DNA from: Leptolyngbyaceae cyanobacterium M33_DOE_097
GTDB lineage: Bacteria; Cyanobacteriota; Cyanobacteriia; Leptolyngbyales; Leptolyngbyaceae
Length of the DNA: 64,000 nt
Reading direction: 5' to 3'
Assembly (NCBI GenBank): GCA_015296075.1
Contig: DVDV01000408.1
Coordinates: 1 to 64,000 of the forward strand
This document shows positions 1-64,000 of this stretch, one piece after another. A model generated the notes under the pieces. It made no database searches. It worked only from the letters and a program-made list of their open reading frames with translations, and was not told the DNA's origin. Position numbers and translations under genes: made by a program. Position 1 is the stretch's first letter. Each line of letters opens with the position of its first letter.

Positions 1-105
1 AAACATTTGTACTGTAGCCAGAGTGTCTAAAGACTTGTGCACTCAATGTTATAAACGGCAGAATGCGGGTTTCAGCCATTCATAAACGTTAAAACCGGAC
101 GTTTT

Positions 106-124
106 TATGAGAATCATTCTCATA
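106..124. promoter_or_regulatory. Fur/Zur-like palindromic operator
   Basis: TATGAGAATCATTCTCATA is a 19-bp palindrome, perfect around one central base. Its core TGAGAAT-C-ATTCTCA has the 7-1-7 shape of Fur-family boxes and differs from the cyanobacterial Zur-type TGATAATNATTATCA only at one symmetric pair. No complete gene starts to its right within the window: only a coding remnant and the 3' end of a leftward gene lie there. The likely target is therefore a gene reading leftward off the window. Fur versus Zur cannot be told from the site. Confidence 0.5.
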
Positions 125-146
125 TCGAGAATTGCTGCTTCGCTAG

Positions 147-326
147 GGCTGCTCTAGCGCCCCTCCTAAATATGGTGTATTTTTTGAATTAGTTCAAACT
201 CCAGTTTCAGGTAAACCTGCTGATTATCTGGCACGCGATTCAGGAAGACCTGCAGCCCTTTCAGATCTCCATTCAGCAGCTACTCAACTCTCAGAAATAA
301 CTAAGCTTTTGCTAGAGATTGCTTGA
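147..326 (+). pseudogene. Start-less coding remnant, unknown
   Basis: Between an in-frame TAG (144-146) and TGA (324-326) lies an open stretch of 59 codons that looks protein-like (for example KYGVFFELVQTPVSGKPADY, then a segment reading SDLHSAATQLSEITKLLLEI). It has no ATG or GTG, and its only TTG is near the end. It could be the 3' remnant of a gene whose 5' part was deleted, or chance. I do not recognise the family. The rest of 1-339 shows only the palindrome at 106-124. Confidence 0.25.
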
Positions 327-339
327 GCGCACAGGCTAA

Positions 340-2679
340 CTAAATCCCTAACTCGTCGAGTGAGAGGGGTGGCAGGTCAGGCGGTAGAACGGAGCGTTCG
401 AGGCTGGCTTTATGACTTTCGCGTTGGGTTGCCATTTCAACCGAGATCGCCTCAAACCGAATCTCTAAACTGCCAAAGGGCACGCGCAGGGGCGCTACCA
501 CCTCTAAATCACCCTGTCCATTGGGAATCAGGTCAGTTAGCCAACGCGGTGGGTCGAGCAGCGATCGCGTTTCGCAGTCTGTAATCCACAGCTTGATGTA
601 GATCTTGGGCTGCAAATTGGGGATGCGCACACGCAGATTAATCGTGTTTCCGGCGATCAGTTCGTTCGTGCCAATCCACAAATCAGGAGTCGGAACTGGC
701 TCATCCTCAGACAACAACAGCGGATTGGTTTGAGTTTCGGTTGCGGTTTGAGTTGTGGATCGGGTGGGCAATGGTTCGTCGTCATCCACCACAATTTCTT
801 GACTGAGGTAATCTGGCTCACCGCTCAGCAACGCAGCCTCCTCTGCGATCGCCCCAAACGGATTTTCAGCTTGAGGAATGGTTGGTTGAGCTGACTGGCT
901 GCTGGTTGCCAAACTGCTTAAACGGTCAAAGAACCGATCTTGTAAGCGTAAGGCTTGAAACGCCATGTGATCAGGTGATGGCAGGTCGATCGCGGCTGGT
1001 TCGCTCACCTCAGACTTGGCTTCTGACGTAGTTTCCACAGGTGGCGCGAGGGGTTGCTCTGCCACATCTTCGATGGGAGCGTCAGAAACACCCGGAGCTG
1101 ATTGCTCCAGATCCGGATCCGGATCTAAAGGCGTTTCGAGCAGACTATCTGGCGTTGAAGTCGGCTCTGTTACTGGGGTTGGAGTCGCTGGTTCAACCTC
1201 AACTGCGGGCGGCTTGCGGAGTACAAAACCTGGCAACTCCAGCGATCGCTTTTTGGGCGTGTCCGCCGCTGGGGTATAAAGCTGAGGCGGCAGCGGTTGC
1301 CCAGCCAGAGAGAAGGATTTGGGTTTGGCAGGCTCAACCTCGACAGGTTGCTCTGCTTCCAGGAACGACAGCTCAAGGGTTGCCTCTTCTGCGCGATCGC
1401 CCGTTTGAGAAAGCGTTTGACCCGTTTTTGCTGCAAATGGCGTGCCTAATCGCAAAAAGGACAGATCAACCGAATTATCTTTGGCAATCTGAGCCGATAA
1501 GCGGCTGGGTAAATCATCACGTTCGTCAGCTGCCGCCTGTTTGGCGATCACCTTGCTGAGGCGCGTCAGATGATTGGTGAGTTCCCCTAAATTAACGGTG
1601 ACTGTAAAGGGCTGAGTGGTGATGACACGGCTCTGGTCGGGGGCAGTGGCAGGTGCGCCTAAAAGTAGAACTTCACCGATCACCAGGTGAGTCGCCAGCT
1701 TGTCAGGCAACGTTGCTGTGAAAGAAAAAGCAGCCGGAAATTCTGTACCCGTTAAGGCAACGCGATCGCTCACCAACACTTGCAACGTTTGGGGATCCCG
1801 CAGAGTCAGCTCAACCGCTTCTAAAATCTGCTCAGTGGCCTCATTCAGCGCGGAAACTTCGGCTTCCCAAGGATCGGGGACTGGGTCTACCAAGGTTGAG
1901 CCATTTTCTTCGCTGGCTGTTTCGGGTGGAGAGGGGAGTGTGGCGGTGATATGACCCGCGATCGCGAGGGGTTGATTAGGTTGTGTCACCAATGCAATGT
2001 CTGCCAGCTCTAGACGACAGGTCGCGTGGGCAGGCAAAACCAGCGTAGGTGATGCTTGGCGCTCAGGGGCGATCGTGATGGATTCGGCAGAGACAGAGGG
2101 AGCTGGTTGAGGCTGCGCTGAGGTCGGCAGATTCAGATCGCGCACCAGATCATTGACCAACTCATCTGACATCTGCTCGGTGAGTTGTAGCAACCGCTCT
2201 AAAGGCGCGTTAAGAAAGGGATTAGTGGGGGTTGAGGGATTGACAGGAGTTTGGGGAGAGGGGACGGTTGATTCTACGGTGGGGGTGGGTGCCGTAGCGG
2301 TTGGATGCGTCCATTCGGGTTCCCAATCTTCGGGGTGGCAGTCGCCCACTAAAACGTGTAACTGTACCGTGTAACGCCAGCTTGGGTCTGCTTCTGTGGC
2401 GGTGCATTCTAACTCCCACTGACCCGGTTGCAAGTGCGTAAACGGAATCACAACAATTAAGCCATCGCTGTTGGTGTGTCCGGTGCGGGTCTGTACCCGC
2501 CGCTTGGGGGGATGTTCTTCGGTGGCGAGATGGGCGATATGAATCGCGATGTCGGTGTCAGTCTTATTAGAACGGGCAATGATGCGATAACGCCCCTCCA
2601 AAATTTCGACATCGGGGGTATCGAGCGGCAACCAGGAGCGATCGCCCTCCTTTTGTAGTAGAAATTCCCAATCAACCAT
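340..2679 (-). CDS. Hypothetical 779-aa Pro/Thr/Glu-rich protein
   Basis: I do not recognise a family. The product appears to be soluble and multidomain: a beta-rich N-terminal region (about residues 1-115, beginning VDWEFLLQKEG), a long Pro/Thr/Ser-rich linker, a second folded region at about 220-400, an extended acidic Pro/Glu-rich linker, and a C-terminal beta-rich region from about 680 (LWIGTNELIAGNTINLRV). No signal peptide or membrane segment is visible, so it is probably cytoplasmic. ATG at 2679 is used; a GTG codon directly precedes it. The linkers suggest a scaffold-like protein, but that is inference. It stands alone, with a divergent or unrelated neighbour on each side. Confidence 0.8.
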   Translation of the reverse strand: MVDWEFLLQKEGDRSWLPLDTPDVEILEGRYRIIARSNKTDTDIAIHIAHLATEEHPPKRRVQTRTGHTNSDGLIVVIPFTHLQPGQWELECTATEADPSWRYTVQLHVLVGDCHPEDWEPEWTHPTATAPTPTVESTVPSPQTPVNPSTPTNPFLNAPLERLLQLTEQMSDELVNDLVRDLNLPTSAQPQPAPSVSAESITIAPERQASPTLVLPAHATCRLELADIALVTQPNQPLAIAGHITATLPSPPETASEENGSTLVDPVPDPWEAEVSALNEATEQILEAVELTLRDPQTLQVLVSDRVALTGTEFPAAFSFTATLPDKLATHLVIGEVLLLGAPATAPDQSRVITTQPFTVTVNLGELTNHLTRLSKVIAKQAAADERDDLPSRLSAQIAKDNSVDLSFLRLGTPFAAKTGQTLSQTGDRAEEATLELSFLEAEQPVEVEPAKPKSFSLAGQPLPPQLYTPAADTPKKRSLELPGFVLRKPPAVEVEPATPTPVTEPTSTPDSLLETPLDPDPDLEQSAPGVSDAPIEDVAEQPLAPPVETTSEAKSEVSEPAAIDLPSPDHMAFQALRLQDRFFDRLSSLATSSQSAQPTIPQAENPFGAIAEEAALLSGEPDYLSQEIVVDDDEPLPTRSTTQTATETQTNPLLLSEDEPVPTPDLWIGTNELIAGNTINLRVRIPNLQPKIYIKLWITDCETRSLLDPPRWLTDLIPNGQGDLEVVAPLRVPFGSLEIRFEAISVEMATQRESHKASLERSVLPPDLPPLSLDELGI

Positions 2680-2810
2680 CACAACCCCGCCTCTGCTGCT
2701 AGCTTGATTATCGCAACCCTAGATTTAGCGTTTTCTGAAAGTAAAACTAATATTCATTCAGAAGCAATAACTAAATATAGTGGATGAATCCAATCGCGTC
2801 ACATCCTACC

Positions 2811-3227
2811 TCAATCTCCGCTCACATGCACAACGAGTTCGCGCTGTGAACCCCGCTCTCGATGCTCCCAGATGTAAATACCTTGCCAAATGCCTAACAA
2901 GAGTTGCCCCCGACCAATCGGAATCTGCTCAGAGGTGCTGGTTAACGCCGTGCGAATGTGAGCGGGCATATCGTCTGGCCCTTCGGTACTGTGGACGTAG
3001 TTTTCCCACTCTGGCACGAGCTTGGCAAAGAAATTGTTTAAGTCAACCAAAACATCTGGGTCAGCATTTTCTTGAATTAAAAGGCTGGCAGACGTATGGC
3101 GTAAAAACAAGTGACACAACCCTGTTTTAATACCCGAACTACTCACCACAGTTTGCACGTGGTTTGTGACCGTGCAGAGGGACTTTCCCTGTGTTGGAAT
3201 CCGAAGGATTTGCTGAAATTGAGCCAT
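2811..3227 (-). CDS. YjbQ family protein (UPF0047)
   Basis: A 138-residue protein with the full length of the YjbQ/UPF0047 family. The family signatures are visible: LRHTSASLLIQENADPDV in the middle, DDMPAHIRTALTSTSEQIPI, and GRGQLLLGIWQGIYIWEHR near the C-terminus. The conserved His, Asn and Glu residues of the family's putative metal site are in these segments. Some members have weak thiamine-phosphate synthase activity, but the physiological role is unclear. Its ATG follows the stop of the upstream 95-aa gene by two bases (TAATCATG), so the two are very likely co-translated. Confidence 0.9.
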   Translation of the reverse strand: MAQFQQILRIPTQGKSLCTVTNHVQTVVSSSGIKTGLCHLFLRHTSASLLIQENADPDVLVDLNNFFAKLVPEWENYVHSTEGPDDMPAHIRTALTSTSEQIPIGRGQLLLGIWQGIYIWEHRERGSQRELVVHVSGD

Positions 3228-3229
3228 GA

Positions 3230-3517
3230 TTACACTTCGCTGTCGTCTATTCTTTCCTCAATTACCAGCTTAATCGCTTGCTTGTTGACTGAGAGAAAGC
3301 TCTCGCTTGCCAGCATCATGCCATCGGCACTATAAATCACGGCATTTGTAACAGAAATAAACATGTTGCCGCCATTTAAAAAATCAGACAGACGGGCATT
3401 GTAACCCCCTGCCGGAATCGAAACCTCACCTTGAATTTCCCACTGGTCGGTGGTGTAGATTTTGACGCGGTGTTTTTCACGCTGTGTGGCCCGTCCGCCT
3501 GGAAGATTGATATCCAT
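3230..3517 (-). CDS. Small conserved protein, possibly DUF6812-like
   Basis: A 95-residue soluble protein with no signal peptide. The central part (KIYTTDQWEIQGEVSIPAGG, RLSDFLN, MFISVTNAVIYSADG) looks like a small beta-barrel domain of the kind named DUF6812; that name is from memory and tentative. No catalytic motif is evident. It is the first gene of a two-gene leftward operon with yjbQ, separated by two bases. It probably shares the 280-bp region 3518-3796 with a rightward gene for promoters. Confidence 0.75.
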   Translation of the reverse strand: MDINLPGGRATQREKHRVKIYTTDQWEIQGEVSIPAGGYNARLSDFLNGGNMFISVTNAVIYSADGMMLASESFLSVNKQAIKLVIEERIDDSEV

Positions 3518-3796
3518 ATTGATAGTTCCCGCAAGTGAAGGGCGAGATTGGAGTTTGCGATCGCCCCATAATTCGCTATGTTATGCCCTCTGTAGAAAAT
3601 TGATCATCTCTGCCGCGATCAGCCCTGCGAGTCGCCCCATCAAGGCTTTGCAATTAGTAACACTCCTTTAGCAACGTGAAAGTGTACCCGCGCTGGGTAC
3701 TGTGTTTGCTGACCGACCCAAGCCACAATCGGGGCATCGCTGCAAGATGCGTCACAACACTCACTCGAAAATCCTTACCCTTTTAAAGCTGAAATC

Positions 3797-4621
3797 ATGG
3801 AAATCACTACTTTCGAGCTATTAGTCAAACCGATCGCCCCTCCGGCTCCGGGAAATCCGGCAATTACGGCAGTGGCTCGGCGGGTCGTGCAAGGCTATTT
3901 CTTGACGCTCACCAATTTAGAAGACCGCACCCTGCGCTATCGCCTCGACTTTACCCAAAGCATTCCCAACCCGGCGAATCCTGAGCGTAGCCTGCAAGAT
4001 AATGCTGACCTGGTTGTAGACATCGCTGGCGTGAATCAAGTGATTCCGCTGCAACAATCTGGCAATCGCTTTTTTGCCCGGTTTGATGTGCCTGCTGGTC
4101 AAACGGCCTCGGCCCAGTTGTTGCCCCGCTTGACTCCAGCCCGTTTAACCAACCCAACCCCTGATCTAGAAATTCGTGGGTTTGTCTCGCTGGCCTTGCC
4201 TGCCCTCCCAGCGGGTACAACGGGCATTCTTCGGTTTATTCGTGTGCCCCAAAGTGAGACTCCGGTGAGAGTGCTGCTCAACCCTGAAACGCGGGGAACC
4301 TTTCTGCCAAGCGATTTTCCAACAGCGACAACAGGCGATTTTGACCAGATCAACTACGCAATGGCGATCGCGACTGGGCAAGCCCTGAATGAAGTGGAGC
4401 CAGAGCCGGGTGGGTTCATCCTGATTCCGCCTGTGCTGAGCAACGTGCTGCAATCGATTGACGTGTTTGAGCCACGCTTTACAAACGCGACGGATTTAGA
4501 GAAGGCGCAGGCGATCGTCGAGCTGTTTGCCCAGCTCAATCCCAGCTCAGAAAATCTGCAAAGTCTGAGTGACCTGTTTTCAAAGCTAGAGATTCCAGTG
4601 CGGGTTTCTCCGGTTTGCTAA
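3797..4621 (+). CDS. Hypothetical 274-aa protein
   Basis: I do not recognise the family. The first 120 residues are beta-rich and resemble an immunoglobulin-like or carbohydrate-binding fold (GYFLTLTNLEDRTLRYRLDF, then RFFARFDVPAGQTASAQLLP). The last 60 residues are more helical. There is no signal peptide or membrane segment and only one Cys, at the C-terminus. ATG at 3797 has no strong Shine-Dalgarno. The gene is monocistronic: a promoter region of about 280 bp lies upstream and a strong intrinsic terminator follows 37 bases after the stop. Confidence 0.75.
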   Translation: MEITTFELLVKPIAPPAPGNPAITAVARRVVQGYFLTLTNLEDRTLRYRLDFTQSIPNPANPERSLQDNADLVVDIAGVNQVIPLQQSGNRFFARFDVPAGQTASAQLLPRLTPARLTNPTPDLEIRGFVSLALPALPAGTTGILRFIRVPQSETPVRVLLNPETRGTFLPSDFPTATTGDFDQINYAMAIATGQALNEVEPEPGGFILIPPVLSNVLQSIDVFEPRFTNATDLEKAQAIVELFAQLNPSSENLQSLSDLFSKLEIPVRVSPVC

Positions 4622-4657
4622 GTCTGGTGCGTCTCCTGTGTTGGTTGGCTGCCTACT

Positions 4658-4702
4658 AGCAGGAGTGTGACATTGACGACGTGTGACACTCCTGCTTTTT
4701 TT
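4658..4702 (+). terminator. Rho-independent terminator
   Basis: An 11-bp perfect stem AGCAGGAGTGT / ACACTCCTGCT with a 17-base loop is followed at once by a run of seven T. It ends the 3797-4621 gene. The opposite strand has no U-run, so it should act only rightward. Confidence 0.85.
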
Positions 4703-4722
4703 ACATGCCTTCCTTCTTCCCT

Positions 4723-6441
4723 CTAAGAACACTGATACAACCGATGCGGAATGCCACGACGAAAGTGTTGCTTAACCGTCGATGTGCAGGTCAGACTCGC
4801 CCCATCACCTCCTGGCAGGGTCAGCGTCTCAGGAAAAAAGGCTCGCGGGGCATCGGGGGCAATTAGCCAGAGTCTCAAAGGAGCAGCATATGGCTGTTGA
4901 AGTTGAGCCAGGGTAGACCAGGTACGCCCTTCTGGCAGACGGGGAATAAAGAAGATTTGGCTTTGGGCATCGGGTTGCGATCGCTCCATCTCTTCCAGCG
5001 TGAGAAATACGCTCATCCCCAGCGCCACATCTTGCCAATTGCGGTTGATGACACCGATCAGGTTAGGAGTCTCTGCGATCGCCCTGACATCCTGCGCCAC
5101 CACATCGGGATAATAGGGCTTTTGAAATACGAAATCATTCACCACGAGCGCGCTGCTAAACGTTGCCACGCTGAGAACAACCAGCCCAAACCGATAATTC
5201 TTCCAGAGGGGGTGCAGCGATTCACTGCTAACAGCTAGCCCCACACCCACCAAAGCACACACCGCTGGAAAGTAGATGAAGTTGTAGCGCGGCACCAAGG
5301 TCAAATCCTTGCCCAGCACGTAAATGACAACAAAAAACTCGGCCAGAACGACGAGCAAGTAAAGTCCTAACAGACGAATTCCCGGTTGGACGAGGGGGGC
5401 ATGGCGCAGACGACGCAGGCGTTTGACAAGTAAGGTCAACACCCAGCCAAAAAACGCCAGCATGATGCCCCCAAAGACGAGCTTGAGCCAGAGCGGTTGT
5501 TCTTCAACGGGTAGGGTAATGAACATTGCCACCCACCCCACCGGAAGCTGATAGAGCGGGGCAATCCCCTGTGCCCATTTGGGGCCAGTTGGTAGCATCC
5601 AGTCGGTTTCGGGGCGAGTGATATGGCTGATGAATGTGGCAAGCCAGGGCAGATAGGCCAGACAGACTGCAGCTGTGAGCAAAGCCAGTTGGCGGAGTTG
5701 CACCAGGAGGTATTTCGGTGTTTTGTGAAGTGCAGCAGGATCAAACCCTGCCGGAAACCACCAGAGCGCTAGGGTCACGGCTACAACTTGGGCCGCAAAA
5801 GCGAGCAAAAAGAAATAGTGAACGTAAAAACCAAGACTGTTGATGGCAATCCAACTGAGCCAGTACGCCCAACGCACCTGCCCGTTTTGCAGGTCACGGT
5901 AGAGGTGGTAGGTTGCCAACAGCGCCAGGGTAATCAACACCATTGGTAGCGTGTAGTGGCGGGCTTCTTGGGAGAGATAAACCGCAAACGGCGACACCGC
6001 CATAAACGCAGCCCCAAACCACCCGGCTCGGCGCGAAAACAGGCTACGGTTCAGCAGAAAAACCGCCGCGATCGCCATACAGCCCCAAAACACCGCAAAC
6101 GCTCGTAGTTTCCAAAGGTAGGACAGAGGCAAAAAATTGAGTGCGTGCGCCCAACCGTGTAACCAGCAAAAAAAGAGCGGTGGATGCACCGATTGCGTTG
6201 AAACAGTTTCAACAATCTGCGCACAAGTGGCTGACGGATTCAGGCTAAAGATTTGGCGCACAGTCGTGAGCGGAAAGACTTGCCCCTGGGGGATGTCTAA
6301 ATAGTTGCGGCCCAGCCCAAACAGGGAGCTGATCACCTCATCCAGCCAGATCGGTTTTAAGTCGAGCTGCCACAACCGCAACAGTAACCCAATCAAAATA
6401 ATGCCAGGTAGCACCCACCAGAACCGCGATCGCTTGCTCAT
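4723..6441 (-). CDS. Integral membrane glycosyltransferase (GT-C, GT39-like)
   Basis: A 572-residue polytopic membrane protein. The N-terminus has one transmembrane segment followed by WLDEVISSLF, the Asp-Glu pair in the first periplasmic loop typical of GT-C enzymes such as ArnT/PMT-like proteins. About ten hydrophobic segments follow to residue 430, then a soluble C-terminal domain of about 120 residues. Such enzymes move a sugar from a polyprenyl-phosphate donor to an envelope acceptor; donor and acceptor are not predictable here. Its ATG overlaps the stop of the upstream cax gene by four bases (ATGA), so the two are translationally coupled. Confidence 0.85.
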   Translation of the reverse strand: MSKRSRFWWVLPGIILIGLLLRLWQLDLKPIWLDEVISSLFGLGRNYLDIPQGQVFPLTTVRQIFSLNPSATCAQIVETVSTQSVHPPLFFCWLHGWAHALNFLPLSYLWKLRAFAVFWGCMAIAAVFLLNRSLFSRRAGWFGAAFMAVSPFAVYLSQEARHYTLPMVLITLALLATYHLYRDLQNGQVRWAYWLSWIAINSLGFYVHYFFLLAFAAQVVAVTLALWWFPAGFDPAALHKTPKYLLVQLRQLALLTAAVCLAYLPWLATFISHITRPETDWMLPTGPKWAQGIAPLYQLPVGWVAMFITLPVEEQPLWLKLVFGGIMLAFFGWVLTLLVKRLRRLRHAPLVQPGIRLLGLYLLVVLAEFFVVIYVLGKDLTLVPRYNFIYFPAVCALVGVGLAVSSESLHPLWKNYRFGLVVLSVATFSSALVVNDFVFQKPYYPDVVAQDVRAIAETPNLIGVINRNWQDVALGMSVFLTLEEMERSQPDAQSQIFFIPRLPEGRTWSTLAQLQQPYAAPLRLWLIAPDAPRAFFPETLTLPGGDGASLTCTSTVKQHFRRGIPHRLYQCS

Positions 6442-7565
6442 CCGCCGATCCCCGTGGTAGCGGGGTGAAAGTAAAAGGAAAGCCCCAAGACGGCGTAAGC
6501 TGCCAACAGCAGAGTGCCTTCGAGCCAGTTTGAGCGACCATCTGAACTGATCGAGTTGGCAATTAGGACAGCGACCGCCACAGCGACTAACTCAAACGGG
6601 TTGAAGTCTAAGTCCATTGGTTGATGCCAAATCCATCCCATAATGACCAGCACCGGCGCGACGAATAGGGCAATTTGCAGACTTGACCCCAGTGCAACTG
6701 AAACCGAGAGATCCATTTTATTCTTCATAGCGACGGTAACAGCGGTGGCGTGTTCAGCGGCATTACCGACTACAGGCAACAAAATTACGCCCACAAACAG
6801 CGGCGTTAAGCCGAGTTTTTGCGTAGCTTCTTCGAGCGACTCGACCAACAGTTCTGACGCGATCGCCACAAAAATAGTTGCAGCCAGCAAAACCCCAACC
6901 CAGAGCCAGATTTTTGGCTTTTCTGGGTCGCTCTCACCCGCTAGATTAGCGTTGGCCAGAGTTTGCAACTGATCCGGTTCGCTATCACCCGCACCCGCCT
7001 CATATAAATAGCTATGGGTTCGCATTGAAAATAGCAATGTCAACCCATAAACCAGAATCAGAACGATCGCAACCGCCACCGATAACTCTTGCTGGATCCC
7101 CTGATTGATGCCCGTTGAGGTGTAGTTCATCGCGGTGGGCAGCAAAATGGCAATCACAGCCAGATTCATGGATGAGGCGTTAACCCGCGCAACAACGGGC
7201 TGAAACTCTTGCTCTTTAAAGCGCAACCCGCCCAGGAACATGGCTAGCCCCATCACCAGCAGCAAGTTGCTCACAATAGAGCCAGTAATGCTGGCTTTGA
7301 CCACATCGATCAGTCCCGCGTGAAGGGCAACCAGCGCAATGATCAACTCCGTCGCGTTACCAAAGGTTGCATTTAACAAGCCCCCCAACGACGGCCCCAC
7401 GACCAGCGCAATCTCTTCTGTGGCAGTGCCCATCCACGCCGCCAGGGGAATAATCGCCAGGGCTGAGGTGATGAAGATCGGCAGTGCGCCCCAATGCAGA
7501 AAGTGAGCCGCGATCGCAATCGGGATAAAAACCAGAAAGCCAATGAAAATAAGATTTCGGAGCAT
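6438..7565 (-). CDS. cax: Calcium/proton exchanger, CaX family
   Basis: A 375-residue membrane antiporter with eleven or so hydrophobic segments in two homologous halves. Each half has its alpha-repeat: GNATELIIALVAL in the first and GNAAEHATAVTVAMKNK in the second, with the conserved Asn and Glu that bind Ca2+. An acidic loop separates the halves (GAGDSEPDQ). It would expel Ca2+ in exchange for protons. The downstream glycosyltransferase overlaps it by four bases. The start is ATG at 7565. The 556-bp region 7566-8121 upstream holds structured sequence described separately. Confidence 0.93.
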   Translation of the reverse strand: MLRNLIFIGFLVFIPIAIAAHFLHWGALPIFITSALAIIPLAAWMGTATEEIALVVGPSLGGLLNATFGNATELIIALVALHAGLIDVVKASITGSIVSNLLLVMGLAMFLGGLRFKEQEFQPVVARVNASSMNLAVIAILLPTAMNYTSTGINQGIQQELSVAVAIVLILVYGLTLLFSMRTHSYLYEAGAGDSEPDQLQTLANANLAGESDPEKPKIWLWVGVLLAATIFVAIASELLVESLEEATQKLGLTPLFVGVILLPVVGNAAEHATAVTVAMKNKMDLSVSVALGSSLQIALFVAPVLVIMGWIWHQPMDLDFNPFELVAVAVAVLIANSISSDGRSNWLEGTLLLAAYAVLGLSFYFHPATTGIGG

Positions 7566-7664
7566 AGGTTGTTGAGCTGGGGACAGTGGAACCAGAAGAC
7601 GGATGAATCAAGCGATCGTTTCTACAATGAGTGCCCCGCTTTGTAAAGTGCCTCTAATAGAAAC

Positions 7665-7757
7665 GAATCAGGAGAGTTGCCCCATCCGAGGTTAAAGCCG
7701 ATGATTCAAACATGGTAAGCCGGACCATCATCCTTTTAGTTGTGCTGATTTGAATCA
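7665..7757 (+). other. Competing inverted repeats in a long intergenic leader
   Basis: The segment TGATTCAA at 7702-7709 can pair either upstream with GAATCA (7665-7670; six bases) or downstream with TTGAATCA (7750-7757; eight bases). A local hairpin ATGGT (7712-7716) / ACCAT (7724-7728) is flanked by GATG (7700-7703) and CATC (7729-7732), and CTTTT follows. A separate stem GATCCCC / GGGGATC lies near 7815-7841. I match no known riboswitch class. The rest of 7566-8121 shows no ORF that I can support. Confidence 0.3.
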
Positions 7758-8121
7758 AGCTGCCGTGAATATTTCAAGATGTTACAGCCTTTTGCAAAAA
7801 ATAAAGAGTGTCGTGATCCCCTTAACGATTGCGGGGGGATCGACCATTTTACGATTGAATTTGGAAGCGTGAATCCTTAAATTCTGCTGTATTGCAGAGC
7901 AGGACACGGATTTCTCTCGCTATGATCAAAAGCGCTGTTCCCGACTGTTGTTGCGAAAATCCAGTGGGTGACCAGGTGAGAACCGGGTTTGCTGAGTGTG
8001 AATGCCGTTGTGAGTGGTCTGCTTGCAACCGTTAGGTGCTGTAGCGGAGTGAGCTAGATCGCGGTTATATCCCATGATTTCTAGCAATTGAACTGTTGTT
8101 ATTGAGTTTTAAACCACTTCT

Positions 8122-10764
8122 ATGACCTCTTCTTCTGACGTTCGGATGCCGAATGCTGCGATCGCCCATTCTGCGCAGGAAATCTCTCAACCAGAGGCGT
8201 TGAGGGTAGCGCAGGGTGTCTATGTCACAATTCACGGACACTTTTACCAACCCCCCCGCGAAAATCCTTATCTCAACGCGATCGAGCGGCAGCCCAGTGC
8301 CAGTCCTTTCCACGATTGGAATGAGCGGATTCATTACGAGTGTTACCGTCCCAATGCGTTTGCGCGGCTGCTCAACGAGCAAGAAGAAGTGATTGGGATC
8401 GTCAATAATTACGAGTACCTCAGCTTTAATATCGGCCCGACCTTGATGAGCTGGCTAGAACGCCACGATGTTGAGACTTATCAGCGCATTCTGGAAGCCG
8501 ATCGCAAGAGCTGCGAACGATTGAATGGGCATGGTAACGCGATCGCCCAGGTCTATAACCACATCATCATGCCGCTGGCGAATGAGCGCGACAAACGTAC
8601 CCAAATTCGCTGGGGCAAAGCGGACTTTCGTTCTCGGTTTGGGCGTGATCCCGAGGGGATGTGGCTGGCCGAAACGGGAGTAGACTACGCCACCTTGCAA
8701 GCGTTAGTAGACGAAGGGATTCGGTTTACGGTGCTGGCTCCTTCTCAAGCGCAGCGTTGCCGACCCATCCCAACCAACGAGCATCCCCATCCTGAATGGC
8801 AAGAAGTCGGGGGAAGTCAGATTGATCCCACCCGCCCCTACCGTTGTTATCTGCCCCATTCGGAGTCGGGCGATCGCGCCTACATCGACATCTTCTTCTA
8901 CGATGGACCGATCTCGCGTGATATGGGGTTTGATACCGCACTGACCAACGCTTATCACTTTGCCGGACGGATTGGTCAGGCTGTTCGTGGAGATCATCGT
9001 CCCGCTCAACTGATTGGGGTCGCGACAGATGGTGAAACCTTTGGACACCACAAAGGCGGCACTGAAAAATGCCTCGCTTACGCCTTCACCCAAGAATTTC
9101 CCCAACGGGGCTGGACAGTGACGAACTTTGCCCATTACCTCTCGCTCAACGCCCCCACCTGGGAAGTTGAACTCAAACCCGTCACCGCCTGGAGTTGCAG
9201 TCATGGCGTCGATCGCTGGCAAACGGATTGTGGCTGTGGCGGCGGTGGTGAGTGGCACCAGCAATGGCGGCGACCTCTGCGCGACGCCCTGGACTGGCTG
9301 CGAGATCAATTGATTCAGGTCTATGACGACGCTGGGCGTAAGCTGTTCAACGATCCCTGGGTGGCACGTGATGAATACATTGAGGTGATTCGCGATCGCT
9401 CCACCAGCAATATTTCTGCATTTCTGGCTCGCCATCAAACCCACGATCTCAATACCTCTGAGCGAATCGATGCATTGCGGCTATTAGAGATGCAACGGCA
9501 TGCGCTGTTGATGTTTACGAGTTGTGGCTGGTTTTTTGAAGAACTGTCTCGCCCAGAAGGCACTCAAATTTTGCGCTACGCGGCTCGTGCCCTAGAGCTA
9601 GCGGGTGAAGTCACTGGAATGCAACTAGAGTGGGGCTTTGTGCGACGGTTAGAGCAAGCCCCCAGCAATGTGGATTGTTTTGGGCATGGGGCTGAGGTGT
9701 TCTATCAACTGGTCAAGCCCGCGCAAATCAGCCTGGAGCAAGTGGCAGCTCACTATGCCATCAGCTCGCTGTTTACACCCTATGCGCCAGAGCAAATGGT
9801 GTATTGCTACGTCACACACCAGTCTGACTATCAGATTCAGCACATGGGCAATTTGACCTTAGCTGTGGGGCAAGTGCAACTCACCTCTGAAATCACTTGG
9901 GAGAGCCGCCATCTCACGTTTGCAGTGCTGCATTTAGGTGGTTGGGATTTTCATTGCTGCATCCAACCCTTTACCAGCCGTTTAGATTACGCCCAACTAA
10001 AAGAGCAGTTGTTTGATGCCTTGAAGCACGCCAGTGCAGCGCAAGCCATTCTCGCGATGAATCAACTGTTTGGCGATCAATCCTATAGCCTGCAAAGCCT
10101 GTTTGCCGAAGAACGGCATCGGATTATGCGGTTGTTAACGCATGAAACGTTGACCCGTCTCGATCAGCTTTACACCCAGGTCTATCGCGATAACTATGGC
10201 GTGTTGATGGCGTTTCATCGGGATACATTGCCCGTGCCGCAAGAGCTGCAGGTAGCAGCTCAGGTGGCGCTAAGCCATCGCGCTTTAGTGGCATTGCGAT
10301 CGCTCGAACAAGAAAGCAGTGACCTCACACCCGAAGCATTGCAGTACAGCCTGAGTTGCTTAAACGAGTTAGAGGCGATCGCAACCGAAGCCAACCACAT
10401 GCGATGTCGCTTTGAGCTACCCGAAGCGAAATTGACATTGGAGCGTTTACTGGTGCGATCGCTCTGGTTATTGCTCTACCACTTTGATGCGACCACCGCC
10501 GAGCTACAAGTACAGCGCATTAAACGAATGGTGCTTTTGGGGCAACAAATGCAACTTGGTTTGTCGCTAGCACAGGCTCAAGAAGCCTACTTCCGGCAGT
10601 TGCAGGAGTGGCTGATTCCGCAATGCCAGCGCTGGTTGGCGGCTGAAACGGTAGAGACAGATGGCTCTGCGCGATCGCTCAGTCTGACCGATCTCCGGTT
10701 ACTTCTAAACCTGGGCGATTTTCTGATTGTTGATGTGCAGCACTGGCTAAATTGCTTGCCCTAG
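8122..10764 (+). CDS. DUF3536 domain-containing glycoside hydrolase family 57 protein
   Basis: An 880-residue cytoplasmic protein. The N-terminal half is a GH57-type (beta/alpha)7 domain: HGHFYQPPRENPY at about 38-50, MWLAETGVDYATL at about 180 with the likely nucleophile Glu, and GVATDGETFGHHKGG at about 300. The C-terminal half is the DUF3536 region, mostly helical. Relatives are annotated as alpha-amylase or branching-enzyme-like, so a role in glycogen metabolism is plausible but unproven for this subfamily. ATG at 8122 gives the expected short N-terminal tail. The gene is alone, with long non-coding stretches on both sides. Confidence 0.9.
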   Translation: MTSSSDVRMPNAAIAHSAQEISQPEALRVAQGVYVTIHGHFYQPPRENPYLNAIERQPSASPFHDWNERIHYECYRPNAFARLLNEQEEVIGIVNNYEYLSFNIGPTLMSWLERHDVETYQRILEADRKSCERLNGHGNAIAQVYNHIIMPLANERDKRTQIRWGKADFRSRFGRDPEGMWLAETGVDYATLQALVDEGIRFTVLAPSQAQRCRPIPTNEHPHPEWQEVGGSQIDPTRPYRCYLPHSESGDRAYIDIFFYDGPISRDMGFDTALTNAYHFAGRIGQAVRGDHRPAQLIGVATDGETFGHHKGGTEKCLAYAFTQEFPQRGWTVTNFAHYLSLNAPTWEVELKPVTAWSCSHGVDRWQTDCGCGGGGEWHQQWRRPLRDALDWLRDQLIQVYDDAGRKLFNDPWVARDEYIEVIRDRSTSNISAFLARHQTHDLNTSERIDALRLLEMQRHALLMFTSCGWFFEELSRPEGTQILRYAARALELAGEVTGMQLEWGFVRRLEQAPSNVDCFGHGAEVFYQLVKPAQISLEQVAAHYAISSLFTPYAPEQMVYCYVTHQSDYQIQHMGNLTLAVGQVQLTSEITWESRHLTFAVLHLGGWDFHCCIQPFTSRLDYAQLKEQLFDALKHASAAQAILAMNQLFGDQSYSLQSLFAEERHRIMRLLTHETLTRLDQLYTQVYRDNYGVLMAFHRDTLPVPQELQVAAQVALSHRALVALRSLEQESSDLTPEALQYSLSCLNELEAIATEANHMRCRFELPEAKLTLERLLVRSLWLLLYHFDATTAELQVQRIKRMVLLGQQMQLGLSLAQAQEAYFRQLQEWLIPQCQRWLAAETVETDGSARSLSLTDLRLLLNLGDFLIVDVQHWLNCLP

Positions 10765-10813
10765 AGCCATGCTATTCAACCCTACCAACTTCTTACACGA
10801 ACAAACAGCAGCG

Positions 10814-11036
10814 ATCGCCCTCGTAACCGTCGCCTCACGTCACCCGTCCCCTCTGTCAGCGATCGAAATGCCAAACGGTACGGGTTACCGTTTGGCTAGC
10901 TAACCATCCAATACCTACCCGCATCACCTTGCGGGGGTTGTAGGGGAGTGAGGCCCCTACGAGCGGGGGCGCGGGGGGAAGACCCCCGATCTTGCGGCTC
11001 CGCCGCCCCCAGATCTCCGCTACACCCCATCCAAAA
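10814..11036. repeat. Structured intergenic repeat, copy A
   Basis: About 223 bp, homologous over its full length to 24849-25073 in the same orientation. It holds a perfect 11-bp hairpin GCCAAACGGTA (10870-10880) / TACCGTTTGGC (10886-10896), then GTAGGGG / CCCCTAC, then a nested GC-rich fold (CGGGGG / CCCCCG inside an outer GGGGGC / GCCCCC pair). There is no ORF in it. It fills most of the gap 10765-11219 between the GH57 gene and recG. Confidence 0.8.
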
Positions 11037-11219
11037 AAACAACCCTAGCGATAGCCTACTAATTCAGCTGTAAGCCCCATCAACTGAACAGCACAAACAG
11101 CGACTCCTACTACTGAGCCGAAGAGCGGATAAAAACCCAGTTTCAGCATCCAAATTGGAACGCTACAGGTAGGATGGCTATAGCGCCTTGAAGGCAAACT
11201 AGCCATCGACCCAATCGGT

Positions 11220-13772
11220 ATGAGCGAATCGAATCTGCCGCCAGTAATTTCAGAAACAGCTACCCCAGATTTAGGGGTTTGCCCCGACTGGGTGCGCTTG
11301 CAAAAAGCACTTTCCATTGAAGCTGAGCGCGGTTTTAACGATTTAGAAGGCAAAGAGCAGCGCTTTAGCGAATTTTTAGCTGAGTCACTGCGACAGGCTC
11401 CAAAACCATTTCCTTTACACGAACAGCAACGCTGGCAGGCGATCGCCAAACAATACGCGCTATACCCCGAACTCACATTTGCCCAACGTCAGCATCTCGT
11501 AGCCGAAACCCGCCGTTTTTTATACCAGGCGCGGCGCTTATGGGAGTCCCAAGTCGAAGCCCTCCAGTCTGCGGCAGCGCCAACAGTAGAGCAACCCAGC
11601 CAAATCCTTACAACCAAAACGGCCAAAGCGGCATCTCCGACTCAAATCTACGCAGCTAAAGAGACGCGGCTGACACTTGAGCAAAGCTTGACCTACCTAC
11701 CAGGAATTGGCCCAAAAAACTCTGAAAGGCTTGCCAAACTGGGGTTATATACCGTTCGAGATTTGCTGTACTACTACCCCCGCGACCACATTGACTATGC
11801 GCGCCAGGTCGATATTCGTAACCTGACCGAAGGCGAAACGGTGACGCTGGTGGCAAAGGTGCAACGGTGTAACTGCTTCACCAGTCCACGTAATACCAAG
11901 CTCTCCATTTTGGAACTGACAGTCAAAGATGGCACCGGGCAAATGAAGCTGAGCCGCTTTTATGCGGGTGCCCGTTATACCAATCGGGGCTGGCAAGAGC
12001 AGCAGAAGCGGCTTTACTCGGCTGGCACCACGATCGCCGCGTCAGGCTTGGTCAAACGTAGCAAGTATGGCATCACCTTAGAAGACCCCCAGATTGAGGT
12101 GCTGGAAAGTGCAGATGACTCAATTGGTTCTTTAAAAGTGGGGCGAATTGTCCCCGTTTATCCCCTAACGGAAAGGGTGCCAGCCGACTTGGTGCGACGG
12201 GCAGTAGTGTCAGCGTTACCCGCGATCGCCCACATTCAAGAAGCGTTACCTGCCGATATACAGGCGGCCTATGACCTGGTGGGAATTCAGGAGGCGATCG
12301 CCCACATTCACTTTCCGCCTGACCCAGGTGCGCTAGAGCAAGCTCGTCGGCGTCTCATTTTCGATGAATTTTTCTACCTGCAATTGGGTTTACTTAAACG
12401 GCGTAAAGAGCAGCAGCAAATTCAGACAACGGCTGTTCTCGCGCCGACAGGTCAACTGATTGATCAGTTCTATGAGGTTTTGCCGTTTACCCTGACAAAT
12501 GCCCAACAGCGAGTTGTTAATGAGATTTTGACTGACTTGCGTCAACCCATCCCAATGAATCGTTTGGTGCAGGGTGATGTTGGCTCTGGTAAGACGGTTG
12601 TGGCGGTGGTGGCGTGTTTGGCAGCGATTCAGGCCGGGTTTCAGGCGGCGATCATGGCTCCCACAGAAGTGCTAGCCGAGCAGCATTATCGCAAGATGGT
12701 GAGCTGGTTTAATCTGCTGCACCTGCCCGTTGAGTTGTTAACAGGTTCCACAAAGGCGGCAAAGCGACGTGAAATTCATGCCCATTTGACGACAGGCGAG
12801 TTACCGCTGCTGGTCGGCACCCACGCGTTGATTCAAGATACGGTCAATTTCAACGCGTTGGGTCTGGTCGTGATCGACGAACAGCATCGGTTTGGCGTTG
12901 AGCAACGGGCCAAGCTGCAACAAAAGGGACAAAATCCCCACGTTTTGACCATGACGGCAACTCCAATTCCGCGCACGCTGGCTTTGACGTTACATGGCGA
13001 TTTAGATGTGAGCCAGATTGACGAACTCCCTCCAGGCCGAAAACCCATCAAAACGACTGCATTGACAGGGCGCGATCGCATGCAGGCCTACGAGCTAATT
13101 CGGCGGGAGATCGCGCAGGGTCGGCAAGTGTATGTCGTGCTGCCGCTAGTGGAAGAGTCTGAAAAGCTGGATCTGAAATCAGCGATCGAAGAATATCAGA
13201 CATTGCAAGAGCAGGTGTTTCCTGAATTTAAGGTGGGGTTACTGCACGGGCGCATGTCGTCTGCTGAAAAAGATGAGGCGATTACCCAATTTCGCGACAA
13301 CAAAACCCAAATTCTTGTCTCAACGACGGTTGTGGAAGTTGGGGTTGACGTGCCGAATGCAACCGTGATGCTGATTGAGCATAGCGATCGCTTTGGCTTA
13401 GCTCAGCTTCACCAACTCCGCGGTCGGGTAGGGCGCGGCGGCTCCCAATCTTTCTGTCTATTGATGAGTAGCTCTAAAACGGAAACGGCTCGTCAACGGC
13501 TCAAAGTGCTGGAGCAATCACAGGATGGGTTCTTTATCGCTGAGATGGATCTGCGCTTTCGTGGGCCGGGTGAGGTGTTGGGGATGCGTCAGTCAGGCTT
13601 ACCCGACTTTGCCCTGGCGAGCCTGGTAGAAGACCAGTCAGTACTCGAAATTGCCCGTAACGCGGCTGAAAAAGTTCTGGCGCAAGATGAAACGTTGAGT
13701 CAGTGGGAAGCCTTGAAAAATGAATTGCAGTTGCGTTATCGCAGACTGCTAGGTGGCACAATTTTGACGTGA
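11220..13772 (+). CDS. recG: ATP-dependent DNA helicase RecG
   Basis: An 850-residue SF2 helicase that remodels stalled replication forks and Holliday junctions. An N-terminal extension of about 150 residues, usual in cyanobacterial RecG, precedes the wedge/OB domain (TYLPGIGPKNSERLAKLG, then the DLLYYYPRDHIDY motif). The helicase core shows Walker A GDVGSGKT at about 452, the DEQH box at about 553, TMTATPIPRTLA, and the C-terminal motif VI QLRGRVGRGG. It ends with the TRG/C-terminal region. Length and domain order are complete. ATG at 11220 is preceded by an ordinary intergenic region holding repeat copy A. Confidence 0.97.
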   Translation: MSESNLPPVISETATPDLGVCPDWVRLQKALSIEAERGFNDLEGKEQRFSEFLAESLRQAPKPFPLHEQQRWQAIAKQYALYPELTFAQRQHLVAETRRFLYQARRLWESQVEALQSAAAPTVEQPSQILTTKTAKAASPTQIYAAKETRLTLEQSLTYLPGIGPKNSERLAKLGLYTVRDLLYYYPRDHIDYARQVDIRNLTEGETVTLVAKVQRCNCFTSPRNTKLSILELTVKDGTGQMKLSRFYAGARYTNRGWQEQQKRLYSAGTTIAASGLVKRSKYGITLEDPQIEVLESADDSIGSLKVGRIVPVYPLTERVPADLVRRAVVSALPAIAHIQEALPADIQAAYDLVGIQEAIAHIHFPPDPGALEQARRRLIFDEFFYLQLGLLKRRKEQQQIQTTAVLAPTGQLIDQFYEVLPFTLTNAQQRVVNEILTDLRQPIPMNRLVQGDVGSGKTVVAVVACLAAIQAGFQAAIMAPTEVLAEQHYRKMVSWFNLLHLPVELLTGSTKAAKRREIHAHLTTGELPLLVGTHALIQDTVNFNALGLVVIDEQHRFGVEQRAKLQQKGQNPHVLTMTATPIPRTLALTLHGDLDVSQIDELPPGRKPIKTTALTGRDRMQAYELIRREIAQGRQVYVVLPLVEESEKLDLKSAIEEYQTLQEQVFPEFKVGLLHGRMSSAEKDEAITQFRDNKTQILVSTTVVEVGVDVPNATVMLIEHSDRFGLAQLHQLRGRVGRGGSQSFCLLMSSSKTETARQRLKVLEQSQDGFFIAEMDLRFRGPGEVLGMRQSGLPDFALASLVEDQSVLEIARNAAEKVLAQDETLSQWEALKNELQLRYRRLLGGTILT

Positions 13773-14063
13773 TAGAGTTTTGCTCCAACAACTTTGATGA
13801 TGGTAAATTTTCAATCTTTATTTTCTATCTATCAAAAGACTATTTTAGTTTAGCGGCAAATTTTATATCATCATTCCAATAAATGATTGTCTTCAGACAT
13901 ACCAGAAACAATTTAAAGGAATAATAAAAGGTCTAGATCGTCACAATAATCTTTTGAGAAAAGAGGTTTATTAATTCATAGTTCTGGGGTCTAAGACAAT
14001 ACGATTGATTGAGAAACAGGTTTAATTCTTTCTTGATTTTTTTAATCAGTGGTGACAGTTGTT

Positions 14064-15863
14064 ATGACTGCAGATTCAAATGGCGAAGAGCCAAAAATAG
14101 ACTTTTTTGTTCAGCGGATTGAGTCAGCGCAAGAACGTTTTCATCAGCTGAGTCGAGAGTCTGAGAACTTTATTATTTCACCAGATGAGATATCGGTTGT
14201 TGTATTCGAAGAGCTTTCAACGGCATTAGAAGAACTCTATATCGCAGCCGAAGAAATGCAAGTACAACAAGAGAATTTAATCGCAACAAGAGATAAATTA
14301 GAAGAAGAACGACAGCGCTATCAAGACTTGTTTAATTTTGCACCCAATGCATACTTAGTAACTGATGTTGAGGGGCATATTCAAGATGCAAATTGTAAGG
14401 CGGTTTCTCTGCTGGAAATGTCTTACGATCGCTTGATCGGGAGACTCTTAACCATCTTCATTCCACTTGAAGATCGCAAAGTGTTTCGTGGTCGGCTCTG
14501 CCAAATTCAACGCGAAAAAGATACGACCCACGAGTGGGAGGCAACCTTACAACCCTTTCAAGGAAAGGCGATTTCCTGTCAAATTACGCTTGCACCAATT
14601 TACAATGCGCATCAGCAGGTTGTTGGGTTACGTTGGTTGATTCAAGACGTTTCAGAGCGCAATCGAGTTTCAGAGTTAGAAGCAACTCACAAAGTTAAGG
14701 ATCAATTTTTAGCAATTGTTTCGCACGAGTTGCGATCGCCCCTCAACCCGATTTTGGGTTGGTCAAGCTTGCTGCGTCAAGGTCGATTAGACGATGAACA
14801 GGCCGAATATGCGCTGGAAACCATTGAGCGCAATGCCAAACTGCAAGCGCAGTTAGTTGGAGATTTGCTCGATCTGTCTCGCATTTTGCAGGGTAGACTC
14901 AATCTCTCGGTGGCTCCTGTCGATTTAGAATTACCCATTCGAGCGGCTTTAGAAACAGTGCAGTTAGCCGCAGATGCAAAGTCGATCCAAATCAAAACCT
15001 ATTTTGACCCCACTGTTGGGCAGACATTAGGTGATGTGACACGGTTGCAGCAAATTGTGTGGAACTTGCTGAATAATGCCATCAAATTCACCCCCGAAGG
15101 TGGTCAGGTCAATGTGCGGCTAGAGCGGGTTGAGCGCGAAACTGTGGATGAATCTCAATGTTTAGAATGTCTACCTGCTTACTCCTATGCTCAAATTACG
15201 GTGAGCGACACGGGCAAAGGCATTCGTTCAGATCTTTTGCCCCATGTGTTTGAATACTTCTGGCAGGAAGATAGTTCAATTACTCGAACGTTTGGTGGTT
15301 TAGGATTGGGCTTGGCGATCGTCCGTCAGTTGGTCGAGTCGCACGGCGGTCGAGTTGAAGCAGAAAGTGCGGGTGAGGGGTTAGGCTCAACATTTACGGT
15401 CAAGCTACCGTTAAAAAAAAATAAACAAGGTGACAAGGTAGTGGAAGAAGACCGTCCGCTATCGCTCTCACCGCAGCATCCACTCAAAGATCTGCACATC
15501 TTACTCGTCGAAGACAATATTGATACTTGCAACTTAACGGCCTGCGTCTTACGCCAAAAAGGTGCGATCGTCACACCTGTAACATCCTCATTAGAAGCGT
15601 TACGAACTTTTGAGCAAACTCAATTTAATATCTTGATTAGTGATATTGGTTTGCCCGAAATGGATGGATACTCACTCCTGCAAGAAATTCGGTCGATCTC
15701 AACTCACCAGGGAGAAAATATTCTGGCGATCGCGCTCAGTGCTTACGCCGGGGAGTATGCCCATGAACGGGCTATGTCAGTTGGGTTTCAACACTACATC
15801 CCTAAACCCGTTGAACCTGAAACCTTAGTCAAGACGGTTGTTCAACTTATAGAAGCAAATTAG
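14064..15863 (+). CDS. PAS hybrid sensor histidine kinase/response regulator
   Basis: About 599 residues. An N-terminal coiled coil (about 50-85, rich in Glu/Gln) is followed by a PAS domain (about 85-205, starting RYQDLFNFAPNAYLVTD). Then comes HisKA with the phospho-accepting His in VSHELRSPLNPI (about H221), HATPase_c (NLLNNAIKFTPEGG, VSDTGKGI, FGGLGLGLAIV) and a C-terminal receiver with Asp in LISDIGLPEMDG (about D527) and Lys in YIPKPVEP. No membrane segment is present, so the sensor is cytoplasmic. The signal is unknown. No separate response regulator lies beside it. GTG codons at 14049 and 14052 are alternative starts; none has a clear Shine-Dalgarno. The AT-rich 13773-14063 upstream holds nothing else I can name. 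Confidence 0.9.
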   Translation: MTADSNGEEPKIDFFVQRIESAQERFHQLSRESENFIISPDEISVVVFEELSTALEELYIAAEEMQVQQENLIATRDKLEEERQRYQDLFNFAPNAYLVTDVEGHIQDANCKAVSLLEMSYDRLIGRLLTIFIPLEDRKVFRGRLCQIQREKDTTHEWEATLQPFQGKAISCQITLAPIYNAHQQVVGLRWLIQDVSERNRVSELEATHKVKDQFLAIVSHELRSPLNPILGWSSLLRQGRLDDEQAEYALETIERNAKLQAQLVGDLLDLSRILQGRLNLSVAPVDLELPIRAALETVQLAADAKSIQIKTYFDPTVGQTLGDVTRLQQIVWNLLNNAIKFTPEGGQVNVRLERVERETVDESQCLECLPAYSYAQITVSDTGKGIRSDLLPHVFEYFWQEDSSITRTFGGLGLGLAIVRQLVESHGGRVEAESAGEGLGSTFTVKLPLKKNKQGDKVVEEDRPLSLSPQHPLKDLHILLVEDNIDTCNLTACVLRQKGAIVTPVTSSLEALRTFEQTQFNILISDIGLPEMDGYSLLQEIRSISTHQGENILAIALSAYAGEYAHERAMSVGFQHYIPKPVEPETLVKTVVQLIEAN

Positions 15864-15910
15864 CACCATTTCTACGGTATAGAAATCAAATAGGATGGAC
15901 ATTTGAATAT

Positions 15911-16861
15911 TTATCGGCGAGCGACTACAGTTTCAACCTGGCGGAGTTGCCACTCCCAAGTTTCATAACCGCGTGCGTTGAGATGTAAGCCATCCGTGGT
16001 TAAGCCAGCTTGCATGAAACCATCGTAATCAACCATTTGGGAGTAAAGGTCAAGATAAGTGGCCTGGTAGCGATCGCTCAGGCGTTGCAGTGTTTGGTTG
16101 AGATTGGTGATGCGGGCGTTGGGGATGCGCGGGGTGCGGGTCGGTAGAATCGATTGCACAACGATTTGCGCTTGCGGGTGCATTTGGCGCAGGCGGGTCA
16201 AAATCTTTTGCATGTTGCCGATGATTTGAGCATCGGTGTAGCCCATTTTGAGGTCGTTCACCCCGGCCATTAAGTAAATGGTGCTGGGGCGAGTATTGGC
16301 GAACGTGTTTAACCGCTGCAAAATGCCCCAAGTCGTGTCGCCCGAAATGCCTTGATTTAGCCAGAGATGGTTACTCGGTAGGCGATCGCTGGGAAACCAC
16401 ATACTCAACGAGTCACCCAGCATTACCGAGAGCCGATTGTTGCCTTGTCCGCCTGCGACGGCGCGGGCTTCTAACGTGAGCAACTGTCGCCACTGCTGAT
16501 AGGTGGGTTGGCGGGTTGCTTTTCGCCAAATGGCCTGGTAGCTATTCACAGGTAAGCGCGTATAAAGTCGCCCTGATCGCAAAGCCGCCAGGCGTTGGGC
16601 GTAGAGTTGGGTGCCAGAAGTGGGCCGTACGGTGTAAGAAAACTCCGTTGCTGTCGGTGCGTTATCAGGCTGCACCTCAAACCTGGCCTGCGTTGTCGGC
16701 AAGGAAGACTGAGCACTTGGTTGCACTTGGGGCGATCGCTCGGCTTGCGGTTGGCTCACCGCAGGAGGTGTTGTTGGTTCAACAAATTGGGGAGGCAACG
16801 CTTCGCTTGCGGCTCCCTGACTCAGAGCCAGCACCGCCAATAAGGTCGGATCACTCATCAC
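15911..16861 (-). CDS. SGNH/GDSL hydrolase family protein
   Basis: A 316-residue protein. After an Ala/Pro/Gln-rich N-terminal region of about 130 residues comes an SGNH domain: block I MLGDSLSMW with the nucleophile Ser at about 151, block II NQGISGDTTWG, block III YLMAGVNDLKMG with the Asn, and block V DGLHLNARGYETW with the Asp and His. Such enzymes are esterases, lipases or acetyl-hydrolases; the substrate is not predictable. The first 20 residues are mildly hydrophobic (LLAVLALSQGAASEA) and could be a weak signal sequence, which would put it in the periplasm. It converges with the hybrid kinase gene. Confidence 0.88.
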   Translation of the reverse strand: MMSDPTLLAVLALSQGAASEALPPQFVEPTTPPAVSQPQAERSPQVQPSAQSSLPTTQARFEVQPDNAPTATEFSYTVRPTSGTQLYAQRLAALRSGRLYTRLPVNSYQAIWRKATRQPTYQQWRQLLTLEARAVAGGQGNNRLSVMLGDSLSMWFPSDRLPSNHLWLNQGISGDTTWGILQRLNTFANTRPSTIYLMAGVNDLKMGYTDAQIIGNMQKILTRLRQMHPQAQIVVQSILPTRTPRIPNARITNLNQTLQRLSDRYQATYLDLYSQMVDYDGFMQAGLTTDGLHLNARGYETWEWQLRQVETVVARR

Positions 16862-16980
16862 AATTTCTCAGGTGACAGGTATCCTATTCTCAACAGCGCA
16901 ACCCAACCACGATCAGGACAAAAAGTATTTTTCGTTGGCAAGCCCTGACCTGACAAAACTGGATGTTAGATGGGTCGGCA

Positions 16981-17388
16981 CTACGCTTCGTAAAGCTCTA
17001 AGGGCAGGCCATCCGGGTCTTTAAAGAAGGTAAACCGCTTACCCGTTAATTCATCTAACCGCACCGCTTCGGTAGGAATATGGTGGGCGGCCAGATGCGC
17101 GATCGCCCCTTCCAGATCATGCACGGCAAACGCTAGATGCCTCAACCCGCACGCTTCAGGATAACCAGGACGGGGCGGCGGTGCTGGAAATGAGAACAGC
17201 TCAATTTGGGTCTGAGCATCGACTTGTAGATCGAGCTTGTAAGACTGTCGCTCAGCCCGATAGGTCTCGCTCACAATGGGAAAACCAAGAATTTGAGTAT
17301 AGAACTGTTTCGAGCGATCGTAGTCAGAGCAAATGATGGCGATGTGATGAACCTGAAGTGAAAACAAAGTATTTGAGGTTGATGTCAT
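16981..17388 (-). CDS. VOC family protein (glyoxalase I-like)
   Basis: A 135-residue single-module vicinal-oxygen-chelate protein of the length of the GloA2/YaeR group. The beginning VHHIAIICSDYDRSKQFY carries the first metal His, GLRHLAFAVHDLEGA the second His, and FKDPDGLPLELYEA the C-terminal Glu ligand. The fold binds a divalent metal. Close relatives are called SMU1112c/YaeR-like, with unproven substrate. ATG at 17388 is clear. It has no obvious operon partner. The 304-bp region 17389-17692 upstream shows no gene. Confidence 0.9.
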   Translation of the reverse strand: MTSTSNTLFSLQVHHIAIICSDYDRSKQFYTQILGFPIVSETYRAERQSYKLDLQVDAQTQIELFSFPAPPPRPGYPEACGLRHLAFAVHDLEGAIAHLAAHHIPTEAVRLDELTGKRFTFFKDPDGLPLELYEA

Positions 17389-17692
17389 GGGAGTCTTTAA
17401 AGATATTTTCAGCCAGTTAATGCTTCAGGTGATCTAGCAATAGCTTTTCGTTTGATTCTATCAATTCAAATAGTTTGCTTAACTGACAAGCCTTTCTAGA
17501 GGCGTGTTCCTCCACGAAGGACTTGATTGTTCAATCTGACTTAACTAAATACTCACTCTCACAATCTTTGAGCTTCCTAAAATTTCTCAAAACCATTTCC
17601 ATCGAAGCTACTCATGGAATGATGAGAGCTACTTTTTGTATGTTTCGCTACAAATTCATAGGATAAGAGAGTCATTCACCCAGGAGTACCCC

Positions 17693-17872
17693 ATGGTAAA
17701 CACTAAGAAAAAAGTCTGGACGACCACTCAATTGTTAAACCTCAGCAAGAGCTTAGCCAGCGCTTACAACCTGGGGGCAGACACCCCCGAAGCGCAAACC
17801 AATAGCGATGCTTGGTCTACTGAAAAGTTTGCTGACCTTGGCAAAGACTTGTCTCGCTCTTTCTTGATGTAA
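17693..17872 (+). CDS. Small 59-aa hypothetical protein
   Basis: ATG at 17693 is preceded at good distance by AGGAG (17682-17686), which decides this start over a TTG-type start 57 bases upstream. The 59-residue product is basic at the N-terminus (MVNTKKKVWTTTQLLNLSKS) and more polar and acidic later, with no Cys, membrane segment or recognised motif. A leader of about 300 bp without genes lies upstream. Function unknown. Confidence 0.55.
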   Translation: MVNTKKKVWTTTQLLNLSKSLASAYNLGADTPEAQTNSDAWSTEKFADLGKDLSRSFLM

Positions 17873-18011
17873 GTCGATTGCTTCACTAAACCACTTACAC
17901 CCTGCCGCGCGGATTGAGAGCTAATTACCAACTAAGGTGTTGCGTTAGCCCCATTTGGATCAGTGACTCAAAAGAACGCGTTATCCTAGGTTGGCAGGAT
18001 TAAATGGAACG

Positions 18012-19391
18012 ATGACCGAACAGCAACCGATTCACGTCATTGGTGGTGGCTTAGCAGGCACCGAAGCCGCATGGCAGATCGCTCAAGCCGGAGTGCCTGT
18101 CGTGCTGCATGAGATGCGCGATCTAGACGCTCAACGCTTGAGTCCGGCGCACCACACCGACCAACTCGCCGAACTGGTGTGTAGCAACTCGTTTGGGGCT
18201 ATGTCGAGCGATCGCGCCTCTGGGTTGCTGCATGAAGAATTACGTCAACTTGGGTCGGTCATCATCGCTCACGCGGATCAACACTCGGTACCTGCCGGGG
18301 GAGCCTTAGCGGTCGATCGCGCCGTTTTTAGTCAAGCTTTAACGCAAAATCTGGCAAACCATCCTCTGATTGAGTTGCGGCGGGATGAGGTGATGCAGAT
18401 TCCTGCCGAGGGCATTGCCGTACTCGCAACGGGGCCACTCACCAGTGCCGCCCTGACTGACTCGCTGCACCAGTTCACTGGCATGGAATACCTCAGCTTT
18501 TTTGATGCGGCCAGTCCCATTATTGTGGGCGAGTCGATCAACGATGACATTGCCTTTCGCGCCTCTCGCTACGACAAAGGCGAAGCCGCTTACCTCAACT
18601 GTCCGATGACGAAAGCACAGTACCTCCACTTTTGGCAGGAGTTGTGTCAGGCCGAACAAGCCGAGCTTAAAGATTTTGAGCGCGAAAACGCCAAGTTTTT
18701 TGAAGCGTGTTTGCCGATCGAAGAGATGGCTCGGCGGGGCGAAGACACGATGCGCTATGGCCCGCTCAAGCCTGTCGGCATCTTTGACGCTCGCTGGGGT
18801 GACTACAAAGACCCGGCCAATCGCGACAAGCGCCCCTATGCAGTGGTGCAATTGCGGCAAGAAGATAAAGCCGGACAACTGTGGAATATGGTGGGCTTTC
18901 AGACAAATTTGCGCTGGGGTGAGCAAAAGCGGGTGTTTCGCCTGATTCCAGGGCTAGAGAACGCTGAGTTCGTCCGGATGGGTGTGATGCACCGCAACAC
19001 CTTTATCAATGCGCCAGAACTGCTGCATGCAACGTTGCAATTTAAGCAGCGTGAGACGGTGTTGGCGGCGGGGCAGTTGATCGGTACTGAGGGTTACACA
19101 GCGGCAGCGGCGGGCGGTTGGTTAGCCGGGACAAATGCGGCTCGGCTGGCACTGGGCAAAGCACCTCTGACGCTACCCGTTACAACCATGATGGGGGCCT
19201 TGTTTGACTTCATTAGTTCAGCTTCACCCAAACACTTTCAGCCGATGCCGCCCAACTTTGGTATTTTGCCGGAGTTGCCGCAACGGATTCGCAATAAACA
19301 AGAGCGCTACGGGAAATATCGCGATCGCGCCTTAGCAGACTTGCAAACCTGGCAGCACAACCTGCTGACACCCCTGCGGCTACTGGCCTAA
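18012..19391 (+). CDS. trmFO: tRNA (uracil-54-C5)-methyltransferase, folate-dependent TrmFO
   Basis: A 459-residue flavoprotein that makes ribothymidine at tRNA position 54, using methylene-tetrahydrofolate and FAD/NAD(P)H. The N-terminal dinucleotide fold is seen in [18 protein letters not shown]. The family segments [48 protein letters not shown] and the C-terminal [20 protein letters not shown] are all present. The length is normal. ATG at 18012 begins four residues before the beta strand of the FAD motif; a TTG 21 bases upstream is less likely. It is followed after 130 bp by ccsB in the same direction. Confidence 0.97.
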
Positions 19392-19399
19392 AACGGTTC

Positions 19400-19467
19400 T
19401 CCTACGTCAGATTTTCCCAAACAGCCAGGCATGAAACTTCCCCGTTCCTGGCGCAACAATCGTAGGA
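19400..19467 (+). other. Two-level inverted repeat upstream of ccsB
   Basis: The outer arms TCCTACG (19400-19406) / CGTAGGA (19461-19467) enclose the inner arms GCCAGG (19424-19429) / CCTGGC (19447-19452). The structure lies just after the trmFO stop and 54 bases before the ccsB start. There is no T-run, so it is not a classical terminator. It could be a processing or stability element between the two genes. Confidence 0.4.
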
Positions 19468-19521
19468 TAGAAAGAAGAAGAAACGCGCAATAAGATAAGC
19501 TACTTGCCGGGAGAACACGGG

Positions 19522-20511
19522 ATGGATCTGGTTCATTTACAAGGCATTTTAGATAATGTCTCCTTTGCGGTGCTGTTTGTCACCATGCTGATGTACTGGG
19601 TGGGAGTTGCGTTTCCAAACCTCCCGTTCCTGGCGGTCGGTGGCACAACCGGGATGGCGATCGCCAACCTCTGCATGGCGGCGTTGCTTGGGGCACGCTG
19701 GTTAGAGGCGGGCTACTTTCCCCTCAGCAATCTGTACGAGTCATTATTCTTCCTGGCCTGGGGTGTCACTGCGATTCACCTGCTGGCCGAAAACATGAGC
19801 AAGAGCCGTCTGGTTGGTGCGGTCACCGCTCCCGTCGCAATGGGGATCACAGCTTTCGCTGCGCTGTCTCTGCCCGATGATATGCAGCAGTCGGCACCCC
19901 TCGTGCCTGCGCTAAAGTCTAACTGGCTGATGATGCACGTCAGCGTCATGATGTTGAGCTACGCGACACTAATGGTCGGTTCGGTGTTGGCGATCGCGTT
20001 CTTGTTTGTCACGCGCGGTCAGGCGATCGAGTTACGAGGTAGCTCAGTAGGGACTGGGGCTTACCGCGATAAAACCTATAAACTCCGGCGGGCAGGTGAA
20101 GCGGCGGCGGAACCAATCTATCCCGATGGGGGCACAGCAACCGCCGTGATGCAAACCACCGCAGTTGCTCAAACCCTTTCCCCCCAACGATTGACCCTAG
20201 CCGACACACTCGACAACATTAGCTATCGCATTATTGGGCTGGGCTTTCCACTGTTGACGATTGGTATTATCGCCGGAGCCGTTTGGGCCAATGAGGCGTG
20301 GGGGTCTTACTGGAGTTGGGATCCGAAAGAAACGTGGGCACTGATCACCTGGCTGGTGTTTGCGGCTTACCTGCATGCACGCATTACCAAAGGCTGGCAA
20401 GGCCGACGACCTGCGATTCTAGCAGCCTTGGGTTTTGTGGTTGTTTGGGTCTGTTATTTAGGGGTAAATCTGCTTGGCAAAGGGCTGCACAGTTACGGCT
20501 GGTTTTTATAA
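19522..20511 (+). CDS. ccsB: Cytochrome c biogenesis protein CcsB/CcsA (system II)
   Basis: A 329-residue polytopic membrane protein of the heme-handling CcsA/CcmC superfamily. It has about eight hydrophobic segments. The tryptophan-rich WWD signature [18 protein letters not shown] lies near residue 270, and conserved His residues occur in MMHVSVMML and [11 protein letters not shown]. With CcsB1/ResB-type partners it attaches heme to apocytochromes c on the lumenal side of the thylakoid. The partner gene is not in the window. A loop at about 175-230 is longer than usual (from IELRGSS to the Thr/Ala-rich region). ATG at 19522 follows GGGAG-like bases. Confidence 0.95.
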
Positions 20512-20685
20512 GACAGGGCATTGGGTGTAACCTGGCAGACTAAGGCAGTAACCGTACAGTTGCTCAACACAAGGGACGGAAGCGCAAATTCATACTTTTG
20601 TTAAGTAACGCCTTGTAAGTTCAACGTAAACTGGGAGGGATGATTTTCGGTTCCTCGCCTTTTACTCTTTACCTTCGGTGATGTA

Positions 20686-21090
20686 ATGGATGGACAATTT
20701 GAGCCACTGAGTGATGATGAAGTACTCTATGTGCCGATTGGTCGGGTGTTAATGTCAAACCCGACATTTAAGGTGGCAGAGTTTTTAGATGCCCTGGCGC
20801 AAGCCGTCAGCGATCGCGAAGGCGACTGGAATGAAGAAAATGAGGGCTGGTTTACCGATGGGCTAGAGTGTGAAGCCCTGCGGTTCAGCACGAATGGCTG
20901 GCAACGGGGTAAGGTGCGCTTGCGGTTAGAGTTTTCGCCCCATCAACGGCGGCCTAAGGCGCTAGAGGGTCGGCGGGTTGAGAAGCCCAGTGAGTACGAC
21001 GAACGCTATCCCGATAACTACCGCGCCGAGCGACCAGACGCGCGCTATGGCGATGTGCTACGGATGCCTGACGACTATTCCGACTACTAA
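20686..21090 (+). CDS. KGK domain-containing protein
   Basis: A 134-residue protein with the cyanobacterial KGK domain across about residues 5-90: LSDDEVLYV, TFKVAEFLDALAQAV, CEALRFSTNGWQRGKVRLRL and EFSPHQ. The last 40 residues are polar, rich in Arg, Asp, Tyr and Pro, and probably disordered. The function of the domain is unknown. Start ATG 20686. It is followed by tilS after 21 bases, so the two are probably co-transcribed. Confidence 0.8.
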   Translation: MDGQFEPLSDDEVLYVPIGRVLMSNPTFKVAEFLDALAQAVSDREGDWNEENEGWFTDGLECEALRFSTNGWQRGKVRLRLEFSPHQRRPKALEGRRVEKPSEYDERYPDNYRAERPDARYGDVLRMPDDYSDY

Positions 21091-21111
21091 GCAACATATC
21101 TCTGACTGTTG

Positions 21112-22134
21112 ATGGGCAACCAGGAGCCAGCTAACTCAGCCAATCAGTTGCCCCAGGGCAAGCCTCGTTCTGGTTGGAGTCTGCATCACGCCCTGTTGCA
21201 CCGTCGCCTCAAAGCACGACAATTACTGCCTGCCCAGGCCCATGTTTTGGTTTCGGTTTCGGGGGGGCAGGATTCGTTGTGTTTATTGCGCTTGTTGCTT
21301 GACCTGCAACCCAAATGGCACTGGCACTTGGCTGTTGCCCACTGTGACCACGGTTGGTCGGGTGATGTGGGGAATGCAGATTTTGTGCGGCGCCTGGTTG
21401 CCGAGTGGCATCTCCCTCTGCTTGTCGAAACAGCGACCGACCTCCCCGAGACAGAAGCCGCCGCCCGCACCTGGCGTTATCAAACGTTAGCGACTCTGGC
21501 CCAACAGCACCACTTCACCCATGTTGTAACAGGACACACCGCTAGCGATCGCGCCGAAACCCTGCTCTATAATCTGCTGCGCGGTAGTGGCACCGATGGC
21601 TTACAGGCATTGACCTGGCAACGTGAGTTAGTCTTTGGGGTGCAATTAGTGCGTCCCCTGTTGGCGATGACGCGTCAGGCCACGGCTGAGTTTTGTCGCG
21701 CCCATCAGATCCCGGTTTGGGATGACCCCGCTAACCGCGATCGGCGCTTTGCCCGCAGCCGCATTCGCCAGGATTTGTTGCCCTACCTGCAAACTCATTT
21801 CAACCCACAAGTTGACACGACTTTAGCCCAGACGGCTGAGCTGTTGCAAGCAGATGTTGCCTACTTAGAAGCAAGCGCCACTGAGTTATTAGATCAGGTC
21901 TGGCAGCCTGGTACTATTGCGGTCAATCGCGCCATTCTGAAACAGGCTCCGCTGGCCCTGCAACGCCGTGTCTTACGTCAATTTTTGCAACAGACTCTAC
22001 CCACGGCTGCTTATTTCGAGCATGTTGAGAAACTGGTTGGGTTGCTGACGGCGCCTCAGGGTGCCCGCACCGATCCGTTTCCGGGTGGGGCGATCGCGTT
22101 GGTCGATGGTGAATGGTTACGCTTAGAGTCGTGA
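21112..22134 (+). CDS. tilS: tRNA(Ile)-lysidine synthetase TilS
   Basis: A 340-residue N-type ATP pyrophosphatase that converts the wobble C of tRNA-Ile(CAU) to lysidine. The PP-loop VSVSGGQDSLCLLRLLLD lies at about 46-63. HCDHGWSG, VTGHTASDRAETLLYNLLRG and WDDPANRDRRFARSRIRQDL are family hallmarks. It is shorter than the E. coli enzyme because the C-terminal domains are reduced, as is common in cyanobacteria. ATG at 21112 is chosen over the TTG just before it. It lies 21 bases after the KGK gene stop. Confidence 0.96.
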   Translation: MGNQEPANSANQLPQGKPRSGWSLHHALLHRRLKARQLLPAQAHVLVSVSGGQDSLCLLRLLLDLQPKWHWHLAVAHCDHGWSGDVGNADFVRRLVAEWHLPLLVETATDLPETEAAARTWRYQTLATLAQQHHFTHVVTGHTASDRAETLLYNLLRGSGTDGLQALTWQRELVFGVQLVRPLLAMTRQATAEFCRAHQIPVWDDPANRDRRFARSRIRQDLLPYLQTHFNPQVDTTLAQTAELLQADVAYLEASATELLDQVWQPGTIAVNRAILKQAPLALQRRVLRQFLQQTLPTAAYFEHVEKLVGLLTAPQGARTDPFPGGAIALVDGEWLRLES

Positions 22135-22224
22135 ATTTGTCAGCGCGGCAGGCTCTCCAGGTGCATCCAAACCCCATCCCCCAGTAAAATCGTCAAACCC
22201 CTTCCTGCGCGAATTGCGCTCCTG

Positions 22225-23766
22225 ATGATGCCGACTTCTACCTGCGATCGCGACCCTTCATCCCCATTCTGTAAAACGTTGCTGACCCTGGCTCTGGTCA
22301 ACCTGTGGGTGGTACCTGCCAGTGCGCAAATGTTGGAGCCAGAGCGGTCTATCAAGAGTACTGCGATCGCGCAGAAACCCGCCGCTCCCCTGTGTCAGGC
22401 ACAGCTACCGAACGCGATTCGGAGCGTGATCAACAAACCCGAATACGAGCGGGCCCGTTGGGGCATTTTTGTCGAAACGCTAAATCGCTCGCGCTCAGCC
22501 CGTCGCACCCTGTTTGGGCTAGACGAAAACAAGCTATTTACGCCAGCCTCTAACAACAAGCTTTTGACCACTGCGGCGGCTCTTCGCACCCTGGGGCCAA
22601 ATTATCGGATTCGTACAGCGGTGTACGGTGACTTGACCCAACCGAATCCCAATCTGTGGGTGGTGGGCCAGGGTGATCCCAGTTTGGGAACCGAGCAACT
22701 GCAACAACTGGCGCAACAACTTCAGCAAAAGAACGTTCAACAGATTAACCGTCTGATCGGTGACGATCGCTACTTTCAGGGCAGTGCGATTCATCCCATG
22801 TGGGATTGGGAAGACGTGCAGGCCGGGTATGGTGCGCCGATCAACAGCCTGATTTTTCAACAGAATGCGATCGACTTTACCCTGATTCCTCAAAAGCTGG
22901 GGCAACCGCTCAAACTGCAATGGAAAGACCCCAGCGATGCGGCTCAGTGGCGCGTCTTAAACCAATCCAAAACGGTGAGCGAGAAGGAGGAAGAATACCT
23001 CGAAGTTGGGCGCGACTTTGCAACGCCAACGGTGTATGTGCGCGGTCAATTGCAAGCCGGGGCAGCTTCAGAAGATGTGGCAATTTCTGCACCTAATCCG
23101 GGCGATCGCTTTTTGCAGAAGTTACGGCGTGAGTTGGCCAGCGCAGGCATCAAGGTACAAAGGACTGAGCTTGCAACAGATGCGTTGCCCACAAACCTGA
23201 CCGAAGTGGCGATCGTGCAGTCGCCTCCGCTTTCTCAACTGATCCAGGTGACGAATCAAGACAGCGATAATCTCTACGCCGAGGCCCTGCTCAAGACACT
23301 GGGGCGGCTCCAAAACCCGACAACCGACTCCACCACGGCAGGGGTTGAAGTGATTCGTAAGGTGCTGACTCAGGGCAATCTGCCCCCTGACAGCTTTGCA
23401 CAAGTTGATGGCTCAGGCGTAGCTCGCCGCAATTTGGTGAGTCCTGAAGCACTGGTCAATTTGCTGCAATTCATGAACCAAGCTCCAGAAGCGTCTGTTT
23501 TCCGGGCATCACTGCCCGTAGCTGGGGTAAGTGGCACGCTCAAAAATCGGTTTCGGGGGACTGCGGCTGAAAAAATCTTGCAGGCCAAAACGGGCACCTT
23601 AACGGGGGTTGTGGCGTTGTCGGGCTATGTCACCCCTAAGAACTATGAGCCACTCGTTTTTAGCATTGTGGTCAACAACACCCCTGCTGCAACTCGGATG
23701 CTGCGCCAATCCGTAGACGACATTGCCGTTTTGTTGGCGCGTCTTGATCGCTGCGACACTCGTTAA
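22225..23766 (+). CDS. dacB: D-alanyl-D-alanine carboxypeptidase/endopeptidase (PBP4, DacB type)
   Basis: A 513-residue class C low-molecular-weight penicillin-binding protein. A signal-peptide-like hydrophobic stretch (TLLTLALVNLWVVPASAQ) ends at about residue 35, so it acts in the periplasm. The active-site motifs are SNNK in FTPASNNKLL (SxxK), SDN in NQDSDNLYAEALLK (SxN) and KTG in LQAKTGTLTGVV. The long insertion between SxxK and SxN is the mark of peptidase family S13. It trims or cleaves peptidoglycan cross-links. A second ATG follows at 22228. Confidence 0.95.
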   Translation: MMPTSTCDRDPSSPFCKTLLTLALVNLWVVPASAQMLEPERSIKSTAIAQKPAAPLCQAQLPNAIRSVINKPEYERARWGIFVETLNRSRSARRTLFGLDENKLFTPASNNKLLTTAAALRTLGPNYRIRTAVYGDLTQPNPNLWVVGQGDPSLGTEQLQQLAQQLQQKNVQQINRLIGDDRYFQGSAIHPMWDWEDVQAGYGAPINSLIFQQNAIDFTLIPQKLGQPLKLQWKDPSDAAQWRVLNQSKTVSEKEEEYLEVGRDFATPTVYVRGQLQAGAASEDVAISAPNPGDRFLQKLRRELASAGIKVQRTELATDALPTNLTEVAIVQSPPLSQLIQVTNQDSDNLYAEALLKTLGRLQNPTTDSTTAGVEVIRKVLTQGNLPPDSFAQVDGSGVARRNLVSPEALVNLLQFMNQAPEASVFRASLPVAGVSGTLKNRFRGTAAEKILQAKTGTLTGVVALSGYVTPKNYEPLVFSIVVNNTPAATRMLRQSVDDIAVLLARLDRCDTR

Positions 23767-23774
23767 ACGCCCTA

Positions 23775-24458
23775 TCACCAGGCGGGAACGGTCATGGGCA
23801 TGCCATTATCGGCAGGTGTCAACTTGAGTAAGAAGGGCACTGCTGCTTTGGCCCAGTCGGTCACGCTGGTGTAGCTCGCCGCCTCTTCGCCAAAGCAAAT
23901 GTCTAACATGTCGGTGTGGATGATGCCAGGATTGAGGGGAATCGCTGCCATCCCAGCCGGAAGTTCCTCAGCGAGCGATCGCGTCAGTCCTTCGATCGCC
24001 CACTTTGAGGCACAATAGGGCGCAACCTCTGGCGAAGTTGAGCGGCCCCAACCAGAGCTAAAGTTCACCACAATTCCGCTGTTACGGGCAATCATGGCTG
24101 GGAGAAAGTGCCGGATCACGTGAACAACACCTTTCACGTTGACATCAATGACTCGATTAAACTCCTCGGCAGGCACTTCCCATAATGGCGCAAGTTGATT
24201 AATTACACCCGCATTGTTGATTAATAAATTCGGCACACCGATCGCCAGTACCTCTGCTGCCCACGCTTGAACGCTTGCTTCGTCGGTGACATCTACTACC
24301 GCAAAATGATGAGGCTGACCAAACCGTTGTTGCAACTCGCTGGCTGTTTCGGGCGATCGCACACAACCAAATACTGTATGCCCTTGCGCGATAAACCCCT
24401 GCGCCATCGCCAGCCCCAAACCACGACTCACCCCAGTAATAACAATTCGTTTGCCCAT
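23775..24458 (-). CDS. SDR family oxidoreductase
   Basis: A 227-residue classical short-chain dehydrogenase/reductase. It has the cofactor motif TGVSRGLGLAMAQG, NNAG in LLINNAGVINQLA, catalytic Ser in VNFSSGWGRS and the Tyr-x3-Lys pair in YCASKWAIEGLTRSL. The length is on the short side, but all motifs are present. The substrate is unknown. It converges with dacB, with eight bases between the stops, and no terminator is evident there. ATG at 24458. Confidence 0.92.
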   Translation of the reverse strand: MGKRIVITGVSRGLGLAMAQGFIAQGHTVFGCVRSPETASELQQRFGQPHHFAVVDVTDEASVQAWAAEVLAIGVPNLLINNAGVINQLAPLWEVPAEEFNRVIDVNVKGVVHVIRHFLPAMIARNSGIVVNFSSGWGRSTSPEVAPYCASKWAIEGLTRSLAEELPAGMAAIPLNPGIIHTDMLDICFGEEAASYTSVTDWAKAAVPFLLKLTPADNGMPMTVPAW

Positions 24459-24639
24459 ACGCTCTTTTGAAAATCACCTGGGTTAATTGTGCTGGATGCC
24501 CCCTGAGAATGCTACCCTTCTGACGTTCATTGGCTCTACTGACAAGCAGTGGGAGAATTTGCTCTAGTCTAGCGGTTCCAAATCTTCGAGTGAAAACACC
24601 CTGCTGAGATCAAAAAACGTCTTCTAAGCGCAATTCATT

Positions 24640-24800
24640 CTGAGCCTGCGAACCTTGGGGGCGTCGCCCCCAAACCCCCGCGAGGGGCCGAACCGCCTCC
24701 CCTCGCCTCCCCTGCGGAAGGTGTTGCTAATTCCAGTGCTTGACAAAAGGGGTTAAGGGTGGGGTGGGAACCCTGCTGCGCAGGCTTAAACCACATCTTG
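24640..24800. repeat. GC-rich hairpin cluster
   Basis: Three local inverted repeats follow one another: TTGGGGGC-gtc-GCCCCCAA, then CGAGGGG / CCCCTCG with an 11-base spacer, then CCTGC-tgc-GCAGG near 24775. There is no ORF. Together with repeat copy B it fills the 640-bp gap 24459-25098. It looks like a second type of dispersed palindromic element, but I see only one copy here. Confidence 0.5.
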
Positions 24801-24848
24801 CACTCCTGACAAAAAGCGATTCGGCAGTCTAAACGGCTTTTGAAAACA

Positions 24849-25073
24849 ATCGCCCTACGTAACCTCCGCTTCACGTCACCCGTACTTTCTGTCAGAGATC
24901 GAAGCGTCAAACTTACAACCCGTACCGTTTGGCTAGCTACCCATTCAACACCCACCGACACCACCTTGCGGGGGTTGTAGGGGAGTGAGGCCCCTACGAG
25001 CGGGGGCACGGGGGGAAGTCCCCCGATTCGCGGCTCCGCCGCCCCCAAATCTCCGCTTCACCCCAATCAAAAA
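24849..25073. repeat. Structured intergenic repeat, copy B
   Basis: About 225 bp, matching 10814-11036 in the same orientation. The right half (24961-25060) is nearly identical: the block around GTAGGGGAGTGAGGCCCCTA and the nested GC-rich fold ending in GGCTCCGCCGCCCCC. The left half has diverged, and its equivalent of the 11-bp hairpin is no longer self-complementary. It ends about 26 bp before the stop of the DUF2301 gene. Confidence 0.8.
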
Positions 25074-25098
25074 GGCTTTCATTTATATAGAAATAGCC

Positions 25099-25758
25099 CT
25101 ACGGCTGGGTCGCTTGTCGTTCTTGGCGGAGATACTCAAACACACTCTTGTCGCCAATGTCAGAGGGAAGCGCTTGGGTCAGTTTACGGAGTGCGAAAAC
25201 AAGAAAGAGAACAGCCCAAACCGCTAGCAGAGTGCGTTCGACTGAAAGAGACAGAAACCCGGTGAGGTGCCCCAATAACAGGACGGGGACAAGTGGGGTC
25301 AAAAGCTTGGTCTCTAACCGATTGAAGCAAAAAGCCTCTTTGAAGTACACCCCCGTTAGAGCCGCAAAGGTAAAACCAATGCCAAGAATCGTCAGAGGGT
25401 TGAAATAAATGGTGCGAGCAAAAGGTTCAGGATTGCTGTGCCCAAACATGAAAGCCGCGATCGCCCCAATCACCCAAAACAGTTGCAACGCCTGGTGCAA
25501 CGGGCGCATATAGATGTGAATAGTCCACAGGCTGATGCCTAAACCTAACGAAAACAGGTTATAGCAAATGGTGATCCAGGGTAAGACTTTAGGATTGGTC
25601 GGCTGCCAGAGGGCTAACCCAGCCCCGATCGCAAAACTGACCGCCGCGAGAATCAAGCCGACCCGATAGATCCGCACTTCCCGGCGATCGTGATCGGTGA
25701 CAACAAACTCACCAAACTGCCCCTGGTAAACAATCGGTTCTGCAACACTATCGGTCAT
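25099..25758 (-). CDS. DUF2301 domain-containing membrane protein
   Basis: A 219-residue integral membrane protein of the cyanobacterial and plastid DUF2301 group. The N-terminal 35 residues are soluble (YQGQFGEFVVTDHDRREVRI). About seven hydrophobic helices follow, and a conserved segment FKEAFCFNRLETKLLTPLVP is typical of the family. Function unknown. ATG at 25758 is used. It starts five bases after the stop of the SAM hydrolase gene, so the two form a leftward operon. Confidence 0.85.
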   Translation of the reverse strand: MTDSVAEPIVYQGQFGEFVVTDHDRREVRIYRVGLILAAVSFAIGAGLALWQPTNPKVLPWITICYNLFSLGLGISLWTIHIYMRPLHQALQLFWVIGAIAAFMFGHSNPEPFARTIYFNPLTILGIGFTFAALTGVYFKEAFCFNRLETKLLTPLVPVLLLGHLTGFLSLSVERTLLAVWAVLFLVFALRKLTQALPSDIGDKSVFEYLRQERQATQP

Positions 25759-25762
25759 AGCC

Positions 25763-26590
25763 TTAACCCTCAACAAACAGTTCGACCGTTCCTCCCCAGT
25801 CTAAATGAAGTTGCTCTTGGGCGTTACCTCCATTCACCGCAATTTCAACCCAACCATGACTGCCAACGATCGCGACCAGTTCTCCCAAAGCAACATCGCT
25901 GTAAGTGTAACCACTCGCAATCCTGCGATCGCCAACCTGACAGCGCCATCCCTTGCCTGCAACCGACCGACCAAGAATATTCGTCACTAAATTGCCAAAG
26001 TGGTCAATCGCTTGCACAGTTCCCACAACCAGATTGCCATCCCACCTGGGTTCAGGTAAGTTAGCCCGCACCAAGCAATCAGGGGCGATCGCAGTGCCTA
26101 AATCTTGCAGGGGGATGCCGCTAGCAAGGTGAGCCGCAACCGGGGCAAAAATATCGCGCCCATGAAAGGTTGCACTCGGCTCTGAACAACGCCAAAAAGC
26201 CGGATTATCTAACTCAACGGCAGCTAGCGCCGGATAGATTTGCAACACTCCACTCAAAATGCCATTGTCAGGACCCACCAAAAATGCCCACGGTTCCTGG
26301 TCTGCCGTACCAGCCGCGATCGCGATCGCTCGCCGCTGACTGCCTACCCCCGGATCCACAACAGCGAGGTGAACTGTTCCAGCAGGGAAGTAGGGCACAG
26401 CGGTCATTAATGCAAAGCGAGCCGCGAGGATGTTTTGCGGCGGAATGTGATGGGTCAGATCAATCAATGTCAGACGGAGATTGACCTGGGAGATCGCACC
26501 CTTCATCACTCCGACATAGGTATCTTGCACACCAAAATCACTCGTCAAAGTAACGAGACCCGATGACCGTAAAAGAGGAGAATTCACCAT
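25763..26590 (-). CDS. SAM hydrolase (S-adenosylmethionine hydroxide adenosyltransferase, DUF62)
   Basis: A 275-residue member of the DUF62 family related to fluorinase and chlorinase. The N-terminus VTLTSDFGVQDTYVGVMKG gives the Asp, DLTHHIPPQN the His and VVDPGVGSQRRAIA the Arg of the Asp-Arg-His set. FLVGPDNGILS is the nucleoside-site signature. Most bacterial members hydrolyse SAM to adenosine and methionine; the halogenase-specific loop is not evident. It is the first gene of a two-gene operon with the DUF2301 gene. ATG at 26590 faces the PirA-like gene across a 141-bp divergent promoter region. Confidence 0.93.
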   Translation of the reverse strand: MVNSPLLRSSGLVTLTSDFGVQDTYVGVMKGAISQVNLRLTLIDLTHHIPPQNILAARFALMTAVPYFPAGTVHLAVVDPGVGSQRRAIAIAAGTADQEPWAFLVGPDNGILSGVLQIYPALAAVELDNPAFWRCSEPSATFHGRDIFAPVAAHLASGIPLQDLGTAIAPDCLVRANLPEPRWDGNLVVGTVQAIDHFGNLVTNILGRSVAGKGWRCQVGDRRIASGYTYSDVALGELVAIVGSHGWVEIAVNGGNAQEQLHLDWGGTVELFVEG

Positions 26591-26649
26591 CTTCTATGCA
26601 TATATTTCATGATCTTATGCGTAAACCGCATCAAAAACGTTTCAAAATC

Positions 26650-26688
26650 GTATCTTAAGCTACCGTTCAATAGGCTGATTGCTATGAT
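26650..26688 (+). promoter_or_regulatory. NtcA-type promoter
   Basis: GTATCTTAAGCTAC (26650-26663) is a perfect GTA-N8-TAC NtcA box whose centre CTTAAG is itself palindromic. Nineteen bases downstream is TATGAT (26683-26688), a good -10 of the TAN3T form. The usual spacing in NtcA-activated promoters is 20-24, so this is slightly short. The 53-codon ORF starts 43 bases after the -10. The box also sits upstream of the divergent SAM hydrolase gene. Confidence 0.7.
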
Positions 26689-26731
26689 CAAGATCAAGAA
26701 GTATGCCGATATGTAATTGGAGTCTAGGATT

Positions 26732-26893
26732 ATGCTACGGAATAACAAGAGCCGTGAGGCACGCAGTGAGGCAGCACGTACCCATCGGGAAAACTTGCAA
26801 AAGAACTTGCAACGCCGACTTGAGGCTGCTCGGCAGAAGGGCGATGAGCAACTGATTCGCCTGCTAGAAGCCGAAGCAAACTACCTGGGGTAA
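26732..26893 (+). CDS. pirA: Small 53-aa protein, PirA-like (PII-interacting regulator)
   Basis: ATG at 26732 with AGGAT five bases upstream opens a 53-codon frame. The product is charged and helical, with no Cys: N-terminus MLRNNKSREARSEAARTHRE, then NLQKNLQRRLEAARQKGDEQ, then LIRLLEAEANYLG. The pattern of a RRLEAAR-x-KGD-x-x-LIR-x-LEAE helix matches what I remember of PirA (Synechocystis Ssr0692), a 51-aa NtcA-controlled protein. PirA binds PII and relieves its activation of N-acetylglutamate kinase. The perfect NtcA box upstream supports this. The identity rests on memory, so the symbol is tentative. Confidence 0.6.
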   Translation: MLRNNKSREARSEAARTHRENLQKNLQRRLEAARQKGDEQLIRLLEAEANYLG

Positions 26894-26920
26894 ACCCAAA
26901 AATTCGCTGGATGAGATTTG

Positions 26921-26970
26921 GGGCAAAGGATCTCCTCGATCAGAATTCGAGATTCTTTGCCCTCACTTTT
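26921..26970. terminator. Hairpin terminator between convergent genes
   Basis: GGGCAAAG (26921-26928) pairs with CTTTGCCC (26955-26962), extended inward by ATCTC / GAGAT with one mismatch. The right arm is followed by TCACTTTT. It lies between the PirA-like gene and the convergent CPXCG gene and probably serves both. Confidence 0.7.
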
Positions 26971-26982
26971 AGGAAATTGAAT

Positions 26983-27171
26983 TTAGCCTTCATACTCGGT
27001 TTGAATGTCTATATCTAACGTCTCTTCGTCAACTTGGATATAGAGAATATTCGGACGACAGCAAACCTGACAATCTTCAACATAAGACTGGTAACTACCT
27101 GCACTGAGATCAACAAAGGTTGTGTTTTCTTCGCCGCAGTAGGCACAATAAAATTCGGCTGTCGTTTGCAT
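26983..27171 (-). CDS. CPXCG motif-containing cysteine-rich protein
   Basis: A 62-residue protein with two Cys pairs, FYCAYCGEEN and DCQVCCRPN, of the CPXCG small zinc-ribbon family. The rest is acidic (DEETLDIDIQTEYEG). It is probably a zinc-binding protein of unknown role. It lies 16 bases downstream of the radical SAM gene on the same strand, so the two are likely co-transcribed. Confidence 0.85.
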   Translation of the reverse strand: MQTTAEFYCAYCGEENTTFVDLSAGSYQSYVEDCQVCCRPNILYIQVDEETLDIDIQTEYEG

Positions 27172-27187
27172 TCACTCAAACTACTAA

Positions 27188-28822
27188 TCAGACTCCAACC
27201 AGTTTACCGTCTGGAAAATGCTCTTTTGCAGAATCGAGATGTTTGAGCAAGGTTGCTTCGGGGAGTGGCCCTTGCAAGTGGCTCCAGGGTAAGGTTTGTC
27301 CGGGTTGCCAGTCGGCATGTACATAGTAATCAAGTTCTGGCAGTTTGCCCCGCAACTCTTTAAAGGCACGCCGATAGCTACCCAACGTATCCCCGTAATG
27401 ACGGGTTAACTCTAACAACGGTGAAAGACGGCGATCGCCCCGCGAAATCAATGCCTGAATCACTGACCAGTTATAGCTTTCAGGTCGAAAATCAACTCCT
27501 AACGGACGCAGGTGTTTTTGTAAGTGTTGCAGCCGCTTCTCCGCCTGGGGATTCACCCCAAACCACTGGAATGGCGTGTGAGACTTGGGCACAAAGGTAC
27601 TGCAACCAAAACTCAGCCGTAAACCAGGCGCTGCTTTTTTAATCGCCTTAAACATCTGCACCGTGGCATCTAAGTCCTCCGCTACCTCACCGGGGATACC
27701 TGCCATGCCATATAGCTTCAGGTGACTCAATCCACTGGCTTTGGCAATGCTAGCCGCTTCAATAATCTCGGTCGTTTCCAGTTTTTTGTTAATCACACGG
27801 CGCAGGCGATCGCTCCCAGTTTCGACCGCGATCGTGACGGATTTGGTGTCGTGCTTCACCAGGGTTTCGACCAGCTTGGGTGTGACCGTATTGGTGCGAA
27901 CCGAGGCAATGCTGACTCGCACATCGTCAAATTCAGGTTGGTTGAGGTAGTCCAACAGGGCTTCAAACTCTGGATGCTGTGTCACAGAAGCGCCGAGCAG
28001 TCCCAGCCGATTTGTGACAGTCAGCCCGCGCGCGATCGCAGGAATCAAACTGCTGTCTACATCAGCCACACGAAACGGTAAGGTCAAGTAGCTGGCGAGG
28101 CAAAAGCGGCACATTTCAGGGCAACTCCGCACCACCTCGACCATGTAGATGTTTTCCCAGGCGGCTTTTTCAGTCACCACGGTCGAGGCTGACAGCACAC
28201 TGCCCCGGTAGGTCTGCTTTTCGACCACTGCGGGAATGCCTGACTCGACAGGACGAATCGCCGCAATTGCGCCAGTTGAGTCGGTGTAGGTCACGTCATA
28301 CAACGCAGGGACGTACACCCCAGGAATGGTAGCCAGGTGGCGCAGTTGAGTGGCGCGATCGCACCCTCGCACGGTTTTGTAAGCTTCAATAAAATCGCCT
28401 AACAGCCGTTCGCCATCGCCCAACAACACGACATCAAAGAAATTGGCAAACGGTTCGGGATTGGCTGTTAACACAGGGCCACCCCCAAACACAAGAGGAT
28501 GATCGGCAGTGCGATCGCGCGACCAGATCGGAATCTCTAAGGATTCGAGTTGGGTGAGAACGTTGACGTAATCGAGTTCCCAAGAGAGGGAGAAACCGAG
28601 TAACTCAGGATCAGCCGGAAGTGGCTCCGCACCATCGGTAAAGAGGCGACTCACCTGCACATCGGGTCGGGTTGCCAGCATCGCCCAGATGACTTGATAG
28701 CCAAGACTCGTAATCCCAACGCTGTACTCGTTTGGAAAGGCGTAAATAATCGGAACCGCATCAGGGAGAGGCGTTGCGGCAGTAAACAGCAACCGCTCAA
28801 GCGAAAGAGGAAGGGATGTCAT
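27188..28822 (-). CDS. B12-binding domain radical SAM protein (TIGR03960-like)
   Basis: A 544-residue protein. The N-terminal 190 residues resemble a cobalamin-binding Rossmann domain (YAFPNEYSVGITSLGYQVIW, LLGFSLSWELDYVN, PLVFGGGPVLTANPEPFANF). The radical SAM core begins with the CxxxCxxC cluster motif in CPEMCRFCLASY at about residue 240 and continues with ETGSDRLRRVINK and LKLYGMAGIPGE. The family is widespread and its reaction is not known. Together with the following CPXCG protein it forms a two-gene unit. Start ATG 28822. Confidence 0.92.
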   Translation of the reverse strand: MTSLPLSLERLLFTAATPLPDAVPIIYAFPNEYSVGITSLGYQVIWAMLATRPDVQVSRLFTDGAEPLPADPELLGFSLSWELDYVNVLTQLESLEIPIWSRDRTADHPLVFGGGPVLTANPEPFANFFDVVLLGDGERLLGDFIEAYKTVRGCDRATQLRHLATIPGVYVPALYDVTYTDSTGAIAAIRPVESGIPAVVEKQTYRGSVLSASTVVTEKAAWENIYMVEVVRSCPEMCRFCLASYLTLPFRVADVDSSLIPAIARGLTVTNRLGLLGASVTQHPEFEALLDYLNQPEFDDVRVSIASVRTNTVTPKLVETLVKHDTKSVTIAVETGSDRLRRVINKKLETTEIIEAASIAKASGLSHLKLYGMAGIPGEVAEDLDATVQMFKAIKKAAPGLRLSFGCSTFVPKSHTPFQWFGVNPQAEKRLQHLQKHLRPLGVDFRPESYNWSVIQALISRGDRRLSPLLELTRHYGDTLGSYRRAFKELRGKLPELDYYVHADWQPGQTLPWSHLQGPLPEATLLKHLDSAKEHFPDGKLVGV

Positions 28823-28915
28823 GGCAAGCAGTGCAAAATAAGGGCACCTCCCCCACTCTAGCGTAGGAAAGGTGCAGGAGTCAGAAGGGTTGCAGGCTAC
28901 AGCCTGCTGAATTCC

Positions 28916-31120
28916 TTACTGCGCTAAGTCGATCGCCCGTTTGACGATCGCTGCTGGAGAAATGCCGTTCAGCTCCATCAACTCGCTGGCGGTAGCAGTG
29001 GTTTCGCCACGTCTCCAGGCGATTGTGTCGCGTTTGGCGTTACTCCGCAGCATGATCGGCTCAAGCATGCCACTTGCCCCGCCTGTAATGCCAATCAAGG
29101 CATCGCCCCCAAACAGACGGTCAAACCCAGCATCATCTAAGAACTGACCATCTGGCTCAGAGCAAAGATCCCAGGCCACATCTGAAGAACGGTAAAGCCG
29201 ACGGGGGCTAATAATCGAGACAACGCGCACACCATACCCTTGGGCTTCGAGTTGTTTTGCGGCTTCAAATACAGGATTTAAAACCATGTCACCCACCACC
29301 GCTAAAACGATGGTTTTGCTACCACTTGACTCGTGCAGGGCGATCGCGCCATCCTGCAACGCTTGCCGGGTTTGTTCTAAGGTGGTGCGAATCGGTAGAG
29401 GCGACTTACTCGCCGTAATCACAACGCCTTTGTTTTTCTGCGCGAGTGCCCATTCATAACAGGCCTGGGTGCTATTGGCATCGGGTGGAAACAGGGGAAA
29501 AACGTTGCCGTTTCGCATCATGGCCGCGAAGTAGGCTTCGATTTCGGGGCGTTGGTGTGTCCAACCGTTTCGACCCTGCTCTAACGCTCCAGCCGTGTAA
29601 AGAGTAACGGTTGCTGGGGCCGGACGACGCAGTTCTGCCATTGCCTGGGTCACGGTTTGCCAGATCGGTAAACCATTGATCGCAAACGATTCGTAAGAAC
29701 ACCAGAGACTGCGGGAGCCAAACAGACACAGGCTAGCGGCTAACCCCGCACACGCATCTTCGCTCAACGGTTCATAGACCTGCCCCTGGGGCTGCTGGTT
29801 ATAGAGTGGGTCGGTGGTGGGGTGAATAATTTTGAGCGCCTGGTTAATGTTGGCAATTCCCGAGGCTTCGTTGCCATCGGCGTTTGTCACCAGGTAACGC
29901 GGGTCTTGCTGACCGACATAAGCAACTAATTGCCCCATTGCAGTTGTCGAAACTTTCGGATCACCCCCCACAGCATACTCTTCAAGGGGAATCTGACCCA
30001 GGTCAGGTAAAGGCAACACACTTTCAGTCACCGCGACCTTGCTGGCCGAACCCCCACCAGCCCGCTCACAGTTGGTGCGCACCAGTTCCCACGCTGCCGC
30101 CGGAAGCGATCGCGCCTGCAACGCCTCAACAATCTCAGGGTTGTCGAGGGTGTGGTGACCATAGAGGTTGTGCGACTTCGAGCCACGCGCGTGTACCCCT
30201 GCGCCTTTCAACTGCTTGATGATCAACACAGTCAATGTGCCATTCATGGCAAAACGAGCCGCCTTGTCAGCCGCAACCAGAACCGCTTGGGTAAACTCTA
30301 ACCGCTTGGCAAAGCTAAAGGCCGTGCTGTCTACATAGTCACCGGGTTGATTTTGGTCGTCAAAATCTTTTGCATCCACCAAAATCACTTCTTCAAAGCC
30401 GCTGCCCTTCCAAAAGGCCACCATGTCGCTGTTGCTGCGGGTGGAAACCATACTGTGGTGTTCCTGTGAATAACCATTCCAGACCAGGACGGGCAAGAAG
30501 TTGGTCACATCGGGGTAAGCCGTGTGGAAGTGGCTAATCGCACTCATGATGTAAGGCTCGCCCAAACCGCCATCGCCAATTGTGCAGGGGAAGAGGCGAT
30601 CGCGATAGAGCAGGGCACCCGCCATGGCAAAGTGCTGTCCCTGACCAAGCGGACCAGCCGGAGCCAATAGACCGGGGATTTGACCCGACAAGTGACCTAA
30701 CAAACCATGCCGTTCGCGGAAGCGATCGCGCATTTGCTGGACAGTCTCGATCCCCATTGCTTCGAGCGAGCGATCGAGAAACATGGCACTGTAAAACCCA
30801 GGGGCGTGGTGCCCAACTTCGGTCACAAAATTCTTATGACCCAGTAACACCAAGGCGGCATAGGCTTCGGCTTGGCTAGCAAACCCACCGGGGTGCCCCG
30901 ATGCTTTGCTGCCCGTAACTTGCAGCGTCAGATAGCGCAGTGCATCGGCGTAAAGCAGGGTTTGGTAGGCTGCGGCAGGGGAGTGAGGATCGGCGATCGC
31001 GGTTTGCCCTTCAGCAATCACGGGTTCAGCGCCGTAGGTTTCCCACTCCGGAAAACTGTCACGAAAATACTGAATACCCTCTAAAAAGGCAGCAGACGGG
31101 GTACTGACAGTTGCGGTCAT
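28916..31120 (-). CDS. Phosphoketolase/transketolase-like ThDP enzyme
   Basis: A 734-residue thiamine-diphosphate enzyme. Near residue 60 KASGHPGGFASQAEAYAALV resembles the transketolase start. GPLGQGQHFAMAGALL and GDGGLGEPYIMSAISHF (GDG...N motif, ending WNGYS) mark the ThDP/Mg site. The second half has the Pyr-domain segments TNADGNEASGIANINQ and WCSYESFAINGLP. The latter and HHSMVSTRSNSDM are more like phosphoketolase than transketolase. Cyanobacteria carry a second, shorter phosphoketolase-like protein of this size (Sll0529 type, from memory). ATG at 31120 is preceded by GGAGG. If it is a phosphoketolase, it feeds acetyl phosphate to the acetate kinase 10 kb away. Confidence 0.75.
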   Translation of the reverse strand: MTATVSTPSAAFLEGIQYFRDSFPEWETYGAEPVIAEGQTAIADPHSPAAAYQTLLYADALRYLTLQVTGSKASGHPGGFASQAEAYAALVLLGHKNFVTEVGHHAPGFYSAMFLDRSLEAMGIETVQQMRDRFRERHGLLGHLSGQIPGLLAPAGPLGQGQHFAMAGALLYRDRLFPCTIGDGGLGEPYIMSAISHFHTAYPDVTNFLPVLVWNGYSQEHHSMVSTRSNSDMVAFWKGSGFEEVILVDAKDFDDQNQPGDYVDSTAFSFAKRLEFTQAVLVAADKAARFAMNGTLTVLIIKQLKGAGVHARGSKSHNLYGHHTLDNPEIVEALQARSLPAAAWELVRTNCERAGGGSASKVAVTESVLPLPDLGQIPLEEYAVGGDPKVSTTAMGQLVAYVGQQDPRYLVTNADGNEASGIANINQALKIIHPTTDPLYNQQPQGQVYEPLSEDACAGLAASLCLFGSRSLWCSYESFAINGLPIWQTVTQAMAELRRPAPATVTLYTAGALEQGRNGWTHQRPEIEAYFAAMMRNGNVFPLFPPDANSTQACYEWALAQKNKGVVITASKSPLPIRTTLEQTRQALQDGAIALHESSGSKTIVLAVVGDMVLNPVFEAAKQLEAQGYGVRVVSIISPRRLYRSSDVAWDLCSEPDGQFLDDAGFDRLFGGDALIGITGGASGMLEPIMLRSNAKRDTIAWRRGETTATASELMELNGISPAAIVKRAIDLAQ

Positions 31121-31246
31121 GTAGAAAACCTCCAAGTAACGGCGGAAAGGGTGCTGACAGTGGACACATTGGGTGGGCGATCAAAGAGAGGAATGTCCAT
31201 TTTCAAAAATTGCCCTTTTGAATTTTACCCCCCCCTTTGACCATCC

Positions 31247-32497
31247 CTACGAACGAACGGGATAGTGCTGGTCTAATGCGAGAAAAGTCTGCAACAGCAC
31301 ATTGGCTCCCTGAGCGCATTGCTCAGCCGAGGTGTATTCTTCTTCAGAGTGGCTAATGCCGCCTCGACTGGGGACAAAAATCATGCCCATATCGGTAAAC
31401 CGCCCGACCTCTTGAGCATCGTGTCCGGCGCGGCTGGGCAAATAGCAGTACCGAATGCCCTGGCGATCGCAGATCGATTGAATCGTGTTCATGATATGAG
31501 GGGTAGCAAGGGTCGGCAACACATGGAATGTTTCTTCCATCGTGATCTCGGTATGGGTTAAGAGAGCAATCTCGGCAAATTCTTGTTGAAGTTTGGCAAC
31601 CAACTCATCAAGATGATCTTGAGAGAGGTCACGCAAATCAATCCGCAAATCTACCTGGGCAGGCACCGTGTTGGTGGCACATGGCAAAACCTTGAGATAG
31701 CCAACGGTACCGACCTGCTCACCGGGGGTTTCGATCGCAATTCGATTGACGGCCAGCACAATTTGAGACGCGGCGACCAGCGCATCTTTGCGCATGTGCA
31801 TCGGGGTTGTACCCGCGTGGTTGGGGCGTCCAGTTACGCTCACCTTAAACCGATACTGTCCCACGATCCCTTTCACTACGCCAATCTCAGCATTAGCGGC
31901 TTCCATCACACCGCCTTGCTCAACGTGCAGTTCAACAAAGGCCGCAATTTGCTTGCGATCGCGGCGAGCGGTTTTAATCTTGTCCCAATCTCCGCCAATC
32001 TTTTGCAAACAGGTCTGAATCGACGTGCCATCTTTGCGGCTGTAGTAGTCAGGATTTTCTCGAACCTGCCCGGCCATTGCCTTACTGCCTAACACGGTCG
32101 ATTCTTCATCGGTAAAAACAATAACCTCAATCGGATGGTCGAGTTGCTCTTGGGCTTCGTTTAACGTATGCGCCACTTCAATCCCGGCTAAGACGCCCAG
32201 GCAACCATCGTAGCGCCCCCCCATTGGCACAGTGTCGATATGAGAACCGGTGGCTAAGGCGGGGGCATCCTCATAACGCCCCGGATAGCGACCAATAATA
32301 TTGCCAGCTGCATCAATCCGAACGGTCATCCCCGCTTCAACCATCCACGATTGAACCAGTTGACGGGCTAACAAATCCTCAGTTGTAAACGCAACTCGGC
32401 TGACCCCTCCGTTAGGCTGTTTGCCAATTTCAGCCAGTTGAAAAAGGCTACGATTCAGGCGATCGCTCTTAATTGAAAGCAGTGAAGCAACAGTCAT
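31247..32497 (-). CDS. M20-family Zn-dependent amidohydrolase (allantoate/carbamoyl-amino-acid type)
   Basis: A 416-residue enzyme of the hydantoinase/carbamoylase branch of the M20 family. The metal ligands are visible in ATGSHIDTVPMGG (His), RYDGCLGVLAGIEV (Asp), VFTDEEST (Glu), FVELHVEQGG (His) and SRAGHDAQEV (His). The dimerisation-lid segment VTGRPNHAGTTPMHMRKDA is also present. Members hydrolyse allantoate, N-carbamoyl-amino acids or ureidopropionate. The exact substrate cannot be told. It is transcribed away from an allophanate-hydrolase-like gene 730 bp upstream, which suggests ureide or amide nitrogen use. Confidence 0.9.
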   Translation of the reverse strand: MTVASLLSIKSDRLNRSLFQLAEIGKQPNGGVSRVAFTTEDLLARQLVQSWMVEAGMTVRIDAAGNIIGRYPGRYEDAPALATGSHIDTVPMGGRYDGCLGVLAGIEVAHTLNEAQEQLDHPIEVIVFTDEESTVLGSKAMAGQVRENPDYYSRKDGTSIQTCLQKIGGDWDKIKTARRDRKQIAAFVELHVEQGGVMEAANAEIGVVKGIVGQYRFKVSVTGRPNHAGTTPMHMRKDALVAASQIVLAVNRIAIETPGEQVGTVGYLKVLPCATNTVPAQVDLRIDLRDLSQDHLDELVAKLQQEFAEIALLTHTEITMEETFHVLPTLATPHIMNTIQSICDRQGIRYCYLPSRAGHDAQEVGRFTDMGMIFVPSRGGISHSEEEYTSAEQCAQGANVLLQTFLALDQHYPVRS

Positions 32498-32928
32498 AGT
32501 GCCAATCTCTATCAGTAAATTAGGTCAATGCGAAGTGGTGAAAGTGTAACTATTGAGATTGATCAGACACAGTTCGCTGTGAGCAATCCACCGATTTAGG
32601 GGGCATCTCGTGGTTTAGGTTACGTCGCAAGCAAAAGACCCTTGGCGATCGCGACATGACTGCGCGTTAGCCGCTTTGGATTAAACCGACCAACGTAACG
32701 CTAAAGGGAACCGTTTTGATCATGACTCAAAACGAACGCTCTTGGCCTGAGCGACAGCCGCTTGCGCGATAGAAATCACCTATGCATCAGTCGGGATCAA
32801 GTTGATAGAAACGGGCGATCGCCCTTACCCTCAAGCAACGCAGTCTTTTCTGGGATGCCTGAAATCAACACCTTTGAAAAGCATCAGCCACACACGAGAA
32901 ACAACGGCTGCAGGCAGATCAATCCACT

Positions 32929-32964
32929 TTGTATGCAAGAATCGTATATGAGTTTTGTATACAA
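32929..32964. promoter_or_regulatory. Tandem TTGTATACAA palindromes, GntR-like operator candidate
   Basis: TTGTATGCAA (32929-32938) and the perfect palindrome TTGTATACAA (32955-32964) lie 26 bp apart start to start, about two and a half helical turns. ATTGTATACAAT-like sites are known for some FCD-type GntR regulators. They sit between the divergent amidohydrolase and cyclotransferase-fold genes. The rest of 32498-33228 shows an 8-bp hairpin CGTTTTGA / TCAAAACG near 32711 and no supported gene. Confidence 0.35.
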
Positions 32965-33228
32965 TTCAAGCGGGCTATCGTGGCCTTGCCGTTGCTTAGC
33001 TTGCAAGGGTGAAGAGGCGGCGTTGTGTTAGACATTATTCGCTGATGGGTCGCATCTATTTTGAATAAAGAGGAGAAGCCACCTTTTCAGCGATCGCCTG
33101 GTTCGCTGTTACTTCAGCCAGATCCTTTCTTGAAGCTGGGATTTGAGCCAAGATCGCCCTGCTTGTTTTGCTTTGATGAACTCGATGCGAGAATACAGTT
33201 CAATCTTGTCTAAGGGAGTTAATCACTC

Positions 33229-33642
33229 ATGAGCCAACCTGAAGCTTCAACCCGTCGGATCTTTATCTGCGGCTCTGCCCTGCGTGGGCAACCAGATCAT
33301 GGCAATCTGGGAAACGCCCAATTTATTCGTACCGCTAAAACTCAAGCGATTTACCGCTTACACGCTGCTGAAAATGGTTGGCATCCAGCAATTTATCAGG
33401 TTGAAGAAAATGGAATTTCGATTCCCGGTGAGGTTTATGAGATAAGTATTGCTGAGTTTGACCACCTTGCGGCTAATGAGCCGCCCCACATGTATCCCAG
33501 TGATGTCGTTTTAGAAGATGGCGAAGTGCTAACAGCGTTTCTCTACCCCCGTGAGTTAGTTGAGCAGTACAACTGGGAGGATATTTCTCATTTAGGAGGC
33601 TGGGCTGCTTACAAAGCCAGCATTGCCCAAGCTGCCCAATAG
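33229..33642 (+). CDS. Gamma-glutamylcyclotransferase-fold, allophanate hydrolase-related protein
   Basis: A 137-residue protein. It begins with the fold's glycine-containing strand (RRIFICGSALRGQPDHGNLG) and contains YRLHAAENGWHPAIYQVEEN, SIPGEVYEISIAEFDHLAAN, EPPHMYPSDVVLEDGE and FLYPRELVEQ. The Glu in the EPPHMYP segment fits the fold's acidic residue. This is the domain found at the C-terminus of allophanate hydrolases, here as a stand-alone protein. It may act on a small amide or be regulatory. ATG at 33229 follows GGGAGTT 12 bases upstream. Confidence 0.85.
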   Translation: MSQPEASTRRIFICGSALRGQPDHGNLGNAQFIRTAKTQAIYRLHAAENGWHPAIYQVEENGISIPGEVYEISIAEFDHLAANEPPHMYPSDVVLEDGEVLTAFLYPRELVEQYNWEDISHLGGWAAYKASIAQAAQ

Positions 33643-33814
33643 ACGAAAAAATACTCAGAATTTTTCCAACCCGACATTACGGGCAAAGCTTCAAAAGTTT
33701 TGCCTGGATTCTGTCTGGGAACGCGAGCTTTTTCTAGCTCTGAAACGCACCCCTGACAAAAGTTTCAAGCAGCTTCAGAACATTTTTGGGCGTGAGGCGA
33801 TCTGGTTTGATTAG
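33623..33814 (+). CDS. Possible 63-aa small protein overlapping the previous gene
   Basis: A TTG-initiated frame overlaps the last 20 bases of the cyclotransferase-fold gene and runs past it. Its part beyond the overlap looks protein-like (LRAKLQKFCLDSVWERELFL, then ALKRTPDKSFKQLQNIFGRE). No Shine-Dalgarno is seen. It may be a translationally coupled small protein, the 3' remnant of a gene, or chance. I do not recognise it. The following gap 33815-34147 shows only a 10-bp palindrome CTTCATGAAG. Confidence 0.3.
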   Translation: MPKLPNRRKNTQNFSNPTLRAKLQKFCLDSVWERELFLALKRTPDKSFKQLQNIFGREAIWFD

Positions 33815-34147
33815 TTCACAATGACTTAAGGAGTGAAAGCTCGTCTCCACGGCTTTTTTCTTAAGATGCGTATTGCAAAAATGTGTATGGAAAGACATCG
33901 TTGGGACAACCTTTAAATTTACTTTTTATCAAGTTTGAGAGCTTGTAATCCTGCGCCGATGGGGGTATCAAGGGTAAAGCCATAATTTACTTCTTTGTGA
34001 AATGGCCGCTGGAGTTGAATCAGTCTTCTTTAGTACAAGTGCCACTTCATGAAGAAGTAGTAAAGACTCCGAGTAAACCCCGATCACATTTGGCTGGAAA
34101 AATTAATAATGGGAGACACGTTAATAATTTTTTCCAAAAGTTAGTGG

Positions 34148-35617
34148 ATGACGCTTCTACAGACTTCTAAAAGACGGACTAGAGTAGTCGCCCAGTGCTT
34201 GGTTGGTTGCTTTGCTGTATCGGCGATCGCGCCTTACTCAAGCGCCTTTGCTCAAGTGCCTGAGCCAATAATTGAAGCGGCGACTCCAACCCGGGTGCCC
34301 TCCCGATCAGACGAAGCTTACACCTTGGGAGCGGGCGATCGAATCCGCATCGAAGTTTTTAAGGTGGCGCAATATAGTGGCGAAAATCAAGTCTTGGTGG
34401 ATGGCACTGTCAACCTGCCAGAAGCGGGAAATGTTTCAGTGCAGGGGTTGACGCTTAAGGAAGCCGCAGATGTCATTTCTGCTCGATATGCCAAGTTGCT
34501 CAAATACCCAATCGTGACAGTTTCCCTCGTAACGCCAAGACCTTTAAGAGTTGGGGTTGCAGGTGAAGTCAATCGACCGGGTTCATATACTTTGTCAACC
34601 ACTGAGGGGGCATCACAATTGCCGACGCTGACACGCGCCTTGCAGCAGGCCGGTGGTGTGACCCAGATGGCAAACATTCGCGAGGTTGAAGTGCGTCGTG
34701 CGCGTCGTGGCGGAACTGAAGAAGTTATCAAAGTCAACCTTTGGGCCTTTTTGCAGGCGGGTGATTTAAGTCAGGATATTACTCTCAGAAGTGGCGACAG
34801 CATCTTTATCCCCACAGCACCCACCGTTGATTTAAGGGAGTCGGTGCAGCTTTCCGCGGCGAGTTTTGCTGCCGATCGCAGTCAGCCTCTCAACATTGCG
34901 ATCGTGGGCGAAGTCTATCGCCCTGGCCCTTACACTGTCACATCGTCTGCAGATACCGGGGCAGCGGGAGACACGGGGCAAACAGGGGGAGGAGCTGAGC
35001 GGCCGCCGACGATTACCCGCGCCATTCAGGTGGCTGGTGGGGTGAAGCCCCAGGCTGATATTCGTCGAATTCAAGTGCGACGGCAAACGCGCGCAGGGCT
35101 TGAGCAAGTGATTGACATCGACCTCTGGAAGCTGCTCAGCGAAGGAGACCTGAAGCAAGATTTGATCTTGCAAGATCGAGATACGGTCATCATTCCAGAA
35201 GCGAAGGCAGTCGATACGGCCGAAGCGACTCAGTTAGCCACGGCTAGCTTCTCACCTGACAGCATTCGGGTGAATGTGGCTGGCGAGGTGAAGCAACCTG
35301 GGGTCGTCCGCGTGCCCCCCAACACACCTCTGAACCAGGTGCTTTTAGCCGCCGGAGGGTTTAACACTCGTGCCCGTCAGCGATCGGTCGAGTTGCTGCG
35401 ACTCAACCCTGATGGCACTGTGACCCGTCGAGAAATTTCGATTGACTTCTCTAAGGGAATCAATGAGCAAACCAACCCAGCCCTCCGAAATGACGATATT
35501 GTGGTTGTAAAACGCTCAGGGCTAACGGCTTTCTCGGATAGCTTGGGCACGGTTGTTAACCCCATTAGCAGCTTCCTTTCAATCTTTAGTTTGTTCACAA
35601 TTTTCAGGAGCTTCTAG
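34148..35617 (+). CDS. Polysaccharide export protein with SLBB domains (Wza-like)
   Basis: A 489-residue outer-membrane-type export protein. A signal peptide (FAVSAIAPYSSAFAQ, cleavage near residue 36) is followed by the Poly_export domain (YTLGAGDRIRIEVFKVAQYS, GTVNLPEAGNVSVQGLTLKE). Three SLBB repeats follow, marked by VAGEVNRPGSYTL, IVGEVYRPGPYTV and VAGEVKQPGVVRV. The LVGC sequence near residue 20 looks like a lipobox but has little hydrophobic sequence before it. It should form the outer-membrane/periplasmic channel for exopolysaccharide, working with the tyrosine autokinase encoded 104 bp downstream. No Wzx, Wzy or sugar-synthesis genes are next to the pair. Confidence 0.93.
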   Translation: MTLLQTSKRRTRVVAQCLVGCFAVSAIAPYSSAFAQVPEPIIEAATPTRVPSRSDEAYTLGAGDRIRIEVFKVAQYSGENQVLVDGTVNLPEAGNVSVQGLTLKEAADVISARYAKLLKYPIVTVSLVTPRPLRVGVAGEVNRPGSYTLSTTEGASQLPTLTRALQQAGGVTQMANIREVEVRRARRGGTEEVIKVNLWAFLQAGDLSQDITLRSGDSIFIPTAPTVDLRESVQLSAASFAADRSQPLNIAIVGEVYRPGPYTVTSSADTGAAGDTGQTGGGAERPPTITRAIQVAGGVKPQADIRRIQVRRQTRAGLEQVIDIDLWKLLSEGDLKQDLILQDRDTVIIPEAKAVDTAEATQLATASFSPDSIRVNVAGEVKQPGVVRVPPNTPLNQVLLAAGGFNTRARQRSVELLRLNPDGTVTRREISIDFSKGINEQTNPALRNDDIVVVKRSGLTAFSDSLGTVVNPISSFLSIFSLFTIFRSF

Positions 35618-35721
35618 CGATCGCGCTAAAACTTTAGTAATCGGGCGATCGTGCAATATGAATTAGTACTCAAGATGAATGATGAGCTTTTAACTCCAGA
35701 TATTTAAGCGAGAATCAGACG

Positions 35722-38016
35722 ATGGAAAGTGAACGTCAGCCACTCCCAATCGAAGCCAACGCCAGTCGCTTGAAGTGGTTACCTCTTCCAAGTGCCCCAC
35801 AAGACAGCGATGAAGGTGGGCTTAACCTGGGACAAGTGTTTGGGGCTTTACGCCGTAAGCTACCTGTGATTGCTGGCGTTGCAACGGTTGTTGCTTCAGG
35901 GGCCGTTCTTCGGGCAATGAGCAGCACCCCTACTTATGCCTCTAGCTTTGAAATTCTAACTAAGCCAGTAACGGTTGAAACCCAGGTACTCTCGTCTGTT
36001 CCCCAAACCCTGAGTAATAAGGAACAACCTCCGGCTGGATCTGAATCTGTTGATCAAACAAAATTAAAGTTGCTCAAGAGTCCTAGCTTGCTGGCCCCGA
36101 TCGCCAAGCAACTTAAGTCAAAATATCCTGACATTACGTCTGATGAACTGTCCGCCAATCTAGTGGTTCTTCCTTTACCAAACAGTGAGATTCTCAACGT
36201 TGCTTACCAGGACAAAAATCGAGAAAAAGTCAAAGATGTGCTCAACTTGGTTTCTGCCGCCTACTTAAAATACAGCCTGGATGAGCGGCTGGCCGATGTA
36301 CAGCAGGGGATTGACTTTGTGGATGTCCAGCTACCCCAGCTAGAGAAACGGGTACAGAATATTCAAGACAAACTCCAAACTTTCCGCCAACAGTACAACC
36401 TGATTGACCCCGATTCTGCCTCGAAGCAACTCGCCGATCAGACTGCCAGTATTGCTCAGCAACGACTTGAGACACAAGTTCGGCTCAATGAAGCACGAGC
36501 GCTCTTCGCTGACATTCAAAGACAGTTTTCGCAACGGTCAAATGAACGAGTGACCTCCTCAGCGTTGAGTGAAAATCCGCGCTATCAGGCCTTGCTAAAT
36601 CAACTCCTTGAGATTGAAAGCCAGATCGCGAAAGAGTCAAGCCTCTTCCGTGAAGATACGCCCAATATCCAGGTTTTACGAGACCAAAAAAATAATCTTT
36701 TACCTCTGTTGGAGCGAGAAGGTGCGCGGGTTGAAGATGGCCTTGCTAGCCGAATTCGAGAACTAGAAGCGCGAAATCAAATTTTGGCTCAGACCGAGCA
36801 AGTCCTGATTCAACGGGTTAAAAATCTGTCTATTGTTTCGCGTCAGTATGCCGATATTCAGCAGGAACTCAAAATTGCAAACGAGAACCTGAATCAGTTT
36901 CTGGCGAAGCGCGAAGCCCTCCGGATTGACGCTGGCCAGAAGAAAACGCCCTGGCAAGTTTTAACGCCTCCGGGTGAGCCAGTGCCATCTGCCACCAACG
37001 TCAAACGGTCAGCTATGCTGGGCGTCATTTTAGGCTTGCTGTTGGGGGTTGGTGCAGCGCTCTTGCTCGATCGCCTGAGCAACGTGGTCTATACCTCCAA
37101 AGAAGCTAAGCTTGCCAGCAAACTGCCGTTGTTGGGCGTAATTCCCTTTTATGCTGGTTTGGGTGAAACCGAAAAAGTCTCCCTTACAACCAACTTCTCT
37201 GAGTTGTTGAACCACGTCCAGCAGCGACTGGGGCTAGAAGCTGGCAAATCAAACTCTTACTCCACGTCTCCTTTCTATGAGGCGTTTCGATCGCTCTTCA
37301 CCAACATTCAGTTACTCAATTCTGATACACAGATTCGCTCCTTTGTGATTACCTCTTCCGTTCCCGGTGAAGGGAAATCAACTGTGGCAATTTACCTGGC
37401 CCAAGCGGCGGCGGCTTTAGGTCAACGGGTTTTGCTAGTAGATACTGACTTACGCTTACCCCAAATTCATAATCGCCTAGAGCTGCTGAATGGTTATGGC
37501 CTCAGTAATTTGATTGCCTCGGAAGAGTTAACGCTGGATCAGGTGGTGCAGCAATCTCATTTAGATAGTGATCTGTATGTCTTAACGGCAGGCCAGATTC
37601 CGCCTGACCCAACTAAACTGCTGTCTTCCAAGAAGATGCAAGCCCTCATGGAGCAATGTCGGGCTGAATACGATCTGGTGATCTATGACTCCCCCCCGTT
37701 GATTGGGCTAGCAGATACCAAGCTGATTGCCTCTAAAACCGATGGAATTGCGATGGTTGTGGGTCTGGGCAAGGTGAAAAACTCTGAGTTTACCCGTTCT
37801 CTCGATGACTTGAAATCATTCCCTGGCGTTGTTTTGGGCATTATTGCCAACGGCTCAAAAGAACAAGATAAGAACCGATATTCTTACCATCGCTACTTCA
37901 ATAATGGGGTGGATGCAGGATTGCAAGAACCCGCCCAGCTACCAACCCCCGCCCTTCCAACGATCGCCCTTGAACGGCCAGTCGGTGAAGACTTCAGCAA
38001 AAGCGTCAGCAAGTAA
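35722..38016 (+). CDS. Polysaccharide biosynthesis tyrosine autokinase (Wzc/BY-kinase)
   Basis: A 764-residue inner-membrane co-polymerase and kinase. It has a Wzz domain with an N-terminal transmembrane helix (KLPVIAGVATVVASGAVLRA), a long periplasmic coiled coil (about 170-400), a second helix (AMLGVILGLLLGVGAALLLD) and a cytoplasmic BY-kinase domain. The kinase motifs are Walker A SSVPGEGKST, Walker A' LLVDTDLRLPQ and Walker B LVIYDSPPLIG. The C-terminal Tyr residues (RYSYHRYFNNG) are a modest cluster compared with E. coli Wzc. It controls chain length and secretion with the SLBB protein upstream. ATG at 35722. Confidence 0.94.
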   Translation: MESERQPLPIEANASRLKWLPLPSAPQDSDEGGLNLGQVFGALRRKLPVIAGVATVVASGAVLRAMSSTPTYASSFEILTKPVTVETQVLSSVPQTLSNKEQPPAGSESVDQTKLKLLKSPSLLAPIAKQLKSKYPDITSDELSANLVVLPLPNSEILNVAYQDKNREKVKDVLNLVSAAYLKYSLDERLADVQQGIDFVDVQLPQLEKRVQNIQDKLQTFRQQYNLIDPDSASKQLADQTASIAQQRLETQVRLNEARALFADIQRQFSQRSNERVTSSALSENPRYQALLNQLLEIESQIAKESSLFREDTPNIQVLRDQKNNLLPLLEREGARVEDGLASRIRELEARNQILAQTEQVLIQRVKNLSIVSRQYADIQQELKIANENLNQFLAKREALRIDAGQKKTPWQVLTPPGEPVPSATNVKRSAMLGVILGLLLGVGAALLLDRLSNVVYTSKEAKLASKLPLLGVIPFYAGLGETEKVSLTTNFSELLNHVQQRLGLEAGKSNSYSTSPFYEAFRSLFTNIQLLNSDTQIRSFVITSSVPGEGKSTVAIYLAQAAAALGQRVLLVDTDLRLPQIHNRLELLNGYGLSNLIASEELTLDQVVQQSHLDSDLYVLTAGQIPPDPTKLLSSKKMQALMEQCRAEYDLVIYDSPPLIGLADTKLIASKTDGIAMVVGLGKVKNSEFTRSLDDLKSFPGVVLGIIANGSKEQDKNRYSYHRYFNNGVDAGLQEPAQLPTPALPTIALERPVGEDFSKSVSK

Positions 38017-38099
38017 GCGATCGCGGTGGCAAAAAGAGATGCTTTAGCAATTGGGTGAAGCGCGTGTAGTATATTTGAATTACTCTCTTGCAGTCGCTT

Positions 38100-39353
38100 A
38101 TGCCACGGTTTCTTCACATTGCGGATATCCATCTGGGTTATGACAAATACGACAACCCAGAGCGGACAAAAGACTTTTACTTTGCGCTGCAAGATGTAAT
38201 TGATCGTTACGCGATCGCGGCAAACGTTGATTTTGTGCTGATCGCTGGAGATTTATTTGAGCATCGCAACCTCCAGCCCCACATTCTCAACCAGGCTCAA
38301 CTCTGTCTCGATCAGCTCAAACAAGCCAATATTCCCGTCCTGGCGATCGAAGGAAACCACGATAATCGCCCCTATGGCACAAAGACAAGCTGGCTTCGGT
38401 ACTTAGCCGATTGGGGCTTACTCATGCTACTAGAGCCTGAGTTAAACGCAGAGGGTGTCATGGTTTACACACACTGGAATCCGGAGAGCAAACGTGGCGG
38501 CTACATCGATTTGCCCTGTGGAATCCGGGTTTTGGGTTCGCAGTGGTATGGCACCTCAGCCCCCCGCGCGATCGCCACGATTGCTGCTGCGATTCAAACG
38601 CTGCCGCCTGCTGCTGGATCTACTGTGATGATGTTTCACCACGGGTTAGAAGGCCAAATTGCCCGCTATGAGGGGGCTTTGCGTTACGCTGACCTGCTAC
38701 CGCTGCAAGAGGTCGGTGTGAGTTATCTAGCGCTGGGGCACATTCACAAAAACTACGCCAGAGAAGGCTGGGTGTTTAACCCTGGCTCGCTTGAAGCCAA
38801 TAATGTCGAAGAAGCCGGGTATCAGCGGGGCGCTTATCTGGTCGAAGTCACACCCGCAGGCTTTGAAGCAGAACTCAAACAAGACTACTACCAGCGCTCG
38901 TGCGTGCGGTTGCGGTTAACGGCTAAAGGGCAGGAAACACAAGCCGAAATTGAAGCAGCTGCGATCGCCACTGTCCAAACGGCGATCGCCAAGGGACACA
39001 TTGTGACGGAGGAGCAACCCATCGTTGAGTTGAAAATTGACGGAAAAATTGGGTTCGATCGCTTGGAACTCAACACCCGTCAGCTTCAGCATGAGTTGCA
39101 ACAGCTCAGTAATGCGCTCATCTTTTTGCTCAAATTTGACGCAGAGTCAATTGAATTTGAGACGCACATTACCGAAGAGGCCAACCGCCTTCAGATCGAG
39201 CAAGAGATCTTTACTGACATGCTGGCCGCTCACAATACCTACAAGGCAAAAGCCCAAGAATTAGCACTTGGGCTGATTGAGCTAAAAGATCAGCAAATGC
39301 AAGGTCATTCCGAAGAGGAAATGTATGAGTTTGCCAAGAATTTGTTGATCTAG
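38100..39353 (+). CDS. SbcD-like DNA repair exonuclease (metallophosphoesterase)
   Basis: A 417-residue protein. The calcineurin-like phosphoesterase domain shows all metal motifs: LHIADIHLGYDK, VLIAGDLFEHR, AIEGNHDNRP, MMFHHGLEGQ and ALGHIHKNY. The C-terminal part has a capping domain and a helical tail that in SbcD relatives binds SbcC. It would be the nuclease subunit of an SbcCD/Mre11-Rad50-type complex. No sbcC gene is in the window. ATG at 38100 is chosen because it starts directly at the first beta strand (MPRFLHIADIH). Confidence 0.92.
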   Translation: MPRFLHIADIHLGYDKYDNPERTKDFYFALQDVIDRYAIAANVDFVLIAGDLFEHRNLQPHILNQAQLCLDQLKQANIPVLAIEGNHDNRPYGTKTSWLRYLADWGLLMLLEPELNAEGVMVYTHWNPESKRGGYIDLPCGIRVLGSQWYGTSAPRAIATIAAAIQTLPPAAGSTVMMFHHGLEGQIARYEGALRYADLLPLQEVGVSYLALGHIHKNYAREGWVFNPGSLEANNVEEAGYQRGAYLVEVTPAGFEAELKQDYYQRSCVRLRLTAKGQETQAEIEAAAIATVQTAIAKGHIVTEEQPIVELKIDGKIGFDRLELNTRQLQHELQQLSNALIFLLKFDAESIEFETHITEEANRLQIEQEIFTDMLAAHNTYKAKAQELALGLIELKDQQMQGHSEEEMYEFAKNLLI

Positions 39354-39531
39354 GCAGGTGAATGGTTAAAGGGGATGAAGCCGGATCTGGAGAAGTCAAT
39401 CAAACAAATTAGAAAGCTTTAAGGCAAGTCCTGTCCCGATCGCTTGCGCGGCAAGACATTGCTAGATCTAACCAACTTTGCTGTTAATTCGACGTGAGTT
39501 TTGAGACAAAAAACGCGAGCCTAGATCGCCT

Positions 39532-40200
39532 CTATCTCGCTTCGCTGCCAGTTTGATTCAAAATATCAAGTGCGTATTGAGCCGCAATCAGGCTGAGCTT
39601 AGCCTTCTCAACATCGGAGAGAACTTCCCAATCGGCTTCTCGCACAGAAATCTCAACGGGCTTGGGCTGCGAAGAACGCAGGGCAAAAGCAAGCGGACGT
39701 GCTTGAACGCCAAGGTCTTCTAGCGTCCAGCCAGACAGCGCAGGAAGCACATCTTGAGCGGTTTGCACGAGTTGGTCGGCAAAGCTTTGAGTTGAGGTTG
39801 CAACTTGGGCCGCCCGTTGCGCGATCGCCTGAAGGAGGGTTTGCGGCACCCGCCCAAACCGTTCTTGCAAAGAGGTTTGCACTGTTGTCTCAGAAAACAG
39901 GCTATCTAAACCAGCAAAAAATGAACCTGCTTGTTGCTCAATCTCAGCATCAGAAAAACCAGCAAAAACATCTTGTGATTCAGCAAAGGCGGGGTCGGCA
40001 TCAGGAGCCGCCGGATTCCAGGGGTAAGAGATGCGGGATTGGGGCTGATCAGCAACACTGATCCCATCTTCAGCCACTGTGCCGTCATCATCTAAGGTAT
40101 AGCTAACGCCTTCAGCCTTCAGCAAAGCTTGAAGTAAATCTTGCTCAATATGAGCCGCACGATCGCTCAAACCATCGGAACACATAGCCTTGTTTTCCAT
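39532..40200 (-). CDS. Hypothetical 222-aa protein
   Basis: A soluble acidic protein with no recognised domain. It has an N-terminal helix (AAHIEQDLLQALLKAEGVSY), an Asp/Pro-rich middle, and a helical C-terminal half (RVPQTLLQAIAQRAAQVATS, VEKAKLSLIAAQYALDILNQ). ATG at 40200 (MENKAM) is used; an in-frame start 78 bases upstream adds a basic stretch that looks non-coding. Function unknown. It converges with the SbcD-like gene across a 178-bp gap. Confidence 0.7.
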   Translation of the reverse strand: MENKAMCSDGLSDRAAHIEQDLLQALLKAEGVSYTLDDDGTVAEDGISVADQPQSRISYPWNPAAPDADPAFAESQDVFAGFSDAEIEQQAGSFFAGLDSLFSETTVQTSLQERFGRVPQTLLQAIAQRAAQVATSTQSFADQLVQTAQDVLPALSGWTLEDLGVQARPLAFALRSSQPKPVEISVREADWEVLSDVEKAKLSLIAAQYALDILNQTGSEAR

Positions 40201-40477
40201 TTCGGGACTCCTGCATACACTGACACACGGGCGGTGTTTTGTTTTGGTAGGGCTAGCTACAGGCTGATCTTTGATCATTCCGCATAGGTCATTGAAAATC
40301 TATTGTTTTGCGGAAATGTTCTCTATCAAACGGCTCAGCAAAACGATTTTAGAGCCTTTGTTGATTTTACAGGCGCTTGTCAAACCAGGTGTCCTATCAA
40401 TTGGACTAATTAGCGGTTGTCATCAAGCGTACTCAACTTTCAACCAGTGAAACAGGTTTCTAACGCCCTTTCAGGTA

Positions 40478-40514
40478 GCAGGCAATCGTTTATTAACACC
40501 AGGTTAACCTGCTA
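40478..40514 (+). other. Inverted repeat upstream of cNMP-binding gene
   Basis: TAGCAGG / CCTGCTA encloses the 10-bp palindrome AGGTTAACCT. It sits about 55-90 bases before the start of the cyclic-nucleotide-binding gene, where it could be an operator. Nothing else stands out in 40201-40566. Confidence 0.3.
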
Positions 40515-40566
40515 GCAGTATTCTAATTCGGCACTTCAATTTGACCCATAGGGAGAAAAAGCGGTT

Positions 40567-40938
40567 ATGTTAGAGCCAGTTCAGACGGTGCAAATTTTTG
40601 AAGATAAAGCCGATATCCAGGCATTTAGTGCAGGGCAAGAAATCTTCAAACAAGGCGAAGTGGGCCAATGTTTGTATGGCATTCTCGATGGGGAAGTTGA
40701 GATGCAAGTCAACGGGAAAGTTGTTGAAACCCTACTTAAGGGCGACATTTTTGGTGAAGGTGCTTTAGTTCATATCGATAAAACTCGCTACTCTACCGCG
40801 ATCGCCAAAACAAACTGTAAGTTAGCTGCAATGACTGAACGGCACTTCATTTTTGCTGTGCAAGAAACCCCTATGTTTGCCCTAGAAGTTATGCGGAGTT
40901 ACTCCGATCGCTTCCGCAGACTCAAGTCAATGATGTAA
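40567..40938 (+). CDS. Stand-alone cyclic nucleotide-binding domain protein
   Basis: A 123-residue protein that is almost wholly one cNMP-binding domain: FSAGQEIFKQGEVGQCLYGI, LDGEVEMQVNG, LLKGDIFGEGALV (the phosphate-binding cassette with its Glu) and RYSTAIAKTNCKLAAMTERH. No DNA-binding or catalytic domain follows, only a short C-terminal helix (YSDRFRRLKSMM). Such proteins can act as sensors or partner subunits. The Arg that usually contacts the phosphate is displaced by KTRYSTA, so ligand binding is plausible but uncertain. ATG at 40567 has GGGAG upstream. Confidence 0.9.
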   Translation: MLEPVQTVQIFEDKADIQAFSAGQEIFKQGEVGQCLYGILDGEVEMQVNGKVVETLLKGDIFGEGALVHIDKTRYSTAIAKTNCKLAAMTERHFIFAVQETPMFALEVMRSYSDRFRRLKSMM

Positions 40939-40974
40939 TTTTGTGTGCTGGCTTTTGCAAAACACAACCAGCCA

Positions 40975-41000
40975 GTCCGGTTGGCCACCAACCTGGCAAG
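40975..41000 (+). repeat. Hairpin after the cNMP-binding gene
   Basis: GGTTGG-cca-CCAACC (40979-40993) with flanking CCAG / CTGG forms a strong stem 37 bases after the stop. No T-run follows, so it may act as an RNA end or be a dispersed palindrome rather than a terminator. Confidence 0.4.
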
Positions 41001-41064
41001 CTAGAGTTAGCGTCTCCTAAAGTTTGTGAGGTGATGCTACGTGTCTGTGATCTTATTGCTATAC

Positions 41065-41085
41065 GGGTTTGGCAATGCCAAACCC
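41065..41085. repeat. Perfect REP-like palindrome
   Basis: GGGTTTGGC-aat-GCCAAACCC is a perfect 9-bp stem with a three-base loop, in the 262-bp gap between the cNMP-binding gene and ackA. It looks like a dispersed cyanobacterial palindrome. I find no second copy in this window. Confidence 0.55.
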
Positions 41086-41200
41086 CTTCCTCCCAAAGCT
41101 GTAGCAAATGTTAAACCTGGTCAGACTTTTAGCGATCGCTACAAAGCATCGTCTGGGGGATCTGCTAGGGTGATCGTGAACCGCTAACCAACTGCTTGTT

Positions 41201-42439
41201 ATGAAAATTCTGGTGATGAACGCCGGATCCAGCAGTCAAAAGAGCTGCCTCTACGAGTTACCCAATGGGAAACTGCCGCAGCAACCACCCGATCCTTTAT
41301 GGGAAGGTCAAATTTCATGGGTGGATGGAGAAGACCACGCCTCTGTGAAAGTCAAAACCGCGCACGGTGCAGCCTTGCAGACGAAGTTTCCGCCTGAGTC
41401 ACGTGGTGAAGACACGATTCAACTGCTGAAAACCCTGACTAGTGGTGACACCCAGGTGATTGGCTCCCCCGACGAAATTGAGATCGTAGGGCATCGGGTC
41501 GTGCATGGAGGCAGCAAATGTCGTCAAAGCACCCGCATCACTGAAGAGGTTAAAACCGAGATTGAGCAGCTTTCAGACTTTGCTCCCATCCATAACCCGG
41601 TGAATTTAGAAGGGATCAAAATTACAGAAGCTTTTTTAGGGGCAGATGTGCCTCAAGTGGCGGTGTTTGACACAGCCTTTCACGCTGATTTGCCGCCAGC
41701 CGCGTACGTTTATCCCGGTCGGTATGAATGGTTAGAACAGGGAATTCGCCGCTACGGGTTCCACGGCATCAGCCATCAATATTGTGCCAATCGCGCGGCT
41801 CAGTTGCTGGGGCGAGACTTGCAAGAACTGCGGCTTCTGACCTGTCATTTGGGCAATGGTGCGTCGCTGACGGCCATTCGCAATGGTCGCAGTGTTGATA
41901 CAACGATGGGGTTTACGCCCCTAGAAGGCTTAATGATGGGCAGTCGATCTGGGTCGATTGATCCCGGCATTTTGATTCGCCTGTTGCGACAAGACCACTA
42001 CACCGTCGATCAGCTCGATACGTTATTGAATAAGAAGTCCGGCTTAGAAGGGCTTTCGGGTATCTCAAACGACTTGCGCGATATTGAAGCCGCGATCGCC
42101 ACAGGGAATGAGCAAGCCAAACTGGCGCTAGATGTTTACATTCACCGTTTGCGGTGGCACATGGGCGCGATGTTGCCGAGTTTGGGTGGTATAGACGCGA
42201 TTATTTTTACGGCAGGTGTCGGGGAGAATGCACCGAAAATTCGCGCTGAAGCCTGCGCTGCTTTTGGCTTCTTAGGGGTTGAGATTGACCCTGCCAAAAA
42301 TGAAAGCCAACCAGTCGATCAAGATATTGCAACCCCTAACTCTAAGGTGCGGGTTCTCGTGATTCACACGCAGGAAGATTGGGCGATCGCGCAGGAATGC
42401 TGGCAAATCTACCACAATCCCCAGCTAGGTCAGCTTTGA
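41201..42439 (+). CDS. ackA: Acetate kinase
   Basis: A 412-residue ASKHA-fold kinase that interconverts acetyl phosphate plus ADP with acetate plus ATP. The N-terminal signature MKILVMNAGSSSQKSCLYEL is present, as are HRVVHGG, FDTAFHADLPP, YGFHGISHQYC (catalytic His), CHLGNGASLTAI and FTAGVGENAPKIR. The length is normal. No phosphotransacetylase gene lies beside it, so its acetyl phosphate may come from a phosphoketolase such as the candidate at 28916-31120. Start ATG 41201. Confidence 0.97.
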   Translation: MKILVMNAGSSSQKSCLYELPNGKLPQQPPDPLWEGQISWVDGEDHASVKVKTAHGAALQTKFPPESRGEDTIQLLKTLTSGDTQVIGSPDEIEIVGHRVVHGGSKCRQSTRITEEVKTEIEQLSDFAPIHNPVNLEGIKITEAFLGADVPQVAVFDTAFHADLPPAAYVYPGRYEWLEQGIRRYGFHGISHQYCANRAAQLLGRDLQELRLLTCHLGNGASLTAIRNGRSVDTTMGFTPLEGLMMGSRSGSIDPGILIRLLRQDHYTVDQLDTLLNKKSGLEGLSGISNDLRDIEAAIATGNEQAKLALDVYIHRLRWHMGAMLPSLGGIDAIIFTAGVGENAPKIRAEACAAFGFLGVEIDPAKNESQPVDQDIATPNSKVRVLVIHTQEDWAIAQECWQIYHNPQLGQL

Positions 42440-42589
42440 CGAATTATCACAAACAGCAGCGTATTAATTGAATCAGCGCCATAAAGAAAGTATTGGGAAT
42501 GCGCGATCGGTGCCTGATGTGTTCCAGCTTACTTCTCATTCAGGCGCGACTTTGGCAACATCGTATACATTCAACCCCCGCTACTTGTT

Positions 42590-44758
42590 ATGACTCAGGC
42601 ACCCCCCAAAGCTCCCTCTGTGAATTTAGATGACCCCAAGTATTACTTCAATCAACAATTGAGCTGGTTGGAGTTTAATCGGCGTGTGTTGCACGAGGCA
42701 ATGGATGCACGCAACCCGCTGCTTGAACGTGTCAAGTTTGCTGCCATTTTTAGCTCTAACCTCGATGAATTCTTTATGGTGCGGGTCGCCATTCTCAAAG
42801 AAGAAATCGAAGCCAACATTAAAAAACTCAGTCCAGACGGTCGTACGCCTGAGCAAATCCTCAATGCAATTAGCGATAATCTACGTCCGCTAGTGACGGC
42901 TCAATCCGAGTTGTTTGAGTACCAGTTACGGCCTCGACTAGCTGACGAGGGCATTCATATTTTGGAATATATTGATTTATCAGATGAACAGAAAGCGTAT
43001 GTCCAAAACTATTTCTGTGAGCGGTTGCATCCCCTGCTAACTCCACTGGCTGTCGATACTGTTCATCCCTTCCCGCAGATGTCAAACATGAGTTTAAATC
43101 TGGCGGTTGTTGTCAAAGACCCCGAATCAGAAGAAGAGCAATTCGCGCGTGTCAAAGTCCCTGGAAGTCTACCGCGTTTTCTGCAACTGCCACCTGAACT
43201 GCAATACCTACCCTCTTCGCTCAAAAAGCAGAAGGGCAAATCGATTATTTGGTTAGGCATACCGATGGAGCAAGTCATTGCTCACAACCTGGATACGCTG
43301 TTTTACGGCATGGTGATTCAGGAGTATTACCCGTTTCGCATCACACGTGACTCCGACATTGACTATGAGGATGAAGAAAGTGGCAACCTTCTGCAAGCTA
43401 TTCAGCAAGTATTGCGCAAACGGCATTTTGCAGGTTCAGTTGTGCGGCTTGAAATTCTCAAAGATACCTCTGAGTTTGTGCGTAACACCTTGATTCAAGG
43501 CATGGAGCTAGAAGAACAAGATGTCTACGATGTTGAAGGGTTGTTGGGCTTAAAGGATCTATTTGCGATTACCGGAGCCGCCCGCCCCGACTTGAAAGAT
43601 CCGCCCTTTAACCCAGTCATTCCGCCCCGGTTGAAGCCCGTTGCGGCCCAAAACTCCAGTGATGGTAAGTCTCAACAAGATATATTTTCCATTCTGCGGG
43701 AGGGAGATGTACTACTGCATCACCCTTATGAGTCGTTTACGGCATCAGTGGAGCTGTTTATTACCCAGGCTGCCTATGATCCCAGTGTAAAAGCGATTAA
43801 GATGACGCTCTATCGGACTTCGAGTGGGTCACCGATCGTCAAATCCTTAATTGCTGCGGCTGAAAATCGCAAGCAAGTTGTTGCCCTGGTGGAGTTAAAA
43901 GCTCGCTTTGACGAAGAGAGCAACATTAACTGGGCGCAACAACTTGAAGACGCAGGCGTGCATGTGGTTTATGGGGTAACAGGGTTAAAGACCCATACCA
44001 AAATTGCGTTAGTCGCTCGTCAAGAAGGAGAAACAATTCGCCGTTATGTGCATGTTGGCACCGGAAACTACAACTCAAAAACAGCAGGACTTTATACCGA
44101 TTTAGGTTTACTCACTTGTCAGGAAGAACTAGGTGCCGACCTGACTGACTTGTTCAACTACCTGACTGGTTTCTCAAAACAGCGGGTGTATCGTAAGTTG
44201 CTGGTTGCACCTGTATCTCTCCGAGATCGCATGGTTGCCATGATTGACCGCGAGATTGAACACTGCAAAGCGGGTAAGGCAGGCCATATCATCGCCAAGA
44301 TGAATGCTCTGGTCGATAAGCCAATGGTGAAGAAGCTCTATGAAGCGGCGATCGCTGGGGTCAAGATTGAGTTGATTATTCGGGGTATGTGTTGCCTGTT
44401 ACCCGGTTTGCCCGGTATCAGCGAAAATATTCGTGTGATTAGCATTGTCGGTCGCTACCTGGAACACTCGCGCATCTTCTACTTCCAGAATGACGGTGAT
44501 GAAGAGGTCTACATTGGCAGTGCCGACTGGATGACCCGCAACCTCGATCGCCGGGTCGAAGCCGTGACTCCGGTGGAAGATCCAAAACTGCTAGCCGAGT
44601 TGAAGGAACTGCTACACATTTTCTGGGACGATAACCGCAACGCCTGGGAATTGCAATCAGACGGCACTTACAGGCAGCGCCAACCCTCACCCGAAGAACC
44701 GGATTACGCCGCTCAAACTGTGCTGATGCAACGAGCACTCAAAGCTGCAAAAGGTTAG
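42590..44758 (+). CDS. ppk1: Polyphosphate kinase 1
   Basis: A 722-residue enzyme that polymerises the gamma phosphate of ATP into polyphosphate. The N-terminal domain (YYFNQQLSWLEFNRRVLHEA), head domain, and two phospholipase-D-like C-terminal domains are complete. Motifs include DVLLHHPYESF, MTLYRTSSGSPIVKSL, GLKTHTKIALV with the autophosphorylated His, and YLEHSRIFYF with the second catalytic His. ATG at 42590. The gap from ackA is 150 bp, and both genes read rightward. Confidence 0.97.
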   Translation: MTQAPPKAPSVNLDDPKYYFNQQLSWLEFNRRVLHEAMDARNPLLERVKFAAIFSSNLDEFFMVRVAILKEEIEANIKKLSPDGRTPEQILNAISDNLRPLVTAQSELFEYQLRPRLADEGIHILEYIDLSDEQKAYVQNYFCERLHPLLTPLAVDTVHPFPQMSNMSLNLAVVVKDPESEEEQFARVKVPGSLPRFLQLPPELQYLPSSLKKQKGKSIIWLGIPMEQVIAHNLDTLFYGMVIQEYYPFRITRDSDIDYEDEESGNLLQAIQQVLRKRHFAGSVVRLEILKDTSEFVRNTLIQGMELEEQDVYDVEGLLGLKDLFAITGAARPDLKDPPFNPVIPPRLKPVAAQNSSDGKSQQDIFSILREGDVLLHHPYESFTASVELFITQAAYDPSVKAIKMTLYRTSSGSPIVKSLIAAAENRKQVVALVELKARFDEESNINWAQQLEDAGVHVVYGVTGLKTHTKIALVARQEGETIRRYVHVGTGNYNSKTAGLYTDLGLLTCQEELGADLTDLFNYLTGFSKQRVYRKLLVAPVSLRDRMVAMIDREIEHCKAGKAGHIIAKMNALVDKPMVKKLYEAAIAGVKIELIIRGMCCLLPGLPGISENIRVISIVGRYLEHSRIFYFQNDGDEEVYIGSADWMTRNLDRRVEAVTPVEDPKLLAELKELLHIFWDDNRNAWELQSDGTYRQRQPSPEEPDYAAQTVLMQRALKAAKG

Positions 44759-44860
44759 TCATGTAAGGCGATTCGTTTCGATCGCTTGACTCTGGCTAGA
44801 TGTCAGGCGATCGCTGGTTGAGTTAAAACCGTTCTCAAGTCGCTACAGAGAGGAAAGTGA

Positions 44861-45655
44861 ATGGATTTGCAGCTAACAGACAAAACGGCCTTAGTGACTG
44901 GTTCAACGGCTGGCATTGGTTTAGCGATCGCAATGACCTTGGCACAAGAAGGCGCAACCGTAATTGTGAATGGTCGCACCGAAGTTCGTGTGAATGCTGC
45001 GCTGGATCAGATCAAGCAGAAAGCACCTGCGGCTAAGTTGCAGGGGTTGGTGGCGGACTTGGGCACAGTTGAAGGGGCACATACCCTCTTTGAGCAAGTT
45101 CCGCAGGTCGATATCTTGATCAACAATCTTGGTATTTATGGTGCGAAGGCGTTTGCTGACATCTCTGATGAGGAATGGTTGAACATTCTAGAAATTAATG
45201 TAATGAGCGGTGTGCGGCTCTCACGCCACTACTTGCCCAAAATGTTGCAAACCAATTGGGGCCGCATCATCTTTATCTCCAGTGAATCAGGCGTCAATAT
45301 TCCCGCTGAGATGATTCATTATGGGGTGACCAAAACCGCGCAGATCGCCCTGGCGCGTGGCCTTGCCGAAACAACCGTGGGGACGAACGTGACCGTGAAT
45401 TCTGTCTTGCCGGGGCCAACGCGATCGGAAGGGGTTGAAGAGTTTATTCAAGGCCTCGCCAGGGAGCAAAACGTTAGTCCTGAGCAGGTCGAGCAAGACT
45501 TTTTCGCCAAGACGCGCCCTTCTTCCCTGATTCAACGCTTTGCCTCAACCGATGAAGTCGCTGCACTCGTCGCATTTGTTGCCAGCCCACTCTCCTCCGC
45601 GACGAATGGAGCGGCGTTACGGGTTGATGGCGGGTTAGTGCGATCAATCGTCTAA
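44861..45655 (+). CDS. SDR family oxidoreductase
   Basis: A 264-residue classical short-chain dehydrogenase/reductase. It has the cofactor loop TGSTAGIGLAIAMTL, NNLG in DILINNLGIYGAK (in place of NNAG), Ser in IFISSESGVN, Tyr-x3-Lys in YGVTKTAQIALARG and the C-terminal NGAALRVDGGLVRSIV. The early residues GRTEVRV suggest NADPH preference. The substrate is unknown. GAGAGGAAAG precedes the ATG at 44861. Confidence 0.93.
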   Translation: MDLQLTDKTALVTGSTAGIGLAIAMTLAQEGATVIVNGRTEVRVNAALDQIKQKAPAAKLQGLVADLGTVEGAHTLFEQVPQVDILINNLGIYGAKAFADISDEEWLNILEINVMSGVRLSRHYLPKMLQTNWGRIIFISSESGVNIPAEMIHYGVTKTAQIALARGLAETTVGTNVTVNSVLPGPTRSEGVEEFIQGLAREQNVSPEQVEQDFFAKTRPSSLIQRFASTDEVAALVAFVASPLSSATNGAALRVDGGLVRSIV

Positions 45656-45684
45656 TTCTCAAGCCGAAAGCATCAAAGCCTAGC

Positions 45685-47988
45685 CTAGCTCGCTTGTTTA
45701 GGTAAGACGCGCACGCGGGCAAATTTCAATCCGCTAACGCCCTGCAGTGGTTGCACAGCGCCCCGTTCGGTGACTGGCTCAATCCAACCTTCGCGCACAA
45801 GATAGCGCAAGTATTGCTGATACTCTGACCACTCCTCTTCGGTGGAGTACACCAACGTCAACATACCCGGTTGCGTGATGCGCGCTTTCGTTTCTTCATC
45901 GAGCGCTTTATCAATTCGCTTTTTGACGATTTCATAACGAGTATCGCGCGTGCCTTTGACATCAAACAGCCGCTCAGTCGTCTCGTCGTGATAAATATCA
46001 ACGGTCGAATCTTGGACTAGGACTAGATGAGTCACTTCCATATTGGTATTGCACTCCTGCTGGATTCGGAAGGAAGTGCGGGCACAGTCACAGACGGCTC
46101 GGAGTTGCTCATAGCGCAAGCTGCGGAGTTGGAAGCTACCAAATTTGAGATCAATGGATTGCCCCGCGTAAATCATGTGATCAATCCCGTCAGTTGCTTC
46201 TATATCGCAATAATGGGGTGAAATGCGTTGCATTCGCTTTTGCCAGCGTTCCCAGGTTTCACGTAGCATCGCGTTGATTTTGCCAACGGTGCTGTCGTAG
46301 GCGGCACGGGCGCGATACACACAATTTTGAGGATTATCACACGCTGCCTGGTAAACCGCGATCGCCGCCTGAGCCTCTGCCCCTGCTAATGCGAAGTAGT
46401 CAAAGTAAACTTCTAGATTGTCGCGCAAGTAACGTACCAGACTTACTTCAGCGTCAACCGTCACAGGCTCGTTGAGGTGGTGAATCTGCTCCAGCAGATC
46501 CAGCCGGAGTTGGTCGATCAGAGCCGCATCCTGGTTTTTGCCTGCCGCCTCGACGATCGCCAACCCTAGCTGAAACTGCTCCAACAAATCGGCTTGAATC
46601 GCCCGATTCCGCTCATCTGAGGAACCGCGAATATCTGAGATGCCGTAGAGGGGATAAACCGAGGTAAAGACAATTGGTTCGGGGGGCAGACCCAGACTGC
46701 GGCGCTCGGCTTCTTGCAAAAACCGCCACTCAACCGAGGGATGAATATTCGTGATGAATCGCCGCTGCACCAGCTGCCGTTGTGCGGCTGTGACTGCTGC
46801 TGTAAAAGCGGGAATTAATTCTTCGGCTTGACGACAATCGAGCGCATCAAAATTATTTGGCTGATCACTCATGATGCCAACGGCACCAATCGTTTTGAGC
46901 AAAATATTTTCTGAGTTTGAAAGATGCTCATCCACCCGCATCAAGGGCAAGATCAACAGCGATCGCATCCCCAATTCCAGCAGCTTTTGCCCATACTCGT
47001 TGCGGCAGTCATGGGCTAAGTCGGGCACCACCGTAACCCGATTGCTGCGCACCGCCTCCATCAAATGAGAATCGCGCAATTCATCCATTGAATAGGTGAT
47101 GCCGTCCACATCTTCGCTGACGCTGCCAGTGAACAAGCGTACCTGGTCGCCGTCAATGCTGGCGATCGCGGAGTTGTTTGCCCGAAATAGCAGGTTAATT
47201 TGCTGATTGACTTCGTGAAATTTAGCAGGTTGCAAGATCGAATCTTGATCAATCAGCAGTTGGGTAATGCGGCGAATCGTTTCATTGGCTGTGACATCTA
47301 CACCTTCTAACAGCAATCGACCTTCAACCCGGTAATTATCCATGTGCAACCGCTCCACCAGGCTTTGCAGGTAGCGAACATCAGTTAACTTAAACTCCAG
47401 TGCTTCTGGGGTGAGCGCTTGCCAGCCTAACTCGGCAAACTCGTCAAGGTCGGGGTTGATACGTGAAATGGTCAACTGCTCCGATCGCAAGCCAAACTCA
47501 ACGTAGCGCGTCTCACCATGTAAAACGCTGGCGATCGCGACCCGAACGGGTTCATCCAACAGCCGATAACCGCGCGGATCGATGTGGTAAATCTCTTCTA
47601 AGACTCGGTGCAGCAGGTGTTTACGATAGAGCCGCACGACGCGCAGATAGTCTTCATCGGCTAACAGCGACTCTAACAAGATCTGTGCCCGATCAACACA
47701 GACCTGGGAGGGGTCTAACCCATCCAGGGGAACGCCACTCAGACGACAAAAGTGTTCGTTCGCGTAACGTAGTTTTAGAGTGTTTGGCTCCAACACCGCA
47801 ACCAATAAACGGCTACAGCGATGAAAATAGCGGAGCCACTCTAGTTGCTCAACTCGCAACGGACGCCGCTGGCCGCGATCGTGAGATTGAGGCAAAACGC
47901 CATTAGCAGGAGACTCTGAACGGTCGTCCGCGACAGTGTTAATGAAAGAAACCGATGCATCGTAAGACACGGATTCAGAGCTTTGCAT
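45685..47988 (-). CDS. PAS/GAF domain protein with unknown C-terminal region
   Basis: A 767-residue protein. Residues about 45-200 look like a PAS domain (WLRYFHRCSRLLVAVLEPNT). A GAF domain lies at about 215-410 (IRRITQLLIDQDSILQPAKF, LGMRSLLILPLMRV). The 350-residue C-terminal part has no domain I recognise. It is helical, then carries a Cys-bearing segment (HYCDIEATDGIDHM, CDCARTSFRIQQEC), and ends in a charged region (DERLFD-like, TEEEWSEYQQYLRYLVREG). No kinase, cyclase or DNA-binding motif is seen. ATG at 47988 is preferred to an upstream in-frame start. It is divergent from a small gene across 340 bp with operator-like palindromes. Confidence 0.75.
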   Translation of the reverse strand: MQSSESVSYDASVSFINTVADDRSESPANGVLPQSHDRGQRRPLRVEQLEWLRYFHRCSRLLVAVLEPNTLKLRYANEHFCRLSGVPLDGLDPSQVCVDRAQILLESLLADEDYLRVVRLYRKHLLHRVLEEIYHIDPRGYRLLDEPVRVAIASVLHGETRYVEFGLRSEQLTISRINPDLDEFAELGWQALTPEALEFKLTDVRYLQSLVERLHMDNYRVEGRLLLEGVDVTANETIRRITQLLIDQDSILQPAKFHEVNQQINLLFRANNSAIASIDGDQVRLFTGSVSEDVDGITYSMDELRDSHLMEAVRSNRVTVVPDLAHDCRNEYGQKLLELGMRSLLILPLMRVDEHLSNSENILLKTIGAVGIMSDQPNNFDALDCRQAEELIPAFTAAVTAAQRQLVQRRFITNIHPSVEWRFLQEAERRSLGLPPEPIVFTSVYPLYGISDIRGSSDERNRAIQADLLEQFQLGLAIVEAAGKNQDAALIDQLRLDLLEQIHHLNEPVTVDAEVSLVRYLRDNLEVYFDYFALAGAEAQAAIAVYQAACDNPQNCVYRARAAYDSTVGKINAMLRETWERWQKRMQRISPHYCDIEATDGIDHMIYAGQSIDLKFGSFQLRSLRYEQLRAVCDCARTSFRIQQECNTNMEVTHLVLVQDSTVDIYHDETTERLFDVKGTRDTRYEIVKKRIDKALDEETKARITQPGMLTLVYSTEEEWSEYQQYLRYLVREGWIEPVTERGAVQPLQGVSGLKFARVRVLPKQAS

Positions 47989-48074
47989 ACATACCTCTGC
48001 AAAAAGCAACGACTCAGGATATGGCTAGTGTTCCGCAATTACACTTAAGAATCTCAGCCATTTGTGAGCATTGA

Positions 48075-48100
48075 TGTGAGAGCTGACACAAACTTTGTGT
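48075..48100. promoter_or_regulatory. Overlapping CRP-like and 7-1-7 palindromic sites
   Basis: TGTGAGAGCTGACACA (48075-48090) matches the CRP consensus TGTGA-N6-TCACA with one mismatch. ACACAAACTTTGTGT (48086-48100) is a perfect 7-1-7 palindrome overlapping it. Both lie between the divergent PAS/GAF gene and the 87-aa gene. The rest of 47989-48328 shows no gene. Confidence 0.4.
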
Positions 48101-48328
48101 GACGATCGGTGCAGCCGCAGCAAGAACTCCTGTGGGATGAGTTTAGCATTACCGCTTTTCTGGATCGATGGGGGCGCGATCGCCTCACAAAAATCTTACA
48201 TTTCAGTCATTTGGGTAGCCCTGATTAGGGGGTAGGACGGTTTGCTTTCTCGAAAAGTTGCACCCAAGGAACCTCCGGATCCGCTCTAAAATGGTTGAAG
48301 TCCCGATGGCTGGTAATAAACGGTTTCC

Positions 48329-48592
48329 ATGTTCAAAGTTGTTTCGCGTACTTCCTCCGCAGAGTTTGACCGCTGGACAGATGCTTTAGAAGCTGCTAAA
48401 GCCCTGATTCCCGAATGTAGAGGGCTAACCGAAGATATCCGAATCTTCTTGTGTGACGAATTGATCTGGCTCTATAGCCGCGAGCATAAGTATCCCAAAT
48501 ATATCGGGGCAGGGACTTACAATCGGTTGGCGCAGTTATTTATTCAAGAGACGTTGGAGGATGAGCAAGCCGCCGCTGAAGGCAAGGAGTAG
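48329..48592 (+). CDS. Small conserved hypothetical protein (87 aa)
   Basis: A soluble 87-residue protein with aromatic-rich helical segments (SSAEFDRWTDALEAAKALIP, DIRIFLCDELIWLYSREHKY, GAGTYNRLAQLFIQETLEDE). It reads like a cyanobacterial conserved hypothetical protein. No motif points to a function. ATG at 48329. It is divergent from the PAS/GAF gene. Confidence 0.7.
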   Translation: MFKVVSRTSSAEFDRWTDALEAAKALIPECRGLTEDIRIFLCDELIWLYSREHKYPKYIGAGTYNRLAQLFIQETLEDEQAAAEGKE

Positions 48593-48656
48593 GATACGTC
48601 AGTGCAACACATCAGACCTATATCCGTAAGCTCAATATCGAAATCTTGGAAGTTGC

Positions 48657-49766
48657 CTAATTTGCAGAAATCGTCCCTTTCTGGCGATGTTCATCCAGAG
48701 CTTGGGCGACCAGCCACTTAAAGCGATCGACAAAGACAGACTCAGCAAACTCTTCAGCCCGTTGAATACAGGCGTGAGAAAAGAAGCGCAACCCTTCAAA
48801 CTGGGCGATCGCCTGACACAGATTCTCAACGGTCGGTTCAGCAAACAGCAGCCCTGTTCGATAATTCAGCACAATTTCGCGAATGCCGCTCTGCTCGCAC
48901 GCAATCACGGGAATACCTCTGCCCATCGCTTCGACGGGTGAAAACCCAAAATCGGCATCGGCACTGGGAAAAATTAAGGCGCGGGTGTTGCTGTAAAGTT
49001 GCCCCAGCTCTGCTTCCGAAGGACGTTCAACAAATTGAATTGTCTCCCCAGCCAATTGGCGCAGGCGAGATTGCTCTGAGCCAGTCCCTACGACAACAAG
49101 CGGACGCTGCATTTGATTGCAGGCTTGAATCACGCGATCGACCTGCTGGTTCGGGGTGAGTGCCCCCACGTAGAGGTAGTAGCGTTCTCCGGCCTTGCCA
49201 TCGGCGGCAATTTTGACGGGGGGTGGCACCACATCGGCGGTTCTGCGATAAAACTTCTTGATCCGATGGGCGACCGTCTCGGAGTTTGTGAAGAGGCGAT
49301 CAAGGCGCTGTGCGGCGTAGAAGTCGTATTGCCGTAGCCGACTGCCACTCCATACGTCAAACCAGCGTGGCGTCAACGTGGAATAGGGGTTTGGTTCCCA
49401 CAAACTGCGGGAAGGGGTGTGGCAGTAGCAGATGTGTAAAGCACTGGGGCTAGGTAGCACAGCATGACTGAGAAACCCAGCTGAGGACGAAATGACTAAG
49501 TCAAATCCTGACAAGTCCACCGACTCCCAAATGTAAGGCAGCAGGGGACGGTAACGCTCAGGCTGACGGGCGATCGCGGGGAGTTTTTGGCCCCAGGTGG
49601 GTCGCAGATCCCAATTAGCAAAGTGCGCCCAATCGGGACCAAGGCTGGGGCGATCGATAAAGGCGGTAAACACGGGAGCTTGCGGATAGATTTGGTGCAG
49701 CACTGCGAGTAACCGCTCGGCGTCACCGTAGGTCTGAAGAAAATCATGCACCAGGGCAACTTTCAT
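48657..49766 (-). CDS. Glycosyltransferase family 4 (WbaZ-like)
   Basis: A 369-residue GT-B glycosyltransferase. The N-terminus MKVALVHDFLQTYGDAERLL and HICYCHTPSRSLWEP are typical of the WbaZ/mannosyltransferase group. The C-terminal donor domain has YYLYVGALTPNQQVDRVI, VVGTGSEQSRLR and DADFGFSPVEAMGRGIPVIA. The EX7E pair is imperfect: the position of the first Glu is Ala (ADFGFSPVE), while the second Glu is kept. It may add a hexose to an envelope polysaccharide. No signal peptide; it acts at the cytoplasmic face. ATG at 49766. Confidence 0.9.
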   Translation of the reverse strand: MKVALVHDFLQTYGDAERLLAVLHQIYPQAPVFTAFIDRPSLGPDWAHFANWDLRPTWGQKLPAIARQPERYRPLLPYIWESVDLSGFDLVISSSAGFLSHAVLPSPSALHICYCHTPSRSLWEPNPYSTLTPRWFDVWSGSRLRQYDFYAAQRLDRLFTNSETVAHRIKKFYRRTADVVPPPVKIAADGKAGERYYLYVGALTPNQQVDRVIQACNQMQRPLVVVGTGSEQSRLRQLAGETIQFVERPSEAELGQLYSNTRALIFPSADADFGFSPVEAMGRGIPVIACEQSGIREIVLNYRTGLLFAEPTVENLCQAIAQFEGLRFFSHACIQRAEEFAESVFVDRFKWLVAQALDEHRQKGTISAN

Positions 49767-49816
49767 TCGTTCTTGTACTCCTTATGTGGGTGCCCTGTTT
49801 TTGATTCTAAACCTGG

Positions 49817-51262
49817 CTAACCCCGATGCCAGCGAGTGCCCCCCGCCTGATCAATCAGGGTGATTCCCTGTTCTTGTAGCAAATTGCGAATCCGGTCGGC
49901 TTCCGCAAAATTCTTGGCTTTGCGCGCGGTTTGCCGTTCTTCGAGCAACGTTTCGATTTCAGCGTCACTCAAGCCGCCTGGAGTCGTCTCTTCGGCGGTT
50001 AGCTCGGCTTTCAGACCAAGAACATCTGCTAGCTCTGCTAAGGTGTGCCAGTGGTGTTGCAACTCAGCCGGGGCGATCGATGTGGTGCCCTCATGCACCA
50101 GCAAATTGCGCTCTCGCTTCAGGTCTTTGGCCAGGTCAAATAACACAGCTAACGCTCCAGAAGTGTTGAAGTCGTCATCCATCGCAGTTTTGAACTGGGC
50201 GATCGCGGTCTCAATTTTCGTGCCAACCGACTCACCACTCGTCCAGCCCAGTTGCGCCCCAAACTCCGACTCAAACAACAGACCCTCTTTAATCGTCTGC
50301 CAACCATTCGCGGCGGCTTCTAATCCCTCGGCGGTGAAGTCAATCGGCTTGCGGTAGTGTGCCTGCAAAATAAACAGGCGAAACGCCATCGGGTCATACT
50401 CTTTGAGCAAATCGCGAGTGAGGCGGAAGTTGCCCAACGATTTCGACATCTTTTCGCCATCCATATTGACGAAACCGTTGTGCATCCAAAAACGGGCGAG
50501 CGGCTTGTGTGTCACCGCCTCACTTTGAGCAATCTCATTCTCGTGATGGGGAAACTGCAAATCCATGCCTCCAGCGTGGATGTCGATCGAGTCGCCTAAC
50601 TCTTGCCGCACCATCGCCGAGCATTCGATATGCCAACCGGGCCGCCCCTCACCCCAGGGTGACTCCCAGGCGGGTTCTCCGGGTTTAGCGGCTTTCCAGA
50701 GGGCAAAGTCAAATAAGTCTTTCTTTTTCTCGCTCTCGTCTTCGACCTCGACCCGTCCGCTTGCGCCTGCCTGCATCTCATCCAGCTTGCGACCCGACAA
50801 CTTGCCATAGTCAGCAAATTGTCGCACTGCATAATACACGTCCCCCTCGGAGGCGTAGGCAAAGCCCTGCTGCTCTAACTCGTGGATCAGGCGCTTGATG
50901 CCGTCAATCGTGTGGGTGGCACGCGGGTAAACGTCAGCCCGTAGGATGTTGAGCCGATCGCTGTCTTCAAAATACGCCTCGATATACCGCTCAGCGATCG
51001 CCTGCATCGTCGTCCCTTCTTGCACGGCTCGATTCAAAATCTTGTCATCAATGTCGGTAAAGTTTTGCACAAAGCGCACCTGGTAGCCCAGCCACATTAA
51101 GTAGCGGCGCACCACATCAAAAATAATGAAGGCTCTGGCATTACCGACGTGAAAGTAGTTGTAGGCCGTGATGCCACAGACATACATTCGCACCTTACCG
51201 GGTTCGATGGTCTCAAACGGTTCTTTACGACGGGTTAAGGTGTTGTAAATAGCAAGTGGCAT
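49817..51262 (-). CDS. cysS: Cysteinyl-tRNA synthetase
   Basis: A 481-residue class I synthetase. It has MYVCGITAYNYFHVGNARAF (zinc Cys, plus HVGN in the place of HIGH), the other zinc ligands in GWHIECSAM and HAGGMDLQFPHHENE, and the KMSKSLGN loop. The C-terminal DALR-type helical domain and short tail are complete. It charges tRNA-Cys. ATG at 51262. It follows a divergent promoter region shared with the CobW gene. Confidence 0.97.
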   Translation of the reverse strand: MPLAIYNTLTRRKEPFETIEPGKVRMYVCGITAYNYFHVGNARAFIIFDVVRRYLMWLGYQVRFVQNFTDIDDKILNRAVQEGTTMQAIAERYIEAYFEDSDRLNILRADVYPRATHTIDGIKRLIHELEQQGFAYASEGDVYYAVRQFADYGKLSGRKLDEMQAGASGRVEVEDESEKKKDLFDFALWKAAKPGEPAWESPWGEGRPGWHIECSAMVRQELGDSIDIHAGGMDLQFPHHENEIAQSEAVTHKPLARFWMHNGFVNMDGEKMSKSLGNFRLTRDLLKEYDPMAFRLFILQAHYRKPIDFTAEGLEAAANGWQTIKEGLLFESEFGAQLGWTSGESVGTKIETAIAQFKTAMDDDFNTSGALAVLFDLAKDLKRERNLLVHEGTTSIAPAELQHHWHTLAELADVLGLKAELTAEETTPGGLSDAEIETLLEERQTARKAKNFAEADRIRNLLQEQGITLIDQAGGTRWHRG

Positions 51263-51456
51263 AACACAAAAAGGGTAAACACAAATTGGGATAGCAGGTT
51301 CAAAATTGCTATTAATCCTTGACGACGGACAAAGATCAGCTTTTGCTTGAACGAATTGCGAGATAATTTAGGATAGCAAGGCAAGGTTGAGCTTCTGCTA
51401 GCTAAAATGCAGAAACAGACCTGAGATTATTTTCTACCTTTACGAGCGATCGCACT

Positions 51457-52614
51457 ATGCAATCCACAGCTTCACCCGCCTCAGCAATGGATACTCCCAA
51501 AACGGGCATGCCTGTCACCATCATTACAGGCTTTTTGGGCAGTGGCAAAACAACCCTGTTAAACCACATCCTGACCAATCAGCAAGGGCTGAAAACGGCT
51601 GTTTTAGTGAATGAGTTCGGCGAAATTGGGATTGATAACGAACTCATCATTGCCACCGAAGACGATGGCGGCATGGTGGAATTGAGTAACGGTTGCATTT
51701 GCTGCACCATCAACAATGACCTGATGGAAGCGGTTTATAAGATTTTAGAACGGCAAGAAAATGTCGATTACCTGGTTGTCGAAACGACCGGATTGGCGGA
51801 TCCCCTACCCGTTGCGCTGACTTTCCTCGGCACCGAACTGCGCGATATGACCCGGCTCGACTCGATCATCACCGTCGTGGATGCCGAAAACTTTAGCCTT
51901 GATTTGTTTAATAGTCAGGCGGCTTATAACCAGATTGCCTACGGCGACATTATTTTGGTGAACAAAGCTGACCTGGTTGAAGAAGCCGATCTCGACTTGC
52001 TCGAAGTGCGACTGCGTGACATTAAGGGAGATGCGCGTATTTTGCGGACGGTGAAAGGTCAGGTACCTTTAGGAATGTTGCTCAGCGTCGGACTGTTTGA
52101 GTCTGATAAGTATTTTGAGCCAGAAGCAAAGCCTGCGCATGACCACGACCATGAGCACCATGATCACGCGCATGACCACGACCATCATGCCCACGCTGAG
52201 CACGCACATCACGATCACGCCAACTGCGACCATGCCCATGGGCATTGCGAGCATGATCACGACCACGATCACCACCATCACTCTGATCACCTGGAGCAAG
52301 ATGGTTTTACCTCTCTGTCAATTCAGAGCGATCGCCCCTTTGACCTCCGCAAGTTCCAATATTTTCTCGACAACCAGCTGCCCACCAACGTTTTCCGCGC
52401 AAAGGGCATTCTCTGGTTCCGCGAAAGTGCCAAGCGTCATATCTTCCATCTCAGTGGCAAGCGTTTCTCGCTAGATGACTCTGAGTGGAACGGCACTCCC
52501 AAAAACCAACTGGTGCTGATCGGGCAAGATCTCGACCACGAAAAGCTGCGATCGCAAGTAGAAGCTTGCCTTGCGATGCCTGACTCAAACCGGGGGCGCG
52601 GCTTCGGACGCTAG
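51457..52614 (+). CDS. CobW/COG0523-type GTPase with His-rich metal-binding loop
   Basis: A 385-residue G3E GTPase and probable metallochaperone. Walker A is GFLGSGKTTLLNHIL, the metal motif is NGCICCTINNDL (CxCC), and the base-recognition NKADLVEEADL is present. Residues about 226-278 form a His/Asp-rich linker (about 53 residues, mostly HD, DH and HH steps, with two Cys), suited to zinc storage. A CobW_C domain follows (FDLRKFQYFLDNQLPTNVFR). The role is probably zinc, less likely cobalt or iron, delivery. A second in-frame ATG at 51487 begins just before the G domain and is an alternative start. Confidence 0.92.
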   Translation: MQSTASPASAMDTPKTGMPVTIITGFLGSGKTTLLNHILTNQQGLKTAVLVNEFGEIGIDNELIIATEDDGGMVELSNGCICCTINNDLMEAVYKILERQENVDYLVVETTGLADPLPVALTFLGTELRDMTRLDSIITVVDAENFSLDLFNSQAAYNQIAYGDIILVNKADLVEEADLDLLEVRLRDIKGDARILRTVKGQVPLGMLLSVGLFESDKYFEPEAKPAHDHDHEHHDHAHDHDHHAHAEHAHHDHANCDHAHGHCEHDHDHDHHHHSDHLEQDGFTSLSIQSDRPFDLRKFQYFLDNQLPTNVFRAKGILWFRESAKRHIFHLSGKRFSLDDSEWNGTPKNQLVLIGQDLDHEKLRSQVEACLAMPDSNRGRGFGR

Positions 52615-52649
52615 ATTTAACCGAGATCAATCACCTGCCGCTTAAAAAT

Positions 52650-52690
52650 GAGGGGAAAGCAAACAGTCTTTACCCCTCTTGTGGTTTTTT
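52650..52690 (+). terminator. Rho-independent terminator
   Basis: GAGGGGAAAG pairs with CTTTaCCCCTC (one bulged A) around an eight-base loop, followed by TTGTGGTTTTTTG. It ends the CobW gene 36 bases after its stop. Confidence 0.8.
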
Positions 52691-52707
52691 GATTTGGTAA
52701 CCGCCCT

Positions 52708-53001
52708 ATGCCGTGCGATCGTCAGGTTCTCGTGTGTCAATACACCAATTGCGTTGCGAATGACTCGCAGGCTGTTTTAGCCGCGTTTCAAGCAAATCCT
52801 GTCGCTGGAGTAGAGATTGCCGCCTCTGGATGTCAGGGGCAGTGCAACATGGGCACAACTGTGCGAATTTTGCCGGATGAAACCTGGTACGCCCGCGTTA
52901 AACCCGAAGACGTGCCAGAAATTGTCGAGCAACATCTCAAGCTCAACCAACCCGTCGATCGCCTGCTCCACCCCCGCTTTCATCCCCGCTTTTCTTTTTG
53001 A
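52708..53001 (+). CDS. Thioredoxin-like [2Fe-2S] ferredoxin-domain protein
   Basis: A 97-residue protein of the thioredoxin-like ferredoxin group. The cluster Cys are in VLVCQYTNCVAN and ASGCQGQCNMG, the Cys-x4-Cys plus Cys-x3-Cys pattern typical of this fold. A short basic tail rich in Pro, His and Phe ends it. It is probably an electron carrier or redox partner of unknown enzyme. ATG at 52708 lies just after the CobW terminator, so it should have its own promoter. Confidence 0.88.
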   Translation: MPCDRQVLVCQYTNCVANDSQAVLAAFQANPVAGVEIAASGCQGQCNMGTTVRILPDETWYARVKPEDVPEIVEQHLKLNQPVDRLLHPRFHPRFSF

Positions 53002-53279
53002 GCGATCGCTGGTGTCTCCTCTTCCCCTACAGTGAGGCCACTACACGCCACCGCTATGCATAAGACGAGCTGATAACCTCTCAACAAAATTTAATAAGAG
53101 TTAGGTGTCAAGACAGTCAGGCTAACCAACTCATCTAATTCCCCTGATTGGGCTGCGAGACCGACGATTTGCCACCTAATCACCTAGACTACTGTTCTGT
53201 AGAATGATTTTCTTTTATAACGAGGAAAGCTTTCTCACCCGTTTCAATTGAAGACTGCCGTTCTTTATAGGGTAAATCT

Positions 53280-54041
53280 GTGTCAAAGCTAGAATTCCCT
53301 GCACTGCCTGTATTTGACCACGTAGAAGATGAGCGATCGCATCGCCAACAGCGATTAGCTGCGGCATTTCGTCTATTCGCTCACTTTGGGTTTGATGAAG
53401 GTGTCGCGGGTCACATCACAGTCCGCGATCCTGAATTTCCAGATTGCTTTTGGGTCAATCCGTTTGGCATGTACTTTGGTCACATTCGAGTATCAGATTT
53501 ATTACTGGTTAACCACAAGGGTGAAGTGATTCGAGGGAACAGACCTGTCAACACAGCGGCTTTCGCGATTCATTCTCAAATTCATCAAGCCCGACCTGAT
53601 GTAATCGCGGCTGCTCATGCTCACTCACTTTATGGCAAAGCGTGGTCAACGCTTGGACGTTTGCTCGATCCTCTGACCCAAGATGCGTGTGCTTTTTATG
53701 AGGATCACGCTTTGCACGCTGATTACAGTGGGGTCGTTTTAGATATTCAAGAGGGTAAGCGTATTGCCACCACATTGGGAGAACGCAAGGCTGTCATACT
53801 TCGTAACCACGGCTTATTAACGGTGGGCAAATCCGTAGATGAAGCGGCGTGGTGGTTTATTACAATGGAGCGCTCTTGTCAGGCTCAACTCTTAGCTGAA
53901 GCAGCAGGAAAGCCGGTCTTAATTGATCCTGAAACAGCTCGTTTAACCTACAGCCAGATTGGGTCGTCTCTGCTTGGATGGTTTAGTTTTCAGTCCCTAT
54001 ATGACATGATCGTGCGTCGAGAACCAGATTTACTTAACTAA
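53280..54041 (+). CDS. Class II aldolase/adducin family protein
   Basis: A 253-residue protein of the araD/fucA fold. The segment GFDEGVAGHITVRDPEFPDC is the substrate-loop region. Zinc His residues are seen in AAHAHSLYGKAW and RNHGLLTVGKS. The catalytic acid may be the Glu of YEDHALHADYSG. Such proteins include decarboxylases, dehydratases and epimerases, so the reaction is open. The start is GTG at 53280 with no clear Shine-Dalgarno. Its neighbour downstream, an AT-rich oxygenase gene, reads the same way after 208 bp; the link is uncertain. Confidence 0.88.
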   Translation: MSKLEFPALPVFDHVEDERSHRQQRLAAAFRLFAHFGFDEGVAGHITVRDPEFPDCFWVNPFGMYFGHIRVSDLLLVNHKGEVIRGNRPVNTAAFAIHSQIHQARPDVIAAAHAHSLYGKAWSTLGRLLDPLTQDACAFYEDHALHADYSGVVLDIQEGKRIATTLGERKAVILRNHGLLTVGKSVDEAAWWFITMERSCQAQLLAEAAGKPVLIDPETARLTYSQIGSSLLGWFSFQSLYDMIVRREPDLLN

Positions 54042-54249
54042 ATAGGGGTGCTTCAGTTGATTGCGAGCAGAAAACTTGATTTTGATAGTGTTTAATCACC
54101 TCAGAGTTTGGCCTGAATGTTTACCTTTTCCTATTTCAGTTGTGAAGTGGGGAATCTGTGTGAAAGAGGGTGATTTTGGGAGCAGTTTACAATTCAAATA
54201 GGCTTGATATGGGCGAATAGTTATTCGATAAAAATAAGGGATAAGAAAT

Positions 54250-55140
54250 ATGAAAACAGTAAATAGCCTGTATATCCAACCTTTATCAGAAACGGTTGGA
54301 AAAGAAATTATTAATATCGAAAATATTGATATCCTTAGCTTAAATAAAGAATCAATCATTAACTTATTTCAATCTGAAGGAGTATTGTTATTCAGAGGTT
54401 TCGAGACGGATATCGAGACATTCTCGAAGTTTACAAATCAGTTTAGCGAAAACTTCATGGATTATGCAGGAGGGGTATTTAACCGCCGAACAATCAATGG
54501 AGATTCCACCGTTTTAAGTGTGAATGACTTCAAACATGAGATTAAATTGCATGGAGAGATGTATTATCAAAAAAATATCCCTCTAATGCTTTGGTTTTTC
54601 TGTATTCATCCTCCAGTACAAGCAGGTGAAACAATCATTTGTGATGGAAAAAGCTTTTTTGCCGAGCTTAGCCAACCTCTAAAAGAGCTGTTTAGCCAGA
54701 AAAAGTTGAAATATCGTGGTTTCTTAGATAAAGAAACCTGGAAAAGACAGTATAAAACTGATGACTTAAATATACTAAAGCAAGTATGTAAGAGTAATGA
54801 TACGCAGCTACAAATTAATCAAGATGAATCAATAAATATTCAGTACATTTGTCCGGCGATTCGTCCCAATCGATCTGGAGAATATCTGGTTTTTATTAAT
54901 AGCTTGTTGCCAGCAAAAAGCATGGCTCCAAGTAGTATTTCCTTTGAAGATGACTCAGAGATCGATGATGAAATCATGATTGAGTTAAATGAAATTGCCG
55001 AAAAAATAACGGCGGAAATCTGCTGGGAAAAAGGCGATATCTTGATGATTGACAATACCCGAATTATGCACGGTCGGCGAGCTTTTAGTGATGATAAACG
55101 CGACATCTGCTTACGGCTATGTTCTCCCTCCTTTTCATAG
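54250..55140 (+). CDS. TauD/TfdA-family Fe(II)/2-oxoglutarate oxygenase, SyrP-like
   Basis: A 296-residue dioxygenase. The first metal motif is LHGEMYYQK, a His-x-Glu instead of the more common His-x-Asp. The distal His lies in DNTRIMHGRRAF, and the 2-oxoglutarate-binding Arg in the following DICLRLCS. LMLWFFCIHPPVQAGETIIC resembles SyrP and clavaminate-synthase-like enzymes that hydroxylate amino-acid units in natural products. The gene is much more AT-rich than its neighbours, has Lys/Asn/Ile-rich codon use and holds no HIP1 site, which suggests recent transfer. A CGAATA / TATTCG dyad lies 23 bases before the ATG. Confidence 0.85.
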   Translation: MKTVNSLYIQPLSETVGKEIINIENIDILSLNKESIINLFQSEGVLLFRGFETDIETFSKFTNQFSENFMDYAGGVFNRRTINGDSTVLSVNDFKHEIKLHGEMYYQKNIPLMLWFFCIHPPVQAGETIICDGKSFFAELSQPLKELFSQKKLKYRGFLDKETWKRQYKTDDLNILKQVCKSNDTQLQINQDESINIQYICPAIRPNRSGEYLVFINSLLPAKSMAPSSISFEDDSEIDDEIMIELNEIAEKITAEICWEKGDILMIDNTRIMHGRRAFSDDKRDICLRLCSPSFS

Positions 55141-55234
55141 GTAAAGATGGTCTTCTTCTAATTGAAGAATGATTTAGGAAGGGATAAGTAAATCGGTTAG
55201 AAACATAGTTCATTCGATCCTCTCTCCTTCTCCC

Positions 55235-56164
55235 CTAGTCCTCATACCAACTGGTTCGCCACGCGGCTTGCGCCTGGGCGATCGCGCGTTCTTTTTGTTT
55301 TTTCTGATAGTCTTGCCCCAATTTCTTTAACTGGGCCTGCAACTGACGAATTTGAGTGCGAGCAGCACCGAGAGGAACATCGGCAAACTCGATTTCGGCA
55401 AGGCGCAAGTTAACAGCCACAATGTGAACCAGTCCCGCACGTTTGGGTTCGTCGGGCACAGACTCGGACTCAGCGGTGGGCTGACGCGCTTCAACCAGCA
55501 GATTGAGCAGATTAGGTTTGCCACCCCCAATATCAGAAGCCTCGGCTTTACTGGCCGCTTCGAGTAACGGTTCTGGCAACTTGTTGGGCAGAATTGTGGC
55601 TTGTTGCAGGGTGCGATTCACGGCGTGAGAGGCGGTTTGCAACTCATTCATGATCGCCTGCTCCAGGTTTTGCTGCCAGCGTGCCAGTGGCGCCGGGGTG
55701 AGCGATCGCGGTTCTGATGGGGGTGGTTCTGGGCTGGGTTGAGTTTCAGACTCAGAGCGCAGTTGCACATCAGAGACAAGTTCTGGCAGTTCGACTTGTA
55801 GCTCTGCGTGGGCTTGTTGCAAGATCTGCGATAAAAGCGCATCGGGTTGCGGCCGCTCGACTTCGAGTGCAACTTCAACCGTCGGTGGATAGAGTTGAGC
55901 CATTAACTCTTCCCGAATTTGTTTAGCCAACTGGCGCACAATTTTTTGAAGGTCTTCGCGCTGCCCTGCAGTTAACTTAAGAAATTGCTCAGGATAGCCT
56001 TCGGTACAAACCTGGTAAGCGGCCATGACAAGCTGTTTTTGAGTGGCAGTTCCTAACCGATTCAAATAGTCAGAATAAGCCGCTTGCATTTCTTCAGACA
56101 GGTGAACAACTGCCTGGTCTAACTTGGCCAAATCTTTTTCAATCTGTGTCAGTGAAATAACCAT
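55235..56164 (-). CDS. Conserved hypothetical protein (309 aa)
   Basis: I do not recognise a named domain. The N-terminal 110 residues are helical (MVISLTQIEKDLAKLDQAVV, QLVMAAYQVCTEGYPEQFLK, REDLQKIVRQLAKQIREELM). A Pro/Ser/Glu linker lies at about 150-170. The C-terminal 80 residues include HIVAVNLRLAEIEFADVPLG and end in a basic coiled coil. ATG at 56164 is used because the preceding in-frame sequence does not look like protein. It is the last gene of a leftward run with the coiled-coil protein upstream; the mix of helices and linkers suggests a structural or regulatory role. Confidence 0.75.
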   Translation of the reverse strand: MVISLTQIEKDLAKLDQAVVHLSEEMQAAYSDYLNRLGTATQKQLVMAAYQVCTEGYPEQFLKLTAGQREDLQKIVRQLAKQIREELMAQLYPPTVEVALEVERPQPDALLSQILQQAHAELQVELPELVSDVQLRSESETQPSPEPPPSEPRSLTPAPLARWQQNLEQAIMNELQTASHAVNRTLQQATILPNKLPEPLLEAASKAEASDIGGGKPNLLNLLVEARQPTAESESVPDEPKRAGLVHIVAVNLRLAEIEFADVPLGAARTQIRQLQAQLKKLGQDYQKKQKERAIAQAQAAWRTSWYED

Positions 56165-56441
56165 ACCTTTCGCAGACGCTATAGGAGAGAGTGCAGCAAA
56201 TGATTTGAGAAACGGCTCGCACCGCGAAAACCGCATGAAGTAACGCAGGGGGGAAGGAGAGACCCTGTGGAAGCTAACGATCGCCCGCTGACCTGGCAAT
56301 AACCCAATCAACTGCCTGAAAAAATATCGCGATCACCCAACTGAATTGTATCGTTTTGATTTGGCAAGCTAAATCGGGTAAACCGAGCAAACCCTGAACG
56401 GTTATGACAATCAAAATCCGGTAGACATCAACTCAGCCGAG

Positions 56442-57839
56442 TTAAGAGAGCCGCCGGGTTTTGTAGCTGCGACGACGAAGTAAAAAGTCGGGCAGATCGA
56501 GCTGCGTGTCGCGGTTAAAGCGGGCGGGCGTAATCGCCGAAGACTGGTTTTGGTCGATCGCCGAAAGTCGGTTCGCTTCCAGATCGGCAAGAATTTCTTG
56601 CACTTCCGACGGCAGGTTTTCCAGGTTGCCATCCAACAGGTGTTTGAGCTGCTGAATCTGTTGATAGCTATGAACGTACCGATCTTTCCAATGTTGCACG
56701 GCTGTTTCATATTCGCTGGCCTGCTGGGCTTGATGCAGAATTTGTTCTTGCATTTCAGCCACCTGACTTTCTAAGTCGGCTAAGCGCGATCGCTGCCGTT
56801 CGCGATCAACTTCAGCTTCTTGATGTGCATGTTGAATTAACAGCTTTGCCGTTTCAGTACGTGCAAGTTGGGTTTCTAACTCACCGATCCGATTTTGGGC
56901 CTCGATAAATTCTTGCGGCGAAATAGGGGCAACTGAGAAATGGGGGCGATCGCGCACCGTTTGCATTTGTTGAAGGGACTGTTGCAACCCACTTAAGCAG
57001 TCATTTAACTGATTCAGCAAGTTTGTTTTTTCGGCAACAGAGACAATTGACTCATCGCTGGCGGTTTCTGCTAGGGCCAGCAACGTAGTCTGGGTGCTGA
57101 CTAACATCTCGATCAAAGTCGTTTCCCACCCGGCTCTCAAGGCGGCTTCGGCTTCCAGCTCAGAAACCCGTTGTTGCTGATGTTCTAGCACGGCTTTGAG
57201 CTGGTCAACATCGCTATGGAGTGAATGCCGTAAGCTTTGGTTAGCAGACCGCTCTCGCAGCAGGTTTGCACAAAAATCATTCACATCTGTATTTTGCGAC
57301 TGAGAAAGTTCTTCTACCACGCGCAAGATTTCGTGCAACACACGTTGCTCCTGTTCAAGGTTGGCTTGAGCCAGGTCAAGGGCTTGTTGCTTTTGACTCA
57401 GTTGCAGCTTTAGCTGGTGAATCGCCTGTTGTTGGATATTGGCGATTTCTTCAGTAGTTGCCAGTTGGTTTTCGAGAAATTGTTGCTCGATCAGTTGTTG
57501 CTGCACCTCACGGATACACAACTGGGACTGATCAAGTGCTTGCTCAAGTTGTTGAATGCGAGTTAGCTGTGTTTGCGTTTGCGATCGCAATTGCACCAGT
57601 TCTAATAACAACCCTTGTTGCTGCAACTCAGTCAGGGCAAAGTTGTCACTTATTGGATGCGCTTGGGTTGCGTCACTCTGCGGTAAGGGACAGCTTAACT
57701 GGTCAATCGCAGCAAAATCATAGGCGAGCGTGAGCTGAATCAGCTGATGTTGCCCAGCCGTGGGAGGGGTCGGTAAGTTATCAGAGGCCGAAAAATCCTC
57801 TGATGCTCGAGATCGTTGGAGTGGGTCAAATTCCACCAC
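56442..57839 (-). CDS. Coiled-coil hypothetical protein (465 aa)
   Basis: A long coiled coil spans about residues 70-395, rich in Gln, Leu and Glu (QQGLLLELVQLRSQTQTQLT, QQAIHQLKLQLSQKQQALDL). The C-terminal 70 residues are basic and less regular (LDGNLENLPSEVQEILADLE, then RNRDTQLDLP-like, RRRSYKTRR). No membrane segment. It may be a structural or positioning protein; no family name is certain. ATG at 57839. It lies between the DUF5340 gene and the 309-aa gene on the same strand. Confidence 0.75.
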   Translation of the reverse strand: MVEFDPLQRSRASEDFSASDNLPTPPTAGQHQLIQLTLAYDFAAIDQLSCPLPQSDATQAHPISDNFALTELQQQGLLLELVQLRSQTQTQLTRIQQLEQALDQSQLCIREVQQQLIEQQFLENQLATTEEIANIQQQAIHQLKLQLSQKQQALDLAQANLEQEQRVLHEILRVVEELSQSQNTDVNDFCANLLRERSANQSLRHSLHSDVDQLKAVLEHQQQRVSELEAEAALRAGWETTLIEMLVSTQTTLLALAETASDESIVSVAEKTNLLNQLNDCLSGLQQSLQQMQTVRDRPHFSVAPISPQEFIEAQNRIGELETQLARTETAKLLIQHAHQEAEVDRERQRSRLADLESQVAEMQEQILHQAQQASEYETAVQHWKDRYVHSYQQIQQLKHLLDGNLENLPSEVQEILADLEANRLSAIDQNQSSAITPARFNRDTQLDLPDFLLRRRSYKTRRLS

Positions 57840-57955
57840 TGGATACTCTCACTTAATGGACCGTGCGCGACTCAAAAAGTCAGCAAAGTGCCTATTAGAG
57901 TAAACGATCTGAGTGGTAAATCGCCTCCGTAGCGATCGCAAAGTTATTGATTCTT

Positions 57956-58243
57956 CTAACTTCCTTCGGTGCAATCAGTAGCGAGCGGCACAGAGGCTTC
58001 GGGCACATTGTTGCCGTTTAACGACCACCGATAATCAAATTTCAAGTGATAGCGCTCACAGGTTTCTTCGATTTGTCGCTGCTGTGACAGAGCCTTGCGC
58101 AAGGTAATGATTAGCTCGTGAACCTGTTCTTGCAAAAGGGGCTTTGACTCAATTGCTAAAACGGTCTGTCGCTCTAGGAGTTGCAGTAGCAATTCATAGT
58201 GAATTCGAGATGGCAGGGGAATTGGTTCCATAACAACAGACAC
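57956..58243 (-). CDS. DUF5340 domain-containing protein
   Basis: A 95-residue protein starting MSVVMEPIPLPSRIHYELLL, followed by QLLERQTVLAIESKPLLQEQ, the pattern I associate with cyanobacterial DUF5340. A short acidic tail ends it. A second Met at residue 5 could be the true start. Function unknown. It follows trpC on the same strand after 51 bases and is probably co-transcribed with it. Confidence 0.75.
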   Translation of the reverse strand: MSVVMEPIPLPSRIHYELLLQLLERQTVLAIESKPLLQEQVHELIITLRKALSQQRQIEETCERYHLKFDYRWSLNGNNVPEASVPLATDCTEGS

Positions 58244-58294
58244 AACGAAGAATGGTTTACAGAATGCCTACCCTTGGGTTGAGCGAGAGCAGCG

Positions 58295-59173
58295 TTAGAA
58301 AAGTTGAGCTAGTGCAGCTCCGGGGTCAGGTTGTCGCATAAACGACTCACCAATTAAAACGGCGTCAGCGCCAGCGTTTGAAACCAGTTGGAGATCCTCA
58401 GAAGTATAGAGACCTGACTCACTCACAACACAAATGGATCGCGATCGCAGTTGATCAATCCGTGCGGACAGCAAATCATTGGTTGTTTGAAGGCTGACTG
58501 AAAAATCTTGCAGGTTGCGATTGTTAATGCCAATCAGCGCCACCCCATCTAGAGCCAGCACTCGGTCTAATTCTTCCAGAGTATGCACTTCGATCAAAGC
58601 AGTCATACCCAAAGAATACACAATCTTTAAGAAATATTGCAGGTCTTTATCGGGCAGCACAGCCGCAATCAACAGCACGGCATCCGCACCATTTAACCGA
58701 GCCAGAAAGACCTGATAAGGGTACAGCACAAAGTCTTTGCAGAGCAGGGGGAGGTCAACTACAGAGCGGATCTGCGCTAAGTAGTCAAAACTACCCTGAA
58801 AGAAGCGTTGATCCGTCAAAACTGAGAGGCAGCTTGCGCCACCACGACCATAGGAGAGCGCAATATCAACTGGGTCAAAGTCAGGCCGAATCACCCCTTT
58901 GCTAGGGGATGCCTTTTTGACTTCTGCAATCACAGCTGGCTTAGTCTTGCCCTGTTTCAATGCCCCTAAAAAATCTTTGGGCGGGGGAAGATCACGCACT
59001 TTAAGACGCAAATCATTCAATGGAAGCCGCTCACGCCATTGCTCAACTTCGACTTCTTTGTGCCAGACAATTTCTTCAAGAATATTTTGCGGTTGGGCAT
59101 CCGGTACTTGCACCGAAAACTGCAACTCTTGCAGTTTCACAGAGGGACTCGGCTGACGACGACGAATTTGCAT
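58295..59173 (-). CDS. trpC: Indole-3-glycerol phosphate synthase
   Basis: A 292-residue (beta/alpha)8 enzyme of tryptophan synthesis. It starts [20 protein letters not shown], the cyanobacterial N-terminal extension, then [18 protein letters not shown]. Catalytic and phosphate-site segments are [20 protein letters not shown] (Lys, Ser), [23 protein letters not shown] (Lys), [12 protein letters not shown] (Asn) and [13 protein letters not shown] (Glu, Ser). ATG at 59173 is chosen over an upstream in-frame start because it gives the usual family start. No other trp genes are nearby. The 363-bp gap upstream to lpdA holds two inverted repeats. Confidence 0.97.
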
Positions 59174-59321
59174 AAGACTCGAACGAGAGGTCAAAAGAGG
59201 CAGGGCGATCGCGCTGCAAAAGCGCACTAATTGATAGCGTAACCCAAATGAGTAAATTTACCGCCTGTCTTGCTACAGCTTGACTTCCCCTTAATGTGAA
59301 GATCTCAACTGGCGACAGAGC

Positions 59322-59405
59322 GGGGATCAAATACTTGAGGGATTGCTGTCTTAGCGTGCCCTCAAAACAGACTCAAATTTCGATTTAGATGACATTTTGA
59401 TCCCC
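59322..59405 (-). other. Nested inverted repeat between lpdA and trpC
   Basis: Outer arms GGGGATCAAA (59322-59331) and TTTGATCCCC (59396-59405) are perfectly complementary over 10 bp. Inside, TTGAGGG (59335-59341) pairs with CCCTCAA (59359-59365). Transcribed leftward, it would form a branched stem about 150 bases before the trpC start. No U-run follows. It may be an attenuator-like or mRNA-stability element. Confidence 0.45.
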
Positions 59406-59487
59406 ATTCAGCGGTTGCGTCGTAAGGGAACAGTCGGCAGATCGAAAGGAGCCGCCAAGCCTTTAAAACTGAGTCTGTGAATGGCTA

Positions 59488-59518
59488 AAGGAGGCAACTC
59501 ATTCGATAACGAGTTGCC
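59488..59518 (-). terminator. Probable hairpin terminator of lpdA
   Basis: GGCAACTC (59493-59500) / GAGTTGCC (59511-59518) is an 8-bp perfect stem with a 10-base loop just after the lpdA stop. On the minus strand TCCTTTAG follows, so the U-tract is weak. Confidence 0.55.
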
Positions 59519-59536
59519 CCAGAGATGATTGGGTAA

Positions 59537-60970
59537 TTAATGGGCACCTGCTGCCTGCTTGTAGGCTTCATCCAAAACTTCTGAAAGTGTCGGATGCGTA
59601 TGCACCAAGAATGCAAGGTCGTTCACCGATTGACGCTGAGCGATCGCACTGGCAGCTTCACTGATCAGGTCGGAGGCGTGCAGTCCAAAGATGTGAACCC
59701 CTAACACCTCGCCGGTATCTTTGCGGAAAACGAGCTTGGCAACACCATCCGTTTCGTTCTCAGCGATCGCCTTGGCGTTGCCCTTAAAGTAAGTGCGGAC
59801 GCTTGCCACTTCAAACCCTTCTGCTTCACCGAGGGCTTTAGCTGTAGGCTCGGTCATCCCCACAAATCCAATTTCGGGATGGGTGAAGGCGGCGGCGGGA
59901 ATGCTGTGGTAATCGACAGGACGGGGGCGATCGCACATGGCTTCAACGGCAGCAACGCCCTGGGCGGAGGCGGTGTGGGCTAGCATCATCTTGCCAGTTG
60001 CATCCCCAATCGCATACAGGTGGGGCACAGGTTCACCATTCGCTAGAACCACTAAATGGTCATTGACAGGAATAAAGCCACGCCGATCTAACTCAACGCC
60101 CACCGAGTCTAAGCCTAGATCTTTGGTTGCTGGAATGCGGCCCGTTGCCACCAGGCAAGCATCAACTTCTAGCGTTTCGACAGGCTCTTTGGTTTTGGCA
60201 TCCACTAGCTCAATCACAACAGGCGAACCGGGGGTAATCTTTTGAGCTAGAACGCTGGTTTTTGTCTCAATATCGCGAGGCGTAATCAAAACCCGCTGAG
60301 CCAGTTTAGCGATATCGGGGTCAAACCCTGGCATCAGCTGATCAAGGGCTTCAATCAGTGTGATTTCGCAGCCGAGAGCCGAGTAAACGTCGGCAAACTC
60401 TAAGCCAATGTAACCACTGCCGATGATGGCAATCCAATCTGGTAGCGACTCTAGCCGCACCGCGTCATCGCTGGTGAAAACTGTTTTGCCGTCAATCTCA
60501 ATCCCCGGTGGCACAAACGGTACAGAACCGGGAGCCAAAATAATGTCTTTGGCGGTGATTACTTTTTCGCCAGTGGGGGTGGTGATGCTGACCTTTTGGG
60601 TTCCTGCAACTCTGGCCCAGCCTTCAATAATGTCTACCCCAAGCCGCTGCATACTTTTGACCAGGGCTTCTCGCTGCTTGGTCACAATGTTGTTAGCGTG
60701 GTCGGCGATCGCCTGCCGCTCAAACTGCACCCCACCCACATGAATGCCGAGCGCTTCCCAATGGTGGGCGTTTTGTAGTTCACGCACACGCCCAGAAGCT
60801 GCTAACAGTGCTTTTGAAGGGATACAGCCGCGATTCACACAGGTGCCACCCATCACTCCAGCTTCGATGATGGCTGTTTTGAGGTTGCAGCTAACTGCAT
60901 GGAGGGCCGCTCCATGACCACCAACCCCTGCGCCGATAATGACCAGATCGTAATCAAATGCCTGACTCAC
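59537..60970 (-). CDS. lpdA: Dihydrolipoyl dehydrogenase
   Basis: A 477-residue flavoprotein disulfide reductase, the E3 component of the pyruvate and glycine-cleavage complexes. FAD motif [17 protein letters not shown], redox pair in [19 protein letters not shown] motif [46 protein letters not shown] and the C-terminal catalytic [13 protein letters not shown] are complete. ATG at 60970. It is divergent from a small gene across 391 bp (60971-61361) in which I see no other feature. It precedes trpC on the same strand. Confidence 0.97.
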
Positions 60971-61361
60971 TGTTTTCTCCTGGTGGGTTCCTTCTTCATT
61001 TTCGATTGTGAGGGGGAATCAAACAAGTTTCTCAGCCCTGAAAATTCTTGCGTGTTGCCTGGGTACGCTAAAAAGTATGGAGCATAACACTCTAGCGCGA
61101 TCGCCCTGCCCAAAATGCTCCCTTTACTCGGCTGTACTCCTCACCTCAAAAATTGCAATCTCAATACAGCAGTCTATTACAGAACATGATCAATCGGTAT
61201 TTTCTCTAATTCACGCCATGCAGATCTTGAGCAAGATAGAGCAAAGAGCATGTAATGAGGGGTCAGCATCAAGCTGCAATTTTTCTGCATCTGTGCCAAA
61301 ATCCACCCATTCCAATTGTTTGTTTGATCGCGTTGAATCTTCTTGTCGGGAGTTGACCCCT

Positions 61362-61616
61362 ATGGAGCAACATAGAGAGCTGCGTCAAGCGGCCACAAAA
61401 GCCTTTCAAGAGTCGCTTGATCAGTTGCAAGAAACTCTTGAAGCAGAGGAAACAAACCGTCAAACAACTAGAGCGACGGCCACCAATCAACCTGCCAAAC
61501 CTGTGAAACCGCCGCAAAAGGCATCAGCCGGGTTTGATATGAAATCGTTTGAGCAAGCTGTAGCCGACATTGATCAATTTTTTGAGCGCCAGCAAAGTCG
61601 CTCTACCGACGCCTAA
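61362..61616 (+). CDS. Small 84-aa hypothetical protein
   Basis: ATG at 61362 is preceded by GGGAG (61348-61352), which decides the start. The frame is open for a further 354 bases upstream, but that part is not protein-like. The product has a Gln/Glu-rich helix (RELRQAATKAFQESLDQLQE), a Thr/Pro linker and a C-terminal helix (FDMKSFEQAVADIDQFFERQ). No family is recognised. It converges with the TrmH-family gene across 22 bases. Confidence 0.65.
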   Translation: MEQHRELRQAATKAFQESLDQLQETLEAEETNRQTTRATATNQPAKPVKPPQKASAGFDMKSFEQAVADIDQFFERQQSRSTDA

Positions 61617-61638
61617 AAAGTCTTCTGGAAAAAATTAG

Positions 61639-62448
61639 CTATCCTAACTCAATTCTTTTTTCTTGCTTGTCTGCGTAAACTCGCTGTCGTTTGACTTCGT
61701 ACAACATCAGAGCCGCCGCGATCGCCACGTTTAGCGACTCGACTTTTTCAGCAAGGGGAATTTGCACCGCACAGTCAGCTAGTGCTGCGATGTTGTCTGA
61801 CAGACCATTTCCTTCATTCCCCAGCAGCAAAACTGTGGGACGGCAGAAATCGACTTCCCAGTAAGTCTGAGTTGCCGTTGGTAGGGTAGCAACAACTTGC
61901 AGCCCTTGATCACGAAACTCGCTAATGGTTGCTGCCAGATCAGGGCTGACCTGCATGGGCAACTGAAACCATTGCCCGACTGAGGCCCGCAGCACTTTGG
62001 GATGCTCTGGTTCAACGCTGTCTTGACTGAGGATTAACCCGTCAGCCCCAACGGCGGCGGCAGTGCGAATGATGGTGCCCAGGTTGCCTGGGTCTTGCAA
62101 GGTTTCCAAAACAATCCCCAAGCTGTGAATTTGGGGTGTTGGCATTGACTCATGGGGAAGGGTCGCGACGACGCCATCGGGGGTGACAGTAGTCGCGATC
62201 GCTGCCAAAACTTCAGGACTAACCAACTCTGCTCGTTGTGCTAGTTGGGTGAACCTGTGCCACAACTGCGGATACTTTGCTTGCCAATCAGCGGTGTAAC
62301 ACACAGTTGCTAACGAACGGTTGGCCAAACAGGCAGCTTCAACTAGGTGGGTGCCCTCAATCAGAAAAACCCCTTGCTCGTGTCGCTCTTTGGTTCGCTG
62401 AAGCTTTCTTAATTGCTTAACCAATGGGTTTTGTAAACTCGTTAGCAT
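61639..62448 (-). CDS. TrmH-family (SpoU) RNA 2'-O-methyltransferase
   Basis: A 269-residue SPOUT methyltransferase. The N-terminal 90 residues are the substrate-binding domain (MLTSLQNPLVKQLRKLQRTK, FLIEGTHLVEAA). The knotted catalytic part has motif I LQDPGNLGTIIRTAAAVG, motif II LLLGNEGNGLSDNIA and motif III IPLAEKVESLNVAIAAALML. It methylates a ribose of rRNA or tRNA; the exact target is unknown. ATG at 62448. Confidence 0.94.
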   Translation of the reverse strand: MLTSLQNPLVKQLRKLQRTKERHEQGVFLIEGTHLVEAACLANRSLATVCYTADWQAKYPQLWHRFTQLAQRAELVSPEVLAAIATTVTPDGVVATLPHESMPTPQIHSLGIVLETLQDPGNLGTIIRTAAAVGADGLILSQDSVEPEHPKVLRASVGQWFQLPMQVSPDLAATISEFRDQGLQVVATLPTATQTYWEVDFCRPTVLLLGNEGNGLSDNIAALADCAVQIPLAEKVESLNVAIAAALMLYEVKRQRVYADKQEKRIELG

Positions 62449-62730
62449 GGTGCAGAAGCCAGCATCTCTGGTTGTTTAGCCGCGCTTGAATTTGGAGTGG
62501 GCGATCGCGCGTCTTTCAGCTTAAAAAATGAATGGAAAAATTGAAACATCAATTTCCATTGAAAAAAATCAATTGTGTTGATTGATTAAAATATGTTGTC
62601 AAAACAGAAAATTGATTAAATACTCTTAAATTGGCTTGACAAAACCTTCTCTCCATGCGTAGAAAGGTTCATTCAATAAATAACTGATCTCGTCAAAAAG
62701 AACGAGTCAAATAAACTATCAACCTGGCGA

Positions 62731-62814
62731 TGCGGAACCCGGGACTTGAACCCGGAAGGTATTGCTACCACTAGAACCTGAATCTAGCGCGTCTGCCAAT
62801 TCCGCCAGTTCCGC
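62731..62814 (-). tRNA. tRNA-Leu (anticodon CAG)
   Basis: An 84-base class II tRNA on the minus strand. The acceptor stem GCGGAAC / GTTCCGC has discriminator A at 62731. The anticodon stem CTAGA / TCTAG encloses the loop TTCAGGT with anticodon CAG at 62778-62780. The long variable arm and T arm (CCGGG-TTCAAGT-CCCGG) are present. CCA is not encoded. It reads leftward and is divergent from murA. The 282-bp AT-rich gap 62449-62730 has small TTGATT-type repeats and no gene. Confidence 0.96.
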
Positions 62815-63016
62815 AAATGAAAAAACTAAAGCAGCGATTCACTATAGTGTCGGAAAGTCGAGAGTTTGTCAACCACCTAATTGGATTAAATTATGTCTAT
62901 CTGGGGCATTTCATCGCAAATTCTGCTGGTTACCAGGGCAAAATACCATAGACTTTTCGAGTCCTTCCGGTAGAATACAGGCATCTTTTGCGACATCGCT
63001 CTAAGAATGGCTTTGA

Positions 63017-64000
63017 GTGTTGGCTATCATTTCGGAGGATAAGACCATTTCTCTCGTATCTAATCTCCCTAACAATTCTTCACCTTCCGAGGAGTTCCCA
63101 GTTCTTGAAATTTTGGGCGGCAACCCATTAAGTGGTTACGTCCCGGTCAGTGGTGCAAAAAACTCCGCATTGGTTATTTTGGCAGGTACGCTGCTCTGCT
63201 CTCAGACTTGTCGCATTCGGAATGTTCCCAACTTGGCGGATGTGAACCGAATGACTCAGATTCTGACTGCCTTAGGAGTCAAGGTACGACGAGAAGCTGA
63301 TGCCCTAGAAGTTGATGCAACTCATATTGAACACTCTAAAGCCCCCTATGAGTTGGTTAGCCAACTCCGAGCCAGCTTCTTTGCAATTGGTCCCATTTTG
63401 GCGCGCTTGGGTGTTGCACGCATCCCCCTACCAGGTGGTTGTGCGATTGGTGCGCGTCCAGTCGATTTGCATGTGCGTGGTTTGCAAGCGATGGGAGCCG
63501 ATATCCAGATTGACCACGGCATGGTCAATGCCTTTGTGCGCGGTGGTAAGCGGCTCAAAGGGGCACGTATTTATCTCGATTACCCCAGCGTGGGCGCAAC
63601 CGAAACGTTGATGATGGCAGCCACCCTGGCTGAGGGGGAAACGATTCTTGAAAATGCGGCTCAAGAACCCGAAGTCACTGATTTAGCTAACTTTTGTCGG
63701 GCCATGGGCGCTAAGATTCGTGGCGCTGGCACCAACACAATTGTGATTTCAGGGGTGCCTAGTCTGCACACAACAGATTACAGCATCATTCCCGATCGCA
63801 TTGAGGCTGGCACGTTTTTGATTGCCGGTGCGATCACTCGCTCTGAGATTGTGGTTGGTCCGGTTGTGCCAGAGCATCTCACCGCTTTGATTGCTAAGTT
63901 GCAGGCGATCGGAGTGCAAATTGTGCCCGAAGGCTCTAATCGATTGAAAGTCATCCCTAGCAGCCAGTACTTTGCAACTGATGTTGAGACGCTGCCCTAT
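63017..64000 (+). CDS. murA: UDP-N-acetylglucosamine 1-carboxyvinyltransferase, partial at 3' end
   Basis: The first committed enzyme of peptidoglycan synthesis; the frame stays open to the window edge (about 318-328 residues of some 430-440). Family motifs: [13 protein letters not shown] with the Lys-Asn pair, [30 protein letters not shown] with the fosfomycin-target Cys, [13 protein letters not shown] and [14 protein letters not shown]. The start is unclear. GTG 63017 and TTG 63020 are the only usual codons after the upstream stop and lack a Shine-Dalgarno. GGAGG at 63034-63038 sits eight bases before an in-frame ATT at 63047. The outer start is given here; the ATT start is possible. Confidence 0.93.

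Follow-up and report, generated by a model that had tools for sequence, protein, structure and literature searches.

The window is a stretch of 64,000 nucleotides of the Leptolyngbyaceae cyanobacterium M33_DOE_097 (contig DVDV01000408.1), and two copies of one repeat, A and B, lie in it between genes. Copy A is flanked by a DUF3536/GH57 gene and a recG-like gene, and copy B by a short-chain dehydrogenase gene and a DUF2301 gene (Pfam). The repeat is built of two modules, D of about 235 bp and U of about 255 bp.

Part of D is common to other genera and is called the core. It is described by R1, a covariance model of 79 positions and 50 sequences. The alignment under R1 took 50 of the 84 distinct cores collected, namely 12 of the 45 from the host genome and 38 of the 39 from its relatives. 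The features are listed here, the E-values of R1 being rough.

10808..11037, plus strand: copy A, a solo D module with no adjoining U (nhmmer D profile, L105 3909-4138)
10870..10896, plus strand: perfect 11-bp hairpin, private to copy A (1/46 copies)
10915..10992, plus strand: core of copy A, the part common to other genera (R1, G000:C237:10915-10992, E 1.2e-17)
10940..10960, plus strand: hairpin 1 (GTAGGGG / CCCCTAC), its stem with compensatory changes between genera (coordinates from the window sequence)
10972..10988, plus strand: hairpin 2 (CGGGGG / CCCCCG), almost invariant (coordinates from the window sequence)
10994..11006, plus strand: hairpin GCGGC / GCCGC, almost invariant in 46 aligned D copies, beyond the core model (coordinates from the window sequence)
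24605..24856, plus strand: U module adjoining copy B on the 5' side, with its final bases overlapping the D profile (nhmmer U profile, L106 3706-3957)
24652..24730, minus strand: diverged inverted core within this U (R1, L106 3753-3831, E 2e-6 with filters off, 2.8e-5 in a second search)
24841..25073, plus strand: copy B, a D module (nhmmer D profile, L106 3942-4174)
24952..25029, plus strand: core of copy B (R1, G000:C237:24952-25029, E 4.6e-18)

The first-pass annotation had described a two-copy repeat of about 225 bp, similar over its full length and in the same orientation between 10814-11036 and 24849-25073. The two copies do align end to end. Their right halves are nearly identical as it had said, with 94% identity there and 76% in the left half in an alignment of 46 copies. 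The extent given to copy B was too short, since the second module, U, lies immediately 5' of it.

In two further points the copies differ. The absence of any ORF holds for A at 100 aa, whereas a mechanical minus-strand ORF of 137 aa (24635-25048) covers much of the U-D block at B. Copy A folds better than its dinucleotide shuffles, with -98.2 kcal/mol, z -3.92 and 1 of 200 shuffles equally good. The fold of B is not better than its dinucleotide shuffles (z -0.88, 41 of 200 equally good). Rfam gave no match in the window or in the loci of four relatives, and with E up to 5 on five loci it gave two chance-level matches, both outside the elements.

Copies and modules in the host genome

The repeat is not limited to two copies. 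A 24-nt signature with at most 3 mismatches is found at 58 sites (30 forward, 28 reverse) of the 6.96-Mb draft genome of 437 contigs, and the reversed-signature control at none in the same draft. R1 gives 62 core matches. A DNA search gives at least 40 matches, scored from 110 first-look candidates, and the copy counts rest on the signature scan and the core model rather than on it. The whole-genome count, proposed in the first pass as a check, thus returns about 60 dispersed sites, and this copy number rules out a recombination-derived repeat with only two copies.

The modules were mapped by profile searches in 60 loci, fetched around the D-signature or core sites and the U-only sites. They contain 68 D and 40 U matches, fragments counted, and U has at least 40 matches in the host genome, scored from 52 candidates. 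Many D copies are adjoined by U on the same strand, and the orders are U-D, D-U, D-U-D and U-D-U. BIME, ERIC, RU and other intergenic mosaic repeats are modular and imperfectly palindromic and lie between genes. The element here, set beside them by description, resembles them in being modular and intergenic.

U holds a diverged D core on the opposite strand, hence U-D is an inverted doublet. With filters off, R1 finds this opposite-strand core in 4 of 4 loci (E 1.4e-7 to 2e-5). With default filters and E <= 0.05, it is found in 20 of 25 full-length U copies and in one U fragment, the five full-length copies without a match being those of L094, L096, L115, L118 and L130. The U-D block at copy B is 469 bp long and its hairpin-bearing cores are about 220 bp apart.

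The doublets occur in relatives as well. There, a core is accompanied at 12 distinct loci by a weaker one on the opposite strand, no more than about 300 bp away; the order is minus-then-plus, as in U-D, at 10 of them and the reverse at 2. This count was made by hand in 90 partly overlapping sources, with duplicates of one locus merged. It omits L207, where two near-identical inverted copies resemble an assembly artefact.

The D copies were compared in an alignment of 46 of the 53 full-length ones, seven with insertions or internal gaps being omitted. Their mean pairwise identity is 0.80 and the closest pair reaches only 0.91, so there is no sign of recent movement in the host genome. By halves, the mean is 0.733 for the left and 0.898 for the right. 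The cross-genus core lies within the right half, which supports the earlier idea that this half is the constrained part.

The perfect 11-bp hairpin of copy A had been taken as lost in copy B. Such a stem is found in A alone of the 46 copies, and the other 45 reach 3–7 bp at its site; judging from these sequences, it was probably gained in A rather than lost in B. The reverse complement of its 27-nt stretch is closer to the other copies in 35 of 45 comparisons, equal in 8 and worse in 2. The difference is small, with means of 19.5 identical letters for the reverse complement and 18.1 for the stretch itself. The excess would fit a gain by template switching in an imperfect palindrome, by which the loop was inverted.

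The structure with hairpins 1 and 2 has 14 pairs and is 92.9% paired over the 50 sequences. Cells changed on both sides number 26 versus a shuffled mean of 11.6, and slid versions give 9 at most. In hairpin 1, one GC pair has become UA in 11 rows, and a second GC pair has become AU in 12 rows. Covariance modelling, also proposed in the first pass, therefore reveals compensatory changes in hairpin 1 across genera. Hairpin 2 scarcely varies in this alignment.

The covariation is limited, as two of five measures are not clearly above the shuffles and the alignment rows are related. Pairs changed on both sides are 4 versus 3.0 in shuffles, a value reached by 38 of 500; further pair types are 9 versus 8.2, a value that 130 of 500 shuffles reach. 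In hairpin 1, which has eight pairs, two are unpaired in 28 and 15 of the 50 rows. Within the host genome alone the covariation is too weak, with a double change at 1 of 30 predicted D pairs and 2 of 27 U pairs.

An extra third hairpin with the loop TGACGCTGTGCCA stands between hairpins 1 and 2 in some copies, eight in the host genome by motif search and a ninth (L145) by eye. These long-form cores of the host are in L102, L093, L107, L137, L138, L139, L131, L140 and L145. The third hairpin, with different stems, is also in protein-coding genes of another genus, namely in the CobN inserts of G052 and G004 and the AMP-binding gene of G053. It occurs as well in one locus of Leptolyngbyaceae cyanobacterium RU_5_1.

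Several other repeat features were met in the host genome. In the D copy at L150:3732-3810 (G000:C13), the hairpin 1 region is substituted by the palindrome GGGGCGTTTCGCGAAACGCCC, a possible hairpin swap. A separate MITE-like repeat of about 115 bp has the terminal inverted repeats TATAGC...GCTATA and lies at L148:4404-4519, L111:7330-7445, L104:793-907 and elsewhere; 10 or more of the 60 fetched loci contain it whole or in part. A repeat of about 140 bp is common to the ends of several contigs (L097:1-138, L110:4334-4475, L100:1-142, L108:1-137), with ends like AGAATGATTCTCA / TGAGAAT in L097 and L110. The assembly appears to break at it.

Distribution, placement and in-frame copies

By R1, the 79-nt core is present in 26 of the 42 genomes of the family and in none of the other 16. 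In the wider class, 84 of 388 sampled genomes have it, with matches taken down to E 1e-3 so that the weakest positives may be chance. There, 12 candidates were scored per genome and the per-genome counts are lower bounds. The abundance is lineage-specific. The host has 62 matches, G010 52 and G015 22, others having 14, 12 and fewer; R1 gives none in the sole congener sampled (G001, 95% complete) and none in eight g7 genomes.

A query with the whole U-D block matched 14 of 39 genomes, these being the host and 38 relatives and the host counting among the matches. Outside the host, the matching part is in most cases a stretch of only some 60 bp within D's right half; in 2 of the 13 other genomes (G017, G029) it is just 25 nt of U, which is probably a chance match. 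Named genomes, scanned with a pattern, yielded 28 stretches, every one of them cyanobacterial, and the taxa include Leptolyngbya, Stenomitos, Lyngbya, Tildeniella, Aphanocapsa and several genomes from metagenomes. As to mobile carriers, no match was found in plasmids or phages, nor by exact pattern in viral contigs.

Relative to genes, the 55 element-bearing gaps are 25 convergent, 27 tandem and 3 divergent. For comparison, the same loci hold 128 further gaps of 100 bp or more, and these divide into 15 convergent, 62 tandem and 51 divergent ones (Fisher p 1.3e-6 for the convergent and 8.5e-7 for the divergent class). Both counts cover the 60 fetched loci (448 kb) rather than the complete draft, and genes were taken as mechanical ORFs of 130 aa or more. 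Lowering the cut-off to 90 aa turns the 55 into 25 convergent, 28 tandem and 2 divergent gaps, and a mechanical ORF is then touched or overlapped by 7 of the 62 blocks (L095, L097, L101, L108, L118, L122, L133).

Most host copies are thus at gene 3' ends. Within the tandem gaps, the element is on the strand of the genes in 18 and on the opposite one in 9, which is not significant (p 0.12). Purifying selection against insertions in promoters would produce such a placement bias. A terminator or promoter role was considered, and simple scans around A and B gave nothing inside the copies, in particular no T-run terminator. One minus-strand terminator match, at 11101-11120, is outside copy A and within shuffle expectation.

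The core also lies inside genes of relatives. Of 67 core places there, one locus (L202/L244) being counted twice, 16 are within an open frame of at least 100 codons on each side. Fifteen belong to the sister genus g4, as the records were matched. The remaining one, L168 (G015), is a doubtful case in which two unrelated domains are joined. No such in-frame insertion was seen among the host copies.

The genes with an in-frame core encode CobN (PF02514), a sarcosine-oxidase-like protein (GCV_T and SO_alpha_A3 domains) and an AMP-binding enzyme, identified by Pfam on one member each and by eye for the others. In them the core is read in three frames and both orientations. The CobN alignment has two core-bearing inserts in all six g4 genomes (G004, G020, G051, G052, G053, G055; that of G053 aligned in two pieces), both in frame and one per orientation. 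The CobN of the host, G001, G007 and G015 has neither insert at those places.

In several genomes, pairs of inverted cores separated by about 2 kb had the look of an autonomous insertion sequence. They are CobN with its two inserts, as found by the reading of L247, Pfam on L249 and the CobN alignment. A frame of 533 aa lies between the cores of one other inverted pair (L251, G010).

Rickettsia palindromic elements are palindromic and lie also in frame inside protein genes. Their likeness to the element here is by description; they belong to a different phylum, and the element here forms a larger composite outside genes. As a separate observation, the protein of the AMP-binding gene at L196:2976-4808 of Lyngbya sp. 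HA4199-MV5 (G004) has 55 matches in that genome, and most of the matches listed are at residues of about 95-170 or 250-345. This pattern suggests that further in-frame repeat families may exist within g4 genes.

Origin and kinship of the family

The repeat probably belongs to a mobile palindromic repeat family that is old, non-autonomous and carried by filamentous cyanobacteria. The first-pass annotation had offered a non-autonomous mobile element, a structured RNA or a recombination-derived repeat, and the first is the best supported of the three. Four results lead to this reading: the dispersed copies, the lineage-specific abundance, the inverted doublet and the g4 in-frame copies absent from four orthologues. 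The genes flanking A and those flanking B are not adjacent in the relatives searched, so these two copies offer no empty-site or target-duplication comparison.

As to the mechanism, the unit of spread would most likely be the inverted doublet U-D with its two core regions pointing outwards, which may also be the ancestral unit. Solo D copies such as copy A would then be partial units. We infer a transposase acting in trans; its target would be the hairpins of the core, probably in single-stranded form, in the way proposed for REPINs. Insertions would persist where least harmful, between convergent genes and after stop codons, and in the sister genus they may survive in frame within variable protein stretches. 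After insertion, the element would probably become part of the transcript, as a cluster of hairpins in the 3' UTR.

A REPIN is an inverted doublet of REPs, proposed to be mobilised by RAYT (PMC3116915). As outlined in the consulted part of that paper, REPINs share with the repeat here the conserved, hairpin-forming inverted ends around a less conserved spacer, the compensatory changes, the extragenic position, the many copies and the solo units (PMC3116915). The U-D blocks consist of two inverted repeats around a spacer, solo D copies existing besides, and they are predominantly extragenic in the host genome, the core being also inside genes in g4. They differ in size, with 469 bp at copy B and cores of about 79 nt, whereas the REPIN 16-mers of the same part are mostly spaced by 71 or 110 bp (PMC3116915). 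The ends of U-D are also diverged from each other, and no linked Y1 gene was found, unlike in that account of REPINs (PMC3116915).

RAYT linkage was pursued through the Y1 families, with the relatives' flanks searched by R1 and the host's by the D and U profiles and R1, and it was dropped. The host draft has four Y1_Tnp matches, one of them broken, and none of the four has a core, D or U within about 1.5 kb; a RAYT that the draft assembly lacks would have escaped this search. Six relatives have 37 Y1 matches, and among the 30 loci examined a core is near one, being the known CobN copy and incidental to that gene. A Y1 match with two in-frame TAG stops in G020 (L303, G020:C2, near 36642-36998) is about 1 kb from the insert-bearing CobN gene. 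This proximity is probably a coincidence.

The GTAG-tagged REPs (GTAG-12, -15 and -16) are also close in description, being GC-rich GTAG stem-loops downstream of cyanobacterial genes, like the host form here (PMC3733652, in its consulted part). Their GTAG is an unpaired tag (PMC3733652), which in such REPs is at one end of the stem-loop. Here, in contrast, GTAG is within the stem, and two of its columns co-vary with their partners (GTGG/CCAC and TTTG/CAAA in other genera). The comparison is by description, not by consensus sequence. A 2025 survey counts REP candidates in some cyanobacteria and, in the part consulted, names no family like the one here (PMC12306157). A literature search over titles and abstract openings gave no paper naming it.

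A different reading is that the repeat is a structured 3'-UTR RNA under selection, such as an mRNA stabiliser, a processing site or a read-through attenuator between convergent genes, its copying being incidental. Transcription into 3' UTRs is possible for the copies at gene 3' ends, the compensatory changes of hairpin 1 and the far stronger conservation of the right half would suit an RNA, and on the plus strand the D copies depart from Watson-Crick pairing by G-T more than by A-C (89 vs 11 over 24 pairs, and 26 vs 5 minus two pairs). However, 15 of those 26 G-T cells are at a single pair in related copies, and across genera the departures of 4 vs 2 are not significant. This strand test merits little weight, as few column pairs dominate it and they are not independent.

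The lack of T-run terminators in A and B, of an Rfam family and of any copy in the congener G001 also speaks against the RNA as the main cause. Moreover, purifying selection alone can exclude copies from divergent gaps. We therefore regard this reading as unlikely, although some RNA role is possible from the sequences.

A classical MITE is improbable; such an element derives by deletion from a DDE transposon and carries terminal inverted repeats and target duplications. The dispersal and the inverted, spaced and partly complementary halves would agree with it, and the host genome does hold a MITE-like element with terminal inverted repeats (module W). The aligned D and U-D ends have, by eye, neither short terminal inverted repeats nor target duplications, however, and the right end tapers off across some 40 bp. 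The search of the Y1 families gave no transposase gene whose ends match. Homologous recombination or gene conversion of an ancestral duplication as the only copying route is more improbable still, for the mosaic order of common modules and the tandem D-U-D blocks (e.g. L091), which could come from unequal crossing-over, are set against about 60 dispersed sites with mostly unrelated flanks, the strong gene-context bias and the g4 in-frame copies absent from orthologues in four other genomes.

Returning to the mobile palindromic family, a more specific idea may be ventured, to which we give somewhat less than even credence. One cyanobacterial family, made up of exchangeable hairpin modules, would be moved by an as yet unrecognised enzyme, both as large inverted doublets at gene ends and as a coding insert that is tolerated in either orientation. 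The idea of exchangeable modules comes from the third hairpin with the loop TGACGCTGTGCCA, found both in intergenic copies of the host and in CobN inserts of another genus.

For annotation, the family explains about 60 repeated blocks of the host draft genome. It is a test case for the spread of REP-like elements without a linked RAYT, and the CobN inserts permit a comparison of the inserted with the uninserted gene. Within a free-living phylum, the family connects palindromic repeats that lie between genes with insertions that lie in frame within proteins.
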